Below are positions 1 through 54,787 of a DNA stretch of 54,787 bases, in pieces. Positions within the stretch are counted from its first letter, which is position 1. Every line of letters begins with the position of its first letter. Below the pieces are notes generated by a model. That model made no database searches. It worked only from the letters and a program-made list of their open reading frames with translations, and had not been told where the DNA came from. A program made the translations under genes and the position numbers. The DNA is from Chloroflexi bacterium OHK40. Its GTDB lineage: Bacteria > Chloroflexota > Chloroflexia > Chloroflexales > Chloroflexaceae. Location: the NCBI GenBank assembly GCA_004367505.1, contig SFCB01000226.1, positions 1 to 54,787 of the forward strand, written 5' to 3'.

Positions 1-863
1 GCCGCCGGGCGCGGGGCCACCGATGTGCCGATCGTGGTGCCAGTGGTGGGGCGTAGTGGCGCAGCCACGGGTGGCGGAGGCGGAACCTCGCCCGGCCGCT
101 GAAAGAGGCTGGCCCGGGTGGGGCGCGCCGCGATCGGCGTTGGGACGATCTCGTCGTCGCTCACGCTCTGAGGTGGCGGGGTGAACGGCAGGTCAGCGTC
201 GGCGAGGGCGGGCCGCGAGGGCCGCTGGGTGCGCTGGCGACGCGGGGCGCTCCAGAGCATCGTCCAGAAGGCCGCGAGGCGCTCCCCGAGGCCCACCAGC
301 AGCTCGCGCAGGGTGATGTTGAAGGTTAGCAGCACCCCGGCCAGGCCCAGCACGAGCACCAGCAGCACGGCGGCCGGGCGACCAACGGCGCTATCGAGGC
401 CCCGCACCATCCAGAAGCCGAACCAGCCCCCCCCGGTATTCAGGCGTTCGGCGAGCGGAGTGGCGTGGCTCGGGAACTCCAGCAGCCCGAGGATCGCGCC
501 GATGATCAGGAGTGTGCCGGCGACGTTGGCTCCGCTGAGCTTCGAGTCGCGGAACTGTTCCTGGATGAGGATGGCTACGCCGAGCAGGCCGAGAGTGAGC
601 GGGACCACGATCGCCCCACTGCCGAAAGCCTGCCGTACCCCGGCGACATACAGCGCCCCGGCGCCGCCAGCGACGCCTGTGGCGAAGAAGATGATCGTCA
701 CCAGGGCAATGGTGATCAGCCCGAGGGCGAAGAGATCGCGCTGGTGCTCCGGGCGCAGCTCGATGCCCAGGCGCGGCTCGCCCCGGCTGGACCTGCGGGT
801 AGCGCGGCTGCGGCTTGCCGGCTTGCGGCCCCCCGACGCCTTGTTGCTGCCTCTGGCGGCCAT
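1..863 (-). CDS. ftsK: DNA translocase FtsK/SpoIIIE family, N-terminal part (cut by window start)
   Basis: The reverse strand from the ATG at 863 stays open to the edge of the window, giving 287 codons. The product starts with a basic stretch (MAARGSNKASGGRK) followed by about four hydrophobic segments (near residues 45-70, 85-100, 113-128 and 160-180). A long proline- and charge-rich linker follows. This is the layout of the membrane-anchoring region of FtsK/SpoIIIE translocases, which pump chromosome DNA at the division septum. The RecA-like motor and the gamma domain would lie outside the window, so the assignment rests on architecture alone. An extended -10 (TGC TATAAT) lies about 40 bp upstream. 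A different four-helix membrane protein with a proline-rich tail cannot be excluded. Confidence 0.75.
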   Translation of the reverse strand, partial: MAARGSNKASGGRKPASRSRATRRSSRGEPRLGIELRPEHQRDLFALGLITIALVTIIFFATGVAGGAGALYVAGVRQAFGSGAIVVPLTLGLLGVAILIQEQFRDSKLSGANVAGTLLIIGAILGLLEFPSHATPLAERLNTGGGWFGFWMVRGLDSAVGRPAAVLLVLVLGLAGVLLTFNITLRELLVGLGERLAAFWTMLWSAPRRQRTQRPSRPALADADLPFTPPPQSVSDDEIVPTPIAARPTRASLFQRPGEVPPPPPVAAPLRPTTGTTIGTSVAPRPA

Positions 864-904
864 GCTGGCTCCTCGTGGTGCGCGCCGATATGGCTCAGGG
901 CCGC

Positions 905-913
905 ATTATAGCA
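905..913 (-). promoter_or_regulatory. Extended -10 promoter for ftsK-like gene
   Basis: On the minus strand the hexamer TATAAT is preceded by TGC, a TGn extended -10. It lies about 42 bp upstream of the ATG at 863. No convincing -35 is seen at 16-18 bp. Confidence 0.55.
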
Positions 914-1007
914 CAAGTGCGCGAGCTCCATGTCATTTGATAGACATAATTTGTGGGGCATGGACCTGCGCGGCACGCCCTGGCCCAATGGCGCTGTTGC
1001 AGCCATG

Positions 1008-1016
1008 TGCTACGCT
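1008..1016 (+). promoter_or_regulatory. Possible extended -10, leaderless start of GT87 gene
   Basis: TGC TACGCT ends 8 bp before the ATG at 1024, so transcription would begin at or next to the start codon. No Shine-Dalgarno sequence precedes this ATG. The hexamer is a weak match and there is no -35. Confidence 0.3.
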
Positions 1017-1023
1017 TGGCACC

Positions 1024-2259
1024 ATGATCGAGCAGACCTCGCCCCAACCTACGTTCCTGCTCTCGCCACGAGCCATCCGCATGGCAAACCTGCTCGCCGT
1101 GGCGCTCGCCGTGCTGATGCTCCTCAGCACGGGGGCGAACCTCGGCAACGGGGCCGACGACTCAGCTCAGTACCGGCAGGCCTCGCGCAATTTGCTGCAA
1201 ACGGGCGATCCCTACGCGACGACACCATCGCCGGGCCCGCTGGAGCCGGCCAACCCCAACCCGCCGCTGCTCGCCTATCTGCTCGTGCCCCTCGCGCCGC
1301 TGCCGCAGCCGGCCTTCCGCCTCGTGTGGTACCTGATCAATTGCGCCTGCCTGCTCGCCCTCCTCGCCCTGAGCCTGCGGCTGCTGGCCGATCCCGCGCT
1401 CTCCCGCTTCTGGGGGGTGATCTTTGCCGGATTCGTCTTCGCCCCCCCGACTTACCTTTGCCTGGCCCTGGGGCAGCTCGGTATCATGCTTGCGCTGCTC
1501 GCCGTGGCGAGCTTTGCGCTCGCCAGCCGGCATCCGGGCAAAGCCGGCGCCGCGCTGGCCTTTGGCGCCGCGCTCAAACTCTACCCGGCCTTCATTGGTC
1601 TCTATGTTCTGGTCCGGGGGCCGCGCCGGGTACTCTGGTGGGCCGCCGCCTTCGGCGGTTTCTTCCTCGCCATTCCAGCGCTGCTGAGCGGCCTCGCACC
1701 CTACGAGAGCTATCTGCGCAAGGTGCTCCTCGGTGGCTACTACCCCTACCCCGCTGCCTTCAATATCTCGCTGCGCGGGCTCTGGGACCGGCTCTTCACG
1801 GCAAACCCCTATGCTGGCCCCTGGGTGGATCTGCCGGTTCTTGCCACCGGCGCCACGCTCCTCAGCGCCGCTCTCGTGGTTGGCCTCTGCCTGTGGGTGC
1901 GCGCGGCGCCCGATCACCTGGGACGGCTCATCGTCTTCGCCTTCTGGCTCTGTGCGCTGCAGCTGCTCACTCCGCTGAATGGGTACTATAATCTGCCCGC
2001 CCTCCTGCTCCCCTGCCTCGTGCTCATCGCCTGCCTGCGCCGCTACCCCTCGCTGGGCACGCTGCGCCTCCTCGCGCTCGCCGTTGCGCTGCTCTACCTC
2101 CCCCCCGGGTGGTCCCGTGGCTTCCCTGCCCTTGACCAGGCCCTGCGCACGGGGCCCGGGCTGCTCCTGCAGGCGCCCTCCCTCTATGGGGTGATCCTCA
2201 TGGCGCTCCTCCTGCTGCGCCTTGCCCGTCTGCATTGCAAAAATTCCCTAGCCAGATAG
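1024..2259 (+). CDS. GT87 / DUF2029-type polyprenyl-phosphate mannosyltransferase, membrane
   Basis: The 411-residue product is a polytopic membrane protein with about 8-10 hydrophobic helices. After the first helix comes a loop with GADDSAQYRQASRNLL, GDPYAT and NPNPPLLAYLL. This is the acidic extracytoplasmic loop typical of the GT87 (DUF2029) family, GT-C glycosyltransferases that move a mannosyl-type residue from a polyprenyl-phosphate donor to an envelope glycolipid or glycan. The reading frame stays open far upstream across the ftsK-like gene on the other strand. I chose ATG 1024 because the first helix starts right after it. The real acceptor is unknown. The gene is single, without glycan genes beside it. 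Confidence 0.75.
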   Translation: MIEQTSPQPTFLLSPRAIRMANLLAVALAVLMLLSTGANLGNGADDSAQYRQASRNLLQTGDPYATTPSPGPLEPANPNPPLLAYLLVPLAPLPQPAFRLVWYLINCACLLALLALSLRLLADPALSRFWGVIFAGFVFAPPTYLCLALGQLGIMLALLAVASFALASRHPGKAGAALAFGAALKLYPAFIGLYVLVRGPRRVLWWAAAFGGFFLAIPALLSGLAPYESYLRKVLLGGYYPYPAAFNISLRGLWDRLFTANPYAGPWVDLPVLATGATLLSAALVVGLCLWVRAAPDHLGRLIVFAFWLCALQLLTPLNGYYNLPALLLPCLVLIACLRRYPSLGTLRLLALAVALLYLPPGWSRGFPALDQALRTGPGLLLQAPSLYGVILMALLLLRLARLHCKNSLAR

Positions 2260-2277
2260 CAAAATTTGCCAAAGATA

Positions 2278-2306
2278 TTGACATTTCTCGCTAGTGATGG
2301 TATTAT
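2278..2306 (+). promoter_or_regulatory. Near-consensus sigma-70 promoter for the DUF2089/DUF4097 cluster
   Basis: TTGACA at 2278-2283 and TATTAT at 2301-2306 are separated by exactly 17 bp. It lies in a locally AT-rich patch, unlike the surrounding DNA, about 60 bp before the ATG at 2365. It is the best -35/-10 pair in the window. Confidence 0.8.
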
Positions 2307-2364
2307 TGCCGCGCTGGTGGTGAGAAATGCCAATTGATTTGCAGTTTTCTGGCAAGGAGGAGCC

Positions 2365-2601
2365 ATGCTGACCGAGCATGAGATCTACCTGCACGAACAG
2401 CTTACGCGGCTAGCGCGCGAACAGGCGGCGAAGGCTCCGTGGCACCGGCGGCCCGTTGGCCCTCAGCGGCAACTCCTCCGCGCTTCGGCGCGCTTCGGGG
2501 GCCAGTTGCTCCTGAGCCTGGCCGCCCGGTTGCTGGCCTATGGCGGCGCGCAGGCTGGCCTCACCCCCTATATGCCTCCGCCTGGCTACTCGCAGAACTG
2601 A
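2365..2601 (+). CDS. Small hypothetical protein, 78 aa
   Basis: A short, mostly helical protein: a charged N-terminal helix (residues 1-25, LTEHEIYLHEQLTRLAREQAA), a basic middle, a hydrophobic helix (about 47-60) and the tail LTPYMPPPGYSQN. The strong ribosome site AAGGAGG sits 4 bp before the ATG and a near-consensus promoter lies about 60 bp upstream, so translation is well supported although I recognise no family. It is the first gene of a same-strand run with the DUF2089 protein 45 bp later, suggesting co-transcription. The amphipathic layout would suit a membrane-associated or partner protein, but this is a guess. Confidence 0.65.
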   Translation: MLTEHEIYLHEQLTRLAREQAAKAPWHRRPVGPQRQLLRASARFGGQLLLSLAARLLAYGGAQAGLTPYMPPPGYSQN

Positions 2602-2646
2602 CGCGAGCAGGCGCTCCTCCGGAGCAGCTGGAACACGGAGATCCCT

Positions 2647-3006
2647 ATGCATCGCATGATCACGCGCGACCCGGTGAGCGGCGGCGAGCTGATCGTCACC
2701 CGGCTCGAGTGCCCTGAGAGCGGGATCGTGATCGAGGGCCAGTTCAGCCTGGGCTGGATCGGCCGCCTCACCCCCGAGCAGCTCGATTTCGTCGAGCTGA
2801 TGGTCAAGAATCGCGGCAACATCCAGAAACTTGCCGCCGAGCTCGATGTGGCCTACAACACTGCCCGCGCCCGCCTCGATGAGATCGTCACCGCACTCGG
2901 CGGTGTCCCCGAAGGCGACGGGCGCGTCGATCGCCGCCAGATCCTCGATCGCCTGGCCGCAAAGGAGATCAGCGTCGAGGATGCGATGCGCCTGCTGAAG
3001 GCCTAG
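2647..3006 (+). CDS. DUF2089 family protein
   Basis: The 119-residue product contains the DUF2089 core, LTPEQLDFVELMVKNRGN, then IQKLAAELDVAYNTARARLDEI. The latter reads as a helix-turn-helix resembling sigma-factor region 4, so a DNA-binding or regulatory role is plausible; the function of the family is not established. Residues 1-30 (DPVSGGELIVTRLECPESG) replace the zinc-ribbon-like N-terminus of many relatives. The last 25 residues, RRQILDRLAAKEISVEDAMRLL, form a small two-helix module that recurs in the next two genes. It lies between the 78-aa gene and the SHOCT-like gene on the same strand. Confidence 0.8.
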   Translation: MHRMITRDPVSGGELIVTRLECPESGIVIEGQFSLGWIGRLTPEQLDFVELMVKNRGNIQKLAAELDVAYNTARARLDEIVTALGGVPEGDGRVDRRQILDRLAAKEISVEDAMRLLKA

Positions 3007-3252
3007 CACCGATGCCGTGATCCCGCGTTGGGCCGCCGCATGGCCCGTCACGCGCCACTGCGGCGGCCTGCCCGGCGCGGCGTGCGCCGTTCGGCCTTCC
3101 CGGCGCAATGCGCGGTGCAAACCACGACGCCCACGAAGGTTCAGGTTGCATCGGAACACCTATCAGGCCCGGAGCACCCTGATGCTCCCCTCGGTGGCCG
3201 TCCACCGCAGGGTCCCGGCCCCTGCATTGTGATTGGACAGAGGCGAACGTCA

Positions 3253-3609
3253 ATGACGAGTGACCGCGACCGTATCCTGAAGATGATCGAGGCTGGCCAG
3301 GTCTCTGCGCAGGAGGCCGCCCAGCTGCTCGACGCGCTGAGCAGCGAACAGCGCAGCGGCGATCGGGTTCGCGCGCGGCTGGTGCGGGTTCGAGTCAGCG
3401 ACCTCTCCGGCGGGCGCCTGAAGGCGAACGTCACCATCCCGGTTGGGCTGATCAACGTCGGGCTGCGCCTTGGCGCCCGCCTCGCCCCCCAGCTCAGTGG
3501 TAGCGCCATCGAGGAGCTGCTGCGGAGCATCGAGCACGGCGCCACCGGCCGCCTGCTCGAATGGCAGGACCTGGAGGAGGGCGAGCGGATCGAGCTGTTT
3601 GTCGAATAA
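3253..3609 (+). CDS. SHOCT-like / YvlB N-terminal-type small protein
   Basis: The 118-residue product begins with DRILKMIEAGQVSAQEAAQLLDAL, the short two-helix module (SHOCT-like) also found at the N-terminus of YvlB/LiaX-type proteins. A domain of about 75 residues follows (RVRVSDLSGGRLKANVTIPVGLINVGLRLGARLAP) that reads as a small alpha/beta unit. The ATG at 3253 was chosen because the module starts right there; the longer open frame upstream is low-quality sequence. The DUF4097 gene starts 17 bp downstream, so the two are almost certainly one operon and may act together at the envelope. The exact function is unknown. Confidence 0.75.
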   Translation: MTSDRDRILKMIEAGQVSAQEAAQLLDALSSEQRSGDRVRARLVRVRVSDLSGGRLKANVTIPVGLINVGLRLGARLAPQLSGSAIEELLRSIEHGATGRLLEWQDLEEGERIELFVE

Positions 3610-3626
3610 TCCGGAAGGAGCGAGCG

Positions 3627-5429
3627 ATGAGCGAGCAGGATTTCCCCGCCAGCGCCGTGCGGCGGGTGCGCATCCCCCAGACTCGTGGTGATCTCGAGGT
3701 GCGCAGCTGGGACGAGGATCGTGTCCTTGTCGATGCGGGCGGCAGCGGCCGCGAGGTCTATCGGGAAGGTGACGAGCTGGTGATCGACGGTGGTGACGGC
3801 CTGGAGTTGCTGATCCCTGCCGCGACGGCCCTGGCCATCGGCGCCTGTGGCGGCGAGGTGCGTGTTGAGGGTGCGCGCCGCGTGGAGCTGGAGAGCGCCA
3901 GTGGCGACGTGACCCTCGAAGCGATCGCGGAGGAGGTCGTGATCGGCCAGGCAGGCGGCGATCTGCGCATCGACCGAGCGCCACTCGTGGCTGCCCGAGG
4001 CCCTGTGCGCGGCGATGTGGCTCTCAGTGAGGTGCAGCAAGCCTCCTTCACCAGCATCGGCGGCGATCTCCGCGCCGAGCAGGTTTCTACCCTCTCGATC
4101 GAGTCGGTGAGCGGCGATCTGAGCGTAGAGGGCCTCGCCGAGCGGCTCGGCGCCGGAAACATCGGTGGCGATGTGCGCGTTGAGACCGCCGGCGCGCCGG
4201 TGGTTGCCCTGGGCACCCTCGGTGGCGACCTCACCATCAGTGGCGATCTGCACACGCTGCAATTCGGGCGCGTTGGTGGCGACGCCGAAGTGGAGGGGCG
4301 TTGCGAGAGCCTCGCGCTGGGCCAGATTGGCGGCGACCTCACCCTCGGGCCCGTGGGCGAGCTCAAGGTTGGCAGCGTGGGCGGTGATCTGGAACTGGCC
4401 GGCGCACGCGGTCGCTCCGAGGTAGGCAATATCGCCGGCGATGCCGAGGTGGATGGTCTGGAGGGCGATCTGGAGCTCGGTAGCGTGAGCGGCGACCTGA
4501 AGCTGGAGGCGCGGATGCGCCCTGGCAGCCGGGCCCACGCCCTGGTAGGTGGCGACGCGACCGTACGCGTAGGCGGCGATCCCAACCTTACCGTCTCGGC
4601 CACCGTCACGGGCGACGTTCGCGGGATCGACGAGTGGGACAGTTACGGGCGCAAGCAGGTAGAGCTGCGCTATGGCGCCGGCGAGGCCGCGATCCAGCTC
4701 ACGGTAGGGGGTGATCTGCGCATCAGCGGGGGCGCTCGCCCGAGCAGCCGGAGCTTCAGCGCGAGTGCCGAGGCTCGCCAGGACTGGGCCGAGTTTGGCC
4801 GCGAGATGGGCGAACTGGGCCGCGAGCTCGGTCGTCTCGGCCGCGAGATCGCCGACGAGGTGAGCGCGGCAATTGCAGCCGAGGGTGTAGCTGGCGGTCG
4901 GGTCTGGGCCGACGAGTTCGCGCGCAAGTTCGACGCAAAGGCCCGGCGCATGCAGGAGCAGGCCGAAGAGCACGCGCGCCGCGCCGAACAGCAGGCCCGG
5001 GTACGGATCAGGATCAACGACCGGGAGTGGCAGCTCGACCCGGAGCGTCTCGAGCGGATCAAGGAACAGGCCCGCCGGGCCGCCGCCGATGGCCTCTCGG
5101 GCGCGCTCGAGGCCGTGGAGCGGGCCCTGAGCCGCATGCGCGCGGGCGTGCCGCCGGTGCCGCCGGTGCCGCCGGTGCCGCCGGCGCCCGGCGTGGCCCC
5201 TGCGCCGCCTTCACCCCCTGCCCCACCCCCACCCGCCACTGGGCAGACCATCCGGATCGAGCTTGACCGGGAGGAGCGGGGTGCAACTGGCACCGAAGCG
5301 GGAACCGGGGCATCTCAGCGCGGGGCCGGCGGCATTGAGCAGGAGCGCGAAACGATCCTGCGCATGATCGCCGAGGGCCGCATCTCCCCCGAGGAGGGCG
5401 ATCTGCTCCTGGAGGCGCTGGGGAACTAA
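3627..5429 (+). CDS. DUF4097 beta-helix protein with coiled coil and C-terminal SHOCT-like module
   Basis: The 600-residue product has four parts. Residues about 10-370 are short repeats carrying (G/S)GD(L/V/A) every 17-20 residues (for example GGDLRAEQ, SGDLSVEG, GGDVRVET, GGDLTLGP), as in DUF4097 adhesin-like beta-helices. Residues about 375-510 are a charged, alanine-rich coiled coil. A tract of PPVPPVP repeats follows, and the protein ends with TILRMIAEGRISPEEGDLLLEAL, the same two-helix module as in the two preceding genes. There is no signal peptide, so it is probably cytoplasmic or membrane-peripheral. Ribosome site GGAAGGAG precedes ATG 3627. Related proteins accompany envelope-stress genes such as yvlB; that role is inference here. 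Confidence 0.8.
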   Translation: MSEQDFPASAVRRVRIPQTRGDLEVRSWDEDRVLVDAGGSGREVYREGDELVIDGGDGLELLIPAATALAIGACGGEVRVEGARRVELESASGDVTLEAIAEEVVIGQAGGDLRIDRAPLVAARGPVRGDVALSEVQQASFTSIGGDLRAEQVSTLSIESVSGDLSVEGLAERLGAGNIGGDVRVETAGAPVVALGTLGGDLTISGDLHTLQFGRVGGDAEVEGRCESLALGQIGGDLTLGPVGELKVGSVGGDLELAGARGRSEVGNIAGDAEVDGLEGDLELGSVSGDLKLEARMRPGSRAHALVGGDATVRVGGDPNLTVSATVTGDVRGIDEWDSYGRKQVELRYGAGEAAIQLTVGGDLRISGGARPSSRSFSASAEARQDWAEFGREMGELGRELGRLGREIADEVSAAIAAEGVAGGRVWADEFARKFDAKARRMQEQAEEHARRAEQQARVRIRINDREWQLDPERLERIKEQARRAAADGLSGALEAVERALSRMRAGVPPVPPVPPVPPAPGVAPAPPSPPAPPPPATGQTIRIELDREERGATGTEAGTGASQRGAGGIEQERETILRMIAEGRISPEEGDLLLEALGN

Positions 5430-5457
5430 ATGGAACAAGGCTGAGGATTCGGCTGCC

Positions 5458-5493
5458 CCTGCGCAAGCGGGGGCAGGGACCCGCTTGCGCAGG
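5458..5493. terminator. 14-bp perfect inverted repeat after the DUF4097 gene
   Basis: CCTGCGCAAGCGGG and its exact complement flank an 8-nt loop, starting 29 bp after the DUF4097 stop. There is no T-tract. It may serve as terminator and also belongs with the extragenic palindromes that follow. Confidence 0.5.
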
Positions 5494-5602
5494 AGGGGAC
5501 GCGCTCCCGGAGCCGAAGTGGGGTTGCACCCGTTGGGATGCCGCAGACCGCCCACCATACGCGGGCTCGATCGGCCTTTACGCCCGCGCAAGATGGGTTG
5601 CC

Positions 5603-5843
5603 GGGTTCCCGCTTACGCGGGAAGGACAGCACGAGGCGGCGGAATGGGTCACGCCCGCGCATGTGGGCGTCCAGGGTGCGGGGCCGGTCGCCCGCAGAGG
5701 CTGGGTTCCCGCTTGCGCGGGAAGGACAGTACGGTGCGCCGGGCTGACAACCACCGGGCTGGGTTCCCGCTTGCGGGGGAAGGACACGCGAACGGTGCGC
5801 TGACGACCACAGGGCTGGGTTCCCGTTTGCGGGGGAAGGACAC
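5603..5843. repeat. Four FPRKREP-type extragenic palindromes
   Basis: Copies at 5603-5629, 5703-5729, 5761-5786 and 5817-5843 share GGGTTCCCGCTT, a short loop, then GCGGGAAGGACA. Each folds as a 7-bp hairpin (TTCCCGC/GCGGGAA). The last two also share flanking sequence with a 56-bp period, showing local tandem duplication. Confidence 0.8.
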
Positions 5844-5951
5844 GCGAACGGTCTGCGCACAGGTGGAGGCCCACCCCTGCCGGCAGGCGACGAAGGCATA
5901 CCCGTGTGGGAGGGTAGCCGACTCGCTGGTGCAATGGCCCGGCGGGCGTCG

Positions 5952-7292
5952 CTACAGCGCCCGCCAGAACATCGTCGCCACGAGCGCGCGGCCCACGCTG
6001 CTCAGCACAAAGAGGAAGGCCAGCCCGCTAATCTGAGCCGGGCCGATGGCCACCTGAGCCCCAGCGAGGAGGGTGGCAAGGAGCCCACCCAGCAGGCCGG
6101 CCACCAGTGTGCCCACGCCGGTTACGGCGCTGTAGGCAGCCATCGATGCCCCGCGATGCTCGGCGGGCGACCGTTCCATCAGCACGTTGGCGAGGCCCTG
6201 GTTCAGGCCCGGCCAGAAGACCCCCGAAAAGATCGACGTGAGCCAGAGCGGGATGATATTCTGCGGTGTCGAGAGCACCCACCCCCAGGGGAGCAAGACC
6301 GTTCCTACGATGCACACCAGCAGCACCCGCCGGTCGCCGTAGCGGTCCTGGAGGCGCCCGGCAAGGGGGCCGAAGACGAGTGAAACAGCGCTGGTAACGA
6401 TCGCCTGCAGCGCCAGGGTTGAGAAGCTGAGATTGAGCGTATTCAGGCCGTAGGCATTAAAGAAGGGCGCGGCCACCCCGGTCACGACCGCCCAGCCAGT
6501 GGCGGCGAACACGAAGGCGCGGAAGGGCGGGTTGCGCAGTGGCGCGCCGAACATCTCGCCGAGGTTTACCTGCCCTTTGGGCTGGAGCGGCGGCTCGGCC
6601 TGCCGCGCCACCAGGGCCGCCGAGCCAAGGGCCGCCAGCACTGCCACCCCGAAGATCACCGCGTAGCCCAGCATCTCCTGGCCCTGGGCGCGGGCCACAT
6701 CCAGCGCGCGGCCTGCGAGGAAGGTGGTGGCCATGGCGGCGATCGCGGCGACGGTATTGCGCATGCCGAAGTAGCTGCCCCGCTGGCGCGCCGGCACCAG
6801 GTCGCTCATCCAGCTTAGCCAGGCGTTGCCAGCGATGCCGTTGAGGGCGTAGGAGCAGGCCAGGCCCACGAAGAAGACCGCGATCTGGGCCCCGCCGAGG
6901 AAGCTCAGGAAGGGCAGGGCCAGGAGTAGCGCCCAGATCAACCTGCCGGCGAGCGCGCCGTAGAGCACCAGGCCTCGGCGGTTGCCGATGCGCTCCTCCA
7001 GGTAGGCGCCAACAAACTGGAAGAGCTGGCCGATGAAGGGCAGCGCGCCCAGAATGCCGAGCTGGAAGCTGTTGGCGCCGAGTAGCAGGGCGAAGCCAGT
7101 AAGGAAAACACTGCCGCCGATCACGCCGGTGATGCTGATGTGCACCGTCGCGACGGCGGCCTCGTACGTTGAAATACGCAGCGCGCGGCGCACCTCAGCC
7201 TGCGGCAGTGCGGAGTCATGGGACGGCGCCGGGGTGGTCTCGGCAACGCCATCCGGGTGCGCAGCCTGGCGCACCGGTGAGAGCGTGCTCAT
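5952..7292 (-). CDS. MFS transporter
   Basis: The 446-residue product has about 12 hydrophobic helices after a polar N-terminus of about 45 residues. The cytoplasmic loop after helix 2 reads YLEERIGNRRGLVLYG, the counterpart of the MFS motif A, and the second half has its equivalent, GPLAGRLQDRYGDRRVLL. The segment SDLVPARQRGSYFGMRNTVAA is typical of a poorly characterised MFS group common in Chloroflexota and Firmicutes. Substrate and direction cannot be read from sequence. The ATG at 7292 has AAGGA 12 bp upstream, and a TTGACA-16-TAGGAT promoter lies about 85 bp upstream. It is divergent from the cvpA-like gene. Confidence 0.85.
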   Translation of the reverse strand: MSTLSPVRQAAHPDGVAETTPAPSHDSALPQAEVRRALRISTYEAAVATVHISITGVIGGSVFLTGFALLLGANSFQLGILGALPFIGQLFQFVGAYLEERIGNRRGLVLYGALAGRLIWALLLALPFLSFLGGAQIAVFFVGLACSYALNGIAGNAWLSWMSDLVPARQRGSYFGMRNTVAAIAAMATTFLAGRALDVARAQGQEMLGYAVIFGVAVLAALGSAALVARQAEPPLQPKGQVNLGEMFGAPLRNPPFRAFVFAATGWAVVTGVAAPFFNAYGLNTLNLSFSTLALQAIVTSAVSLVFGPLAGRLQDRYGDRRVLLVCIVGTVLLPWGWVLSTPQNIIPLWLTSIFSGVFWPGLNQGLANVLMERSPAEHRGASMAAYSAVTGVGTLVAGLLGGLLATLLAGAQVAIGPAQISGLAFLFVLSSVGRALVATMFWRAL

Positions 7293-7374
7293 GTGGGGCG
7301 ATCCTTATTGTTAGCCCGTGAGGCCCCGCCATGGGGCGGCGGTGATCAACGCCGATCGTCTGTCGTACCACTGA

Positions 7375-7402
7375 ATCCTACTGCGCCCCTCTAACCTGTC
7401 AA
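7375..7402 (-). promoter_or_regulatory. Promoter for the MFS gene
   Basis: On the minus strand TTGACA (7402-7397) and TAGGAT (7380-7375) are 16 bp apart, about 83 bp upstream of the ATG. Confidence 0.6.
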
Positions 7403-7463
7403 CAACCTTCGGGCTGAGATCCGGCTGAGAGCGCCGCTGCCGGGCGGGCCTCCATGGCCCATA

Positions 7464-7472
7464 TGCTATAAT
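7464..7472 (+). promoter_or_regulatory. Extended -10 promoter for cvpA
   Basis: TGC TATAAT is a perfect -10 with TGn, 120 bp upstream of ATG 7593. No -35 is evident. Confidence 0.6.
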
Positions 7473-7592
7473 CGCCCTGCGGATGCGCCGCCGGCCCATC
7501 CTGGGCCGGGGGTGGCACTGGCCGCCCCGCTGCCCACGCCTCAACCCTGGCCGCCACGGCCCGGCTGGCCGGCCCACTGCGAGGAGGCTCGC

Positions 7593-8141
7593 ATGAACCT
7601 GATGGACATCCTCTTCATCCTGCTCTTCTTCGCCACGCTCGCGGTGGGGTTCTTCCAGGGCATGGTGCGCCTGCTGGTGGTGATCGTTGCGTTCTACCTT
7701 GCCCTGGTGCTCGCCAGCCTCTACTACCCTAGCCTGGGCGAGATTTTTGTGCGTAACTTCGGCACCGAGCGCTACGTGGGCCAGTATGTGGCCTTTGCTC
7801 TCGTGCTCTTCTTCGCCTTTTTGCTCCTTGCGATCGCTGGCCTGTACACCTTCCGCTACTTCCGCATGCCCGGCGGCCTGGAGTTCGTCGATCGGGTCGT
7901 TGGCTCGGTGCTCGGGATGATCTTTGGCGCTCTGCTGATCGGGATCTTCGCCGCCCTGCTCTGGAACCTGATGATCGTGCGCGGTGGCCGCAATATCGAG
8001 TTCCCGCTGATGGCCGCCCTCGGCCGCAGTATCGCCAACTCCTTTGTGCTCAACTACTTTTCCACCGAGGTGCTGCCACTGGTCTACGGCCTGCTCGATC
8101 CGATCCTCCCCGAGGGCGCGGATCTGTTGTTTCTGGTCTGA
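7593..8141 (+). CDS. CvpA family membrane protein
   Basis: The 182-residue product has four hydrophobic segments: MDILFILLFFATLAVGFFQG, LLVVIVAFYLALVLASLYY, VAFALVLFFAFLLLAIAGLYTF and SVLGMIFGALLIGIFAALLW. The pattern GFFQGMVR..V..FYLALV..SLYY after the first helix, and the RVVGSVLGMIFG turn before the last, are the CvpA (colicin V production) signature. In other bacteria CvpA is an inner-membrane protein with roles in envelope homeostasis; the mechanism is unsettled. The start at 7593 has GAGGAGG 5 bp upstream. mutS2 follows on the same strand, an order also seen in other bacteria where cvpA sits near mutS2. Confidence 0.85.
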   Translation: MNLMDILFILLFFATLAVGFFQGMVRLLVVIVAFYLALVLASLYYPSLGEIFVRNFGTERYVGQYVAFALVLFFAFLLLAIAGLYTFRYFRMPGGLEFVDRVVGSVLGMIFGALLIGIFAALLWNLMIVRGGRNIEFPLMAALGRSIANSFVLNYFSTEVLPLVYGLLDPILPEGADLLFLV

Positions 8142-8231
8142 TGGGGACCGGGCCGGATGCGGCAAGCTGTGTCCCTGTTGGTTCTTATCCGTTCCCTCGT
8201 CCGCGCGGCGGAGGTGGGCTGGCATCGTCTG

Positions 8232-8240
8232 TGCTACCAT
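8232..8240 (+). promoter_or_regulatory. Possible extended -10 promoter for mutS2
   Basis: TGC TACCAT lies in the 205-bp gap between cvpA and mutS2, about 107 bp upstream of ATG 8347. No clear -35. Confidence 0.35.
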
Positions 8241-8346
8241 GGGTGCTACCGGGGGCCGTTCCTGGCCCCTTTTGCCTGCCGCCGAACCCTGTCGCGCTCC
8301 CTGGTGGGTGCAGCGCTCAACGGGTATCTGACGCCTGACACCTGGT

Positions 8347-10935
8347 ATGCCGATCGCCGACCAGTCGCTCCAGATCCTGGAGTTTCCGAAGATCCGCGAG
8401 CAGCTCGCCCGCTATGCATCGTTCTCGGCCTCCCGTGAGCTCGCGCTCGCGCTCGTCCCCTCGACGGTGGCGGCCGAGGTGCGGCGGGCGTTGGCCCTCA
8501 CCAGCGAGGCCCGCGCCTTGCTCGAGGACGTTCCGGAGCTGTCGATCGGCGGCGCTCGCGATGTGCGCCGGGCTGCTCAGCATGCCGCTCGTGGCGGGGT
8601 GCTCGACGGTACGAGCCTGCTCGAGATCGCCGGTACGGTCGCCGCCGCGCGCGCGCTGCGCGTCCGCCTGCTCAAGCTCGACGCGGCGCGCTTCCCGCTG
8701 CTCGTTGAGCTCGCTGGCTTCATTCCGCTGCTTCCGGCCATCGAGGATGAGATCCTCCGCGCGATCGGCGATGACGGCCAGGTGCTCGATAGCGCGAGTG
8801 CCGAGCTTGGTCGCCTCCGGCGCGAGATCCGCGTGGCCTTCGGTCGCCTCCAGGAGAAACTCCAGAATCTGATCGCCTCTCCGGCCCTCGCTGGCGCCCT
8901 CCAGGAGCCGATTATCACCGTGCGCAATGGCCGCTATGTGATTCCCGTGAAGGCCAGCCATCGCAAAGACGTGCGTGGCCTCGTCCACGACCAGTCTGGC
9001 AGTGGCGCCACCCTCTACATCGAGCCCCTCTCCACGGTGGATCTGAACAATCGCTGGCGCGAGTTGCAGGCAGCCGAGGAGGAGGAGGTGCAGCGCATTC
9101 TGGCCGCGCTTTCCGATCGCGTCGGCGCCGCTGCCCCCCAGATCGTCGCCGCAGTGGAGACGGTCGCTGAAATCGATTTCGCCTTCGCGAAAGCGAAGTA
9201 CGCGGTGGTGCTCCGGGCGGTGGAGCCGGAGGTGGTGGAGGGCCAGGAGTGGACCGGAGGGGAGATGGGATGGGAGGAGGCGCAGGGCCGCGCTGCGCCC
9301 TCCAGCGAGTGGAGTGAGCCGCTCTCCCACGCCTCCCAGGCGCGTGATGCGGGCAGTTCTCACCCGCCCGGCGCGAGCGACGCGCTCCTACTGTTCACCG
9401 AGGCCCGCCACCCGCTGCTCGACCCGGCCAGGGTCGTGCCCACGACGATCTGGCTCGGCGGGTCGTTTCGCCTGCTGCTGATCACGGGCCCCAACACTGG
9501 CGGCAAAACCGTGGCGCTCAAGACCACCGGGCTGCTCGCGCTGATGGCCCAGGCCGGGCTGCACATCCCCGCCGCCGCGCCCTCGCGCCTGCCCGTCTTC
9601 GGCCATATCTTCGCCGATATCGGCGATGAACAGAGCATCGAGCAGAGCCTCTCCACCTTTTCCTCCCACATGCGCAATATCATCCGGGTGCTCAGGGCCC
9701 TGGAGGAGGAGCCGATCAGCCCAGAGCTCCGGGAGGCCGATCACTGGGAGGCGCTGAGCGCGGAGCGCCCGCTGGCCCTCGTGCTCTTCGATGAGTTGGG
9801 CGCCGGCACCGACCCGGTTGAGGGCGCTGCCCTGGCGCGCGCGATCATCGAGCGGCTGCTCGAGCTCGAAGTCCTCGGTGTGGCCACCACCCACTACGCC
9901 GAACTGAAGGCCTTCGCCTACAGCACCCCCGGCGTGCAGAATGCCTCCGTCGAATTCGATGTCGAGACGCTCGCCCCTACCTACCGGCTCAGCATTGGCC
10001 TCCCGGGCCGCTCCAACGCCCTCGCGATTGCGACGCGCCTCGGCCTCAGCCCGGAGCTGGTCGAGCGCGCCCGCAGTACGATCGACCGCAAGGATGCCCA
10101 GGTGGAGGATCTGCTCGCCGGTATTCACCGCGAGCGCGAGGCTGTTGCCGCCGCTCTGCGCCGCGCCGAGGAGCTGCGCGCGGACGCCGAGAAGTACCGT
10201 GACCGGCTGGAGCGGGAGTTGCGCGAGTTTACCGAGCGGCGCGAGGCCGAGGCCGAGGCCGCGCGGCAGGAGCTCGAGGAGCAACTGCGGGAAGTGCGCG
10301 CCCAGCTCAAGCGCCTGCGCGACGATTTCCGCAGCGTGTCGCTCTCCCGCGAGTGGCTGGAGCAGGCCGATCAGCGCATGCAGGAGGCTTCGGCCCAGGT
10401 GCGAGCCGCCATTGCGCGGCCCCGCAGCCCCGCCGCCGCGCCCACCGAGCCACCCCGGCAGGCCCCGCGCCCGCTCCAGGTTGGCGACACCGTGCTCGTG
10501 CGCTCGGTGGGCCTCAAGGGTGAGATCGTCGCCATCGATGAGGACGATGGGAACGCCCAGGTGCAGGTAGGCGGCTTCCGCATGACGGTCGACCTGCGCG
10601 AGCTGCGGCGCGAGAAGGGGAGCCCCGATGCGCCCCCGGCCCGCGAATATCGCAGCGAGCGCTCGGTGAGCCTGCCCGCCGCCCCCGATGTCTCGATGAC
10701 CTTCGATATGCGCGGCTGGCGCGCCGGCGATGTGAGCGATAAGCTCGACCGCTATCTCAATGATGCCTACCTCGCCGGCCTGCACCAAGTGCGCCTCATC
10801 CACGGGAAGGGCACCGGCGCCCTCCGCCAGGTTGTGCGTGATCTGCTCCAGGGCCACCCCCTTGTTGCCTCCTTCGCCAGTGGCGGTCGCGACGGCGGCG
10901 ATGGTGTGACGGTGGCGAATCTGGTGGAGCGCTGA
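8347..10935 (+). CDS. mutS2: Endonuclease/ATPase MutS2
   Basis: The 862-residue product has the full MutS2 layout. It shows the N-terminal core (LEFPKIREQLARYASFSASRE), the clamp and lever regions, a MutS ATPase with Walker A GPNTGGKT (about residues 381-388), Walker B LVLFDELGAGTDP (about 477-489) and the ABC-like hinge THYAELKAFAY, a long coiled coil (about 580-670), a KOW-like beta segment and a C-terminal Smr domain (FDMRGWRAGDV..RLIHGKGTGALR). MutS2 lacks the mismatch-recognition domain of MutS; it suppresses recombination and rescues collided ribosomes via Smr. An insertion of about 45 low-complexity residues (about 300-345) precedes the ATPase domain. No strong ribosome site precedes the ATG. 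Confidence 0.93.
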   Translation: MPIADQSLQILEFPKIREQLARYASFSASRELALALVPSTVAAEVRRALALTSEARALLEDVPELSIGGARDVRRAAQHAARGGVLDGTSLLEIAGTVAAARALRVRLLKLDAARFPLLVELAGFIPLLPAIEDEILRAIGDDGQVLDSASAELGRLRREIRVAFGRLQEKLQNLIASPALAGALQEPIITVRNGRYVIPVKASHRKDVRGLVHDQSGSGATLYIEPLSTVDLNNRWRELQAAEEEEVQRILAALSDRVGAAAPQIVAAVETVAEIDFAFAKAKYAVVLRAVEPEVVEGQEWTGGEMGWEEAQGRAAPSSEWSEPLSHASQARDAGSSHPPGASDALLLFTEARHPLLDPARVVPTTIWLGGSFRLLLITGPNTGGKTVALKTTGLLALMAQAGLHIPAAAPSRLPVFGHIFADIGDEQSIEQSLSTFSSHMRNIIRVLRALEEEPISPELREADHWEALSAERPLALVLFDELGAGTDPVEGAALARAIIERLLELEVLGVATTHYAELKAFAYSTPGVQNASVEFDVETLAPTYRLSIGLPGRSNALAIATRLGLSPELVERARSTIDRKDAQVEDLLAGIHREREAVAAALRRAEELRADAEKYRDRLERELREFTERREAEAEAARQELEEQLREVRAQLKRLRDDFRSVSLSREWLEQADQRMQEASAQVRAAIARPRSPAAAPTEPPRQAPRPLQVGDTVLVRSVGLKGEIVAIDEDDGNAQVQVGGFRMTVDLRELRREKGSPDAPPAREYRSERSVSLPAAPDVSMTFDMRGWRAGDVSDKLDRYLNDAYLAGLHQVRLIHGKGTGALRQVVRDLLQGHPLVASFASGGRDGGDGVTVANLVER

Positions 10936-10946
10936 CAGGAGCGCTC
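10927..10946. terminator. Hairpin at the mutS2 stop codon
   Basis: GAGCGCT and AGCGCTC flank a 6-nt loop and include the TGA stop of mutS2. There is no T-run, so termination is uncertain. Confidence 0.4.
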
Positions 10947-10968
10947 CCGCTGCTCCAGTCTGGCGGGG

Positions 10969-10977
10969 TGGTACAAT
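10969..10977 (+). promoter_or_regulatory. Extended -10 for the LysM gene, probably leaderless
   Basis: TGG TACAAT ends 9 bp before ATG 10987, so transcription should begin within a few bases of the start codon. No Shine-Dalgarno sequence fits in the gap. Confidence 0.5.
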
Positions 10978-10986
10978 ACCGGGGCT

Positions 10987-11574
10987 ATGTCACAGACCGT
11001 CGTCTACCTCCTGCTCTTCGTCGCCCTGGTGCTCCCCGTTCCGGGCGCGCTCGTGCTCCGCTTCATCGCCGGGCGCGCCAGCGACCGGGCGACGCTCATC
11101 GCCGCTGCCACCCTCTTCACCGCCGCTATCCTGAGCGTCCTGGTGCTCGCCCGGGTTGACCCTGGGCCGCTGCGCCTGGGAACGCTGACCATCCTGCTGC
11201 CCGGCACGCGCTCGAGCCAGGGGCCCGTTCTCCCGCCCGCCGGATCACCGGCCGATAGCGGCGCTCCGGTGGCTCCACCGAGCATCCCGACGCTGACGCC
11301 ACGGCCCTCGGCAACGCCGCGCCCGTCGCCTACGGCCAGCGCTACCAGTACGCCCGAGCCCACGGCTACGGCCGAGCCCACGGCCACACCTGAGCCTACC
11401 GCCACACCCGAGCCGCCCGCCGGCGGCCAGCGCTATACCGTCCAGGCCGGCGACACCTTCCGCGCCATCGCCGAGCGCTTCGGTGTGAGTGTCGCCGATC
11501 TGCTGGAGGCCAACAACCTGACCCCCGCCCAGGCCGACTCGCTGCGAGTGGGTCAGGAGCTTGTGATCCCGTAA
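10987..11574 (+). CDS. Membrane-anchored LysM domain protein
   Basis: The 195-residue product has two N-terminal hydrophobic helices (VVYLLLFVALVLPVPGALVLRF and ATLIAAATLFTAAILSVLVLA). An extended Pro/Thr/Ser linker with TPEPTATAEP-type repeats (about residues 80-145) leads to one C-terminal LysM domain (YTVQAGDTFRAIAERFGVSVADLLEANNL..LRVGQELVIP). LysM binds N-acetylglucosamine-containing glycans such as peptidoglycan. The protein would be anchored in the membrane with the LysM reaching the wall. Such TPTATPEP linkers are characteristic of Chloroflexota exported proteins. No catalytic domain is present. Confidence 0.85.
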   Translation: MSQTVVYLLLFVALVLPVPGALVLRFIAGRASDRATLIAAATLFTAAILSVLVLARVDPGPLRLGTLTILLPGTRSSQGPVLPPAGSPADSGAPVAPPSIPTLTPRPSATPRPSPTASATSTPEPTATAEPTATPEPTATPEPPAGGQRYTVQAGDTFRAIAERFGVSVADLLEANNLTPAQADSLRVGQELVIP

Positions 11575-11661
11575 GACAAGGTGCGAGCCGTCTTTCCTGC
11601 GTTGGGCGCGGCGTGCGGTTGTGGCTTCCCACTTCTCTGGAGCCTTGCTTGAGGTCGAAGC

Positions 11662-12333
11662 GTGTCTACTTCTATCAAAACCATTGAGCGCCGGCCCCGC
11701 CTCCCCACCCCCGTGCCTCCGCTCCTGCTGCTCCTGCACGGCTATGGCGCCAACGAACGCGATCTGTTCGACCTGGCCGACCTGGCTGACCCGCGCTTCC
11801 ACGTGATCAGCGCCCGCGCACCGCTGGCGCTCCCCTGGGGCGGCTTTGCGTGGTACCACCTGGGCGGCGCCCCGGGCCGCCTGCTGCCCGACGCGGCCAG
11901 CAGGGCCGCCGCCATCGATCTGCTCGAGCGCTTCGTTGCCACGCTCGCCGAGCGCACTGGCACCGATCCGCGCCGGCTCTATCTGCTGGGCTTCAGCCAG
12001 GGCGCCATTATGAGCCTTGCGCTCGCTACCCGTCGCCCTGAGCTCGTGGCTGGAGTGGTTGCTCTCAGCGGCTACCTCGACCCGGAAACCATCCCCGAGC
12101 CCATGCCCTCCCTTGCGGGCTTGCCCATCCTGCAGATGCACGGCTCCTACGACGACGTGATCCCGGTCGCCGCCGCCCACAGGACGCAAGCTGTGCTGCA
12201 GAACACCGGGGCTCGCTACAGCTTCTATGAATATCCGATCGGTCACGGCATTCACCCCGATGGGTTGCCGGTGATCCAGCGCTGGCTCGCCGAGCGCCTG
12301 GACGAGCCTCGCGAGGCCTCCCAGGCAGGCTGA
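11662..12333 (+). CDS. Carboxylesterase/phospholipase-type alpha/beta hydrolase
   Basis: The 223-residue product starts with GTG and matches the small carboxylesterase family (YpfH or acyl-protein-thioesterase-like). LLLLLHGYGANERDL gives the oxyanion turn, LLGFSQGAIMSLAL the nucleophile Ser in GFSQG, MHGSYDDVIPVA the catalytic Asp region, and YPIGHGIHPDGL the His. All triad elements are present. The family hydrolyses short acyl esters or lysophospholipids in the cytoplasm; the natural substrate is unknown. It lies on the same strand as the LysM gene upstream and the phospholipase D gene 55 bp downstream, so a lipid-related set is possible. Confidence 0.85.
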   Translation: MSTSIKTIERRPRLPTPVPPLLLLLHGYGANERDLFDLADLADPRFHVISARAPLALPWGGFAWYHLGGAPGRLLPDAASRAAAIDLLERFVATLAERTGTDPRRLYLLGFSQGAIMSLALATRRPELVAGVVALSGYLDPETIPEPMPSLAGLPILQMHGSYDDVIPVAAAHRTQAVLQNTGARYSFYEYPIGHGIHPDGLPVIQRWLAERLDEPREASQAG

Positions 12334-12388
12334 CGGGGCGGGGTGCGCTCACGGATCGGACCCTTGCAGTGGGCATTGGGAACCGCGC

Positions 12389-13609
12389 ATGGCCGTCTGG
12401 CAGATTATTCTCCTAGGATTCGCCATCCTCACGACCCTGCAGCTCTGCGTGCTCGCGGTGCTGATGCTGCGCTCGCGGCTGCGCCGGGGCCGTGTCCCCG
12501 AGGCGGGGTTCCCCTTCTTCCACCCTGACGAAGTGCGCGTTGATCATACCCGGGTGCAGATCTACACCGAGGGCCGCAGGCTCTTCGACGATATGCTGGC
12601 CGCTATCCACGCCGCTCGCGAGACGATCTACCTGGAGACCTACATCTGGAAGGGCGATGCGCTCGGGGAGGCCTTTAAGGAGGCGCTTGCCCGGAAGGCC
12701 GCCGAGGGCGTGCGCGTCTACCTGATCTATGACACCTTCGCCAACCTCGTTGTCCCGCACCGCTTCTTCACCTTCCCCGAGCCGATCCAGGTGCTCCCGT
12801 ACCGTGCCTGGCGCCGGCCCTGGCACATATTCGACCTGCGCCGCTACGGACGCGATCACCGCAAGGTCCTGGTGGTCGATGGGAAGGTGGGCTTCGTAGG
12901 CGGCTATAACATCGGCGAGCTCTACCGCACCCACTGGCGCGACACGCACCTGCGCTTGAGTGGGCCCGAGGTGGATGATCTGGTTCACGCCTTTGTGGAC
13001 TTCTGGAACTTTCATCGCTACCCCGGGATGCGCCCCATCCCCATGCCCGAGCGGGTCTGGTCGTCTGAGCTTCGGGCCTACCGCAACGATCCGGTGCGGC
13101 TGATCTTCCCCATCCGCTCGATCTATATCGAGGCGATCGAGCAGGCCCAGCGCCACATCTACCTCACCCAGGCCTACTTTATCCCCGATGAGGCCATCCT
13201 CCAGGCTCTCATCCGCGCCGCCCGCCGTGGGGTCGATGTGCGAGTGCTGGTGCCCTGGGAGAGTAACCACGTGATCGCCGACTGGCTGGCTCGCCACCAC
13301 TTCGATCGCTGCCTGCGCAACGGGATCCGGCTCTTTGGCTACCAGGGCGCGATGATCCACGCCAAGACCGCCACGATCGATGGCGTCTGGTCGATGGTCG
13401 GTACGGCCAATATCGATCGCCTCAGCCTGGTGGGCAACTATGAGATCAATGTGGAGATCTTCAGCCCCGCCGTAGCCCGGGCGATGGAGGCCGTCTTTAC
13501 CTGCGATCTGACCAACGCCCGCGAGATCCTGCTCCCCCACTGGCGCAGCCGTCACGTGCTGGCCCGGGCCTCGGAGTTGCTGCTCTCACCCCTCTGGCCC
13601 TTCATCTAG
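12389..13609 (+). CDS. Phospholipase D-type cardiolipin synthase
   Basis: The 406-residue product has one N-terminal transmembrane helix (IILLGFAILTTLQLCVLAVLML) and two complete HKD motifs: HRKVLVVDGKVGFVGGYNIG (about residue 157) and HAKTATIDGVWSMVGTANID (about 325). This is the Cls/ClsB-type architecture that joins two phosphatidylglycerols, or uses a related phosphatidyl transfer, at the membrane. The first half also carries the family's YIWKGD-type strand after the TIYLETY stretch. A general phospholipase D cannot be excluded, as substrate residues are not diagnostic. It is convergent with the alpha/beta hydrolase gene, separated by a palindrome. Confidence 0.88.
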   Translation: MAVWQIILLGFAILTTLQLCVLAVLMLRSRLRRGRVPEAGFPFFHPDEVRVDHTRVQIYTEGRRLFDDMLAAIHAARETIYLETYIWKGDALGEAFKEALARKAAEGVRVYLIYDTFANLVVPHRFFTFPEPIQVLPYRAWRRPWHIFDLRRYGRDHRKVLVVDGKVGFVGGYNIGELYRTHWRDTHLRLSGPEVDDLVHAFVDFWNFHRYPGMRPIPMPERVWSSELRAYRNDPVRLIFPIRSIYIEAIEQAQRHIYLTQAYFIPDEAILQALIRAARRGVDVRVLVPWESNHVIADWLARHHFDRCLRNGIRLFGYQGAMIHAKTATIDGVWSMVGTANIDRLSLVGNYEINVEIFSPAVARAMEAVFTCDLTNAREILLPHWRSRHVLARASELLLSPLWPFI

Positions 13610-13617
13610 CGCGAGAG

Positions 13618-13690
13618 CCGAACACCGCAAGTGGATGGCATTCGGTCGCTCCAGCCCCGTGTAGATGGCTCAACCTTTCCGGGAATGCCG
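13618..13690. repeat. Dispersed palindromic element, family 1, copy A; terminator-like
   Basis: Lies between two convergent genes. It begins ACCGCAAGTGGATGGCATTCGG and contains GGCATTC (13637-13643) facing GAATGCC (13683-13689). Its core matches copies at 18111 and, inverted, 27850. It probably acts as a bidirectional terminator. Confidence 0.5.
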
Positions 13691-13716
13691 TGAGCAAGCG
13701 CCGCGCGCCGGGTGGC

Positions 13717-14889
13717 CTACCGGAGCACGCTTCCCAGGAAGTGCTCGATGGCATAGGTAGACAGTTGGCCCGACGGGCCGCTGAAGTTGAAGTCGGCGCC
13801 GTGTGTGGCCCAGGGCAGCGTGAGCAGGAGATGAGGCCTGCCCGCGCGCGCGAGGCGCTCGGCAAGCCGTTCGCTCTGCCGCGGGGTGACGAGTTCGTCG
13901 CGTCCGCCGTGGATGAGGAGGGTCGGGGGCGTGTCGGGGCCGACAAACGCCAGCGGCGAGGCAGCGGTGTAGGCATCGGGAGCGCTCGATGGGCTCCCGC
14001 CGAGGTAGGCCTCCAGGACCCCCCGGGAGTCGATCACCCTGGGGTTGGAGGGATTGTTGTAGCCAAAGACCATATCGGTGGGGCCGTAGAACGAGATCAC
14101 GCCACGGATGGCGGGGTTGGCGGCGGTGTAGGCGACGAGCAGGGCCAGTTGTCCGCCGGCGGATCGGCCGAGCAGGGCGATCCGCGTGGGGTCGATGCCG
14201 AGTGTGGCGGCCTCGGCGCTAAGGAAGGCAATCGCGGCGCGCACGTCGTCGCGGGCGGCGGGGAAGGGCCAGGCTGGTGCCAGGCGATAGTTGAGCGCGG
14301 CCACCGCATAACCCCGCGCGGTCAGGTAGCGGTTGAGCGGTGCGAGTTGAGTGCTGTCGCCGCTTTGCCAGGAGCCGCCGTGGATCACCACGACCAGAGG
14401 CGCCGGGCCGGGCGCACCCTCGGGCGCATAGTAGTCGAGCCGCAACTCCTGTCCTGATGGGCGGCTGTAAACAAGGCTGCGGGGACGGGCGGGAGGCAGG
14501 GCAATGCCGCGCACCAGGTCGGCGGCAACGAGTGGCGCGGGGCGGGCCAGCGGTACGGTCGGCGGACCAAAGGCGGCCGCGAGGCGCCCCGGTAGCGCGC
14601 GGGCGGGGCCCACCGCGCGGGCCAGCGGGCTGAGGGCCAGCAACGCCGCGCTGAGGCCCAGGGCTCCGCCAACCAGCCCCATACGGCTGCGGCGCCAGCC
14701 AGGGAGCAGCGTGGCCAGGGCGGCCAGGGCCAGCAGGTGCCCCCACTCGGTTACCAGAACGGCCACCTGCCAGAGCAGATAGGTTGGGGCCTGAAAGACG
14801 GCAAGTAGGGCGAGAGCCCAGGTGAGCGCGCCCCAGCCGAGGCGGGCAGCGCCAACGACGATCCGATCTCCCACAGCGGCCTCTTTCAT
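13717..14889 (-). CDS. Membrane-anchored alpha/beta hydrolase (BD-FAE/HSL-like)
   Basis: The 390-residue product starts with about three hydrophobic helices (residues 12-100), unusual for this enzyme class. A hormone-sensitive-lipase-like hydrolase domain follows: VVVIHGGSWQSGD (HGG oxyanion loop), IALLGRSAGGQLALL (nucleophile Ser in GRSAGG), TLLIHGGRDELVTP (Asp) and LPWATHGADF (His). The gap between the oxyanion loop and the nucleophile contains NYRLAP, typical of HSL/BD-FAE esterases. The catalytic domain should lie beside the membrane. The start at 14889 was chosen because helices begin just after it; upstream codons read into the DA1-like gene's promoter region. The substrate is unknown. 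Confidence 0.82.
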   Translation of the reverse strand: MKEAAVGDRIVVGAARLGWGALTWALALLAVFQAPTYLLWQVAVLVTEWGHLLALAALATLLPGWRRSRMGLVGGALGLSAALLALSPLARAVGPARALPGRLAAAFGPPTVPLARPAPLVAADLVRGIALPPARPRSLVYSRPSGQELRLDYYAPEGAPGPAPLVVVIHGGSWQSGDSTQLAPLNRYLTARGYAVAALNYRLAPAWPFPAARDDVRAAIAFLSAEAATLGIDPTRIALLGRSAGGQLALLVAYTAANPAIRGVISFYGPTDMVFGYNNPSNPRVIDSRGVLEAYLGGSPSSAPDAYTAASPLAFVGPDTPPTLLIHGGRDELVTPRQSERLAERLARAGRPHLLLTLPWATHGADFNFSGPSGQLSTYAIEHFLGSVLR

Positions 14890-14973
14890 CCTCGAACGGA
14901 GCGGTGCGCGCCGCCCGCAATGCCTGTAGTCACCTACAGCTCCCTGCGAATCTGCAAAGCCCGCCGGATGCCC

Positions 14974-15002
14974 TTGACAGGGCGTGGATCGACGCCTAGC
15001 AT
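14974..15002 (+). promoter_or_regulatory. Promoter of the DA1-like gene, leaderless spacing
   Basis: TTGACA (14974-14979), 17 bp, then TAGCAT (14997-15002). The A of ATG 15009 is 7 bp past the -10, exactly where transcription should start, and no ribosome site exists. Confidence 0.65.
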
Positions 15003-15008
15003 AGAACC

Positions 15009-15743
15009 ATGGCAACCAGCGATCTGCCCCGCGATGCGGCCAGACCCCGCTCCACCGACCGTTGTGCCGCCTGCGGCGATCCGCTGCCAGGCAGTTACTA
15101 CACCCTCGGCGGACGCCCTGAGCGCTACTGCCCGCACTGTATCGCTACACGTCCCCGCTGTGCCTCGTGTGGCGCGCCGGTGGGTGATCAACACTGGCGC
15201 CTCCACGACGGGCGGGTCCAGTGCGCCAGCTGCCACGCCACCGCCGTCTACGAGCCTGATCTTGCCCGGGCCCTGTTCGACGAGACGGTAGCCGGTGTGG
15301 TGGCCCAGCTGGGGCTGACGCTTAACGTCGGGGTCGCCTTCCGGCTGGTGGACGCGCCGACGCTTGAGGGCCTCCGCGCCGAGGGTGGCGCACCGCCGCC
15401 AGCGGGCCAGAACACCCTGGGCCTCTACCAGCGCCGGGGGCACCTTCGCACTATCTACATGCTCTACGGCCTGCCACGGCTCACCTTTCGGATTACCGTC
15501 GCCCACGAGTATGCCCACGCCTGGCAGGGTGAGCGCTGCCCCCTGCTGCGCGACGACGAACTGCGCGAGGGCTTTGCCGAATGGGTGGCCTACCACCACC
15601 TGCGCTGGCTCGGCTGCACTCGTGCGGCGGAGCGCATGCTCACCACTGACCACCCCTACCGCCAGGCCCTCGGCAGGCTGATCGGCCTGGAGCGTCAGCT
15701 CGGGCTGCCCGGCGTGATGACCTACCTGACGCGGGCCGAATGA
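15009..15743 (+). CDS. DA1-like zinc metallopeptidase with zinc-ribbon/LIM-like N-terminus
   Basis: The 244-residue product has an N-terminal cysteine-rich region with four CxxC-type knuckles (CAACG, CPHC, CASCG, CASCH; residues about 18-78), resembling a LIM-like zinc module. The second half has a gluzincin peptidase motif: VAHEYAHAW (HEXXH near residue 167) and, further on, ELREGFAEWVAYHHL supplying a third ligand Glu. This pairing matches the DA1-like family, named for the plant ubiquitin-activated peptidase DA1. Bacterial substrates are not known. No signal peptide, so it is likely cytoplasmic. A strong hairpin terminator follows immediately. Confidence 0.8.
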   Translation: MATSDLPRDAARPRSTDRCAACGDPLPGSYYTLGGRPERYCPHCIATRPRCASCGAPVGDQHWRLHDGRVQCASCHATAVYEPDLARALFDETVAGVVAQLGLTLNVGVAFRLVDAPTLEGLRAEGGAPPPAGQNTLGLYQRRGHLRTIYMLYGLPRLTFRITVAHEYAHAWQGERCPLLRDDELREGFAEWVAYHHLRWLGCTRAAERMLTTDHPYRQALGRLIGLERQLGLPGVMTYLTRAE

Positions 15744-15744
15744 G

Positions 15745-15770
15745 GCCCCGGGAGCGTGCGCTCTCGGGGC
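15745..15770 (+). terminator. 12-bp GC-rich terminator hairpin
   Basis: GCCCCGGGAGCG pairs with CGCTCTCGGGGC (one G-U) around a 2-nt centre, starting 2 bp after the DA1-like stop. It sits between convergent genes and may work both ways. No T-tract. Confidence 0.6.
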
Positions 15771-15849
15771 GTTCGGGGTCGTGGGCGAAGACCGCATGAG
15801 GGCAACGGGCCACGGCACGACCATCGTCTGCCAGCTGCCGGGACCGTTG

Positions 15850-16641
15850 CTAGCGGTCGCCCCAGCGGGGCGCGCGCTTCTCGAGGAAGGCGCAGATCCC
15901 CTCCTGGGCATCGGGGAAGGTGGCGTTGAACGACATCACCTCCCTGGTGTAGGCGTAGGCCTGGTGCTGGGGCATGCCGAGTTGCCGGTAGAAAGCCTGC
16001 TTGCCCAGCCCCACCACGGTGGCGCTGGCGGCGACGATCCTCGCGGCCAGCGCGCGGGTGGCCTCTTCCAGCTCGGCGGCAGGCACCACCCGGTTCACCA
16101 GTCCGTAGGAGCGGGCCTCAGCCGCGCTGATCGGCTCGCCGGTGAGCAGCATCTCCAGTGCCTGCTTGGCTGGCACAGCACGGCTGAGCGCCACCATCGG
16201 CGTGGAGCAGAAGAGCCCGATCTTCACGCCCGGGGTCGCAAAGCGGGCCTCCTCGGCGGCTACCACCAGGTCACAGGTGGCGGCCAGTTGGCAGCCGGCG
16301 GCTGTGGCCATCCCGTGGACCTGGGCGATCACCGGCTGCGGAATCGTCTGGATCGTCTCCATCAGCACGGTGCAGGTGTCGAAGAGTTGGCGGTAGAATG
16401 CCGGGCTGCGCCCCGTCATCTCGCTCAGATCGTGCCCGGCACAGAAGGCGGGGCCGGCGCCGCGCAACACCACCGCACCGATGTCGCCCCGGCGGCCCGT
16501 GCTGCGGAAGACCTCGATGAGCTCCTCCATGTGCTCAAGGGAGAGCGCATTGCGGCGCCCTGGCCGGTTCATGGTGATCGTCGCCACCCGGTCGTCGCTC
16601 TCGTACAGGACGTGCTGGTACGCCTGCGCTGCGGTCGTCAT
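15850..16641 (-). CDS. Enoyl-CoA hydratase/isomerase family protein
   Basis: The 263-residue product is a full-length crotonase-fold protein. VATITMNRPGRRNALS is the N-terminal signature, FCAGHDLSEM holds the first oxyanion-hole glycine, and VHGMATAAGCQLAATCDLVVA holds the second. The C-terminal FLEKRAPRWGDR ending is typical. Sequence style resembles the ECHDC3-like group, for which acyl-CoA substrates are poorly defined; the usual catalytic glutamate pair of true enoyl-CoA hydratases is not obvious, so hydratase activity is unproven. GAGGAGGAG lies 5 bp before the ATG at 16641. No other beta-oxidation gene is nearby. Confidence 0.88.
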   Translation of the reverse strand: MTTAAQAYQHVLYESDDRVATITMNRPGRRNALSLEHMEELIEVFRSTGRRGDIGAVVLRGAGPAFCAGHDLSEMTGRSPAFYRQLFDTCTVLMETIQTIPQPVIAQVHGMATAAGCQLAATCDLVVAAEEARFATPGVKIGLFCSTPMVALSRAVPAKQALEMLLTGEPISAAEARSYGLVNRVVPAAELEEATRALAARIVAASATVVGLGKQAFYRQLGMPQHQAYAYTREVMSFNATFPDAQEGICAFLEKRAPRWGDR

Positions 16642-16871
16642 CCTGGCTCCTCCTCTGGCGTGGGCGGCGCAGCAGTGCGCCGCGACGGTGGCGCTCCACG
16701 GGGTGCGTGGACATGGGGCGGCCCGGCACGCCGCGCCGCCTATGGGCATGCCACCTTTCTGCCCTCACCCCCCGGCTTCCTCTCCGCAGCGGAGCAGGGA
16801 GGGCGCGCAGCGGCGGGGGTGAGGTCTACGGGGGCATCAACGAGATGAGGAATCATAGCATCAATCGTCAC

Positions 16872-17966
16872 ATGGCGCACATCCTCTGGCTCGATCCCTT
16901 CCACGGCGGCTCCCACGCGGCGGTGGCGGCCGGGTTCGCCGCGCGCTCGGCCCACCAGGTGACGCTGCTGACGCTCCCGATCGCGGGTGGCTGGCGCTGG
17001 CGCATGCGGGGCGGCGCGGTGACGCTTGCGCGTCTGTCCAGGGCGGCGGACATCCGTCCCGATCTGATCATTGCCAGCGACATGCTGGATCTGGCCACCT
17101 TCCGCGCCCTCACCGCCGAGCTGTTTCACGGCGTGCCGGCTGCGCTCTACTTCCACGAGAACCAGCTCACCTACCCGCTGCCACCCGGTCGCCAGCGCGA
17201 CTTGAGCTTCGCGTGGGTGAACTATACCTCAGCCCTCGTTGCCGATGCGGTGCTCTTCAACTCGGAGTTTCACCGGCGCGATTTCCTCGGCGCGCTGCCA
17301 GCCCTGCTGGGGCGCTATCATGACTATCGTGAGCTGGAAACGGTGGCGGCGATCGCCGCCCGGAGCCATGTGCTCTCCCCCGGGGTTGACCTCGTCTCCC
17401 TGGATGTGGCGGAGCGCCCGGCGCGCGCCCCTGGCCCGCCGATCATCCTCTGGAATAGCCGCTGGGAGTACGACAAGCAGCCCGCCGCCTTCTTCGCGGC
17501 GCTGGAGGCGCTGGAGGCCAGGGGCGTGGCGTTCCGGCTGATCGTCGCCGGCGAGCATATCGACCCGCAGGCGCCCGACTTTGCGGCGGCCCGCGAGCGC
17601 TGGGCTCACCGCATCGTCCACTGGGGCTTTGCACCCACCCGCGAAGCCTACGCCCGGCTGCTGCACCAGGCCGACGTAGTGGTGAGCACCGCCATCCAGG
17701 AATACTTCGGCATCGGCGTGGTCGAGGCGCTCTACTGCGGCTGCGCGCCGGTGCTGCCCCGCCGCCTCAACTACCCCGATCTGCTGCCGCCCGAGTATCA
17801 CGCCGCCTGCCTCTACGATGGCGAGGCGCAGCTCCCGGCGCTGCTTGCGGCAGCCCTCGCCCGGCCAGCACAGCGAGAGCTGTGGCGTGCTATCGCGGCT
17901 CCCCACGATTGGTCCCTGCGCGCGCCTGCCTACGACCAGCGTTTCGCGGCGCTGGCCGGAAGATGA
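16872..17966 (+). CDS. tRNA-queuosine alpha-mannosyltransferase-like glycosyltransferase (DUF3524)
   Basis: The 364-residue product starts MAHILWLDPFHGGSHAAVA, the hallmark N-terminus (PFxGGSH) of the DUF3524 family. It continues with PDLIIASDMLDLATFRAL, ALYFHENQLTYPLP, NYTSALVADAVLFNSEFHR and a GT4-type C-terminal half (VVSTAIQEYFGIGVVEALYCGCAPVLPRRLNYPDL). The vertebrate member, QTMAN (GTDC1), mannosylates queuosine in tRNA-Asp. Bacterial members are annotated as the same domain but their acceptor is unproven. I chose ATG 16872 over 16845 because family homology begins there. No queuosine genes lie beside it. A possible -10 (TAGCAT, 16856-16861) just upstream hints at a leaderless message. 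Confidence 0.8.
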   Translation: MAHILWLDPFHGGSHAAVAAGFAARSAHQVTLLTLPIAGGWRWRMRGGAVTLARLSRAADIRPDLIIASDMLDLATFRALTAELFHGVPAALYFHENQLTYPLPPGRQRDLSFAWVNYTSALVADAVLFNSEFHRRDFLGALPALLGRYHDYRELETVAAIAARSHVLSPGVDLVSLDVAERPARAPGPPIILWNSRWEYDKQPAAFFAALEALEARGVAFRLIVAGEHIDPQAPDFAAARERWAHRIVHWGFAPTREAYARLLHQADVVVSTAIQEYFGIGVVEALYCGCAPVLPRRLNYPDLLPPEYHAACLYDGEAQLPALLAAALARPAQRELWRAIAAPHDWSLRAPAYDQRFAALAGR

Positions 17967-18053
17967 CAGGATTGTTACCCGGCATGCAGGGCGTTGTGAG
18001 CGCACATGGCTTCGTGATGCGGAGCAGCGCTACGACAGATGCGCATACGTGTA

Positions 18054-18083
18054 TTGACAGTCGTGTTGCGCGTGCGGTACCCT
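18054..18083 (+). promoter_or_regulatory. Candidate promoter for the subtilase gene
   Basis: TTGACA (18054-18059) with TACCCT (18078-18083), spacing 18. The -10 is weak. It would give a leader of about 215 nt before GTG 18308. Confidence 0.45.
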
Positions 18084-18110
18084 AGAGCAAGAACTGAGTA
18101 TCAGGAACTA

Positions 18111-18150
18111 GAGAACCGCAAGCGGAAGGCGTTCTGACGTGCTCCGGCTC
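18111..18150 (+). repeat. Dispersed element, family 1, copy B
   Basis: GAACCGCAAGCGG then AAGGCGTTCTGACG. The 18-nt core GCGGAAGGCGTTCTGACG differs at one position from the inverted copy at 27818-27850 and at five from copy A. Confidence 0.55.
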
Positions 18151-18242
18151 GTCACAGACGGCGCTGTCGTTCCGAACAGGCGCGCAGGCTCACGAAGGGT
18201 CGGAAGGGGCTATCACCGGCAAGCCCGTGCCAGCGGTCTTTC

Positions 18243-18283
18243 CCTGGTAGCCAGGAACGCAGTACGGGGGCAGCAGTGCCCCC
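18243..18283 (+). promoter_or_regulatory. Two perfect hairpins in the subtilase leader
   Basis: CCTGG-TAG-CCAGG (18243-18255) is followed by GGGGGCA-GCAG-TGCCCCC (18266-18283), the latter 25 bp before the GTG start. They could hold a structured leader; no known riboswitch class is recognised. Confidence 0.45.
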
Positions 18284-18307
18284 GCTCGCTGTTCGCAGGG
18301 GTGTTCA

Positions 18308-21300
18308 GTGCTACCGCGCATCGCTCGCATCGCGCTCGCCATGGGTGTGCTGATCCTCGTCGTTGGGCTACGGGGTAGGCTCCCGCTCTCCCCAGCGGCC
18401 AGCGCCCAGCCCACCCTCATCCTGCCGGCCAACCGCGCGCTTGTGGGCGCCGCCGGGCGGGTGGAGCCCCGGGCTGCGGGGCCTGGCGCGGAGCTCGCCG
18501 TTCTGCTGGAGCTCGAGCGCCCACCCCTGGCGGTGGCCGGCCCGGCGCTGAACGAGGGCGAGCGCCGCGCCTACCTGGAGCAACTCGCCGCCGAGCAAGA
18601 CGAACTGGCCAGACAGGTTGAGGCCATGGGCGGGCGGGTGCTGGCCCGCTTCACCCAGGCCTCCTCCGGGCTCGCCGTCGCCGTGGATGCGGCCAGCGTT
18701 GCCGGGCTACGGGCCTTGCCGGGCGTGCGCGCAATGCTGCCCGTGAGTGACTACCCCGCCGACCAGACGAGCAGCCCCGCGCCTGGTACCCTGGCCGAGC
18801 TCTCTGCGCTGATCGGCGCCGACGAAGTGCGGCGCCGGGGGAACGATGGCGCCGGGATCGAGATCGCGATCGTCGATAGCGGCCTGGACTACACCCACGC
18901 CACTCTTGGCGGTAGCGGCAATCCGGCCGACTACGAGCGCGCCGCGTGTGGGGCGGTAGGGCTCAGGCCGGGCCAGCCAGGCTGTAATCCGCCCGCCATC
19001 CCCCCGGCCGACCTGTTTCCCAATGCCAAGGTGCGCGGCGGCTACGACTATCTCGGTGATCTCTGGCCGAACCCGGACCCACGTTGCACGTCGGGGGGGC
19101 CATGCCTGCAGCCCGATGCCAACCCGATCGATCTGCACGGCCACGGCACCCACGTGGGAGCCATCGCCGCCGGCCTGCCATCCGCTCCCGGCGCCGATGA
19201 CTCTGGCGTGGCGCCTGGCGCCAACCTCTGGGCCTTCAAGGCGTGCAATGGTGCCACGGCGCTCTGCCAGGGGACGGCCCTGCTCCTGGCGATCGATCAT
19301 GCGCTCGACCTCGATGGCTCCGATCGGGGCGCCTGCGCGCCGCCTACGGCCTGCCGCAGCTACGACCCGGCCGACATCATCAATCTGTCGCTGAGCTACA
19401 GCTACGGGCAGCCCGAGGATGCGCTCACCCTCTTCGCCAATGTGGCGGGCTACTACGGCTCACTGGTGGTGGCCTCGGCTGGCAACGACGGCGACAAGCC
19501 CTACATCGTCGGCTCACCCGCCACTGCGGCTGCCAGCCTTGCAGTCGCCGAGAGCATGTTCCCGACCGCGCCATTGAGCACCACCGTCGTTGTGAGCGCC
19601 GAACCTGCCCCGGCCACGGTTGAGTTGATGGCTCGTGATGCGAGCCGTGGCCCGCGCATCGCCGACAATGCCATGAAGCCCGACCTCGCGGCCCCCGGGG
19701 CGCTGCTCGCCGCTCAGGCCGGCACAGGCACCGGGCTGAGCGCGTTCGGTGGTTCCTCCGGCGCTGCCCCGGTAGTCTCAGGCGTCGCGGCCTTGATCAT
19801 CCAGGAGCTCGAGCAGTTCGGCGTGCTCGACAGTGCCCCGGGGCTCGCCGATGTGCCGGGATTTCCGCTCTCACTGGCGCCCCTCGTCAAGGCGGTGCTG
19901 ATGAATGGCGCTCGCGGCGATCTTGGTAGCCCCCTGGGCGGCCTGGCCCCGCTCACGCTCCAGGGCGCCGGTCGCGTGAATGCCCTGGCGTCCTTCACCG
20001 GTCGTACCCTCGCCTGGGACGCCAGCGAGCCGATCAGGGTGCTCGCCGCTGACCCGGAGCTCGCCACGTGCAGCTATGACCCCTATCGCGATCTGCTGAA
20101 CTATCTCTTTTTCCGCATCCCCCCACCCTGCGCAGCGGTCTACCCCTTCGGGGATGCGCTCTACAATGCCTGGAACGCCCAGGCCGGGAGCGTCTCCTTC
20201 GGCTACCAGCCGGCCTCCAGCCCCCAGGTGCTCCAGCGCCAGGTAGCCATCCTCAACTACTCGCGCTCGCCGCGTAGCTACACGCTCGGTACCAGCCTGC
20301 GCTTCGCCGACGATGAGGCTCGCGGTGTAGCCCTCGCGGTGTCGCCCGCTGCACTCGAGCTTGCCCCCCAGAGCGCGGCACTTGTCACGCTGACCCTGAC
20401 GATCGATCCGGCGGGCCTGCGCGACTGGACGCTGAACGGCGGTGAGCTCGGCAACCGGGGCAGCGCAACCTGCCCGTCGCCCGCGCCCGAGTTCGAGTGC
20501 CCGAGTCTGACGCTCTTCGAGGTCGATGGTGCTCTGCTCATCGACGGTGGCCTGAACAACCGCGTCAGCCTGCCCGTCCACGTGTTGCCCCGCAAAGCGG
20601 CTGAGGTCGTGGTCTCGCGGACGTTGCCCGATCAGGTGTTGCTGGTGAGTCGCGCACCCGTGACGGCTGGGACGGTTGAGAGCTTTGCCCTGGTGGATGT
20701 GAGCCCGAACAAGTGTGATACCCGCGATGGGCGCTGCAGCGATGTGGACTACGTCCCCGGGTCGCGCCCGGGTTATGGCCAGAGCCCGGTGGATATCAGC
20801 GAGGTGGGCCTGCGCAGCTACAGCGTGCCTGGCCTCAATGCGGCCCTCGGGCTGCCTCCGGCTCTCGACGGCGCCCTCGCCGATGAGGTGGTGGAGTTCG
20901 CGATCACGGTGTTCGACAAGCCCTACCGGGCTTCGCCGAACTTCCCCGCGCAGTTCGAGGTGCACCTCGACAGCGACCGGGACGGCACGACCGATGTTGT
21001 CGTGTATAACGCCGATGCTGGCGCCGGCCAGGACGGCCGCAATGCAGTGTTCGTGCGCGATGTGAATTCCGCCGATGGTACCCGGCCAACGATGACCTAC
21101 TTCTTCACCGTGGCCGACTTCAATACGCAGACCTGGGTGCTGCCTGTGCCCGCTGCGGCGGTTGGCCTGCGGAGCGACCAGCCCTTCAACTTCTTTGTGC
21201 TCGCCCTCGACGCCTACTTCCGCACGAGCGCGGGCAGTGAGCCCTGGGATTGCTCGCCCGGCCCCGGCGCCGCTGGTGGCTGCGGCGCCAGCACGCACAC

Positions 21301-21490
21301 GATGCAAACCGGCGCGCTCCGCTTCCGGCCTGCCCTCGCCACGCTCACGGTGCCCGCCGCAGGCCGCGCGGCGCTCTTCTTCAGCGAGGATGCGGGCGGC
21401 ATCAGCGGGTCGCCGGCACAGATCGGGCTGCTCCTACTCTTCCCCGATGCACTGCCCGGCCAGGGATCAGCGAGCGTGCGCCTGCGCTAG
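18308..21490 (+). CDS. Secreted S8 family serine peptidase (subtilase), 1060 aa
   Basis: The product begins with a signal peptide (IARIALAMGVLILVVGL..SPAASAQ). An I9-like propeptide (about residues 50-150) precedes the subtilisin domain with Asp in IAIVDSGLDYTH (about 190), His in LHGHGTHVGAIAAG (about 280), oxyanion Asn in VASAGNDG and Ser in AFGGSSGAAPVVSG (about 482). The serine motif departs from the usual GTSMAAPHVAG but keeps the nucleophile. About 500 further residues read as beta-sandwich domains. A protein of this size should be exported and possibly cell-surface attached. Translation starts at GTG 18308. It stands alone behind a long structured leader; C-terminal sorting signals are not seen. 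Confidence 0.88.
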   Translation: MLPRIARIALAMGVLILVVGLRGRLPLSPAASAQPTLILPANRALVGAAGRVEPRAAGPGAELAVLLELERPPLAVAGPALNEGERRAYLEQLAAEQDELARQVEAMGGRVLARFTQASSGLAVAVDAASVAGLRALPGVRAMLPVSDYPADQTSSPAPGTLAELSALIGADEVRRRGNDGAGIEIAIVDSGLDYTHATLGGSGNPADYERAACGAVGLRPGQPGCNPPAIPPADLFPNAKVRGGYDYLGDLWPNPDPRCTSGGPCLQPDANPIDLHGHGTHVGAIAAGLPSAPGADDSGVAPGANLWAFKACNGATALCQGTALLLAIDHALDLDGSDRGACAPPTACRSYDPADIINLSLSYSYGQPEDALTLFANVAGYYGSLVVASAGNDGDKPYIVGSPATAAASLAVAESMFPTAPLSTTVVVSAEPAPATVELMARDASRGPRIADNAMKPDLAAPGALLAAQAGTGTGLSAFGGSSGAAPVVSGVAALIIQELEQFGVLDSAPGLADVPGFPLSLAPLVKAVLMNGARGDLGSPLGGLAPLTLQGAGRVNALASFTGRTLAWDASEPIRVLAADPELATCSYDPYRDLLNYLFFRIPPPCAAVYPFGDALYNAWNAQAGSVSFGYQPASSPQVLQRQVAILNYSRSPRSYTLGTSLRFADDEARGVALAVSPAALELAPQSAALVTLTLTIDPAGLRDWTLNGGELGNRGSATCPSPAPEFECPSLTLFEVDGALLIDGGLNNRVSLPVHVLPRKAAEVVVSRTLPDQVLLVSRAPVTAGTVESFALVDVSPNKCDTRDGRCSDVDYVPGSRPGYGQSPVDISEVGLRSYSVPGLNAALGLPPALDGALADEVVEFAITVFDKPYRASPNFPAQFEVHLDSDRDGTTDVVVYNADAGAGQDGRNAVFVRDVNSADGTRPTMTYFFTVADFNTQTWVLPVPAAAVGLRSDQPFNFFVLALDAYFRTSAGSEPWDCSPGPGAAGGCGASTHTMQTGALRFRPALATLTVPAAGRAALFFSEDAGGISGSPAQIGLLLLFPDALPGQGSASVRLR

Positions 21491-21558
21491 CGCTGCTCGA
21501 TGATCCCTGCGCAGCCGGATCGAGCCGGGCGTGGAGAGCGAGCGTGCGCCCGCGCTAG

Positions 21559-21638
21559 ATGGAACCACCGTGCGCGTTCGGTGCCTCGCCGCCGCACGCT
21601 GCGTCCCGGCGCATGCGCCCAAACGATCGTGATGGCTC
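21559..21638. repeat. Dispersed palindromic element, family 2, copy C
   Basis: Starts TGGAACCACCGTGCGCGTTC (19 of 20 identical to copy D at 27695) and later has GGCGCATGCGCCCAAACGAT. It sits in the 164-bp gap between the convergent subtilase and LuxR genes and may end both transcripts. Confidence 0.7.
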
Positions 21639-21654
21639 CGCGTGTGGCTGTTGG

Positions 21655-23190
21655 TCAGGCCAACCCAAGCTCACGGGCACGGGCGGCGGCCTCGGTGCGC
21701 GAGGCGGCGCCGAGCTTTTCGAGGATGTTGGCCACGTGGCGTTTGGCGGTATGAAGGCTGATCACCAGCCGGTCCGCGATGGCCTGGTTGCTGAGACCGG
21801 CGGCCACGAGCCGCAACACCTCCACCTCGCGGAGCGTGAGCATTTCGCGGCCCGCGCCGAGATCGATTGCCAGCGCGGTCGCGGCGGGTCCTGCTTCCGG
21901 CTGATTGATAGGGGACGTCAGAATCCCCGGGCGTTGCAGCACGCGCAGGCTTGCTTCGGCCTGGGCGGCGCGTTGTTCCAGGCGCCGGGCCCACTCGGGC
22001 GCATCGCGCCATAGCCGGTCGCGCAGAAACTGGCGGAAGAGATCGTGGTAGCGGTAGGTGGGCGCCTGCTGCGCGTACCCCTCGGCTAGCCGGCGTCCGT
22101 CGTCGATCTCGACCAGAAACAGGTTCCGGCGGTAGAGCTCATCGAGGATTGCGCCTGCATCATCACGGCCGGTGACTATGGCGCAGAGGGTCGGGGTGAG
22201 ATCGCGCAGGATGGCCGTCTCGATCAGGAACATGCGCACGAAAGGGTCCTGCCGTTCGAGCACCTCGGCGGCGAGGTACTCGTAGAGTGAGCGGTCCAGG
22301 CGCTCGAGGCCGGCGAGAAAGCGGGCGCGCTCGCTGTTGCTGCCGATGCGCTCAAGCGATGCGACGAGCAAGCCAAGGCCGGCGGCCCAGCCCTCGGTGC
22401 GCGCGTACAGGGCGGCCAGGGTCGCTTCGTCCAGGGCGAGGCCCAGGCGCGTCTCTAGCAGGGCAGCGGCCTCAGCGCGGGTGAAGCGCAGCTCGGGCAA
22501 GCGCAACTCGACCAGTTCACCCCGTACCCGCCAGCGGGCGAGGGGCAGCGGCGGGTCTTCCCGCGTGGCTACCACCACGCTCACTTCGGGGGGGAGCATG
22601 TCGATCAGCCGTTCGAGGGCAGCGAAGATCGCCGGATTGCTCAGCGCATGTAGGTCGTCGAGCACCAGAGCGAGGGGGCCAGTTGCAGCCTCGGCCAGAT
22701 CATTGCTGAGCGCGTCGGCCACCTCCAGCGCGAGGGTGTCGTCGGGCGTGGCGGCGGCCTCGAGTGCGGCGAGCGCCGACCCGCCGATGCCGGGCAACAA
22801 CTGGCGGCAGGCGGCGATCAGCGCGTGCAGAAAGCGCACCGGCTCATCGTCGTGCTCGTCGAGCGAGAGCCAGACAACGGCGGGGGCAGGGGGAGCGACC
22901 TCGGCTGGGGAGGGAGCCACAGCGCGGGGCACAAGAATGCTGGTAATCAGGGTCGTCTTGCCGGAGCCGGCAGGGGCGGAGAGGAGGACGATGCGGGCCG
23001 ACCCGATCGCCGAGCGCATCAAGCGGGTGAGCTGTGGGCGGGGGAGCAGATCGCAGCGGGCGCGGGGCGGGCGCAGCTTCGCGCGAGCGAGAATGGGCCG
23101 GCCATGGCGGGCTGCCAGGGTGGCGCCACTGTCGGAGCCCGGGCGCAGGGTGGCCGTCCAGCGCGCGAATGTCCCCAGCGTTCGAACCAC
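21655..23190 (-). CDS. MalT-like LuxR-family regulator lacking the TPR region
   Basis: The 511-residue product has an N-terminal STAND-type ATPase: PRPQLTRLM, Walker [13 protein letters not shown] (about residues 70-82), Walker [12 protein letters not shown] and the sensor region [17 protein letters not shown]. The winged-helix-like end [16 protein letters not shown] follows. A linker of about 40 residues leads directly to a C-terminal LuxR helix-turn-helix ([43 protein letters not shown]). MalT-type activators usually run to about 900 residues with a TPR-like sensor domain between these parts; it is missing here. Start is GTG with GAGGAG upstream. It is divergent from the BTAD activator gene. 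Confidence 0.82.
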
Positions 23191-23528
23191 CGGCGTGCTC
23201 CTCTACAGGTGCCCACACGGCTCGGGCGGCACTGCCGTGCGCAGCTACGTGACAGTGTAACGAAGGGGCTGAGCGGGCCCATCGGCCATTGGGCCGAACT
23301 CCCGCCGCGAAAGGGGCCCGCTGGCATCCAGGACGCCGGAGAGGCAACGATGGTTCCCTGAACGTACCAGGATTGCAAGAAGCTGACAATTCGCGCCCCT
23401 TTGTGCATGGGCTACCCGCACGCGGGCCGGTCTCCCCGTGTGTGGGCGCACGTGCTTGCTCTTACCCCCCCCGCTTGAGCCCACTAGCCTCCGGCGCCTC
23501 AGCGGCGCCGTCGCCAGCGAGGGCGCCT
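23191..23528. other. Divergent intergenic region between two regulators
   Basis: A 338-bp gap between the LuxR and BTAD start codons. It has a small inverted repeat (GGCCCA/TGGGCC, about 23276-23294). No convincing -35/-10 pair is seen on either strand. Short open frames across it look like noise. Confidence 0.5.
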
Positions 23529-25223
23529 ATGAACAGTCTATCGCAGCGGCCTGGCCCGAACGAGCGCCGGGCCAGCCAGCAGCGCAGTGGGTGGGACACC
23601 TATCACCAGGCGATCGAGCTGCTGAACCGCGATGAGTGGGGTGCGGCCCTGCGCCTGCTCGCGGCCGCGGAGACCTGTTTCCGCAGCGCCGACGACCAGG
23701 AGGGGCTCTGGCGCGCTCTCAGCGGCCAGGCCGCAGCCCACTGGGGCTCCGGCGACCATTCCCTGGCTCTGGCCCGCGCCACGGCGGCCCTGCGCACCGC
23801 CGAGGATCTGGGCGACACACTGGGGGCCGGGCTGACGGCCTGGCAACTCGCCGTGCTGGTGCTCCGCGAGGGCAACTACCGGCAGGCGGCCGAGCTCCTG
23901 TTGCAGGCTGAGGATGCGCTCGGTCGCCAGCAAGGCGCCTTGCCGTTGCACGAGCTTGCCGCGAGCGCCCAGCTCTGCCTGGAGATCACCCGCTGGCAAC
24001 AATTGGCGGCTCAGCGCGTCGTGGAGCAACACAGCGCCAGCGAGCTGATCGCGGCGATCCAGCGAAACTTGCTGGCCCGGCTCACCGAGGCCGCCGCCGC
24101 ATTGCGCACCCTCTGGGGCCAGCGCGGCCGGGAGAGCTGGTCGGAGCGGCTGTTGCTGCTCCCCACCGCTCTCGCCCCTGCCCTGCCGGAGCCCGTCGCC
24201 CGCTCCTCGCTCACCAGGCGCCTCACGCGCTGGTGGCGGCGGCTGGTCGATGGCGCGCCTCAGCAAGACCTCCATGCGCCAGTAGCCCCCTCCTCACTGC
24301 TCACATCCGATCCCCCGCCCGCGCCGTCTGCCGCCCCGACCTTCACGCTGGAGCCGGCGACTCCGGCACCAGCGCTACACGACGTGGCACAGGAAGCCGC
24401 TTCCACCACACCTCCACCGGCGGAGCTCGCCCGCTTTGCGCCGCCGCCACGCCGCGCCGCGCGTCTTGTCGTTACCTGCTTCGGTCCCTTCCGCGTGCTT
24501 GTGGATGACCGGCCGCTGGAGCGTTGGGAGAGCGCTCGCGCCCGGACAGTCTTTAAATACCTCGTCACCCGCCGCTCGACACCGGTGCCCAAGGAGATCC
24601 TGGCCGAGCTCTTCTGGCCCGACTCGGAGCCGGAGTTGGCCCGCCGCAGCTTGCACCAGGCGATCTACTGTCTGCGCCAGACCTTCAAGCGCGTGGCGCC
24701 CGACCTGACCATTGTTCAGTACGCCGATGACTGCTACCAGCTCAGCCCGACCGTCTCGATCTGGGTGGATAGCGACGAGTTCGCGGCGTCGGTGCGCGTG
24801 GCCCGCTCCCGGTATGCGGTCGGTGACACCGACGGGGCCATGCAGGCCTATGCGGTGGCCCTCGATCTGGTCGGCGGCACGTTTCTGGAAGAGGATCGCT
24901 ACGACGCCTGGGCCGATGAGCTGCGCCAGTCCTACACGAGCATGTACATCGAGGCGCTGCACCGGCTGGCCCGCCACGCCTACGGGCGCGGCGAGTACTC
25001 GGCGGCGATCCTCTATGGCCAGCGGCTGCTCCAGCACGATAGCTGCGATGAGGAGGCCCACCTGCTGCTGATGCGTTGCTATGTGGCCCAGGGGTTGCGC
25101 CACCTGGCCGTGCGCCAGTATCAGCTGTGTGTGAGTGCCCTGCGCGCGGAGCTGGGGCTGCCGCCGAGCGAGGAGCTCGAAGGGTTCTACCGCAGGGTGG
25201 TGGAGGCGGGGCGCGACGGCTAG
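23529..25223 (+). CDS. TPR / BTAD-domain transcriptional activator
   Basis: The 564-residue product has helical TPR-like repeats at residues about 20-150 (YHQAIELLNRDEWGAALRLL, LARATAALRTAEDLGD, YRQAAELLLQAEDAL) and a Pro/Ala-rich linker (about 235-305). A winged-helix DNA-binding domain follows at about 313-395 (VTCFGPFRVLVDDRPLERWESARARTVFKYL; LAELFWPD). It ends in a bacterial transcriptional activator domain of TPR type at about 400-555 (DLVGGTFLEEDRYDAWADELR; EALHRLARHAYGRGEYSAAI). This is SARP-like but with the winged helix in the middle rather than first. The start at 23529 is the first ATG before the TPR region; no clear ribosome site. The target is unknown. Confidence 0.85.
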   Translation: MNSLSQRPGPNERRASQQRSGWDTYHQAIELLNRDEWGAALRLLAAAETCFRSADDQEGLWRALSGQAAAHWGSGDHSLALARATAALRTAEDLGDTLGAGLTAWQLAVLVLREGNYRQAAELLLQAEDALGRQQGALPLHELAASAQLCLEITRWQQLAAQRVVEQHSASELIAAIQRNLLARLTEAAAALRTLWGQRGRESWSERLLLLPTALAPALPEPVARSSLTRRLTRWWRRLVDGAPQQDLHAPVAPSSLLTSDPPPAPSAAPTFTLEPATPAPALHDVAQEAASTTPPPAELARFAPPPRRAARLVVTCFGPFRVLVDDRPLERWESARARTVFKYLVTRRSTPVPKEILAELFWPDSEPELARRSLHQAIYCLRQTFKRVAPDLTIVQYADDCYQLSPTVSIWVDSDEFAASVRVARSRYAVGDTDGAMQAYAVALDLVGGTFLEEDRYDAWADELRQSYTSMYIEALHRLARHAYGRGEYSAAILYGQRLLQHDSCDEEAHLLLMRCYVAQGLRHLAVRQYQLCVSALRAELGLPPSEELEGFYRRVVEAGRDG

Positions 25224-25792
25224 CGGTGGCGGTGCGTAGCCTCCGGCCCCCCGTTTCGCCTATGCTCACCGGCCACTCATCGGGCGCTCGCGGATGTGTC
25301 ACCCGGGGCCACACGGGCTGTGACCAGCCCGTGTGAGCGCGTCGTATCCCCCGGCGCGGGCTTCAGGGGCGGCCAGCAGCCATCTGCGACCGGCGGTGTG
25401 CCACATCTGGACGAGTTGCCTTCCCCCGCTCTTGCTTTGGGAGCGGGGAGCCTGCCCCTGCGAAACGGTACGCCTGATCAAACAGGGTTTGATAGAGTTC
25501 ACGGCGTTAAGTTGCGCAGGGGCCTGTGGCCGCTCCCCGTCTCCCCGCTGATGCACAGTCTCAAGCCAGAGGTGATGGCACACCCCGGGTGATCCGCAGC
25601 TCCGGCTCGCTGAGCGCGTGCTTAACCACCTGAGCACCCAGCGAGGGCTCACGCGCGGCTCAGCCGGGGCGGGCCCGAAACTTGTGCGGCGCTATGGGCC
25701 AATCCTGAGCCGCCGGTGAGCGGACCCGGCTATGCTCCCCTCGTCACGGCGACGCAGCGAGCGGCGCCAGCGAAGCAAAGGGAGAGAGCACT
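25224..25792. other. 569-bp intergenic region with nested palindrome
   Basis: No gene is supported. It contains the hairpin CCCCGCTC/GAGCGGGG (25424-25448) and the nested palindrome at 25441-25548. A weak TATGCT hexamer at 25731-25736 may belong to the next gene's promoter. Confidence 0.6.
25441..25548. repeat. Nested three-tier palindrome
   Basis: Inner stem ATCAAAC-AGG-GTTTGAT (25477-25493), middle arms CCCCTGCG (25455-25462) and CGCAGGGG (25515-25522), outer arms CGGGGAG (25444-25450) and CTCCCCG (25533-25539). Its centre is AT-rich compared with surroundings. Confidence 0.65.
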
Positions 25793-26425
25793 ATGACTTC
25801 GACAGCGACCAAAGGCGAAGTGGCCGTCAGCCGGAGCGGTTCGGTTGAGGTCACGGCGGAGCAGGTGCGCGCGGCGGTCGAGGCCCGGCTGCAGGCCGCC
25901 CTCGACGAGGCCAGGGCCAGCGGCATGCCGCAGACGGCCGGCCCCGCGCTCTGGTGGGACATGTACGCCTATGGCCCGTTCAAGGCCCCGCTCGCCCCCT
26001 TCCCCGCGCCGCATCAGATCGTGCGCCTGGGCGAGACGGTCTACATCGCCTCCATCCTCTACCTGAACGAGACCTACCCCTACCCCACCGCCGCCGACGT
26101 TCTCGCTACCTTCGGTATGCCCTACTCGATCGCCTGGGACACGAACAACGTCACGTCTCTGACGAAGGAGACGAACCTCGCTGGCATCCTGCACCGCAAC
26201 TTCGTCCCCGGCCAGTCCTGGTACGTGGACATCATCACGCTCACGCCGGAGCACGAGGGCATCCACGAGGTGAACCTGCGCGGCCGCATCACCGGCTGCA
26301 ATGGCGAGCTGGCTCCGCCCTTCGCCGGCTACGCCACGCTGGTCTTCGAGTTCGACAGCTCGCTCTTCACCCTGGGAAGCCATAGCCGCTACCAGGGCCC
26401 GGTGCGCTTCGATGTCTACCGCTGA
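25793..26425 (+). CDS. Hypothetical protein, 210 aa
   Basis: I do not recognise a family. Residues 20-45 form an amphipathic helix (TAEQVRAAVEARLQAALDEARAS). The rest reads as alternating beta strands with many aromatics (GPALWWDMYAYGPFKAPLAPFPAPHQIVRLGETVYIASILYLNETYPY; WYVDIITLTPEHEGIHEVNLRGRITG; ATLVFEFDSSLFTL), suggestive of an immunoglobulin-like sandwich. No signal peptide or transmembrane helix. AGGGAGAGAG precedes the ATG. A serine-protease-like gene follows 180 bp later on the same strand, so the two may form a functional pair (inhibitor, substrate or targeting subunit), but this is conjecture. Confidence 0.7.
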   Translation: MTSTATKGEVAVSRSGSVEVTAEQVRAAVEARLQAALDEARASGMPQTAGPALWWDMYAYGPFKAPLAPFPAPHQIVRLGETVYIASILYLNETYPYPTAADVLATFGMPYSIAWDTNNVTSLTKETNLAGILHRNFVPGQSWYVDIITLTPEHEGIHEVNLRGRITGCNGELAPPFAGYATLVFEFDSSLFTLGSHSRYQGPVRFDVYR

Positions 26426-26604
26426 GTTGCGGTATGAGGGGACACGGCGCATCCGCCCGAGCGATGCGCCACGTTCCCGCTGAGGTCTTGCCCGGGATCC
26501 GCTCGTTGAGGCGCCGCGCGGGGCACGGGGAGGGCAACGCCTTCCCGCGCCCCGCGTTGCGGCGACTGCCAGGCGCATCCTGGCCGGACAGCTACGGAGC
26601 CGCT

Positions 26605-27615
26605 ATGGTCATTGTCGACTCTCAGCAGCTTGAGCGGGCGCGGCTCGAGTTGCGCGCGATGGTCCGTTCCTACCTCTTCAGCCCCGACTACGCGATCAAT
26701 CTGATCGACTTCGGCTTCCCACGGCGTACCAATCCGGCCACCGGCCAGCGCTACTGGGACACATCAAGCGCGGCCCTGCGCTTCCACGTGACGAAAAAGT
26801 ATACCCTCGCCGAGCTCGATGAGCTGAAGCTGAAGCGTCTGCCCCGCCGGATCGGGCCGTTCCAGACCGACGTGATCGAGGCGGAGTACGGCGTTGATCT
26901 GCCCCTGACCCCACCCTCGGGCCCTCGTGCCGCCCCCCGCGCCAGGCTCTGCGGCGGCCTCGGGATCTCCATCGCCCGCGACAACTACGGCACCCTTGGC
27001 GGGATCGTGCGCGATCGGCAAAGCGGCGCGCTGATGATCCTCAGCAACTGGCACGTGCTCTACGGCACCCGCAACGCCAGGCAGGGCCGCCCGATCTACC
27101 AGCCGATCCTGCGGGCCAATGCCCCCGTGCCGGCCATCGTTGCTCGGGCCGCCCGCGAGCGCCTCTCCGCGTACGGCCCCACCGAGCTGCCGCTGGATGT
27201 AGCGACGGCCACACTGGTTGACCAGTTGGCCTGGGAGAATATGCAGCTTGAGATTGGCCCCGTCTCGGGTGTTGGCCGGGCCCGGCTAGGGATGAAGGTG
27301 GTCAAGTCGGGCGTGGCTACCGGGCGCACCGTCGGCGTGGTCAGCGGGCTCGAGGGTTTCAGCAAGATGACCTACGATGGCAACTGGAAGCGCCTGATCG
27401 AGCGGGTGGTGACGATCAGCCGCTGGCCGCTCGACCAGGGCCAGGGCCTGGTGAGCCAGGGCGGCGACTCGGGGAGTTGGTGGTTGGAGGAGGCGACGGG
27501 CCGGGCCGTGGCCCTGCACTTCGCCGGGCTTCGGGACGGCACCAGGGCCCAGGCCATCGACATGCAGCATGTGCTCGATGCGATGGACGTGGAGATCGCC
27601 GATGGGGCTGCCTGA
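26605..27615 (+). CDS. Trypsin-like (chymotrypsin fold) serine peptidase
   Basis: The 336-residue product has an N-terminal region of about 110 residues (RLELRAMVRSYLFSPDYAINLIDFGFPRR; YTLAELDELKLKRLP) ahead of a chymotrypsin-like fold. Candidate triad: His in LSNWHVLYG (about residue 149), Asp in LPLDVATATL (about 198) and Ser in SQGGDSGSWW (about 290). GGIVRD..GALMILSNWHVL matches the first barrel. No signal peptide, so it is probably cytoplasmic, unusual for trypsin-like proteases. The layout recalls NAL1-like proteases of plants, which have bacterial relatives, but the similarity is a judgement by eye. The start was set at ATG 26605 because the upstream frame (from 26434) is low-quality. 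Confidence 0.75.
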   Translation: MVIVDSQQLERARLELRAMVRSYLFSPDYAINLIDFGFPRRTNPATGQRYWDTSSAALRFHVTKKYTLAELDELKLKRLPRRIGPFQTDVIEAEYGVDLPLTPPSGPRAAPRARLCGGLGISIARDNYGTLGGIVRDRQSGALMILSNWHVLYGTRNARQGRPIYQPILRANAPVPAIVARAARERLSAYGPTELPLDVATATLVDQLAWENMQLEIGPVSGVGRARLGMKVVKSGVATGRTVGVVSGLEGFSKMTYDGNWKRLIERVVTISRWPLDQGQGLVSQGGDSGSWWLEEATGRAVALHFAGLRDGTRAQAIDMQHVLDAMDVEIADGAA

Positions 27616-27693
27616 GCTGAACGGGCCGGGGTCGTTCTGCGGCAGCGCACGAGGCGCCCCATAGGATGCCAGATCATGGTGACGGCTGCGCAA

Positions 27694-27772
27694 TTGGAAC
27701 CACGGTGCGCGTTCGGCTCCTTGGAGACGCGGCGCCCCGGCGCATGCATCCGAACGATGGGTGCGCTTCCAT
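27694..27772. repeat. Dispersed palindromic element, family 2, copy D
   Basis: Starts TGGAACCACGGTGCGCGTTC and ends CGAACGATGGGTGCGCTTCCA; the ends are imperfect complements. The middle has GGCGCATGCATCCGAACGAT, 17 of 20 identical to copy C. Confidence 0.7.
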
Positions 27773-27798
27773 GGAGCGCATTGCTTGGAGCGAGCACG

Positions 27799-27844
27799 CC
27801 ATCTGCGGAGGGATTAGGCGCGTCAGAACGCCATCCGCAGATGG
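27799..27844. repeat. 11-bp perfect inverted repeat
   Basis: CCATCTGCGGA (27799-27809) and TCCGCAGATGG (27834-27844) are exact complements with a 24-bp spacer. The right arm overlaps the family 1 copy. Confidence 0.7.
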
Positions 27845-27850
27845 TTCCCC
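27818..27850 (-). repeat. Dispersed element, family 1, inverted copy
   Basis: Read on the minus strand: GGGGAACCATCTGCGGATGG then CGTTCTGACGCGC. The core GCGGATGGCGTTCTGACG has 17 of 18 bases in common with copy B at 18111. Confidence 0.6.
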
Positions 27851-27958
27851 GGCTCCTGGTTCTCGGTTCTTGCGCTGAAGAGGATGGGACGTGCTGCGTC
27901 TGCCCGTGGCGCCGAATCCGATCGGCGGTTGCAAGGGATGGCCCGCGAGGAGCATGCC

Positions 27959-29074
27959 ATGAGGGAATCTGACGAGCGGGCGGGAGCGAAGGAGCGCGCC
28001 GCCTTCCACATCTCCATCCAGTACTACACCGACGCCGACGGCCACGTGGTATGGCAGACTCACGCCGATCACGAGGAGAGCGGGGCCCACGCCGTATGGC
28101 CGGGCGCGCCGGGGGAGGCCCTGCTGCGCTGGCTGATCGAGGTGGCCGAACTGCCGGCTGAGGTGGCCCGCCCCCAGCCCGCGCCAACCGAGGCGCCCGC
28201 GCCCGTGGCGGCGGAGGTGCCCGCGCCGGAGCCCGAGGAAGGTGAGCCCGGCGACGACTTCACCCAGATTATCGGCATCGGCAGCGCGACCGCGCGACGG
28301 CTCCAGCAGGCCGGAATCCGCACCTACGCCCAGCTCGCGGCCCGCACCCCCGAGGAGCTCAGCGCGATCGTCCACATCTCCGCCGACCGGATCGCCAGGC
28401 GCGGCTGGATCGCCCGCGCCCGAGCCCTGGCACGGCTCGCGAGTCTGCCGCCCAACGCCGGGGTGGAGGCTCCCCCACCTGATACGAGGGCAGCAGGCAG
28501 CGACCTCGGCACCGCTCTGATCGTTGAGTTGCATTTTGACGAGAGCGGCGACCTGATCGAACAGCTCCTGGTCCGCGAGGGTGATGCCCCGACGACTGTG
28601 GCGCTGCCGGGGGAGAGGTACATCGCCCGCTTCTTCGTGGAACCTCCGGCGGCGATGGTCGGGCAGGCAACCGGCGAGCTCTCCCTCGCCTACGCGGGCG
28701 GCGCGGCGCCCACAGTGGCAGAGCTTGCGCTCGACGACCTGGAGCTCGATGAGTTGCCTGCTGCGGCGCCGGGGGCTCCGCCACGGCTGCGAGCACGCAC
28801 AACCATCCGGCGCGTGGGCCTCGAAGCGGACATGCTGGCCCGCGCGCATCCGGACTATGTGGCCTATGTGCTGGCCTACGCGCTCGACACCGGGGAAACG
28901 AGTGTGCTCCAGAGCATCGCCGGGCGATTCAATCCACAGACGCCCGAAGAGCCGCTCGAGATCGCCTTCCCCGTGCCGGAAGTTGGGCGCTACCAGACGG
29001 CCCTGGTGCTGCTCTGCGCAGGTTTCACCATGGTGTACGCGGCGACCGGGCCGCGGCTCCGGGTGAATCCGTAG
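27959..29074 (+). CDS. Helix-hairpin-helix domain protein, 371 aa
   Basis: An N-terminal beta-rich segment (AFHISIQYYTDADGHVVWQTHAD) and a Pro/Ala/Glu linker precede a helix-hairpin-helix unit at about residues 98-145: DDFTQIIGIGSATARRLQQAGIRTYAQLAARTPEELSAIV. Here GIGSATA is the hairpin, as in the HhH_5/DUF4332 type used for DNA or RNA contact or as a protein scaffold. The last 190 residues repeat a similar beta-strand pattern (GTALIVELHFDESGDLIEQLLV; YQTALVLLCAGFTMVYA). GCGAGGAG lies upstream of the ATG at 27959. Function is unknown. The gene is convergent with the small gene at 29078, with only 3 bp between stops. Confidence 0.75.
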   Translation: MRESDERAGAKERAAFHISIQYYTDADGHVVWQTHADHEESGAHAVWPGAPGEALLRWLIEVAELPAEVARPQPAPTEAPAPVAAEVPAPEPEEGEPGDDFTQIIGIGSATARRLQQAGIRTYAQLAARTPEELSAIVHISADRIARRGWIARARALARLASLPPNAGVEAPPPDTRAAGSDLGTALIVELHFDESGDLIEQLLVREGDAPTTVALPGERYIARFFVEPPAAMVGQATGELSLAYAGGAAPTVAELALDDLELDELPAAAPGAPPRLRARTTIRRVGLEADMLARAHPDYVAYVLAYALDTGETSVLQSIAGRFNPQTPEEPLEIAFPVPEVGRYQTALVLLCAGFTMVYAATGPRLRVNP

Positions 29075-29077
29075 GGG

Positions 29078-29383
29078 CTAATGCTTGCCGAAGCCCTCGT
29101 CCTCAAGAGCCTGAAGAGCCTTGAGCCAGGGGCGAAGTAACTCGGGCGAGAGCTCATCATCGGCACTGGCGGGGCTGTCGAGGTGGGTGGCCCCGCTGGC
29201 GCTGGGAGCACCGCTCCCGCCGCTGTGGATGGCCAGCATATCGCCGGGCTCCAGCACGCTGCGGCGCAGCGCGGGCCGGCTGAACAGGAGCAGCCGCCGG
29301 CCACAGGCGGGGCAGTGCCACTCCTCGGCGCCCGAGCTGTGGGTGCCAACAATCCGCATCACATGGTTCTCAGACACGCTCAT
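29078..29383 (-). CDS. Small CPxCG-type protein, 101 aa
   Basis: A short protein with a single CPACG knuckle (EEWHCPACGRRLLLFSR) at about residues 24-28, a Gly/Ser-rich middle and a charged helical tail (ELSPELLRPWLKALQALEDEGFGKH). Only one CxxC is present, so zinc binding would need dimerisation or a partner. GAGGAG lies 6 bp before the ATG, supporting translation. The N-terminal HVMRIVGTHSSGAEEWHCPACGR style recalls small zinc-ribbon proteins of unknown function in Chloroflexota. It is convergent with the helix-hairpin-helix gene. Confidence 0.65.
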   Translation of the reverse strand: MSVSENHVMRIVGTHSSGAEEWHCPACGRRLLLFSRPALRRSVLEPGDMLAIHSGGSGAPSASGATHLDSPASADDELSPELLRPWLKALQALEDEGFGKH

Positions 29384-29670
29384 CGGCTACTCCTCACGGC
29401 GATGGGCCAGCGCCCGTTGCTGATGCCAGGCACCCACGGGGCGCCTCGGGGCCATGGACCGGCGCCTGCCAGGTAAAAACCCCATTAATCCATCATACCA
29501 TGAAGCCGTCACGGCACCAGGCTGCTGCGAATCGCCATCCTGCCGGCAGGCGGATGGTGGCGGCACCGACGCCCGGGGCTGTGGCCCCGCGTAGGCGTTG
29601 AAGGGCGGACAGAACATCTGCTTGGAGCCGTGGTTCACGGCGTTGGGCCGTGCTGCTGGCCCTCCCCCCC

Positions 29671-29716
29671 CGCTTGCGCGGGGGCATGCCCGTCGCTTGC
29701 GCGGGGGCATGCCCGT
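29671..29716. repeat. 23-bp perfect tandem duplication
   Basis: Two identical 23-bp units starting CGCTTGCGCGGGGGCATG, each containing the GCATGC palindrome. A third start (CGCTT) follows at 29717. Confidence 0.75.
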
Positions 29717-29949
29717 CGCTTTCCTGAACCGGTAGGCGGGCGGCTCCCCCTGCGATCCTTGCCCAAACTGCCATCGGGTTGCGGCGTGCGCGGGAACGCC
29801 TGAGAGGGCGGCATTGGGGCCGGATCGGCACCGTGGCCGCGCGGTCACGCCCGCGCAAGCGGATCTCCAGGAAGGGCTCCCGTGGCAGGGAGCCGCAGAG
29901 CGGCGGCCTACCGGCCCCACGGTGAACCGCTGCTCTGGCGCATGAGCTG

Positions 29950-30039
29950 CCATGGAACCCCAGTGCGCTATCGGTACCGCGTCGCCGCAGCACGTTGCGT
30001 TCCCGCGTATACGAGCGCGCGCTGGTTGTGGTTCCATGG
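29950..30039. repeat. 90-bp palindromic element, family 2, copy E
   Basis: The ends are a perfect 10-bp inverted repeat: CCATGGAACC (29950-29959) and GGTTCCATGG (30030-30039). The left end resembles copies C and D (TGGAACC..GTGCGC). Confidence 0.7.
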
Positions 30040-30077
30040 CGATCAGGAGCCCATACCCGCACCGGTGTATCAGCGGC

Positions 30078-30083
30078 TATAAT
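30078..30083 (+). promoter_or_regulatory. Possible -10 for the ABC-2 exporter operon
   Basis: Perfect TATAAT hexamer, 138 bp upstream of ATG 30221 and just after palindrome E. No -35 or TGn. Confidence 0.4.
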
Positions 30084-30220
30084 GAGCGCATCCTGCCAGC
30101 AAACCAGACGGTCGGACCGCCCCTCGCGGGGTGACGAGTGGTGAGCCGATCCCGTCCTTCTCTCAGACAAGCAATCATATACTGCCGACGGCGCCACGCG
30201 CGCGCCAGGAGTCCGCCGCG

Positions 30221-31204
30221 ATGAGCCCGAATGACGCGATCCGCTCGGAAGATATCGAGCTTGACTTCGGCAATGGCGCCGGCATCTTCGACCAGACCTA
30301 CAGCGTGCCCGAGGGCACCATCCTGGGCATGATCGGACCCTCGGGCTGTGGCAAGACGACCACCTGCCGCGTGGCCCTCGGCCTGCTCACACCGCAGAAG
30401 GGGCGCATCACCACCCTGGGGCGTACCCCCACCGCCTTCCGCGCCGAGGACCGGGAGCGGATCGGCTACATCCCCCAGCAGTTCGTGCTCTACCCCCGGC
30501 TGAGCGTGGCCGAAAACGCCGCCTTCGTTGCCTCACTCTACGGGATGCCGGCGGGCCAGGTGCGTAGCCGCATGGACGAACTGCTGGCCTTCGTCGAGCT
30601 CAGCGATGCGCGCAACCGGCTTGGGCAGAACCTCTCCGGCGGCATGCAGCGGCGCCTCATGCTGGCCGGCGCGCTGATGCACGACCCCATCCTGCTCTTC
30701 GCCGACGAGCCCACAGCCGGGATCGATCCGGTGCTGCGGGCCCGCTTCTGGGAGTACTTCCGCAAGCTGCGCGACGAAGGGCGCACCCTGGTGGTCACGA
30801 CCCAGGTGGTGAGCGAGGCGGTCTATTGCGATTATGTGGCGGTGATGCGCAAGGGCCGCATCCTGGCGGTGGACACGCCGGCCAATCTGCGCAAAATGGC
30901 CCTCGGCGGCGAGATCATCGACGTGACCCTCGACGACCCGGATGATATGCGGCGGGCCATGGAGACGCTGCGCCGCTGGGACGACGTGGTGAAGGCGGTG
31001 CATCGCGCGCCTGGAGGAGAGGCAGATCTGCACGTTGTGGTGGACGACGCACGGGAATGGCTGCCGGAGGTGCTGAACCGGCTTGAGAACCAGCGTCCCC
31101 GGATCGCGATCGCGGGCGCGGCCCCACTTGAGGTGAGCTACGACGAGGTCTTCATCAAAATTATGGAGCAGGATCAGCAGCGCCAGGAGGCCCAGGGTGG
31201 CTAA
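30221..31204 (+). CDS. ABC-2 type exporter ATP-binding protein
   Basis: The 327-residue product is a full ABC ATPase: Walker A GPSGCGKT (about residues 38-45), Q-loop YIPQQF, signature NLSGGMQRRL (about 137), Walker B LLFADEP (about 158) and H-loop-region VVTTQVV, where the usual switch His is replaced by Gln (TTQ). About 100 C-terminal residues (IIDVTLDDPDDMRRAMETLRRWDDVV) form an extra regulatory domain of the DrrA/CcmA-like kind. The permease gene overlaps its stop by 8 bp. With ABC-2 permeases this family moves lipids, drugs or polymers out of the cell; the substrate is unknown. The changed H-loop is the oddity here. Confidence 0.88.
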   Translation: MSPNDAIRSEDIELDFGNGAGIFDQTYSVPEGTILGMIGPSGCGKTTTCRVALGLLTPQKGRITTLGRTPTAFRAEDRERIGYIPQQFVLYPRLSVAENAAFVASLYGMPAGQVRSRMDELLAFVELSDARNRLGQNLSGGMQRRLMLAGALMHDPILLFADEPTAGIDPVLRARFWEYFRKLRDEGRTLVVTTQVVSEAVYCDYVAVMRKGRILAVDTPANLRKMALGGEIIDVTLDDPDDMRRAMETLRRWDDVVKAVHRAPGGEADLHVVVDDAREWLPEVLNRLENQRPRIAIAGAAPLEVSYDEVFIKIMEQDQQRQEAQGG

Positions 31205-32753
31205 CGCACCGCAGATCAGTACCGGCGCGGCGACGGCTCCGGCCGGTAAGGTTCACATCCCTGGCTGGCGGCGCTGGCTGATCCGGGTGCGGGCCTACTG
31301 CCTCAAGGAGGTCAACGAGATCCGCCGCCAGCCCTTGCTCATCCTCAGCCTGATCATCGGGCCGCTGGTGGTGCTGATCCTCTTCGGCTCGACCTACGTG
31401 AACAGTACCCCCCGGGTGCGCACGGCGGTGGTGTTGCCCCCGGGTGGCATCCCCGGCGTCGATATTGCCCAGATCCAGGAGTTGATCGGCCTCAACTTCG
31501 ATCTGCGCGAGGTAACGGAAGATCGGGCCGGCGCCGAGGCCCGCCTGGCCGCCGGTGACCTGGACCTGGTGCAGGTGTTGCCGGGCAACATCACGGCCGC
31601 GCTGCAGGGCGAGGCCAGTCCCCAGATCGAGTTCCGCTCCAACGCGATCAACCCGCTCACCGAGGGCTGGATCCAGTACCTCGCCTACGCCCAGGTGAAT
31701 GAGATCAACAAGGCCATCTTGCGCGCTACCACTGCCCGCGCCCAGCAGGAGGCCGCCGAGATCCGCCTGCGCATCACCAATGTCGAGGGCCAGGCGCTGG
31801 AGCTGGAGCAGGGGATCAGCGCGGCGCGCAAGCAGGCGGCCCAGGAAGACCTGCGGGATCTTGCGGCCCTGCTCGATCGGCTGGAGCGTGCGCTGCCGCC
31901 CCAGGAGGTGCTGGCGGCGCAGGGCGGCGAAATAGCCACGCTGCGCCAGCGGATTACTGGCCTGCAGGAGACGCTTGAGCGCCTGGATCGTGCCATTGCT
32001 ACCGATACCCTCGGCCAGACCCTCGCGGAGATCGCCCGGGCCCGCACCGATCTACAGGCCCTCGACGGCACAATCGAGCTGTTCGTGAATACCTCGCCCG
32101 ACGCGCTCGTCTCACCCGTGACCCAGAGCTATACCAATATCCGTGGCGGCGCTTACTCAGCGGTGGTCTACTATGCCCCGGGGGTGCTGGCGCTGCTGGT
32201 GCAGCATACGGCGATCACCCTGGGGGCGCTGGCCCTGGTGCGCGAGCGGCTCATGGGCGCCTTCGAGGTCTTTCGGGTGGCGCCGGTGAGCCTGACCCAG
32301 CTGATCATCGGCAAGTACCTCGGCTACACGATCTTCATCGGTCTGGCCACCCTGGTGCTGATCGTGGCCATGGTGTTGATCGGTGTGCCGCTGCTCGGGA
32401 GCTGGTTGCAGTTTGCGGCGCTCATCCTGCTGCTGATCCTCGCCTCGCTCGGGGTAGGCTTCCTGATCTCGACCCTCTCTGGCTCCGACAGCCAGGCCAT
32501 CCAGCTGGCGATGATCTCGCTGCTGCTCTCGATCTTCTTCAGCGGCTTCTTCATCGCCCTGGATAGCTTCGCCTGGCCGGCGCTGCCGGTAGCTTACAGC
32601 ATCCCGATGACCCACGGGCTGGCCGGGTTCCAGGACCTGATGCTACGCGGTGTGGCGCCGGGGCTCTGGACGTGGCTCGGCCTGGCGCTGATCGCCGTGG
32701 TAACCTTCGGCCTTGTTGTGCTGCTGACGCGGCGGCAACTGCGGCGGGCCTGA
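31197..32753 (+). CDS. ABC-2 type permease with extracytoplasmic coiled coil
   Basis: The 518-residue product starts at GTG 31197, overlapping the ATPase stop. It has one transmembrane helix near residue 40 (LLILSLIIGPLVVLILFG), a long extracytoplasmic region and five further helices from about residue 330 (YYAPGVLALLVQHTAITLGALALV to ALIAVVTFGLVVLLT). This is YhgE/YadH-like ABC-2 topology. The loop carries a coiled coil of about 110 residues (ARAQQEAAEIRLRITNVEGQALELEQGISAARKQ). A coiled coil of this size in an ABC-2 loop is uncommon and could reach the wall or a partner. It forms one transporter with the ATPase upstream. Confidence 0.85.
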   Translation: MANAPQISTGAATAPAGKVHIPGWRRWLIRVRAYCLKEVNEIRRQPLLILSLIIGPLVVLILFGSTYVNSTPRVRTAVVLPPGGIPGVDIAQIQELIGLNFDLREVTEDRAGAEARLAAGDLDLVQVLPGNITAALQGEASPQIEFRSNAINPLTEGWIQYLAYAQVNEINKAILRATTARAQQEAAEIRLRITNVEGQALELEQGISAARKQAAQEDLRDLAALLDRLERALPPQEVLAAQGGEIATLRQRITGLQETLERLDRAIATDTLGQTLAEIARARTDLQALDGTIELFVNTSPDALVSPVTQSYTNIRGGAYSAVVYYAPGVLALLVQHTAITLGALALVRERLMGAFEVFRVAPVSLTQLIIGKYLGYTIFIGLATLVLIVAMVLIGVPLLGSWLQFAALILLLILASLGVGFLISTLSGSDSQAIQLAMISLLLSIFFSGFFIALDSFAWPALPVAYSIPMTHGLAGFQDLMLRGVAPGLWTWLGLALIAVVTFGLVVLLTRRQLRRA

Positions 32754-32771
32754 GCGTGTGGGTGGCACTGT

Positions 32772-32792
32772 GTTCGCCCGGGGGCCGCGAAC
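32772..32792. terminator. Hairpin between convergent ABC genes
   Basis: GTTCGC and GCGAAC pair around a 9-nt loop of CCGGGGGCC in the 56-bp gap, suitable as a bidirectional terminator. Confidence 0.5.
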
Positions 32793-32809
32793 GGGAGCTC
32801 TCGCGCGCC

Positions 32810-34054
32810 TCATGGCGTGCGCAGGGCCTCGATCGGCGGAAGGCGTGAGGCGCGAACGGCGGGGTAGATTCCGGCCACCAGGCCAACGACGGAGGCGAAG
32901 GCGAGGGCCAGCAGCACCGCCTGGGCGTTGATCAGCAGATGGGGGGCGATGCCCGCCCCGGCGAAGAGCAGTTGCACCACCACCGCCCCGACGTTGACGA
33001 GAAAGCTGGTGAGTAGCACTCCCGCCACGCCGCCGATCAGGCTGAGGACAACCGCCTCCACCAGAAATTGCACCAGGATGTCGCCGCGCCGCGCGCCCAC
33101 GGCCTTGCGCAGGCCGATCTCGCGTGTGCGCTCGGCCACGCTCACCAGCATAATGTTCATGATCCCGATCCCACCAACCAGCAGGGCGATGCCTCCGATC
33201 ACCCCGAGAAAGGCGGTGAGGCCAACGAGGATGTTGGTGTTGCTCTCAACGATCTGGCGGAAGTCCTGGAAGCTGAAGTCGCTCCCTTGCTCGGGCAACA
33301 GTTTATGGCGCTCACGCAGGAGCGCAATCACCGCCTGCTGTACGGTGTCGATCCGGGAGAGATCTTCGACGTAGATCGTCGCTTCGCTCACCTGCACGCT
33401 GCCGAGCGATGCCTGGGGAAAGAGCCGGTCGCGCGCGACGGTGATCGGCACCAGCAGGTTCCCGCCGCCAAAGAAGAACCCTCCGCTGGGCGGCGCATAG
33501 ACGCCGACCACGCGGAAGCTCAGGCCCTGCACGCGCAGCTCGCGTCCGAGGGGCCGCCCGTCCGGGAAGAGTTGCTGGGCCATGAACAGGTCGAGCACGG
33601 CCACGCGGGCGCGCTCGTCGAGGTCGCGCTGGGTGAGGAAGCGCCCCAGCATGAGGCTCATGGTCGGGCGCAGGTAGCCCGGGTCGGTGCCGATGATGTT
33701 GGCGTAGGAAACGTTCGGGCCGGCGCGCAGTTCGCCCCCGCTGATGTAGCGGGCCGTCACCTCGCGCACGTCCGGCAGCCCGGCGATGGCCTCAATGTCC
33801 CCGGCCGTCAGGCGGGGCTGCTCGGCCGGGATCGCGCTCGGGTTGTTGTAGTCGGGCTGGGCGAGCAGGGTGAGCGCGTCGGTCTCCAGCGCCTCGAACT
33901 GGCTCTGGACGAAGCGCTGGAAGCTCTGGCCGACCGAGAGGAGTGTGCTCACTGCGGCGATGCCGATGGCGATGCCGAGGGTGGCGAGCAGCGAGCGCAT
34001 CTGGTTGCTGAGCAGGCTGTCGAGGGCGATGCGCAGCGCCTCGATGAGTTTCAT
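32810..34054 (-). CDS. FtsX/MacB-type ABC permease
   Basis: The 414-residue product has an N-terminal helix after MKLIEALRIALDSLLSNQMRSLLATLGIAIGIAAVSTLLSVG, the MacB_PCD signature. A periplasmic core of about 200 residues and three C-terminal helices in an FtsX-like domain (ITAFLGVIGGIALLVGGIGIMNIMLVSVAERTREIGLRKAVGARR..) follow. MacB-type permeases work as mechanotransducers that expel substrates through an adaptor. There is no fused or adjacent ATPase. The start lies 1 bp after the stop of the HlyD gene, so the two are cotranslated. Confidence 0.88.
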   Translation of the reverse strand: MKLIEALRIALDSLLSNQMRSLLATLGIAIGIAAVSTLLSVGQSFQRFVQSQFEALETDALTLLAQPDYNNPSAIPAEQPRLTAGDIEAIAGLPDVREVTARYISGGELRAGPNVSYANIIGTDPGYLRPTMSLMLGRFLTQRDLDERARVAVLDLFMAQQLFPDGRPLGRELRVQGLSFRVVGVYAPPSGGFFFGGGNLLVPITVARDRLFPQASLGSVQVSEATIYVEDLSRIDTVQQAVIALLRERHKLLPEQGSDFSFQDFRQIVESNTNILVGLTAFLGVIGGIALLVGGIGIMNIMLVSVAERTREIGLRKAVGARRGDILVQFLVEAVVLSLIGGVAGVLLTSFLVNVGAVVVQLLFAGAGIAPHLLINAQAVLLALAFASVVGLVAGIYPAVRASRLPPIEALRTP

Positions 34055-34055
34055 G

Positions 34056-35984
34056 CTACCCCCCCACGAATCCGGGCGGCCCCTCCATCGGCGGTAGGGT
34101 CGGCAGGATGATCGAGTCGCCCTCATTGATCCCGCCGAGCACCTGCACCCGGTCGCCGCTGGTGACGCCAAGCTCCACGGGCACGAGTTCGCCGGTCGGC
34201 TGCCCGTCGGGGCCGGTGCCGCTGGCCAGGCGCACCTGGGGACCCTCGGGGCCGTACTCGACAGCCTGCAGCGGGATGATCAGCGTGTCCTCGATCGAGA
34301 GGATCTGGATGCTTGCGGTGGTGGCCATGCCCACGCGGAGCCGCTCGTCGCTCACCTGCAGGGCGATCTCTACCGGGTAGAGGCCGCCGAGTGCGCCTGA
34401 CGGGAAAGGCATGCCGAAGCCTCCGCCCGGATCTTGCTGGCCGCTCTCGCTCGGCAGGTCGCCCACCAGGAGTAGTTCGCCGGTGAAGCTCTCGCCCGGC
34501 ACCGAGTCCACGCTCACGAGCACCTGCTGGCCGGCCGCCACCCGGGCCACGTCCTGCTCGGTCACCTGACCGCGAATGAGAAACCCGCGCAGGTCGGCGA
34601 TGGCGATGGCGTCGTCGGCGGTGGTGAGGGTGCCGGGCTTCAGGCTGATGTCGGTGATCGTACCGGCGATCGGTGCGCGCAGGGTGGCGGCGTCGAGCTC
34701 GGCCTCGGCCTCGGCCAGGGCGGCGCGGGCCTGTTCGAGGGCAGTGCGGGCCCGGGCCAGTTCCACCGGGTCGGGCCCGGCCTTGAGCTGTTCCTCGGCG
34801 GCTATTGCTTCGAGCAGGGCCGCCTCCAGTTCTGCGCGGCGGGCTGGCCGCTCGGGGTTGTCAACGAGCTCGACATAGGCGCGCTCGGCTTCGGCCACCG
34901 CCTGGCGGGCTTCGAGCAGGGCCGCCTCGACGCCACGGGTACGGGCCGTGTCGAAGGTGCGCTGGGCCTCCGCCACGTCGCGCTCAGCGGCGGCGACTGC
35001 CCGCTCGGCGGCCTGAATCTCGCGCACCTCGTCTTCGCGGGCCTGCTCGTAGGCCTCGCTGAGGTTCTGCACGCTCTGCTCCGCGTTGCGCAGGTTCACG
35101 CCAGCGTCGGCAAAGGCGCGCCGGAACGCCTCGACCTCGCGGTCTTCGAGCTCGCGGTTGCGGGCCACGCCGCTCTCGTCCACGATCTTCTCGGTGGGGT
35201 GGCGGCCGGTGCGCTGCACAAAGTCCCAATCCCAGAAGGCATCGCTGTAGGCCCGCTGCACCCGCTCGAGCTCCTGCACCCCTTGCTCAAGCGCCTGGGC
35301 TGCGTTCGTCTTGGCCCGCGAGGCGCTGTCGCGGGTGGTCTCCAGGCTGATCCGGGCCTGGGTGAGGGCCTCCTGGGCGCTGAGCAGCCCGGCCTCGGCG
35401 CTGCGCAGGTCGTCGGGGGCCAGGCCGCGCTCCAGGTCGGCAAGGCGCTGGCGGGCACTGTCGCGGCGCGCCCGGGCCACCTCCACATCGAGCGGCTGCA
35501 CCGACTGGCTGTCGGCGGCGAGATTGGCGCGGGCGCGGGCCACGGCTGCCGCAGCTTGGGCCAGATCGGCCTCGGTGGGGCCGGCAAGCAGCTTGTCGAG
35601 GGTCTGCTGAGCCTGGTCGAGCTCGGCCCTGGCGCTGGCGACCTTCAGGTCGAGGTCGCGCGTCTCCAGGCGTGCCAGGACGGCGCCTTCGGCTACCTCA
35701 TCGCCGCGCGCCACGAGGACCTCGGCCACGCGAGCGCCGGCGGGGAAGCTCACCCGGGCGCGGTCGCGGGGCTCCAGGGCCCCGTTGACCTCGACGGTTT
35801 CGGAAAGGGTGCCCCGCTCCACCGGCACGACGATGATCTCCGGTTGCGGCAGGGTGGGGGGGCGAACGATCTGCTGGCGGGCGATCACGGCGGCGACACA
35901 GGCGCCGATCACGAGGAGAAGCGCCAGGCCGGTGAGCAGCCGTCGCCACGGGAGCCGGCGGCGGCGGGCCGGTGGAACTGTCAT
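34056..35984 (-). CDS. HlyD/MacA-family adaptor with very long coiled coil
   Basis: The 642-residue product has an N-terminal transmembrane helix (RLLTGLALLLVIGACVAAVIA), a lipoyl/barrel-sandwich half-motif (VEVNGALEPRDRARVSFPAGARVAEVLVARGDEVAEGAVLARLE), then about 290 residues of helical hairpin (about 110-400). The second lipoyl half is TLRAPIAGTITDISLKPGTLTTADDAIAIA, followed by beta-barrel and membrane-proximal domains. MacA-like adaptors are usually 350-450 residues; the extra length is in the coiled coil. An ABC efflux adaptor role is inferred. An extended -10 (TGG TATGAT) lies about 110 bp upstream. The FtsX-type permease follows directly; the ATPase is not nearby. Confidence 0.85.
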   Translation of the reverse strand: MTVPPARRRRLPWRRLLTGLALLLVIGACVAAVIARQQIVRPPTLPQPEIIVVPVERGTLSETVEVNGALEPRDRARVSFPAGARVAEVLVARGDEVAEGAVLARLETRDLDLKVASARAELDQAQQTLDKLLAGPTEADLAQAAAAVARARANLAADSQSVQPLDVEVARARRDSARQRLADLERGLAPDDLRSAEAGLLSAQEALTQARISLETTRDSASRAKTNAAQALEQGVQELERVQRAYSDAFWDWDFVQRTGRHPTEKIVDESGVARNRELEDREVEAFRRAFADAGVNLRNAEQSVQNLSEAYEQAREDEVREIQAAERAVAAAERDVAEAQRTFDTARTRGVEAALLEARQAVAEAERAYVELVDNPERPARRAELEAALLEAIAAEEQLKAGPDPVELARARTALEQARAALAEAEAELDAATLRAPIAGTITDISLKPGTLTTADDAIAIADLRGFLIRGQVTEQDVARVAAGQQVLVSVDSVPGESFTGELLLVGDLPSESGQQDPGGGFGMPFPSGALGGLYPVEIALQVSDERLRVGMATTASIQILSIEDTLIIPLQAVEYGPEGPQVRLASGTGPDGQPTGELVPVELGVTSGDRVQVLGGINEGDSIILPTLPPMEGPPGFVGG

Positions 35985-36090
35985 AGCGAAGAGTGCTCGT
36001 TAGAAGGAGCGTACGACGACGCGCAGGACGGTCACATGACGGCGAGATGGACGCGCGCGTGGCACGCCAGAGGGTGTCGAACCCGCCTGC

Positions 36091-36099
36091 ATCATACCA
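36091..36099 (-). promoter_or_regulatory. Extended -10 promoter for the HlyD/FtsX operon
   Basis: Minus strand TGG TATGAT, about 107 bp upstream of ATG 35984, in the gap after the flavoprotein stop. No clear -35. Confidence 0.45.
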
Positions 36100-36174
36100 G
36101 AGGGCGCGGCGCGGCGCGGGCACAGCCGCGTGAGGTGCCGCTGAGATAACGCCGCAGGCGCAGGGATGGGTTCC

Positions 36175-37236
36175 TCAGTTTGCCTCGAACTGCTCGAAGG
36201 CGAGGCCATAGCTTCGGGCGGCCACATCGCCCAGGGCGGCTGGCCAGTGCCCCGTGATGGCGCGGGTGATCTTGCCGGCGTGCTCGTGACAGTTCTCGAT
36301 AAAGAGCGTGTAGCGCTGCTGGATCCCGGCGGCAACTGTGCCCGCGAGGTAGACGCCCGGCACATTCGTCTCCATCGTTTCCGGGTTGAAGCTGGGCACG
36401 CGGTTCTCGCCGCGTAGCTCCACCCCGAGCGACTCGAGCAGGCGCTGGTCGCCCCGGAAGCCCGTGGCCAGCAGCACGAAGTCGGTCTCGTGGCGCAGCG
36501 GTGGCCCCGAGGGGCGCGCGAGCTCCACGCAGGTGGGCGTAATCGCCATCGGCGTCGTCTCGGGGAGGAAGCGGATCGTGCCGGCGGCAAACTGGGCCTC
36601 AAGGTCGGGCAGGAGCCAGTGTTTCACGCGCCGCTCGTCGAGGCGGGAACCACGGTAGCTGAGCGTCACTAGGGCGCCCGCGCGCCAGCAGCGCAGCGCG
36701 GCCTCGGCCGCCGAGTTCTTGCCGCCAACGATCAGCAGCCGGCGCCGGAAGTAGTCGTGGGGGTCGCGGAAGTAGTGCGAGACGTGGGGCAGATCCTCGC
36801 CGGGGATGCCGAGGCGGTTGGGCCAGTGCATATCGCCGATGGCCAGCACCACGCGGCGGGCGTGGTAGCGGCGCTCGCCGGCGAGGGGGGCAGTGCGTAG
36901 CATAAAGCCGCGCTCGACGCGCTCGATGGCGGTTACGGGCTCGTAGGTGTTGATGCGCAGATCGAACTGCTCGACGATAGCTCGCAGGTAGGCCAGGTAC
37001 TCCTCACCAGTGATGCGCCCCTGGTGACTGTTGGGGATAGGCACGCCGGCGAGTGCGAGGCGCTCGGTGGTGCTGAAGAAGCTGGTGTTGCGGGGCCACC
37101 AGGTGAGCGTGTGGCCAATCTGAGCCGCGTCGAGGTGCAGGTAGGGCACCCCGGCGCGGGTGAGGCAAACGGCGAGCTCGATGCCGATCGGGCCGGCGCC
37201 GACGATCGCTACCTCAAATGGGGTCGGTTCGCTCAT
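36175..37236 (-). CDS. FAD-dependent NAD(P)-binding oxidoreductase, YpdA-like
   Basis: The 353-residue product has two Rossmann motifs: [17 protein letters not shown] at the N-terminus (FAD) and [19 protein letters not shown] near residue 175 (NAD(P)H). The arrangement [28 protein letters not shown] and C-terminal [33 protein letters not shown] resembles the YpdA-type bacillithiol-disulfide-reductase group and thioredoxin-reductase relatives. No CxxC redox pair is present, as in YpdA. Whether this organism makes bacillithiol is unknown; a ferredoxin-NADP reductase or other role remains possible. A ribosome site, GTGAGGAAC, precedes the ATG at 37236. Confidence 0.8.
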
Positions 37237-37359
37237 GCTGTTCCTCACACTGGAGACGAGGCGGTGAGCCGCCTTCGGTCTCCACCATGATACCCCACTT
37301 CGGGCATGCGCCCTTGCCCGTGGCGCCTGTAGCCGGGGTGCGTCGCCCATGCGCAGAGG

Positions 37360-37375
37360 TGGCACGCTTCCTGCT
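37360..37375 (+). promoter_or_regulatory. Sigma-54-type promoter for the stress-protein gene
   Basis: TGGCACGCTTCCTGCT matches the consensus TGGCACN5TTGCW with GG at 37361-62 and GC at 37373-74 (exactly 10 bp between). It would start a transcript near 37386, about 78 nt before ATG 37464. Confidence 0.55.
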
Positions 37376-37463
37376 TGATGCTGACCAGCCTGGCGGCAAC
37401 GCCGGCCAGGCACGCTGGTGCGGCACGGCGATGTGTCGCCCTGACACCCAGGAGGATAAGATT

Positions 37464-38879
37464 ATGGCAACGACAGTGATCGGGCTCTTCGATAGTTTTG
37501 GCGAGGCCCAGAAGGCAGTGCACGATGTGATGCGCTACGGAGTGCGGCGCGAAGATATCAGCCTGTTAGCGCGGGACGAGCAGGGCACGATCCAGCACGC
37601 GGTGGGCGCCAGCGGCGCGGCCGAGGGGGCCGGGGCGGGGGCGGTGGGCGGCTCGTTGATGGGCGGCGCACTGGGCCTGCTGGTGGGCACGGGCCTGCTG
37701 GTCATCCCGGGGATTGGCCCTGTGCTCGCCGCCGGACCACTGGCGGCCGGGATCGGCTCGGCGGCGGCGGCGATCGGCGCTACGGCGATGGGCGCGGGCC
37801 TGGGCGCGGCGGCCGGTGGTCTGCTCGGCGGGCTGATGGGCGCGGGCGTGCCCGAGGGCGATGCGCGGGCCTACGTGGAGGGCGTGCGCCGTGGCGGCAC
37901 GCTGGTGAGCGTTACGGCTGTTGAGGCTGAGGCGGCCGATGTGCGCGAAATCATGCTGCGCAACGGCGCCATCGATATCGACCGCCGCGCGGCGAGTTGG
38001 CGCGATTCGGGCTGGAGCGATGCCGCAGACAACGCGGTCGATGTGCCCGATGCCGAGCGCTCAGCCGACGACTGGCGCGATAGCACGAGGTCGCGCACGG
38101 CCAGCGGCACCGCTGCTGAGTCTGCCACCGGCGCTAGCATCACCTCCACTGGCGCCGTGATTGGGACCGCCGCCGGCGAGCGCGCTGAGGAGCGCCGGCA
38201 GGGCCCCGGCTTCAGTGAGGGAGCGCTCAGCGACGTCGATCGCAAGATGGCCGATCCGGCCTTCACCAATGTCGATCGCACGGGTGGGGCCGTCAAAGGG
38301 AGCGCGGGCTTCGCCAGCGGCCACCCCCAGCCGCGCGAGCAGCGGCCCGAGACCTTCTCCGAGTTCGCCGCCGATGGCGAGGCAAGCATCCGCGACACCC
38401 CAGAGGGCACTCTGCCAGCCCACGGCGACTACGCCCGGGGCATGCGGGAGGAGCGTGCCGCGCCAACGGAGCCGGATTACGCCCGTGGGATGCACCGTGG
38501 CCCCGAGGAGCCCGGCCAGCGTGCCGACGAGCCCGGAATGCCTCACCACGGCGACTACGCCCGTGGCATGCGCCAGGAGGCAGCCGAGCCCACTCAGCCC
38601 GACTATGGCCGGGGCCAGCGTGGCTATGAGCTGTACGAGACCGAGTTCATCGAGCACTACCGTGGGCTCACTGGCAATGGTGGCCAGCCCTTCGACTCCT
38701 ACCAGCCCGCTTACCAGTTCGGCTACGCCATGGGCGAGGATCGCGCCTATCGTCACGAGAACTGGCAGATGGCAGAAGCCGATGTTCGCCAGTCCTGGGA
38801 GCAGGAGGCGCGCGGCAACTGGGAGGAGTTCAAGCAGAGCATCCGCTTCGGCTGGGAGAAGGCGCGCGGCCTGCGCTAA
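37464..38879 (+). CDS. General stress protein 17M-like protein with HGDYARGM repeats
   Basis: The 471-residue product starts with a YflT/GsiB-17M-like domain (TVIGLFDSFGEAQKAVHDVMRYGVRREDISLLAR). A glycine/alanine-rich hydrophobic stretch (about residues 50-140) and a low-complexity charged middle follow. Repeats of HGDYARGM, PDYARGM and PDYGRGQ occur between about 310 and 390. The C-terminus carries the YETEFIEHYRGL..YQPAYQFGYAMGEDRAYRHENW motif known from Chloroflexota and cyanobacterial stress proteins. The strong ribosome site AGGAGG and a sigma-54-like element upstream support regulated expression. The role is thought to be general stress or desiccation response; no enzymatic motif is visible. 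Confidence 0.78.
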   Translation: MATTVIGLFDSFGEAQKAVHDVMRYGVRREDISLLARDEQGTIQHAVGASGAAEGAGAGAVGGSLMGGALGLLVGTGLLVIPGIGPVLAAGPLAAGIGSAAAAIGATAMGAGLGAAAGGLLGGLMGAGVPEGDARAYVEGVRRGGTLVSVTAVEAEAADVREIMLRNGAIDIDRRAASWRDSGWSDAADNAVDVPDAERSADDWRDSTRSRTASGTAAESATGASITSTGAVIGTAAGERAEERRQGPGFSEGALSDVDRKMADPAFTNVDRTGGAVKGSAGFASGHPQPREQRPETFSEFAADGEASIRDTPEGTLPAHGDYARGMREERAAPTEPDYARGMHRGPEEPGQRADEPGMPHHGDYARGMRQEAAEPTQPDYGRGQRGYELYETEFIEHYRGLTGNGGQPFDSYQPAYQFGYAMGEDRAYRHENWQMAEADVRQSWEQEARGNWEEFKQSIRFGWEKARGLR

Positions 38880-38907
38880 GGCGCCCCTGGCCGTTTATCC
38901 GTCGCCC

Positions 38908-38923
38908 TGGCACGGAACCTGCA
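38908..38923 (+). promoter_or_regulatory. Sigma-54-type promoter for the GlsB gene
   Basis: TGGCACGGAACCTGCA has GG at 38909-10 and GC at 38921-22 with 10 bp between, as in sigma-54 promoters. A 9-bp perfect hairpin (38940-38958) lies in the predicted leader, before GTG 38996. Confidence 0.55.
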
Positions 38924-38939
38924 TATCTAACGGCGAGCG

Positions 38940-38958
38940 GGCCCGGACAGTCCGGGCC
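38940..38958 (+). promoter_or_regulatory. 9-bp hairpin in the GlsB leader
   Basis: GGCCCGGAC-A-GTCCGGGCC is a perfect inverted repeat with a 1-nt centre, between the sigma-54-like element and the ribosome site. Confidence 0.55.
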
Positions 38959-38995
38959 AACATCCACCACAGCGTTCTCCAGAAGGAGGGAACAC

Positions 38996-39271
38996 GTGAT
39001 CAACTTTATCCTCTGGCTCCTGTTCGGTGCCCTGGTTGGCTGGCTCGCGAGCCTGGTGATGCGCACCGACGCCCAGCAGGGCGCGCTGCTCAACATCGTG
39101 GTCGGTATCGTCGGCGCGTTTCTCGGCGGCTTCATCTTCAGTCTGCTCGGCCTCGGCGGCAGCAACATCAACAACAGCGACTTCAGCCTCAGCTCGCTGA
39201 TCGTCTCCTTTGTGGGCGCCATCGTGCTGCTGGGGATCGTCAACCTCTTCCGCCGCGGCGCAGTACGCTAG
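38996..39271 (+). CDS. GlsB/YeaQ/YmgE family stress-response membrane protein
   Basis: The 91-residue product has three hydrophobic segments: [44 protein letters not shown] and [21 protein letters not shown]. This is the transglycosylase-associated protein layout, with the conserved GWLAS and the glycine pattern between helices. It starts with GTG behind the strong ribosome site AGAAGGAGGG. Members are induced by stress and sit in the inner membrane; the molecular role is unclear. A second sigma-54-like promoter precedes it, so it may be co-regulated with the stress protein upstream. Confidence 0.85.
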
Positions 39272-39356
39272 CCCCACCCGCCAGACCCCATCCGTCCCAC
39301 TGTCCGCCCCCTCGCTCCTCGGTGAGGGGGCGCTTGTTGATCTTACGGAGGTGCTC

Positions 39357-40877
39357 ATGCAGCGCAAGAACGGCCAGTCTCGCTCAGTGTGGATGGAGAG
39401 CGCAGACCTCCCCACCTACCGGCCGCTCGCAGCCCCGGAGCATGCCGGCGTGCTCATCATCGGCGCCGGTCTGGCGGGGATCACCGCGGCCTACTGCCTG
39501 GCGAAAGACGGCTTTGAGGTGATGGTCCTGGAGCAGGGTCAGATCGGTAGCGGCGATACCGCCCGCACTACCGCCCAGATTACCGCCATCCTCGACAAGG
39601 GCTACGCCGAGACGGAGCGCCTGCGCGGTGAGGATGGGGCGCGGCTGGCGGCGGCGAGCCACTACGCCGCGATCGATAGGATCGAGGGCATCGTTCGTGA
39701 GGAGGGGATCGCCTGTGCTTTCGCGCGGGTGGATGGCTATCTCTTCCTCGGCCCGGGCGATAGCGCCGATACGCTCACCAACGAGCTCTCGGCAGCCCGA
39801 CGAGCCGGCATTCCGGACGTAGAGTTGCTCGCCACGGTGCCAGCCCTCGGTGGGCGCATGAGCGGCCCGGCCCTGCGCTTCCCGCGCCAGGCCCACTTTC
39901 ATCCCCTCCGTTACCTCGCCGGCCTGGCCCGCGCCGCCGAGCGGCTTGGTGCGCGGATTTACGGCGACACCCACGTGCAGACAATCAAGGGTGGCGCCGT
40001 TCCCTTCATCGAGACTAGCAATGGGCTCACGGTGACAGCCGATCGCATCGTGATCGCCACCCACGCGCCGATCAACGACGCGATCGGCTACAGCACCCGT
40101 GTCTTCCCCGCCATGACCTATGTGGTCGGCTTGCAGCTGCCCAGGGGGAGCCTGCCGCCCTTCCTGGCTTTCGATACCGCAGACCCCTACCACTATGTGC
40201 GCATCCAGCAGGCGGCCGAGCATGATCTGCTGATCGTGGGCGGCGAGGACCATAAGACGGGCCAGGCCGACGACCAGGATGAGCGGTACGCCCGCCTGGA
40301 GGGCTGGGCCCGCCAGCACTTCCCCCAGGCCGGCCCGCCGCGCTCCCGCTGGTCGGGCCAGGTGTTCAACGCTCTGGACGGGCTGGCCCTGATCGGGCCG
40401 GATCTGGCCTCGCCCAACGTCTATGTCATCGCCGGGCAGAGCGGGATCGGCATGACTCACAGTACGATCGGCGGCATGCTCCTGGCTGACCAGATCGCCG
40501 GACGGCAGAACCCTTGGGCGGAGCTCTACGAGCCGAACCGCCTGCCTATCCGGGGCCTCGGCGAGGCGCTGAGCGAAGGGCTCAATGTAGCCGCGCAGTA
40601 TCGCGATCTGCTCAAAGGCGGCGATGTCCGTTCAGAGGCGGAAATCCCCGCCGGAACCGGGGCTGTGGTCGGCTGGGGGCCAGGCAAGCTGGCGGTCTAC
40701 CGCGACGAGCAAGGTGTTGTCCACCGGCGCTCGGCTCTCTGCACACACCTGGGCTGTGTGGTCGCCTGGAACGACGCCGAAAAGACCTGGGACTGTCCGT
40801 GCCACGGTTCGCGCTACACGGCCTACGGCAAGGTGATGAGCGGGCCAGCGCCCGCAGACCTCGGACTGGCTGAGTGA
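39357..40877 (+). CDS. FAD-dependent oxidoreductase with C-terminal Rieske domain
   Basis: The 506-residue product has a DadA-like FAD domain: [28 protein letters not shown] (about residues 35-62), ARTTAQ and, at the end of the domain, [25 protein letters not shown]. About 80 residues at the C-terminus form a Rieske [2Fe-2S] domain with both motifs intact: CTHLGC (about 461) and CPCHGSRY (about 480). Such fusions are annotated as FAD-dependent oxidoreductases of unknown substrate; electrons may pass from flavin to the Rieske cluster. CGGAGG precedes ATG 39357. It lies 85 bp after the GlsB gene on the same strand. Confidence 0.85.
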
Positions 40878-40941
40878 GCGGTACGGGAAAGGCGGCAGGG
40901 GCGCAGCACGCTGCACCCCTGCCTGATTCTTGCCCCACCGG

Positions 40942-41109
40942 CTATGGTATCTGAGCTAGCTCCACCCCATCATCGGCGCCGGGGCTAGCGCACCTCTGAT
41001 AACTCGCCACCAGCCGATCCATGCGCGATCGCTCCCGGGCGAGCCCACGCGCGCTCTGCCGTGAAGGGGTGTCCATTGGTGGCTCATCACCGCCGCTCGG
41101 GTTCAACAT
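40942..41109 (-). CDS. Tiny protein, 55 aa, coupled to the zinc-ribbon gene
   Basis: Reading the minus strand from ATG 41109 to TAG 40942 gives a protein with MLNPSGGDEPPMDTPS, then a basic helical part (RGLARERSRMDRLVASYQRC) and an acidic tail. Its ATG shares a base with the TGA of the 81-aa gene, and GGAGG lies 7 bp before it, so translational coupling is likely. No family is recognised; the small size makes it uncertain. It is below the size most gene callers accept. Confidence 0.55.
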   Translation of the reverse strand: MLNPSGGDEPPMDTPSRQSARGLARERSRMDRLVASYQRCASPGADDGVELAQIP

Positions 41110-41354
41110 CAGCTCACCTCCGGCTGGATCGCGGTCGGAACCGGGACTGCCCCGGTCTCTGTTGTATCGACGGCCACCGCCTCGCTATCGATCGGCTGCG
41201 GGCCGTAGAGCTCGATATGGCCGCAGGCCACACAGACGCGCGCACTGATCGGTTGGGGGTCGGTGCCGCGAGGGCCAGCTAGCATCACCGGGCCGCCAGC
41301 TGTCAGCAGTTCGCTCGCCCAGGTCTCATTGTCGCAGCGGGGGCATCGGATCAT
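41109..41354 (-). CDS. Zinc-ribbon-like small protein, 81 aa
   Basis: The product starts MIRCPRCDNETWASELLTAGG and continues ARVCVACGHIELYGPQPI; CPRC and CVACG form a two-knuckle zinc ribbon spanning about 45 residues. The remaining tail (EAVAVDTTETGAVPVP) is disordered. CAGGAGA lies upstream of the ATG at 41354. Small zinc ribbons of this kind often act in transcription or protein contact; the exact role is unknown. It is translationally coupled to the 55-aa gene that follows it. Confidence 0.72.
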   Translation of the reverse strand: MIRCPRCDNETWASELLTAGGPVMLAGPRGTDPQPISARVCVACGHIELYGPQPIDSEAVAVDTTETGAVPVPTAIQPEVS

Positions 41355-41691
41355 GGTAGGTCTCCTGTGATGCTCTGCCTGGCTCACCCTCCGGCAAGAG
41401 CTGTGCCATCCGGCGCGGTGGTAGAATGCGTGTATTCTCCGGGATTCAGGGGCCAGGGGGAAGCCGCCGATGGCACGGTGCCGATCATCCGTCGCCGCAT
41501 GACCACGGCCCGCCGCTACGGATCGCCTGTCGCCGAAGGCCCGCAACGACGGGAGGCAGCGTGCTGCATCCCCCCGCGCTCCTCCGTGTCCCGCCGTGTT
41601 CCCCTCCGCTCCCCGAACCCCCCTGGGGCCGAGGGGAACGGGACGCCGGTGGGGGCGTGGGGAAGGAGAAACGGGGGGACGAGGAGTTGCC
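41355..41691. other. Intergenic region before the amine oxidase gene
   Basis: A 337-bp gap with an extended -10 (41419-41427) and a 9-bp perfect inverted repeat, GTTCCCCTC (41597-41605) and GAGGGGAAC (41630-41638). No gene is supported. Confidence 0.55.
41419..41427 (+). promoter_or_regulatory. Extended -10 promoter for the amine oxidase gene
   Basis: TGG TAGAAT; would give a leader of about 260 nt that includes the 9-bp inverted repeat at 41597-41638. Confidence 0.45.
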
Positions 41692-42963
41692 ATGGGGACC
41701 AGCGTGATCGTCATCGGGGCCGGCGCAGCCGGGCTGGCTGCGGCCGCGAGGCTGCGCGAGGCCGGCGCTGAGCCCACTGTGATCGAGGCGCGGCCGCGGA
41801 TCGGTGGGCGCATTGCCCAGGAGCACGGCTTCGCCAGTGTGCCGATCGAGCTTGGCGCCGAGCTGATCCACGGTGAGGGCGCGGCCACTGTGGCGCTCGC
41901 CGCCGCCGCCGGGATCGCCCTTGCTCCGGTGGATCGCTACGGTAGTCTGCGCTGGGCGGCGGACGGCCCGGCCTGCCCCCTCGCCGAGCTGCCTGACGCG
42001 CGCCGCGAGCTGATCGCCGCGCTTGGTGCCACCTATCGAGGCCTCGCCCAGGACGAGCCGGCGCCCGACCGATCGCTGGCCGACGAGCTGCGGGCTCGTG
42101 GCTTCGACGCGGAGGCCGTTGCCATGGCCGATGTGCTGCTCGCCCAGACCTGCTGCGCTTCGGTGGAGGATCTGAGTTCCGCCGACCTGGCCCGTGAATT
42201 GCGTGCCGACCGGGCGGGGCCGCTGGAGTTTCGCCCCGTCGGTGGCTATGGGCCGCTGCTGGCCTGGCTCGCTCGTGGCCTGCGAATCGTGCTCGGCGCC
42301 CCCGCGACCATGGTGCGCCACGGCCCCGACGGCGTGCGCGTGATCGCCGGGGGGCGCACCTACGCGGCTGATGCCTGTATCGTCACGGTGCCGGTGAGCC
42401 TGCTCGCCGTGGAGCGCATCCGATTCGATCCGCCGCTCGGTCCCGAGAAGCGTGAGGCTATCGCCGCATTCCGCACCGAGCCTGCCACCAAGCTCTTCTT
42501 CCGCTTCGACCGGCCATACTGGGACGCCGGGCTGGCCTATATGGCCCACACCGGTCTCTTTAGCCGCTGGTGGACGCCCGCGCACCACCGGCCGGAGGTG
42601 CCGCTGCTCTGCTGCTACATCACCGCCGAGCGGGCCCGCGTTGTCGATGCGCTCGACGACGAAGCGCTGCGCCGGGCCGCTCTGGAGGAGCTCGCCACGC
42701 TACTCGGCGAGCCGGCGGTGCGCTCCCGCTGCACGGGGATGCTGCGCTCGGCCTGGGGAGCCGACCCCCTGGCCCTGGGTGGCTACGCCCACCTGCCGCC
42801 CGGCACCGCCGGCGCGCGCCCCGCCCTGGCCGCACCCGAGAGCCCGTGGCTGCACTTCGCCGGCGAGGCCACCGCCTACGAGAGTAACCCCCAGACGGTC
42901 CACGGTGCGATCGAGAGCGGTTGGCGCGCCGCAGCGGCCTGTCTGCGGCTGCGCTCCCCCTGA
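41692..42963 (+). CDS. FAD-dependent amine oxidase family protein
   Basis: The 423-residue product starts with SVIVIGAGAAGLAAAARLREAGAEPTVIEARPRIGGRIAQEHG, the FAD-binding GxGxxG and the RxGGR motif of flavin monoamine oxidases. The C-terminal LHFAGEATAYESNPQTVHGAIESGWRAAAACL completes FAD binding. The middle (VDRYGSLRWAADGPAC; FRTEPATKLFFRFDRPYWDAG) fits the amine-oxidase fold. Likely substrates are polyamines or other amines. GAGGAG precedes the ATG at 41692. The WYL regulator starts 44 bp after it. Confidence 0.85.
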   Translation: MGTSVIVIGAGAAGLAAAARLREAGAEPTVIEARPRIGGRIAQEHGFASVPIELGAELIHGEGAATVALAAAAGIALAPVDRYGSLRWAADGPACPLAELPDARRELIAALGATYRGLAQDEPAPDRSLADELRARGFDAEAVAMADVLLAQTCCASVEDLSSADLARELRADRAGPLEFRPVGGYGPLLAWLARGLRIVLGAPATMVRHGPDGVRVIAGGRTYAADACIVTVPVSLLAVERIRFDPPLGPEKREAIAAFRTEPATKLFFRFDRPYWDAGLAYMAHTGLFSRWWTPAHHRPEVPLLCCYITAERARVVDALDDEALRRAALEELATLLGEPAVRSRCTGMLRSAWGADPLALGGYAHLPPGTAGARPALAAPESPWLHFAGEATAYESNPQTVHGAIESGWRAAAACLRLRSP

Positions 42964-43007
42964 CGTAGGGTGAAGCCCGGAGCGATTGAGCACCACGAGC
43001 ACCCGCC

Positions 43008-43958
43008 ATGCCCGATACCCCACGCCCATCCGCGCCCCGGCTGATCGTCCGGCTCCACGCGCTGCTGGAGGCCCTCCGTGACGGCCCTCGCGAGCTCGGT
43101 GAGCTCATCGCCATGCTCGGCGCGGCCTACCCCTCGGCCGCGAGCATACGGCGCATGCTCGACCGCGACCTGCACGATCTCGCCGCCCTCGGCATCGAGG
43201 TTGAGCGCCGCACCCGGCCCCTCCGCTACACGCTCCGTGGCGGCCTGCCGGTCTTCAGCACCGACGAACTGCGGGTGCTCGCGCTGATCCGCGACACCTT
43301 CGACCCACGGCATCCTCAGGCCGCGCAGATTGGCGCCCTGCTCGCGCGCCTCACGGCCGCCCTCACACCCCGGGAGCGGCAAGTCTACGAGCAGCGGAGC
43401 GTGCGTCGCGCGCCGGTCCAGCCCGCGATCGACTACGCGCCCTATGCCGAGCTGATCGCGCAGTTGGAGCGTTGCATCGCGGTGCGCCAGCCGGTGCGCT
43501 TTCGCTACCTCCCCACCAGCGGGCGCGAGCGGCTGCACGCCGAGGTGGAGCCCTATGAGATCGAGTTCTTCGACCGCCACTTCTACCTGGTGGGTCTCAC
43601 CTCGCTCAGCCGGCAGATCCTCGACTTCCGCATCGACCGCATCCGCGAGCTTAGCCCGCTGGAGCAACGTCGCCCGCCGGGGAGCGATCGACCCCGGCCA
43701 CTGATCCGCTTCCGCTACCGGCTGGCAGCGGCCCTGGCCCGGGGCGAGTTGAGCCAGCGCTTCGAGCGTCAGCAGGTGGTCGAGCGACTGGCGAATGGCG
43801 ACGTGATCGTCGAGGCCGAGGGCCGCAGCGCATTCTTTATCGTCCAGACCATCCTGCGCTACCGGGGCAATGCCGAGTTGCTCTGGCCCCCGGCGCTGCG
43901 TGAGCAGATCGCCGAGGAGGTGCGGAAGCTGGCGGCGCTCTACCACGCGGGATCTTGA
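43008..43958 (+). CDS. WYL-domain transcriptional regulator beside the CRISPR-Cas locus
   Basis: The 316-residue product has an N-terminal winged helix-turn-helix (LIVRLHALLEALRDGPRELGELIAMLGAAYPSAASIRRMLDRDLHDLAALGIEVER) and a WYL-type ligand domain (about residues 140-230: VRFRYLPTSGRERLHAEVEPYEIEFFDRHFYLVGLTSLSRQILDFRIDRIRELSPLE), with FYL in place of the eponymous WYL. A C-terminal WCX-like extension follows. In Synechocystis the WYL protein Sll7009 represses a subtype I-D CRISPR locus, so a role as regulator of the operon 500 bp downstream is plausible. The ligand of the WYL domain is unknown. Confidence 0.85.
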   Translation: MPDTPRPSAPRLIVRLHALLEALRDGPRELGELIAMLGAAYPSAASIRRMLDRDLHDLAALGIEVERRTRPLRYTLRGGLPVFSTDELRVLALIRDTFDPRHPQAAQIGALLARLTAALTPRERQVYEQRSVRRAPVQPAIDYAPYAELIAQLERCIAVRQPVRFRYLPTSGRERLHAEVEPYEIEFFDRHFYLVGLTSLSRQILDFRIDRIRELSPLEQRRPPGSDRPRPLIRFRYRLAAALARGELSQRFERQQVVERLANGDVIVEAEGRSAFFIVQTILRYRGNAELLWPPALREQIAEEVRKLAALYHAGS

Positions 43959-44137
43959 GCTCCCCCACGCCCTGGTTCGGCCGCAGGGGGCCGGCGTAGT
44001 CCGCTCCGTCTGTGCGGGCGCGGAACGGGCCTGTGCGCGGGCGAGCGCCATCCCTGGCTAGCGCCGTGGTTCGGGGCGGATGCGCTGCTGAGCCTCTGCG
44101 CCGGCTGCCGCATCGAGAGCCTGCCACGCGCTCCTGT

Positions 44138-44240
44138 CACGCCCGTGGAAATGGGCGTCCAAGGGAGCCTGTGGCCGCGTCAGCGGGGAGGCCGGGTTGG
44201 CGCCTGTGCTTGGGTTCCCGCTTCCACGGGAACGACCCCC
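44138..44240. repeat. FPRKREP-type composite repeat
   Basis: TCACGCCCGTGG..ATGGGCGTCCAAGGG and then GGGTTCCCGCTTCCACGGGAACGAC echo, in the same order, the two hairpins at 5647-5672 and 5703-5729. Confidence 0.65.
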
Positions 44241-44356
44241 ACACGATCGCTTCGCAGGCGGAGTTTGCCCCCGCGCCCTTAACCGTTGTGCCGGCCAGGC
44301 GATCGGTCTGCTCTTGAACTTTCGCGCATTCTGGACTCAGTGTGTCCTGACTGGCA

Positions 44357-44365
44357 TGGTACAGT
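44357..44365 (+). promoter_or_regulatory. Extended -10 candidate for the cas operon
   Basis: TGG TACAGT, about 97 bp upstream of ATG 44462. The surrounding ATGGTACAGT differs in one base from ATGGTACACT in the CRISPR leader (54478-54487). Confidence 0.45.
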
Positions 44366-44461
44366 GGGGGTGTTAGAAAGCGATCCAGAGTCGCTCATAA
44401 AGGCGGTTCCGAATAGTCTATCATGGCCGCTGGTGGCCTGCTGGCATCGAAAGAGGTACCA

Positions 44462-46603
44462 ATGCAGATCACGACGCTCCCGGTCTCCTCGAAGCTCGCC
44501 GACCAGGCTGACGTTCCGCCCGAGATCGCCGCGAGGCTACCTGATGACTGGCGCCTCTCCGCGCATCAGGTGGCCACTTACGCGGCGCTCCGCCACAACG
44601 ACATCGACGTGGTGTTCAACACCGCGATGACGGGGGACGGCAAGAGCCTGGCCGGCCTCTTGCCGCTGCTGGCCGCTCCGCGCCCCACCGGTACGCTCGC
44701 GCTCTACCCGACCAACGAGCTGATCACCGATCAGTTCGCGAGCGTGGCGCACACGTTGCCGCGCTGGGGCCGCCCGGCAGAATGGGCGGGGACGTTGTTC
44801 GGCGCCCGCCTCGATGAACTGACCGCCAGCGTCGAGGAGTTGAGCCGCGCCGAAACGCTCCTGCGCGAGCTGAAGAGCCGGCGCCTCGTGCTCTCTAATC
44901 CGGACATTCTGCACGCCATCCTTCAGTTCCGCTATCAGCAGCGTGGGCGTACGCCCACCCACATCGTCGGCCAGTTGCCGCTGCTGTTCGAGCAACTGAC
45001 CTTCGACGAGTTCCACATTTTTGAGACACCGCAGGTGGTGGCGGTGCTGACGGGGCTGCTTTTCCTCGCTACCCAGCGCCCGGCCCCGAAGACGCTCTTT
45101 CTCTCCGCCACACCCTCCCGCGAGCTCGAGGAGTTGCTCCAGCGTACGGGCTTGAGCGCCCGGCTAAAGGTGGTCGCGCCACAGCGCGAGGGCTGGTATC
45201 ACCACGGCGTGCATCCGGGCGACGGTTGGCGCCCGATCCTGGCGGAGAGCGCGATCACCTTCGCGCCCCAGACCGCCGAGGAGTGGCTCGACGCCGGGGG
45301 CGAGCAGGCCATCCTGCGCTGGTTCAGCACGCACCGGCCAGGCGCACGGGCCGCGCTGATCGTGAACTCGGTGGCGACGGCGCTGCGTCTCGTCGAGCGC
45401 CTCCGCCCGGTGCTCGCCCGGGAGGGGCTTGCGGTTGAGCCGAACACCGGGATCACCGGGCGCCAGGTTCGCAACGCATCATACGCGGCCGATCTTCTCG
45501 TTGGCACGTCCACCGTCGATGTGGGCGTGGACTTCCGGATCAACCTGCTGATCTTCGAGGCCCACAGCGCCGGCACGTTCCTCCAACGCCTTGGCCGGCT
45601 CGGCCGCCACACCAGCTTCCGCGACCGCGACGGCCACGAGCAGCGTTTCGGCGCCTTCGCCGCCTACGCCCTGGTGCCGGCGTTCGTCTACGAGCGGCTC
45701 ACCGAGCCAGTAGCCGGGCAGGCGCCGCCCCTGCGCGATGGCGCGACCCTCACCCGCGAGCAGCTCGCGACGGTGATCGAGCAGGTTTTCCCCAAGCCGG
45801 CAAGCTTCGACCAGTACACCCGGCTCTGGGGCCGGTTTGTGCCGGCCAGAGTGTACCAGGAGCTTTCGCGCAAGGAGACGCGCGTTGCCTTTGCCACGGT
45901 GCGCGAAGAACTGAAGCAGCAGTACTACAAGCTCACCGGAACAAGTGTTGTGAAGGCATGTCGGGAGTGGGAGGCGTATGAACAGCAGGGCGAGGGATTG
46001 CTCATCGCCGAGGCGCAGGCGTTTCGTGGCGGCAGCCCCTTCGACTGCGGCGTGATCAAGGACGAGGAGGGCGATGTGGTCACATACGACCTGTTCTGGC
46101 TGCTGGCGAATGGCCGGCTGGAGCCCTTGAGCCTTGAGGCGTTCTGCGCTGCGGTGCGCGCGCTCGGCAAGCCCGACGCCCCGTATCGACGCGGTTTTCA
46201 ACGGTACTTCTTCCGCTGGCTGGGCTTGCGGCCGCAGCGCGAGCAAGTACGGGTCGTCCTGCCACCGGATGTCGCCCGCTGGGGGCCAGACAAACACCAG
46301 GTCGCGGTGGTGCTCCCGGGGATCACGGTAGACTGCGCCGGCCACGAGTTTCTGCTCCGTCTCAATCAACGGCTCAGCGACACGCCGTGCGTGGGATTGA
46401 TCGTCCCGGCGGTCGAGCCCCGGCAGCTCCGGCGGCGGCGCTACCTTCCGCCCAGCATCCAGCTCTGGCCGTACCGCGCCGACGCCGGCGACGCCGGCGA
46501 GCAGACCGGGAGCGTCGCCTTTGGCCGTGATGCGCTCCTGCTTGATAGCAAACTGCGTAGCAGGCCCCTCGGTGGCAAGCCAGAGGCGCCAATCATTTTC
46601 TGA
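44462..46603 (+). CDS. cas3: CRISPR-associated helicase Cas3 (subtype I-D, without HD domain)
   Basis: The 713-residue product is a superfamily 2 helicase: motif I TAMTGDGKSLAG (about residues 54-65), motif II FDEFHIF (DEFH, about 181), motif III LFLSATPS (about 213) and C-terminal helicase motifs in TSTVDVGVDFRINLLIFEAHSAGTFLQRLGRLGRH. The HD nuclease usual in type I Cas3 is absent, as expected for subtype I-D, where HD lies in Cas10d. It should unwind target DNA bound by the I-D Cascade. AAAGAGG precedes ATG 44462, preferred over ATG 44423. First gene of the operon; cas10d starts 13 bp after its stop. Confidence 0.92.
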   Translation: MQITTLPVSSKLADQADVPPEIAARLPDDWRLSAHQVATYAALRHNDIDVVFNTAMTGDGKSLAGLLPLLAAPRPTGTLALYPTNELITDQFASVAHTLPRWGRPAEWAGTLFGARLDELTASVEELSRAETLLRELKSRRLVLSNPDILHAILQFRYQQRGRTPTHIVGQLPLLFEQLTFDEFHIFETPQVVAVLTGLLFLATQRPAPKTLFLSATPSRELEELLQRTGLSARLKVVAPQREGWYHHGVHPGDGWRPILAESAITFAPQTAEEWLDAGGEQAILRWFSTHRPGARAALIVNSVATALRLVERLRPVLAREGLAVEPNTGITGRQVRNASYAADLLVGTSTVDVGVDFRINLLIFEAHSAGTFLQRLGRLGRHTSFRDRDGHEQRFGAFAAYALVPAFVYERLTEPVAGQAPPLRDGATLTREQLATVIEQVFPKPASFDQYTRLWGRFVPARVYQELSRKETRVAFATVREELKQQYYKLTGTSVVKACREWEAYEQQGEGLLIAEAQAFRGGSPFDCGVIKDEEGDVVTYDLFWLLANGRLEPLSLEAFCAAVRALGKPDAPYRRGFQRYFFRWLGLRPQREQVRVVLPPDVARWGPDKHQVAVVLPGITVDCAGHEFLLRLNQRLSDTPCVGLIVPAVEPRQLRRRRYLPPSIQLWPYRADAGDAGEQTGSVAFGRDALLLDSKLRSRPLGGKPEAPIIF

Positions 46604-46616
46604 AAGGGCTTCACCG

Positions 46617-49600
46617 ATGCACGTCGATCCTCAATCTGATGACACCGCTGAGTTTTCGCCAGAGCCCTACGACGAGACCGAAGATCTTTCCGAAGAGCAG
46701 GCAGAACGGCTAAGCCGTCGTGACGAGCCCGAACGACCGGTGTTGAGCCCGGAGCCGCTCTTCGCCGTGCTCCTGCGTGAAGCTCTGGCGCGTATGGCCC
46801 CGGACGACGTGGTGCTGGCCGACTATGCATTGCACGTCGCGCCCAGGCTCTCGGCGTTGCTCGGCCATGTCGCGGCCAAGGGTGGCGACTTCGTGGTGCG
46901 CAAGCGCGAGGCCGGCGCTCCTGCCGAGGAGGTGGAGCGCTATGGCGACGACCAGAGCATGCGCGCTCATATCGTCAACGGTCTCTTGCCGACGGCGCGG
47001 GTTGCGCGCACCCTACTGCGGTGGAAGTGCCGCCGCTTCGTCGACGACTTCGACGAGATGACCGAGCGTCTTTTCTGCGCTGGATATACCCTCCACGACT
47101 GGCTCAAGCTGCCGTGGGTAGACGCAGAGCTGCACGCTGTGGGTCTTGCGCATCACACCGTCAATCTCGCGGTACACCTGTCGGATGTTGAGCGGATCGT
47201 CAGCGCGTGGTGCGAGCGCCTGGGGCTCGACGCCTTCCTCGCCCCGATCGGTGGCCTGGCGGTGCACCTGCACAACCTGCTGTATATCGCCACGAACACG
47301 CAACTCCAATGGGGCACGATGCACAACCTCGCCGCGCTGCCCGGCTTGCGCCCCCACGGGCGCGCCCTGTCGTTGGCGACCGACCTCTCTACCCTGGCGG
47401 ATTACCTGGCCTATCTGGGCCGCACCCCGGTGGATGCCGCGCAGCACCAGGCCATCCGGCGTATGTTCGAGCAGTTCGACGACGGCGTTGTTGGCCCCCG
47501 GCTGACCTACCACCATCTGGCTGATGTACGCGGCGTGCTCACGAGCGTGATCAACAACGCCGCCGTCACGGCCTTCTCGGTGCCCGATCAGCGCGAGCCG
47601 CTGCTCTACGCTCCCACCGGCGTAGTCTACCTGGAGCGGCGCGGCGCCCCGCCCGCTCCGAGGGTGACCGACGTGGCCGACGCGGCACTCGCCCGCATCC
47701 GCGAGCTCTGCCAGCGCCAGTTGTCCGCGAACCTGACCGGCTTTGGTCGCGATGGGAAAGGCATTAAGTACGCCGACTACTACCAACTCTTCTTCTCGCC
47801 GCGCGAGTTGGCCCGCCTGGTGGCGGCCTTCGCCGAGCGGCGCATCGTCGGGAAAGAGGCCGCGGCCGGTAAACGGTATGCCAGTATCGCGGCAAAGGCG
47901 ATGGCCCCGGCTGGTGTGGATCTCGATCTCCCCGCTGAGCTGGAGGTGGATCGCATCGCCGAGAGCTGCGCGCTGCTCGTGAAGATCGCGGCCGAGGCCG
48001 CGCCTGATCTCGACGCCGAGGGCCTCCTGCTCACGCGCATGGGCCTGGAGAAGCTTCGCGAGACGGTACGCCGCATCAACGGCCACAAGACCGCCGGCGG
48101 CGTTCCCTACGGATGGTACTACGCGGCGGGTGTCTACCGCCAGCGCACCCCCGGCCTCGATGAGCAGCAGTGGATCGAGCGGATGCACACGCTCGCGGAG
48201 GCCGTCGCGGAGCGGCTTCCCGACACGCCGCCTACGGGCGCGGCCGGCTGGAGCGAGTTGCGCCGTTACGTGGTCGATCACCTGCGCTTCGACGCCTCCG
48301 CGCCGGAGTCGCTGAGTAACCGGCTCCAAACCGAGCTCGCCCGCTACAGCGGCGCCCGCAAAAGCGGGCGTGGGGCGACCACCGTCTGCGCGCTGTGCTC
48401 CTCGCCCTACAGCGTCAGTGTCCAGCAGGAGGCGGCGATCCTCTTTGCCCCCATGGTCTACACCAACAAGCAGCCGCTCCACGGTAACAAGGCCATCCGC
48501 CATATCTGCGCGGTATGTGGCGCCGAGATGATGCTGCGCCAGCTCTTGATGAAACGTGGCCGCGAGAGCGGCGGCAACTTCGAGAAGCGCAAGCTGCGCT
48601 ACCTCTCCTTCTACCCGACCTACTTCTTCACCCCGGAGAGCCTGCGCATGCTCCGGGCGCTCCAGGATCGGCTCCGCCGCGTGAGTTTCACCGCGCTGCG
48701 GGGGCTGCTACTGCCGCCCGATGCTCCCGCCGATCGCATCGATCTGAGCCCGGAACTCTTCCAGCGCCTGGAAGAGCTGATGCTCCACCCAAACCAGATC
48801 GCCCGCGACGAGGACGACCGGCTCTTTCGCCTGCGTTTCCCCGAGAGCGAGCCGATCACCTTCAGCTTCGTCGGGATACCCCCCGCCGAGCGCGACGCCA
48901 AAGATGCCGAGGCGTGGGTCAACCCGGCCTTCCTGGCCCTGGTGCTGCCGCTGCTATTCGACGTAAAGGTGGTGGCTAGCGAGAGCCTGTTGCCGATCAT
49001 CCAGGAGGCCACCGAGCTACCCGAGACGGTAGCCTTCGACGGGCCGCACGCCTTCGTGGGGCGCCTTGCCCGCCGGTCCCGGCTCAATCTCGACGAGGTG
49101 CTGCCCGCGCTGCAGCGCCTCACCGTCAGCTACTTCGTCCATCTCGAAGGGAATGCTAGAGGAGGGGCGGGCGGCTACGACTATCGTTGGCACGAACTCC
49201 CGGCTGTGGCACGCAACCTGGAGACCTCGCCGCTCTACGCCTTCCACTACCTGAAGAAAGGGTTGCGCCGGGAGAACGTCGATGGCCTGCCTGCCGGCAA
49301 GGCCGCCCTCTATGTCGCGCTGGTCGAGCAATACCTTGAAGATGGGAGGAACCAGATGTCCCACGCCCGCGAGCTCGTGCGGCTCTACCGCCAGTTCTAC
49401 CGTCATAAAGGCAAGTCCAACACCAACAGCGTGCTGCGCCCGCTCAGCGAGGCCACCGGGGTGATCCTCGAGGCCGACCTGGGGCTCTTCGATGACGACG
49501 AGGCGCTCGTGGAGGCCGTGCGCGGCCGCCTGGAGCAGTTCATCGAGAACGTTGGACGGGGCACCGCCGATGGGACCGTACCGGTCTGGCTCTATGAGAA

Positions 49601-49829
49601 GGAGCGTGTCCGCGACGAACTCGCCGCCGCGATCGACGCCTTCGCCCGCTATGTCGTCATCACGATCTACGCCGGGGTGTTCCGGCGCGACCGCGCCGCG
49701 CTCGCTGGCAAGCAGCTCAACCTGCTCAAGAACGCCTGCGAGTCGATCTACATGGCCGAGCAGCGCCGCGAGTGGCGCGAGCGCAACGAACGGCCCGACA
49801 CCGTGCCGGACGATGAGGCCGCCGAGTAG
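46617..49829 (+). CDS. cas10d: Cas10d / Csc3 large subunit with HD nuclease
   Basis: The 1070-residue product has an N-terminal HD-type nuclease with the HD pair in GYTLHDWLKLP (about residues 160-161). A zinc-finger-like segment (CALC at about 591 and CAVCG at about 631) and a long C-terminal helical part follow. In I-D systems this protein is the large effector subunit and carries the DNA nuclease that Cas3 lacks. No GGDD cyclase motif is seen, as in other Cas10d proteins. An in-frame ATG with a ribosome site at 49356 marks a likely internal start for Cas11d (residues 914-1070). The ATG at 46617 lies 13 bp after the cas3 stop. Confidence 0.92.
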   Translation: MHVDPQSDDTAEFSPEPYDETEDLSEEQAERLSRRDEPERPVLSPEPLFAVLLREALARMAPDDVVLADYALHVAPRLSALLGHVAAKGGDFVVRKREAGAPAEEVERYGDDQSMRAHIVNGLLPTARVARTLLRWKCRRFVDDFDEMTERLFCAGYTLHDWLKLPWVDAELHAVGLAHHTVNLAVHLSDVERIVSAWCERLGLDAFLAPIGGLAVHLHNLLYIATNTQLQWGTMHNLAALPGLRPHGRALSLATDLSTLADYLAYLGRTPVDAAQHQAIRRMFEQFDDGVVGPRLTYHHLADVRGVLTSVINNAAVTAFSVPDQREPLLYAPTGVVYLERRGAPPAPRVTDVADAALARIRELCQRQLSANLTGFGRDGKGIKYADYYQLFFSPRELARLVAAFAERRIVGKEAAAGKRYASIAAKAMAPAGVDLDLPAELEVDRIAESCALLVKIAAEAAPDLDAEGLLLTRMGLEKLRETVRRINGHKTAGGVPYGWYYAAGVYRQRTPGLDEQQWIERMHTLAEAVAERLPDTPPTGAAGWSELRRYVVDHLRFDASAPESLSNRLQTELARYSGARKSGRGATTVCALCSSPYSVSVQQEAAILFAPMVYTNKQPLHGNKAIRHICAVCGAEMMLRQLLMKRGRESGGNFEKRKLRYLSFYPTYFFTPESLRMLRALQDRLRRVSFTALRGLLLPPDAPADRIDLSPELFQRLEELMLHPNQIARDEDDRLFRLRFPESEPITFSFVGIPPAERDAKDAEAWVNPAFLALVLPLLFDVKVVASESLLPIIQEATELPETVAFDGPHAFVGRLARRSRLNLDEVLPALQRLTVSYFVHLEGNARGGAGGYDYRWHELPAVARNLETSPLYAFHYLKKGLRRENVDGLPAGKAALYVALVEQYLEDGRNQMSHARELVRLYRQFYRHKGKSNTNSVLRPLSEATGVILEADLGLFDDDEALVEAVRGRLEQFIENVGRGTADGTVPVWLYEKERVRDELAAAIDAFARYVVITIYAGVFRRDRAALAGKQLNLLKNACESIYMAEQRREWRERNERPDTVPDDEAAE
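49356..49829 (+). CDS. cas11d: Predicted Cas11d small subunit, internally translated from cas10d
   Basis: ATG 49356 is in frame with cas10d and is preceded by GGGAGGA with 5-bp spacing, a strong ribosome site inside the gene. The 157-residue product (MSHARELVRLYRQFYRHKGK to the Cas10d stop) is almost wholly helical (EALVEAVRGRLEQFIENV; DELAAAIDAFARYVVI; KQLNLLKNACESIYMAEQRREWRER), as expected of a type I small subunit. In Synechocystis, subtype I-D Cas11d is known to be made by internal translation of cas10d. No separate small-subunit gene occurs in this operon. Confidence 0.65.
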   Translation: MSHARELVRLYRQFYRHKGKSNTNSVLRPLSEATGVILEADLGLFDDDEALVEAVRGRLEQFIENVGRGTADGTVPVWLYEKERVRDELAAAIDAFARYVVITIYAGVFRRDRAALAGKQLNLLKNACESIYMAEQRREWRERNERPDTVPDDEAAE

Positions 49830-49859
49830 CCTGCATATCATCACAAGGAGAACATCGTC

Positions 49860-50891
49860 ATGCTGAGCACCGCGTTCTTCCCCACGGCTGTACCGCCCCG
49901 CCCCAACGGTCGCTACGCTCACATCATCCTGCTGCGCGAAACCGACTCCTACGCTTTGTTCCAGACCGACGGCGAGCTGAACACGGCCCGCGTCCACGCC
50001 GGTGTCGCCAGGGACGAGTTGCTCACCCGCATCACCATGTTCAAGCGCAAGCAGACCACTCCGGAGCGCCTGATCGGCCGCGAGTTGCTGCGCCGCTACG
50101 GCTTGGTGAGCGGCGAGCAGGCCCCCGAGAAGGGCGGCAAAACCGACGAGCGCGGGGTCGCCATTGATACCGCCGGCCTGCCGATCTGTGACTACAACGT
50201 GGAGTTCTGCAAGCAGTGCCCCGACTGTATCAGCTATGGCTTCGCCATCGGCGACGCCGGCTCCGAGAAGTCGAAGGTCTACAGCGACACGGCGTACAGC
50301 CTCAGCGCCTTCGACGCGAGCCACGAAGCCTTCACCCTGAACGCCCCCTATGAGGGCGGCACGATGAGCCGCAAAGGCGAGGTGACCAGCCGGATCAACG
50401 AGCAGGACCATGTGCGCCCCCAAACGCTCTTCCCGGCGGTGATCACCGTCCGCGACCTTACCGCGCCGCTCTTCCTGTATGTGCTGAACAACGTGCTGCG
50501 CACCCGCCGCTACGGCGCCCAGACCACCCGCACCGGCACGATGACCAACCACATACTCGGGATCGCTCTTGCCGACGGCGAGATCTTCTCGAACCTGCAC
50601 TTCACCCAGCGGCTGTACGATCATCTCGCCGCGCGCGCCGCGCTCGACCCGGCGCAACCGATCGCGGTGGATGTCGCCCTGCAGGCGGCCCGCGAGCTGA
50701 TCCCCACGCTGCTGCAAGAGGATCAGGTGGCAGTGACACAGTACCTGGCGGGTGACGAACTGGCTGGCTTCCTCGCCGATTTCGGCGGGCGCACCCGCGA
50801 CGAAGGGGGCATGCGCGAGCTCTTGCAGGCCGCCGCCCGTGACAGCGCAACTTACCACGCCGCCTACATCCAGAAGAAGGGTAAGAAATAG
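49860..50891 (+). CDS. csc2: Csc2 / Cas7d backbone protein
   Basis: The 343-residue product is a Cas7-family protein of the Csc2 group. It begins MLSTAFFPTAVPPRPNGRYAHIILLRETDSYALFQTDGEL and contains the hallmark FCKQCPDCISYGFAIGDAGSEKSKVYSD, with cysteines that can bind zinc, then LNAPYEGGTMSR and RNNV..TRTGTMTNHILGI-type strands. Csc2 copies line up along the crRNA as the backbone of the I-D effector. AAGGAG lies 10 bp before the ATG, 30 bp after the cas10d stop. csc1 follows after 9 bp. Confidence 0.92.
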   Translation: MLSTAFFPTAVPPRPNGRYAHIILLRETDSYALFQTDGELNTARVHAGVARDELLTRITMFKRKQTTPERLIGRELLRRYGLVSGEQAPEKGGKTDERGVAIDTAGLPICDYNVEFCKQCPDCISYGFAIGDAGSEKSKVYSDTAYSLSAFDASHEAFTLNAPYEGGTMSRKGEVTSRINEQDHVRPQTLFPAVITVRDLTAPLFLYVLNNVLRTRRYGAQTTRTGTMTNHILGIALADGEIFSNLHFTQRLYDHLAARAALDPAQPIAVDVALQAARELIPTLLQEDQVAVTQYLAGDELAGFLADFGGRTRDEGGMRELLQAAARDSATYHAAYIQKKGKK

Positions 50892-50900
50892 GAGCGGGCG

Positions 50901-51554
50901 ATGTTTATCTACCGCTGCGAGCTCACACTGCACGAGCCGCTCTTCTTCGCCACTCGCGAGCTCGGGCGGCTCTACGAGACCGGGCGCTACCTGCATAACT
51001 ACGCGCTCACCTACGCGCTCGGTCTTACCAGCTCGCCCTGGTTCCACCGCGAGCAGGTGCCCCACTACGCCGAGGATCTGCGGCCCCTGCGCGAGCAGAT
51101 CTATGTGACGCCCGCCGCCCCGGTTCGCACCGGCTTTCAGCTCGCCACCTTCAAATACGGCGAGGAGATCCTACACGTGGAGATGCGCCAGGCCGAGCGC
51201 AACACCCCATCCTTCGGTCGCGCCAAGGAACTCGCTCCCGGGTCGAGCTTCTGCTGCTACGTGCTCAGCGCCAGGTCGCTAGAAAGGTTGCCGCGCTGGA
51301 TCAGGCTGGGCAAGTGGCACAGCAAGGCGCTGGTGAAGAGCACGCCGGTCAAAGTGATGGAGCGCGACGGCGACTACCTCGCCGCCGCGCCGCTCAACCC
51401 GCTGGATGTCCCGGAGGGTGTGCTCCGCGCCTTCGATATCATCTCCATGCCGCCGGCGAGCCTGGTGGCCAACGCCCGTTGCGTTGGCAGCCACTACGCC
51501 CTGGATGGCGGACGCGGGCTGCCCGTAGGCATGGCCTACACCTTCCCGAGTTGA
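50901..51554 (+). CDS. csc1: Csc1 / Cas5d subunit
   Basis: The 217-residue product is a Csc1-type Cas5 protein. It begins with the RAMP-like strand MFIYRCELTLHEPLFFATRELGRLYETGRYLHNYALTYALGL, where GRYLHNYAL is characteristic of Csc1, and ends ALDGGRGLPVGMAYTFP. Csc1 caps the 5' handle end of the crRNA in the I-D complex. GGAGCG lies upstream of the ATG at 50901. It sits between csc2 and cas6 in tight spacing (9 and 15 bp). Confidence 0.9.
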   Translation: MFIYRCELTLHEPLFFATRELGRLYETGRYLHNYALTYALGLTSSPWFHREQVPHYAEDLRPLREQIYVTPAAPVRTGFQLATFKYGEEILHVEMRQAERNTPSFGRAKELAPGSSFCCYVLSARSLERLPRWIRLGKWHSKALVKSTPVKVMERDGDYLAAAPLNPLDVPEGVLRAFDIISMPPASLVANARCVGSHYALDGGRGLPVGMAYTFPS

Positions 51555-51569
51555 AAGGGGCTGCTCCCG

Positions 51570-52400
51570 ATGAGCGACTTCCCCGATCTCTACGCCTTTG
51601 TCGTGCGCCTGCACCCCCTACCCAACGGCCCGGCGCTCCGCCCCCAGGGTCATGGCCTTCAGGCGCTCTTTCTCGATCTTCTCGCCCAGGTGGATCCACC
51701 CACCGCCGAACGCCTGCACGCCGACGCGCCCAGCAAGCCCTACACCGTCGCCGCCCTACCCGCTCGCCGGCGTGACATGGTCGAGCTGCGCGTCTCGCTG
51801 CTAGACAGCGCTCTCTTCAAGCCCTTTGTCAACGCGATGCTGCGCCAGATGCCCGGCGAGGCGCCGCTCCGCCTCGGCCGCGCCAGCCTCATCGTCGGCG
51901 ACGTGATTGGCACCCCTGCCCCGAACGGTCACCCCTGGGCAGGCTACGCCTCCTTCGCCGAGCTCCACGCCCGCGCCGAGCCGGCCCACACCGTAGCGCT
52001 TGAGTTTGCCTCGGCCACCGCGATCGGCCAGGGTTCCCGCCCCGATGGCAAACAGCGCCTGGCCATCCTCCCCGACCCGGCGCTGATCTTCCCGAGCCTG
52101 GCCCGACGCTGGAACGAGCTCGTACCCCGCGCCGAGCTCCGGCTCGACAAGGAGTTCGTCGAGGCTGCCGCCAGAGACACCCTGATCGCGCGTTATCGCG
52201 CCGAAGCGGTGGAGATCAGCCTTGGGAAGGGTCCCCAGAAGGGCTTCGTCGGCGTTGCCGCCTACGAACTGCCGGGCGACCCGGCCCAGGCTCGCGCGCT
52301 GGCCCTGCTGGCCGACGCCGCGCTCTTCCTCGGGGTGGGCATCAAAACTGCCCGTGGCATGGGCCTTTGCCGGCGCATCAACGAGCGGGAGTTGCGCTGA
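51570..52400 (+). CDS. cas6: Cas6 crRNA-processing endoribonuclease
   Basis: The 276-residue product has two ferredoxin-like halves. His28 in PQGHGLQALFLDLL is the likely catalytic residue, and the C-terminal glycine-rich loop GVGIKTARGMGLCRRI is the classic Cas6 signature. It should cut the repeat RNA at the base of its hairpin, 8 nt upstream of the spacer, leaving an ATTGAAAC-type handle; the repeats in this window end in ATTGAAAC. AAAGGGG lies upstream of the start. Its TGA overlaps the ATG of cas4 by one base. Confidence 0.9.
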   Translation: MSDFPDLYAFVVRLHPLPNGPALRPQGHGLQALFLDLLAQVDPPTAERLHADAPSKPYTVAALPARRRDMVELRVSLLDSALFKPFVNAMLRQMPGEAPLRLGRASLIVGDVIGTPAPNGHPWAGYASFAELHARAEPAHTVALEFASATAIGQGSRPDGKQRLAILPDPALIFPSLARRWNELVPRAELRLDKEFVEAAARDTLIARYRAEAVEISLGKGPQKGFVGVAAYELPGDPAQARALALLADAALFLGVGIKTARGMGLCRRINERELR

Positions 52401-53020
52401 TGGTCGCTCAGATTGGCCCCCCCGAGCACATTCCCCTGGCCATGCTCAACGCCCTGGCCTACTGCCCGCGCCGCTTCGGCTACGAGTTCATCCAGGCCGA
52501 AATGCTCATCAACGAGCATGTCGCCGAGGGCGCGCTGCGCCACCAGGGCGTCGATCTCGGTGGTGGTGCATGGCCAGGCGACGCCGTGCAGGAGCGGCGA
52601 GTCTATGTCTGGAGCGAGCGGTTGCGGGTGGCCGGCTTCTGCGATCTGGTGGAGCTACGCGGGGGTGAGCGCTACCCCGTAGAGTACAAAAAAGGCCGCC
52701 CGGGCCGCTGGAAGAGCGACCACGTGCAGCTCTGTGCCCAGGCGCTCTGCCTGGAGGAGCGCACCGGCGCGCGGATCAGCCGGGGCTTCATCTTCTACTT
52801 CGCGGCGCGGCGGCGCGAGGAGGTGCCATTCACCGCCGAGCTGCGGGCGGAGGTAGAGCGACTCGCCGCCGAAGCCCACCGGCTGGTGGCTGCCGGAACC
52901 CTTCCGCCGCCAGTGAACAACCCGGCCAAATGCCGCGACTGCTCACTGGAACCGCTCTGCCTACCCGACGAGCTCCGCCGGCTGGCCGCCGGAGCCGGCT
53001 GGGAGGGGGAGGAGCCATGA
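52400..53020 (+). CDS. cas4: Cas4 adaptation exonuclease
   Basis: The 206-residue product is a RecB-like nuclease with the iron-sulfur cysteine set: Cys22 in ALAYCPRRFGYEF and a C-terminal cluster CRDCSLEPLC (about residues 178-187). The catalytic pattern is GFCDLVEL (Asp, about 80) and YPVEYKKG (Glu-x-Lys, about 95), followed by the QxxxY-like helix HVQLCAQALCLEE. Cas4 trims prespacers and checks the PAM before integration. The ATG shares a base with the cas6 stop and its own TGA overlaps the ATG of cas1. Confidence 0.92.
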   Translation: MVAQIGPPEHIPLAMLNALAYCPRRFGYEFIQAEMLINEHVAEGALRHQGVDLGGGAWPGDAVQERRVYVWSERLRVAGFCDLVELRGGERYPVEYKKGRPGRWKSDHVQLCAQALCLEERTGARISRGFIFYFAARRREEVPFTAELRAEVERLAAEAHRLVAAGTLPPPVNNPAKCRDCSLEPLCLPDELRRLAAGAGWEGEEP

Positions 53021-54090
53021 TCGAAACCATTGGTAGCGGCGTGGAGATCTGCATGGCAACACTCTATCTCACCGAGCAATACAGCGTGGTAAAGCTCGAA
53101 GGCGAGGCGCTACGGGTGCAGCCCTCGGGTGGACGGGCCGGGCAAGTGCTGCGCGTGCCGCTCAACAAAATCGAGCAGGTTATGGTGCTCGGCGAAGTCA
53201 CCCTCACCACACCAGCGCTCCACACCCTCATGGAGCGGCGCATCCCCGTACACTACCTCACCGCCCCGGGGCGCTCGCGCGGGGCCCTGATCGCCGACTG
53301 GGGGAAGAACAGCGGCGTCCGGCTGGCCCAGTATGCCCTCTGCCGCGATGTCGGGCGCAGCTTCGCCGTCGCGCGGCAATGCATCGCCGGCAAGCTGCTC
53401 AACATGCGCACCCTGCTCCTGCGCTACGCCCGTGGTCGTGACGACAGCGCGCCACTCCTGGAGGCCGCCCAGACCATCCGGCGCTGCCTGCGTGAGCTGG
53501 CGCGGCTTGAGCCCCCGGCCGACGTGAGCGACCGCATGCACGGACTCGGGCCGCTCCTGGGGCTGGAGGGTGGTGGAAGCAGCGCCTACTACAGCGTCTT
53601 CGGCCAGTTGCTGAAGGGCGCCTGGCACTTTCCCGGGCGGGTCAAACGCCCACCGACCGACCCGGTCAACGCGCTGCTGTCGTTCGGCTACACCCTGCTC
53701 ACCAACCAGACCCTCTCACTCATCCACGCGGTAGGGCTCGACCCGGGGCTAGGCGTACTGCACCAGCCGGGCTTCGGCAAACCGGCCCTTGCCCTGGACC
53801 TGGTAGAGTGCTTCCGGCCGATCGTGGTCGACTCCGTCGTTGTCACGATGATCAACACCGGGCAGCTCACGGCGGAGGACTTCGTGGAGGAGCTAGGGGC
53901 ATACCGGCTGAAGGACGGGCCACGGCGAAGCTTTATCGAGAAGTACGAGGCGCGGCTGAACGAACAGGTACAGCACCCACTCTTTGGCTACAGGGTCAGC
54001 TACCGGCGCTGCATCGAGCTACAGGCGCGGATCTTTGCCAAGCATGCCCAGGGCGAGATCGCCGGCTACGTCCCATTCACGGTACGATAA
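53017..54090 (+). CDS. cas1: Cas1 integrase
   Basis: The 357-residue product has the Cas1 layout: beta-rich N-terminal domain (ATLYLTEQYSVVKLEGEALRVQ) and helical catalytic domain with Glu in GLEGGGSSAYYSVFGQLL, His in GVLHQPGFGKPALALDLVE and the following Asp. Together with Cas2 it integrates new spacers at the leader end of the array. ATG 53017 overlaps the cas4 stop as ATGA and has GGAGGGGGAGG before it; ATG 53053 (MATLYLTE) would give the more usual 345 residues and cannot be ruled out. Confidence 0.94.
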   Translation: MIETIGSGVEICMATLYLTEQYSVVKLEGEALRVQPSGGRAGQVLRVPLNKIEQVMVLGEVTLTTPALHTLMERRIPVHYLTAPGRSRGALIADWGKNSGVRLAQYALCRDVGRSFAVARQCIAGKLLNMRTLLLRYARGRDDSAPLLEAAQTIRRCLRELARLEPPADVSDRMHGLGPLLGLEGGGSSAYYSVFGQLLKGAWHFPGRVKRPPTDPVNALLSFGYTLLTNQTLSLIHAVGLDPGLGVLHQPGFGKPALALDLVECFRPIVVDSVVVTMINTGQLTAEDFVEELGAYRLKDGPRRSFIEKYEARLNEQVQHPLFGYRVSYRRCIELQARIFAKHAQGEIAGYVPFTVR

Positions 54091-54101
54091 GGAGTGGAGC
54101 G

Positions 54102-54395
54102 ATGGGGAGCTCGACACCGGCGACACTCTACATAGTGGCGTACGACATTCCCGACGACAAACGCCGGACGAAGGTGCACCGCCTGCTCTGTGGCTACGGC
54201 CAGTGGACCCAGTACTCGCTCTTCGAGTGCTGGCTCACACGGCGGCAGATCATCGAGTTGCGGGCGAAGCTCGCGCGGCACCTGGTGACCGAGCGTGACA
54301 GCATCCGGCTCTACCCACTGTGCGGCGGCTGTCAGGGCGGAGTGGTCACCATGGGCGGGGCGAAGCCAGCCGACCCGGTGACGGTCATTATATGA
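54102..54395 (+). CDS. cas2: Cas2 integration subunit
   Basis: The 97-residue product has the ferredoxin-like fold ATLYIVAYDIPDDKRRTKVHRLLCGYGQWTQYSLFECWL, with the conserved Asp in YDI. The C-terminal part ends in PADPVTVII. It forms the Cas1-Cas2 complex with Cas1, whose gene stops 11 bp upstream. AAGGAG lies upstream of the ATG. It is the last cas gene, with the CRISPR leader directly after it. Confidence 0.94.
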   Translation: MGSSTPATLYIVAYDIPDDKRRTKVHRLLCGYGQWTQYSLFECWLTRRQIIELRAKLARHLVTERDSIRLYPLCGGCQGGVVTMGGAKPADPVTVII

Positions 54396-54587
54396 GCGGC
54401 GCGAGCAGCGAAGCATGGGGCAACTCCCTGGGAGTCGCTCGCATGGAACGATGGGGCTTCCCAACGCCATACCGCGTATGGTACACTACTGGTGGGCAGG
54501 CGATACACGGGCCGTGCTGGCGTCGCTCAGGCAGGTGCTCGCATGTGTCGCCCGCAATCGCATCAGGACGCGGTCGCGAGCGCGACG
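54396..54587 (+). promoter_or_regulatory. CRISPR leader
   Basis: 192 bp between cas2 and the first repeat. It contains a palindrome ACTCCC-T-GGGAGT (54423-54435), an extended -10 TGG TACACT (54479-54487) and a perfect inverted repeat GTCGCG-AG-CGCGAC (54573-54586) that abuts the first repeat. Its position matches a leader at the transcription start of the array. Confidence 0.7.
54479..54487 (+). promoter_or_regulatory. Extended -10 promoter in the CRISPR leader
   Basis: TGG TACACT with a predicted start near 54494, about 94 nt before the first repeat. Nearly the same decamer occurs before cas3. Confidence 0.5.
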
Positions 54588-54787
54588 GTTTGACCGCACC
54601 CCAATCCGCCCGGCGGATTGAAACAGAGTTCGTTGTGCGTGACCTGGCGTTGGCTGTCCAGGTTTGACCGCACCCCAATCCGCCCGGCGGATTGAAACCT
54701 CCAGCTTTTCCACCGCCCCGCCGCCCTCCCACTGGTTTGACCGCACCCCAATCCGCCCGGCGGATTGAAACCCACCAGTCTACCACC
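54588..54787 (+). CRISPR. Subtype I-D CRISPR array, first three repeats (cut by window end)
   Basis: Identical 37-nt repeats at 54588-54624, 54662-54698 and 54735-54771 start GTTTGACCGCACCCC and end GGCGGATTGAAAC; all are preceded by G, so the unit could be 38. Spacers are 37 and 36 nt; a third runs into the window end. CAATCCGCC-C-GGCGGATTG inside the repeat is a perfect 9-bp palindrome that would fold as the Cas6 hairpin, and ATTGAAAC would be the 5' handle. Orientation is the same as the cas genes, with the leader at the left. Confidence 0.97.

Follow-up and report, generated by a model that had tools for sequence, protein, structure and literature searches.

Putative sigma-54 promoters before stress and envelope genes of Chloroflexi bacterium OHK40, and a single GAFTGA activator with a shortened recognition helix

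Results

Sigma-54-type elements and the genes behind them

The stretch of DNA analyzed here, referred to as the window, comprises 54,787 nucleotides and corresponds to contig C260 of the genome of Chloroflexi bacterium OHK40. Three of its genes are preceded by short elements of the sigma-54 type, as follows (scores in bits are those of the weight matrix described below, except for the Pfam families).

37360..37375, + strand: predicted sigma-54 promoter element TGGCACGCTTCCTGCT; exact match, 21.1 bits, predicted start ~37386
37464..38879, + strand: gene of a 471-aa YflT-type protein; PF11181, E 1.7e-5, 25.6 bits (cut-off 26.2); AGGAGG-like ribosome-binding site
38908..38923, + strand: predicted sigma-54 promoter element TGGCACGGAACCTGCA; exact match, 18.4 bits, predicted start ~38934
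38996..39271, + strand: gene of a membrane protein of 91 aa, GlsB/YeaQ/YmgE type; Transgly_assoc (PF04226) at 56.2 bits against a cut-off of 25.3
41109..41354, - strand: gene of an 81-aa Zn-ribbon-like protein; cysteine pairs MIRCPRCDNETW...CVACG, weak Zn_ribbon_3 match
41393..41408, - strand: predicted sigma-54 promoter element TGGCACAGCTCTTGCC; 20.8 bits, homologues of the gene elsewhere likewise preceded by elements, predicted start ~41382

The YflT-type protein matches the heat-induced stress protein domain with a score just below the family cut-off and has a long C-terminal extension, and its gene ends with the stop codon at 38877-38879. Repeated motifs (GDYARGMR, PDYARGM, and PDYGRGQ) are observed in the C-terminal part (38400-38640). 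The membrane protein belongs to the GlsB/YeaQ/YmgE family with a score well above the cut-off.

The first two elements are intergenic and lie on the plus strand, 88 bp upstream of the ATG at 37464 and 72 bp upstream of the GTG at 38996, in agreement with the initial annotation. The same annotation held that no other such element occurs between the genes of the window, and this part does not stand, the third element, at 41408-41393 on the minus strand and 38 bp upstream of the ATG at 41354, having been overlooked. Promoters recognized by sigma-54 (RpoN) show the -24/-12 consensus TGGCACGNNNNTTGCW. The window elements fit the GG-N10-GC spacing within TGGCAC(G/A)N4(Y)TGC(W), except that the last base of the third one is C and not A/T. 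Those at 37360 and 38908 carry CTGC, TTGC being the commoner form. Their transcription starts are predicted at 12 nt after the GC, at the positions given in the initial annotation. A search of 37200-39010 with the E. coli consensus found no sigma-70-like promoter, although the housekeeping promoters of this lineage may differ from it, and the window gave no matches when scanned for Rfam families and tRNA genes.

Occurrence of the elements against chance

The exact pattern TGGCACGNNNNYTGCW is found 19 times in the 6.93-Mb genome, compared with 3 matches for a reversed-pattern control, so that 0.024 matches are expected in the window, where 2 are seen (P(>=2) ~2.8e-4). Moreover, a weight matrix trained on 32 elements located before orthologues in other genomes, none of them from the host genome, gives exactly three window sites of at least 18 bits, namely those at 37360, 41408 (minus strand), and 38908, the fourth-best site reaching 12.9 bits. 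In 200 dinucleotide shuffles of the window, the mean number of sites of at least 18 bits is 0.065 and the maximum is 1. The two-mismatch matches in the window are no commoner than chance, their count falling below it. Loose matching is therefore uninformative, and exact counts, the weight matrix, and orthologues are used instead. Also, the pattern totals are 367 against 145 for the control in rpoN+ genomes and 159 against 115 in rpoN- genomes; these per-genome counts separate both groups only in aggregate, the orthologue promoters being the stronger test.

RpoN and its activator in the host genome

The initial annotation proposed sigma-54 control of the two plus-strand genes and advised looking for rpoN and an enhancer-binding protein in the genome. 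One intact copy of rpoN is present on contig C161 (18308-19648), encoding a protein of 446 aa with the RpoN box ARRTVAKYR and all three sigma-54 domains (activator-interacting, core-binding, and DNA-binding). Its closest named relatives come from Chloroflexales and Oscillochloris MAGs, with 79-84% identity, and rpoN is carried as well by relatives that are cultured or enriched, such as Chloroflexales bacterium ZM16-3 and Candidatus Viridilinea mediisalina. Less than 4 kb from rpoN, at C161:23253-24602, lies a gene whose product is a response regulator, with GAFTGA and a match to the Sigma54_activat domain. The other nine Sigma54_activat matches in the genome lack GAFTGA, which suggests that a single activator would serve the genome, as far as can be read from its sequence. 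Among these nine is an AAA+ protein on contig C257 (~5.8-7.7 kb), rejected as a second activator because it has no GAFTGA; the eight others are weak matches. With a complete Fis-type helix-turn-helix and no GAFTGA, this PAS-AAA+ protein of C257 is the mirror image of the C161 activator, where GAFTGA is present and the recognition helix is incomplete.

Beside the C161 activator, in divergent orientation, lies a paralogue of glsB that shares 96% identity with the window gene and has the element TGGCACGATACTTGCA 74 bp before its start. The genome assembly (6.9 Mb, 301 contigs) has an estimated contamination of 3.5%; nonetheless, the identity between both glsB genes argues that C161 and C260 come from one organism.

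Co-occurrence of elements, rpoN, and activator in relatives

The rpoN family is matched in 92 of the 300 Chloroflexota genomes sampled. For the relatives, an element was called in the 300 bp before a homologue when at least 10 of the 12 specified positions matched, GG and GC being required. By this definition, 24 of 26 rpoN+ genomes have the element before glsB, compared with 1 of 14 rpoN- genomes, and for the YflT-type gene the figures are 13 of 20 and 0 of 9. As these genomes share ancestry, the counts are not phylogenetically independent. The glsB element is conserved at orthologues in 15 genera, most elements in the relatives lie 50-100 bp before the start codon, and no reverse-strand match of at least 11 positions is found in these upstream regions of the glsB and YflT-type homologues. 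For example, in the rpoN- congeners G003, G018, and G026, where a full-length RpoN search found no rpoN, the glsB orthologues are 76-81% identical and the element is absent. In G045 (C2, C8, and C10; L081 and L149-L152), five glsB copies are observed, each having an element 56-59 bp before its start.

The activator follows the same distribution, with an orthologue in 27 of 32 rpoN+ genomes (including partial matches in G022 and G016) compared with 0 of 29 genomes without intact rpoN, these counts not being phylogenetically independent either. Of the five rpoN+ genomes in which it is missing, four are 76-88% complete, and for the remaining one, G004, a completeness of 100% is listed. Homologues of the Zn-ribbon gene are confined to rpoN+ genomes and G013, several of them with elements. 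The exception to this scenario is G013 itself, where elements are present and neither the family search nor the full-length RpoN search found rpoN. This genome is 93% complete and its congener G024 has rpoN, the simplest reading being that the gene would lie on a missing contig. Also, G021 (C57), G027 (C4), and G036 (C40) carry remnants of rpoN that are broken or partial and contain in-frame stops, which suggests that some members of the family have lost sigma-54.

Candidate regulon

When the pattern is relaxed, the genome yields 43 sites and the control 23. Of the 43, eight cluster on C161, in a 17-kb stretch surrounding rpoN and its activator. In this region (L041, C161:10000-29999), two of the eight sigma-54-like elements are divergent and 10 bp apart (C161:16871-16886 on the minus strand and 16897-16912 on the plus strand), between the genes of a GAF histidine kinase and a stand-alone receiver. 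An element together with a plausible ribosome-binding site is found for three GlsB-type proteins, the YflT-type protein, and the Zn-ribbon protein, for YGGT-like, YgaP-TM, DUF883/LEA-like, and DUF2391 membrane proteins, and for a GAF histidine kinase and a diacylglycerol-kinase-like protein; a stand-alone receiver gene also lies behind an element. Beyond the conserved set, this list will hold false positives. The pattern matches at L012, L015, L017, and L029 are not counted as targets, as they look intragenic or have no fitting gene.

The C-terminal end of the activator

The activator carries GAFTGA in its AAA+ domain and lacks a complete helix-turn-helix, as do activators of type Ic. Its HTH_8 match covers positions 7-32 of 42 (E 0.006, under the cut-off), and the Fis-type helix-turn-helix breaks off inside the recognition helix or ahead of it. 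In the family of the window (f1), 12 aligned orthologues keep the activator motif (nine with GAFTGA and three with GSFTGA), and in all of them a short, non-basic end replaces the recognition helix, which is missing or acidic. The alignment holds a thirteenth sequence of this family (G016, C624), which lacks the motif and represents another protein. Altogether, the orthologues deviating from GAFTGA are these three with GSFTGA and four with GAFTSA. In other families of the order, the activator orthologues keep a longer, altered C-terminal end.

A comparison of the 245 bp above 13 elements reveals no shared word and no dyad excess, although the power of this search is low. The shortened recognition helix and the absence of a shared enhancer motif suggest that the activator may work without enhancers, like FlgR and CtcC. 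DNA binding would have been lost together with the recognition helix of the Fis-type helix-turn-helix, and the protein would probably work in solution or through non-specific binding, and not from enhancer sites.

Discussion

A predicted sigma-54 regulon and its alternatives

The window elements would very probably be sigma-54 promoters opened by the sole GAFTGA activator found, driving a small regulon of stress and envelope genes. The retention of elements in rpoN+ relatives and their absence from nearly all rpoN- ones point to such a small regulon, with one sigma-54 and one activator, and support the control by sigma-54 that the initial annotation had put forward for the two stress genes. 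The activator is linked to these targets by being the only GAFTGA protein found in the genome. Speaking against this reading are the elements of G013, the GSFTGA and GAFTSA variants among the activator orthologues, and the CTGC of the first two window elements. In the proposed mechanism, RNA polymerase with RpoN would bind the GG (-24) and the GC (-12) and stay as a closed complex until it is opened by the C161:23253-24602 activator, presumably once phosphorylated by a sensor kinase. This opening would turn on the genes of the GlsB-, YflT-, and Zn-ribbon-type proteins and probably also those of the YGGT-, YgaP-TM-, DUF883/LEA-like, and DUF2391 proteins, along with the kinase and receivers encoded around rpoN. 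The elements, the sigma factor and its activator, the way they occur together, and the cut recognition helix come directly from the computation; from these we infer the activity of the promoters, the phosphorylation of the activator, its independence of enhancers, and the role of the genes in stress.

Other explanations were considered for the elements and for the activator. The sites could be the dyad (TGGCA-N6-TGCC) of an ordinary dimeric regulator that resembles a -24/-12 promoter, given that TGCC closes the third site of the window as well as several sites of the relatives, which thereby come close to a palindrome. However, of the 32 sites, 25 have A/T at the last position and only 7 have C, 31 have G/A at position 7, and the conserved columns are asymmetric, on which grounds a purely palindromic reading is rejected. 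Moreover, every element has one orientation relative to its gene, and its presence tracks rpoN and the activator, which makes a dimeric regulator very improbable. Even harder to accept is that a GC-rich sequence produces the matches by chance and that transcription of the genes starts from an ordinary promoter which escaped recognition. The two-mismatch counts and the possible divergence of the housekeeping promoters from the E. coli consensus searched would be compatible with it, whereas the excess of exact matches, three strong sites against at most one in any shuffle, and the conservation of the glsB element across genera speak against it.

The remaining alternative accepts that sigma-54 drives these genes and differs in the activator, which would bind specific enhancers through a partner protein or its altered C-terminus. 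The first Fis-type helices do remain in the C161 protein, and the more distant orthologues retain the longer end; nonetheless, the missing or acidic recognition helix of the same-family orthologues and the low-power search above the elements, where neither motif nor dyad emerged, make this doubtful, and sigma-54 promoters opened by an enhancer-independent activator are preferred. On balance, we also lean slightly towards a broader view, in which a compact response of stress and envelope genes would be the main use of sigma-54 in much of the order. In these bacteria, one rpoN, one activator without recognition helix, and their targets would constitute a self-contained module where the element alone decides membership in the regulon, and several genera would have lost sigma-54, activator, and elements together. 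The joint absence of the three in several genera represents a natural experiment on the dismantling of a regulon.

Comparison with known systems

Each part of the system is of a known kind. The elements share with sigma-54 promoters the GG-N10-GC spacing, the TGGCAC and TGC cores, and the location before start codons, and the genome likewise holds rpoN and a GAFTGA activator. The difference lies in the targets, which in Chloroflexales are GlsB-, YflT-, and Zn-ribbon-type genes, whereas nitrogen, flagellar, and carbon genes are the usual ones. Sigma-54 and its activators have already been noted in "some Chloroflexi" (Francke et al. 2011, PMC3162934); however, the passages concerned name no targets for this group, and targets are predicted here. 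In the literature searched, no description was found of the content of the regulon or of a wiring with one sigma factor and one truncated activator in this lineage. For sigma-54 in this part of Chloroflexota, small proteins of the stress and membrane type are now predicted as targets, together with one activator.

With regard to the activator, type Ic proteins without a DNA-binding domain are described for Helicobacter (FlgR) and Chlamydia (CtcC) (PMC3162934; for CtcC also PMC7482065). Like them, the C161 protein combines a receiver with an AAA+ domain carrying GAFTGA, is the only such activator found in its genome, and has no usable helix-turn-helix. However, the helix-turn-helix is shortened here and absent there, and the predicted regulon is here one of stress and envelope genes. 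A sole activator without recognition helix parallels FlgR and CtcC, and this case could be used to test whether having one activator relaxes the need for enhancers.

Follow-up and report, generated by a model that had tools for sequence, protein, structure and literature searches.

The window, by which we mean the whole analysed stretch of 54,787 nucleotides, contains a type I-D CRISPR-Cas operon that belongs to a relative of Chloroflexus (the window genome and G008 fall in the same family). The type assignment follows from matches above the cut-offs to TIGR03174, TIGR03157, TIGR03159 and TIGR03158, that is Cas10d/Csc3, Csc2, Csc1 and a separate Cas3'. The features of the locus are the following:

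44423..46603, forward strand: cas3' helicase (TIGR03158, E 1.8e-60), with a start possibly at ATG 44462
46617..49829, forward strand: cas10d (csc3), large subunit, 1070 aa from ATG 46617 (TIGR03174, E 1.2e-113; PADLOC Cas10_Id, E 2.4e-196; 7sba_I, E 1.2e-64)
49344..49350, forward strand: internal Shine-Dalgarno (SD) sequence GGGAGGA, read from the sequence, -10.2 kcal/mol to the canonical anti-SD
49356..49829, forward strand: cas11d, putative internally started small subunit of 157 aa, sharing frame and stop with cas10d
49860..50891, forward strand: cas7d (csc2) (TIGR03157, E 7e-87)
50901..51554, forward strand: cas5d (csc1) (TIGR03159, E 1e-51)
51570..52400, forward strand: cas6 (TIGR01877, E 6.1e-13, below cut-off; Pfam PF10040 above cut-off)
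52367..53020 (ORF bounds, exact start not settled), forward strand: cas4 (TIGR00372, E 3.3e-35)
52930..54090 (ORF bounds), forward strand: cas1 (TIGR00287 above cut-off; TIGR04093, E 2.7e-112, just below cut-off), with a likely start at ATG 53017, where the SD reaches -11.0
54144..54395 (the stretch searched; 54144 is no start codon), forward strand: cas2 (TIGR01573, E 5e-12)
54587..54787, no strand assigned: start of a CRISPR array, three repeats spaced by 74 and 73 nt and cut by the window end

An Rfam search of positions 43000-54787 gave no match at the gathering score.

The Cas11 domain forms the C-terminus of the cas10d product, and at its boundary lies an in-frame start codon with a ribosome site, provided that the anti-SD is canonical. 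As the original prediction had it, ATG 49356 shares the reading frame of cas10d (46617-49829), and GGGAGGA (49344-49350) stands five nucleotides (ACCAG) upstream of it. The anti-SD tail was assumed to be canonical for all pairing energies because the window assembly yielded no 16S rRNA, either by pattern search or with Rfam. With -10.2 kcal/mol, the internal site was rightly said to surpass several starts of the operon, namely those chosen for cas10d (46617, -4.7), csc2 (-8.3), csc1 (-6.9), cas6 (-7.9) and cas3' (-7.2 at 44462 or -2.7 at 44423); the compared start codons were picked by us, and four further scored positions that are non-start codons were disregarded. The cas1 start at 53017 (-11.0) is slightly stronger than the internal site, and the best of eight candidate starts at the cas10d N-terminus reaches -7.7 kcal/mol. 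None of the 66 other in-frame ATG, GTG or TTG codons of the window ORF that lie more than eight codons away matches the internal site, and its strength is attained in 1.2% of 1000 synonymous recodings. Predicted mRNA accessibility round the ATG shows no excess over the synonymous null, as 42% of 200 recodings are as open or more so.

The product of this start has the properties foreseen for a type I small subunit. Its AlphaFold model consists of six helices (mean pLDDT 87.3), and its 157 residues compare with 146 in the Synechocystis Cas11d chain. By sequence it matches that chain (7sba_J) with an E-value of 0.0016, residue 5 being aligned to residue 9, and 7sba_J is likewise the best match of the predicted structure in the PDB (E 1.0e-4, probability 1.00, TM 0.76/0.81), followed by the same domain within Cas10d of 7sbb and 7sba; beyond these Cas11d and Cas10d chains, the fold search of the PDB found no match at E 0.001. 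Sequence and fold thus both identify the product as Cas11d. No separate small-subunit gene was detected, in line with the original prediction for the operon: the 157-residue product matches a single place in the window genome at E<=1e-5, the locus itself, in a search that could miss a highly diverged copy.

Expression of Cas11d from an in-frame start inside cas10d is reported for Synechocystis, and the available text of a review written by its discoverers describes it as apparently widely conserved across Cas10d lineages, one of which is called 'predominantly other bacteria', and cas11d as apparently fused to cas10 with its own start kept (PMC10212523). In the available part of another article, type I-D is described as lacking a cas11 gene (PMC7689449). 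In Synechocystis the stoichiometry is Cas10d1:Cas11d2 (PMC9123187), and several Cas11d subunits form part of the minor filament and are needed for dsDNA binding (PMC9123187; PMC11899642). The I-D Cas11d of Synechocystis PCC 6803 (7sba chain J; McBride et al., 2020) shares with the window product the in-frame start near the cas10d 3' end, the domain, the fold and the operon type. However, the window product starts at a methionine some four codons further downstream than that of Synechocystis, at the same domain boundary but at a different codon, the SD reaches -10.2 rather than -5.2 kcal/mol, the phylum is another, and the window product is predicted whereas that of Synechocystis is experimental. 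The Synechocystis site is in fact among the weaker ones (-5.2), and 9 of 47 other codons are as good. The archaeal I-D system of Sulfolobus islandicus has a small subunit of 14 kDa that copurified with Cas10d; the sole comparison made with it, that of the window product with Cas10d 6yes_B, gave an insignificant fold match (E 2.1). Cas11b and Cas11c of types I-B and I-C follow the same principle of a small subunit within the large-subunit gene (PMC11899642), their host gene being cas8 instead of cas10d.

Whether the internal site is maintained beyond the window can be judged from its relatives. Among 158 genomes of the class, 34 gave a match to TIGR03174, as did 39 of 400 drawn from the phylum, 20 of the latter being further ones, which makes 54 different Chloroflexota genomes. 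A usable fused C-terminus is present in 41 of them; left out were G021 (broken frame), ten loci in which the gene is split, G455 (an orphan ORF) and G328 (in which a Cas11 part could not be located). Seven cyanobacterial sequences from 13 plasmid records brought the sample to 48 fused genes, the records H7 (the same as G085), H3, H9, H10, H12 and H13 remaining outside it. When these 48 Cas10d (Neff 20.7) are scanned along the whole protein for SD-start pairs, the internal place is by far the strongest, with a weighted mean of -9.02 kcal/mol and 86% of the weight at -6 kcal/mol or better; the second-best place, near the N-terminus, reaches -4.40, and the background is -1.35 (sd 0.96). The same stretch holds a site at -6 kcal/mol or better in frame in 42 of the 48 genes, in the +1 frame in 9 (with ORFs of 1-28 codons) and in the +2 frame in none. 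Stanieria has no convincing site (-0.9 kcal/mol), and G005, G022, Synechocystis, Gloeothece and Picosynechococcus 7002 are also weaker than -6 kcal/mol. We do not claim that the internal site is generally stronger than the N-terminal start, since no more than 19 of 34 genes have an internal site that surpasses their best N-terminal candidate.

Compared with other segments of its own gene, the internal site stands out at p<0.05 in 38 of the 44 genes that could be taken, four short contig pieces having too few control segments. Grouping at 60% identity leaves even the worst member below 0.05 in 15 of 19 clusters; of the four that miss this level by their worst member, three are the cyanobacterial ones other than Pseudanabaena. 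The combined p of this test (2e-21) is only indicative, the clusters still being related, and the same applies to the combined synonymous recoding of all 48 genes (Fisher p 4.5e-17), from which relatedness was not removed. Taken singly, many genes show no significance by recoding (e.g. P 0.77 for G027 and 0.73 for G024) because the encoded residues themselves favour the motif. Close relatives have not lost the site or the ATG, a loss that would have spoken against the internal start. The window clade of 18 comprises 13 rows of the tree described below plus G002, G011, G017, G030 and G021, placed by alignment, and all 17 scorable genes, among them three contig-end pieces and G017, which is broken further upstream, have an ATG and -6.5 kcal/mol or better. 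The eighteenth member, G021, in which the frame is broken at this place, keeps AAGGAGGGAG and the ATG. The cas10d frames of G021 and G017 contain stops or frameshifts (L051:2560-2760; L014/L049) with the internal site intact in both, and sequencing error is possible since the record titles give low coverage.

The site also persists across the Chloroflexota, and it does so while its codons and peptide change. The SD falls in codon phases 0, 1 and 2 in 18, 14 and 15 of 47 genes (Stanieria, without motif, is not counted), which indicates that selection acts on the mRNA site rather than on the peptide. The residues encoded at the SD range from G-R and R-R via K-G and G-G to E-E and E-A, yet the spacing from SD to start is 4-8 nt in 44 of the 47 genes. 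The start codons picked in the 48 genes are ATG in 37, GTG in eight and TTG in three (in G046 an ATG directly follows the picked TTG), a choice that is partly by construction, the script taking the best such codon in a stretch of 11 codons, and for which the per-gene segment test controls. It could be argued that the methionine and the G-rich codons are kept for protein reasons only, as a linker before the Cas11 domain and with no internal translation. Indeed, M, H, A and E of the stretch MSHARE are invariant in the window clade (11 of 11 rows), and synonymous recoding often recreates the SD. However, outside the clade the residues differ, the SD occupies every codon phase, and V or L stands at some starts as GTG or TTG; a constraint on the peptide alone would not give varying residues, phases and start codons, and we consider it very unlikely.

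Shine-Dalgarno-like motifs can pause ribosomes, and the motif sits at a domain boundary, so that it might aid the folding of Cas10d between domains as a pause site, the start codon being incidental. Yet a pause site could do without a start codon at a set distance, whereas such a codon does occur in frame, and seldom in the other two frames; the narrow spacing likewise argues against a role in pausing only, which makes this scenario extremely improbable. Free Cas11d could instead be a proteolytic fragment of Cas10d, as type I-B fragments were once taken to be (PMC11899642), but proteolysis explains neither why an SD is conserved while its codon phase changes nor why cas11d is an ORF of its own in the split loci described below, and we give it next to no credence. 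An internal start thus remains by far the preferred reading: two proteins very probably come from cas10d, the smaller one through a further ribosome start in the last part of the gene. What the analysis demonstrates is the site, its nucleotide-level conservation and the homology of the product to Cas11d, and from these we infer the translation, assembly and function of Cas11d at the window locus. Ribosomes starting at or near 46617 would make full-length Cas10d, while others would bind GGGAGGA at 49344-49350, start at ATG 49356 and release a free Cas11d of 157 residues in the same frame, such that Cas11 copies would exceed Cas10d copies in the complex. By homology to the Synechocystis I-D Cascade, this Cas11d would join the Cas10d C-terminus in the minor filament and stabilise the displaced strand of the R-loop. 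We are highly confident, judging from the sequence comparisons, that cas10d is read twice in this manner and that the start at ATG 49356 yields free Cas11d. The view that the mechanism is kept in a phylum distant from Synechocystis is supported by the conservation, but the surprise attached to it was overstated, as wide conservation in type I-D is already set out in a review (PMC10212523).

A different arrangement is found in ten Chloroflexota I-D loci (genomes G089, G178, G203, G211, G219, G226, G254, G289, G331 and G475; loci L101, L102, L103, L104, L105, L107, L081, L082, L090 and L092), where the Cas10d match stops short of the Cas11 domain, which is carried instead by a separate ORF just downstream. 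The Cas10d ORF measures 873-913 codons from stop to stop and the separate ORF 148-229 codons, with a possible cas11d start at most 82 nt from the cas10d stop; two of the loci, those of G475 and G178, have the cas10d stop and the cas11d start interlocked in an ATGA, immediately preceded by a purine-rich site. The neighbours are I-D genes in G203 and G178, the two of the ten that were checked. In five of these genomes (G178, G203, G089, G226, G331) the separate ORF matches the end of the PADLOC Cas10_Id model PDLC01588, within positions 732-856 of 859 (E 4.2e-17 to 3e-23), and the earlier part of the model, up to 729-734, matches Cas10d of G178 and G203, the two tested. The split loci thus have the same domain at the same operon place as the window, with PDLC01588 divided between two genes where tested, but their Cas10d terminates ahead of the Cas11 domain, which has a gene of its own, cas11d, whereas in the window the two are fused. 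The separate ORFs are unnamed by NCBIfam (tested for G203 and G178) and by Pfam (tested for G178, G203, G226 and G089). A comparison by hhalign of the profiles of fused (A1) and separate Cas11d (A2, five of the ten, the L107 row lacking the first Met) gave a weak result (probability 3.7), and the link between the two forms rests instead on PDLC01588 and on the Cas10d model, into which part of these sequences may have entered when it was built.

A quick-method tree of the Cas10d core was computed from 49 rows (39 fused, nine split and G328); it has two very long branches (G086 and G328) and does not set the direction of the split. In it the nine split rows group together (SH-aLRT 99), next to nine fused rows. 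This points to one change, and fission would be the simpler course with a root placed among the fused forms. In the literature searched, a scope without the primary report of McBride et al. (2020), we came across no account of cas11d as a gene of its own in type I-D, and the available part of PMC12669027 does not mention separate cas11 genes in I-D. It is tempting to propose, and we somewhat favour the idea, that type I-D exists in two architectures, mostly with an internal start that selection on the mRNA maintains even as the ribosome site shifts codon phase and, in one Chloroflexota group, with a separate cas11d, so that the fused Cas11 copy would be dispensable and a single frameshift at the start codon might interconvert the two.

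The mechanism itself is known and its breadth already stated in review, and the window locus is a further case rather than a new mechanism; the parts for which we found no earlier statement are the phylum-wide evidence at the nucleotide level and the split loci. The former is strong comparative evidence, beyond the experiments in Synechocystis, for a functional internal Cas11d start across a whole phylum, and eukaryotic rebuilds of I-D systems should receive Cas11d supplied separately. In the split loci, a natural test is available of whether a Cas11 domain fused to Cas10d is required, and of the way in which fused and separate small subunits interconvert in class 1 systems.

Several minor observations concern individual genomes. 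The 10.7 Mb genome G455 has an orphan Cas11d-like ORF of 196 aa (L106:8193-8783, reverse strand) that matches TIGR03174 at 879-945 (E 3e-5), and the ten ORFs tested there include no further cas family; a remnant or a new use is possible. G089 holds two Cas10d-like genes (L035, L036), the copy on the other contig being an ORF of 637 aa. On a Pseudanabaena plasmid, a gene resembling the HsdR N-terminus (L075:4109-4720) separates cas10d from cas7d within the I-D operon. Regulators with a WYL/WCX domain are found upstream of both the fused I-D operon (window 43008-43958) and the split operon of G178 (L102:3656-4807).
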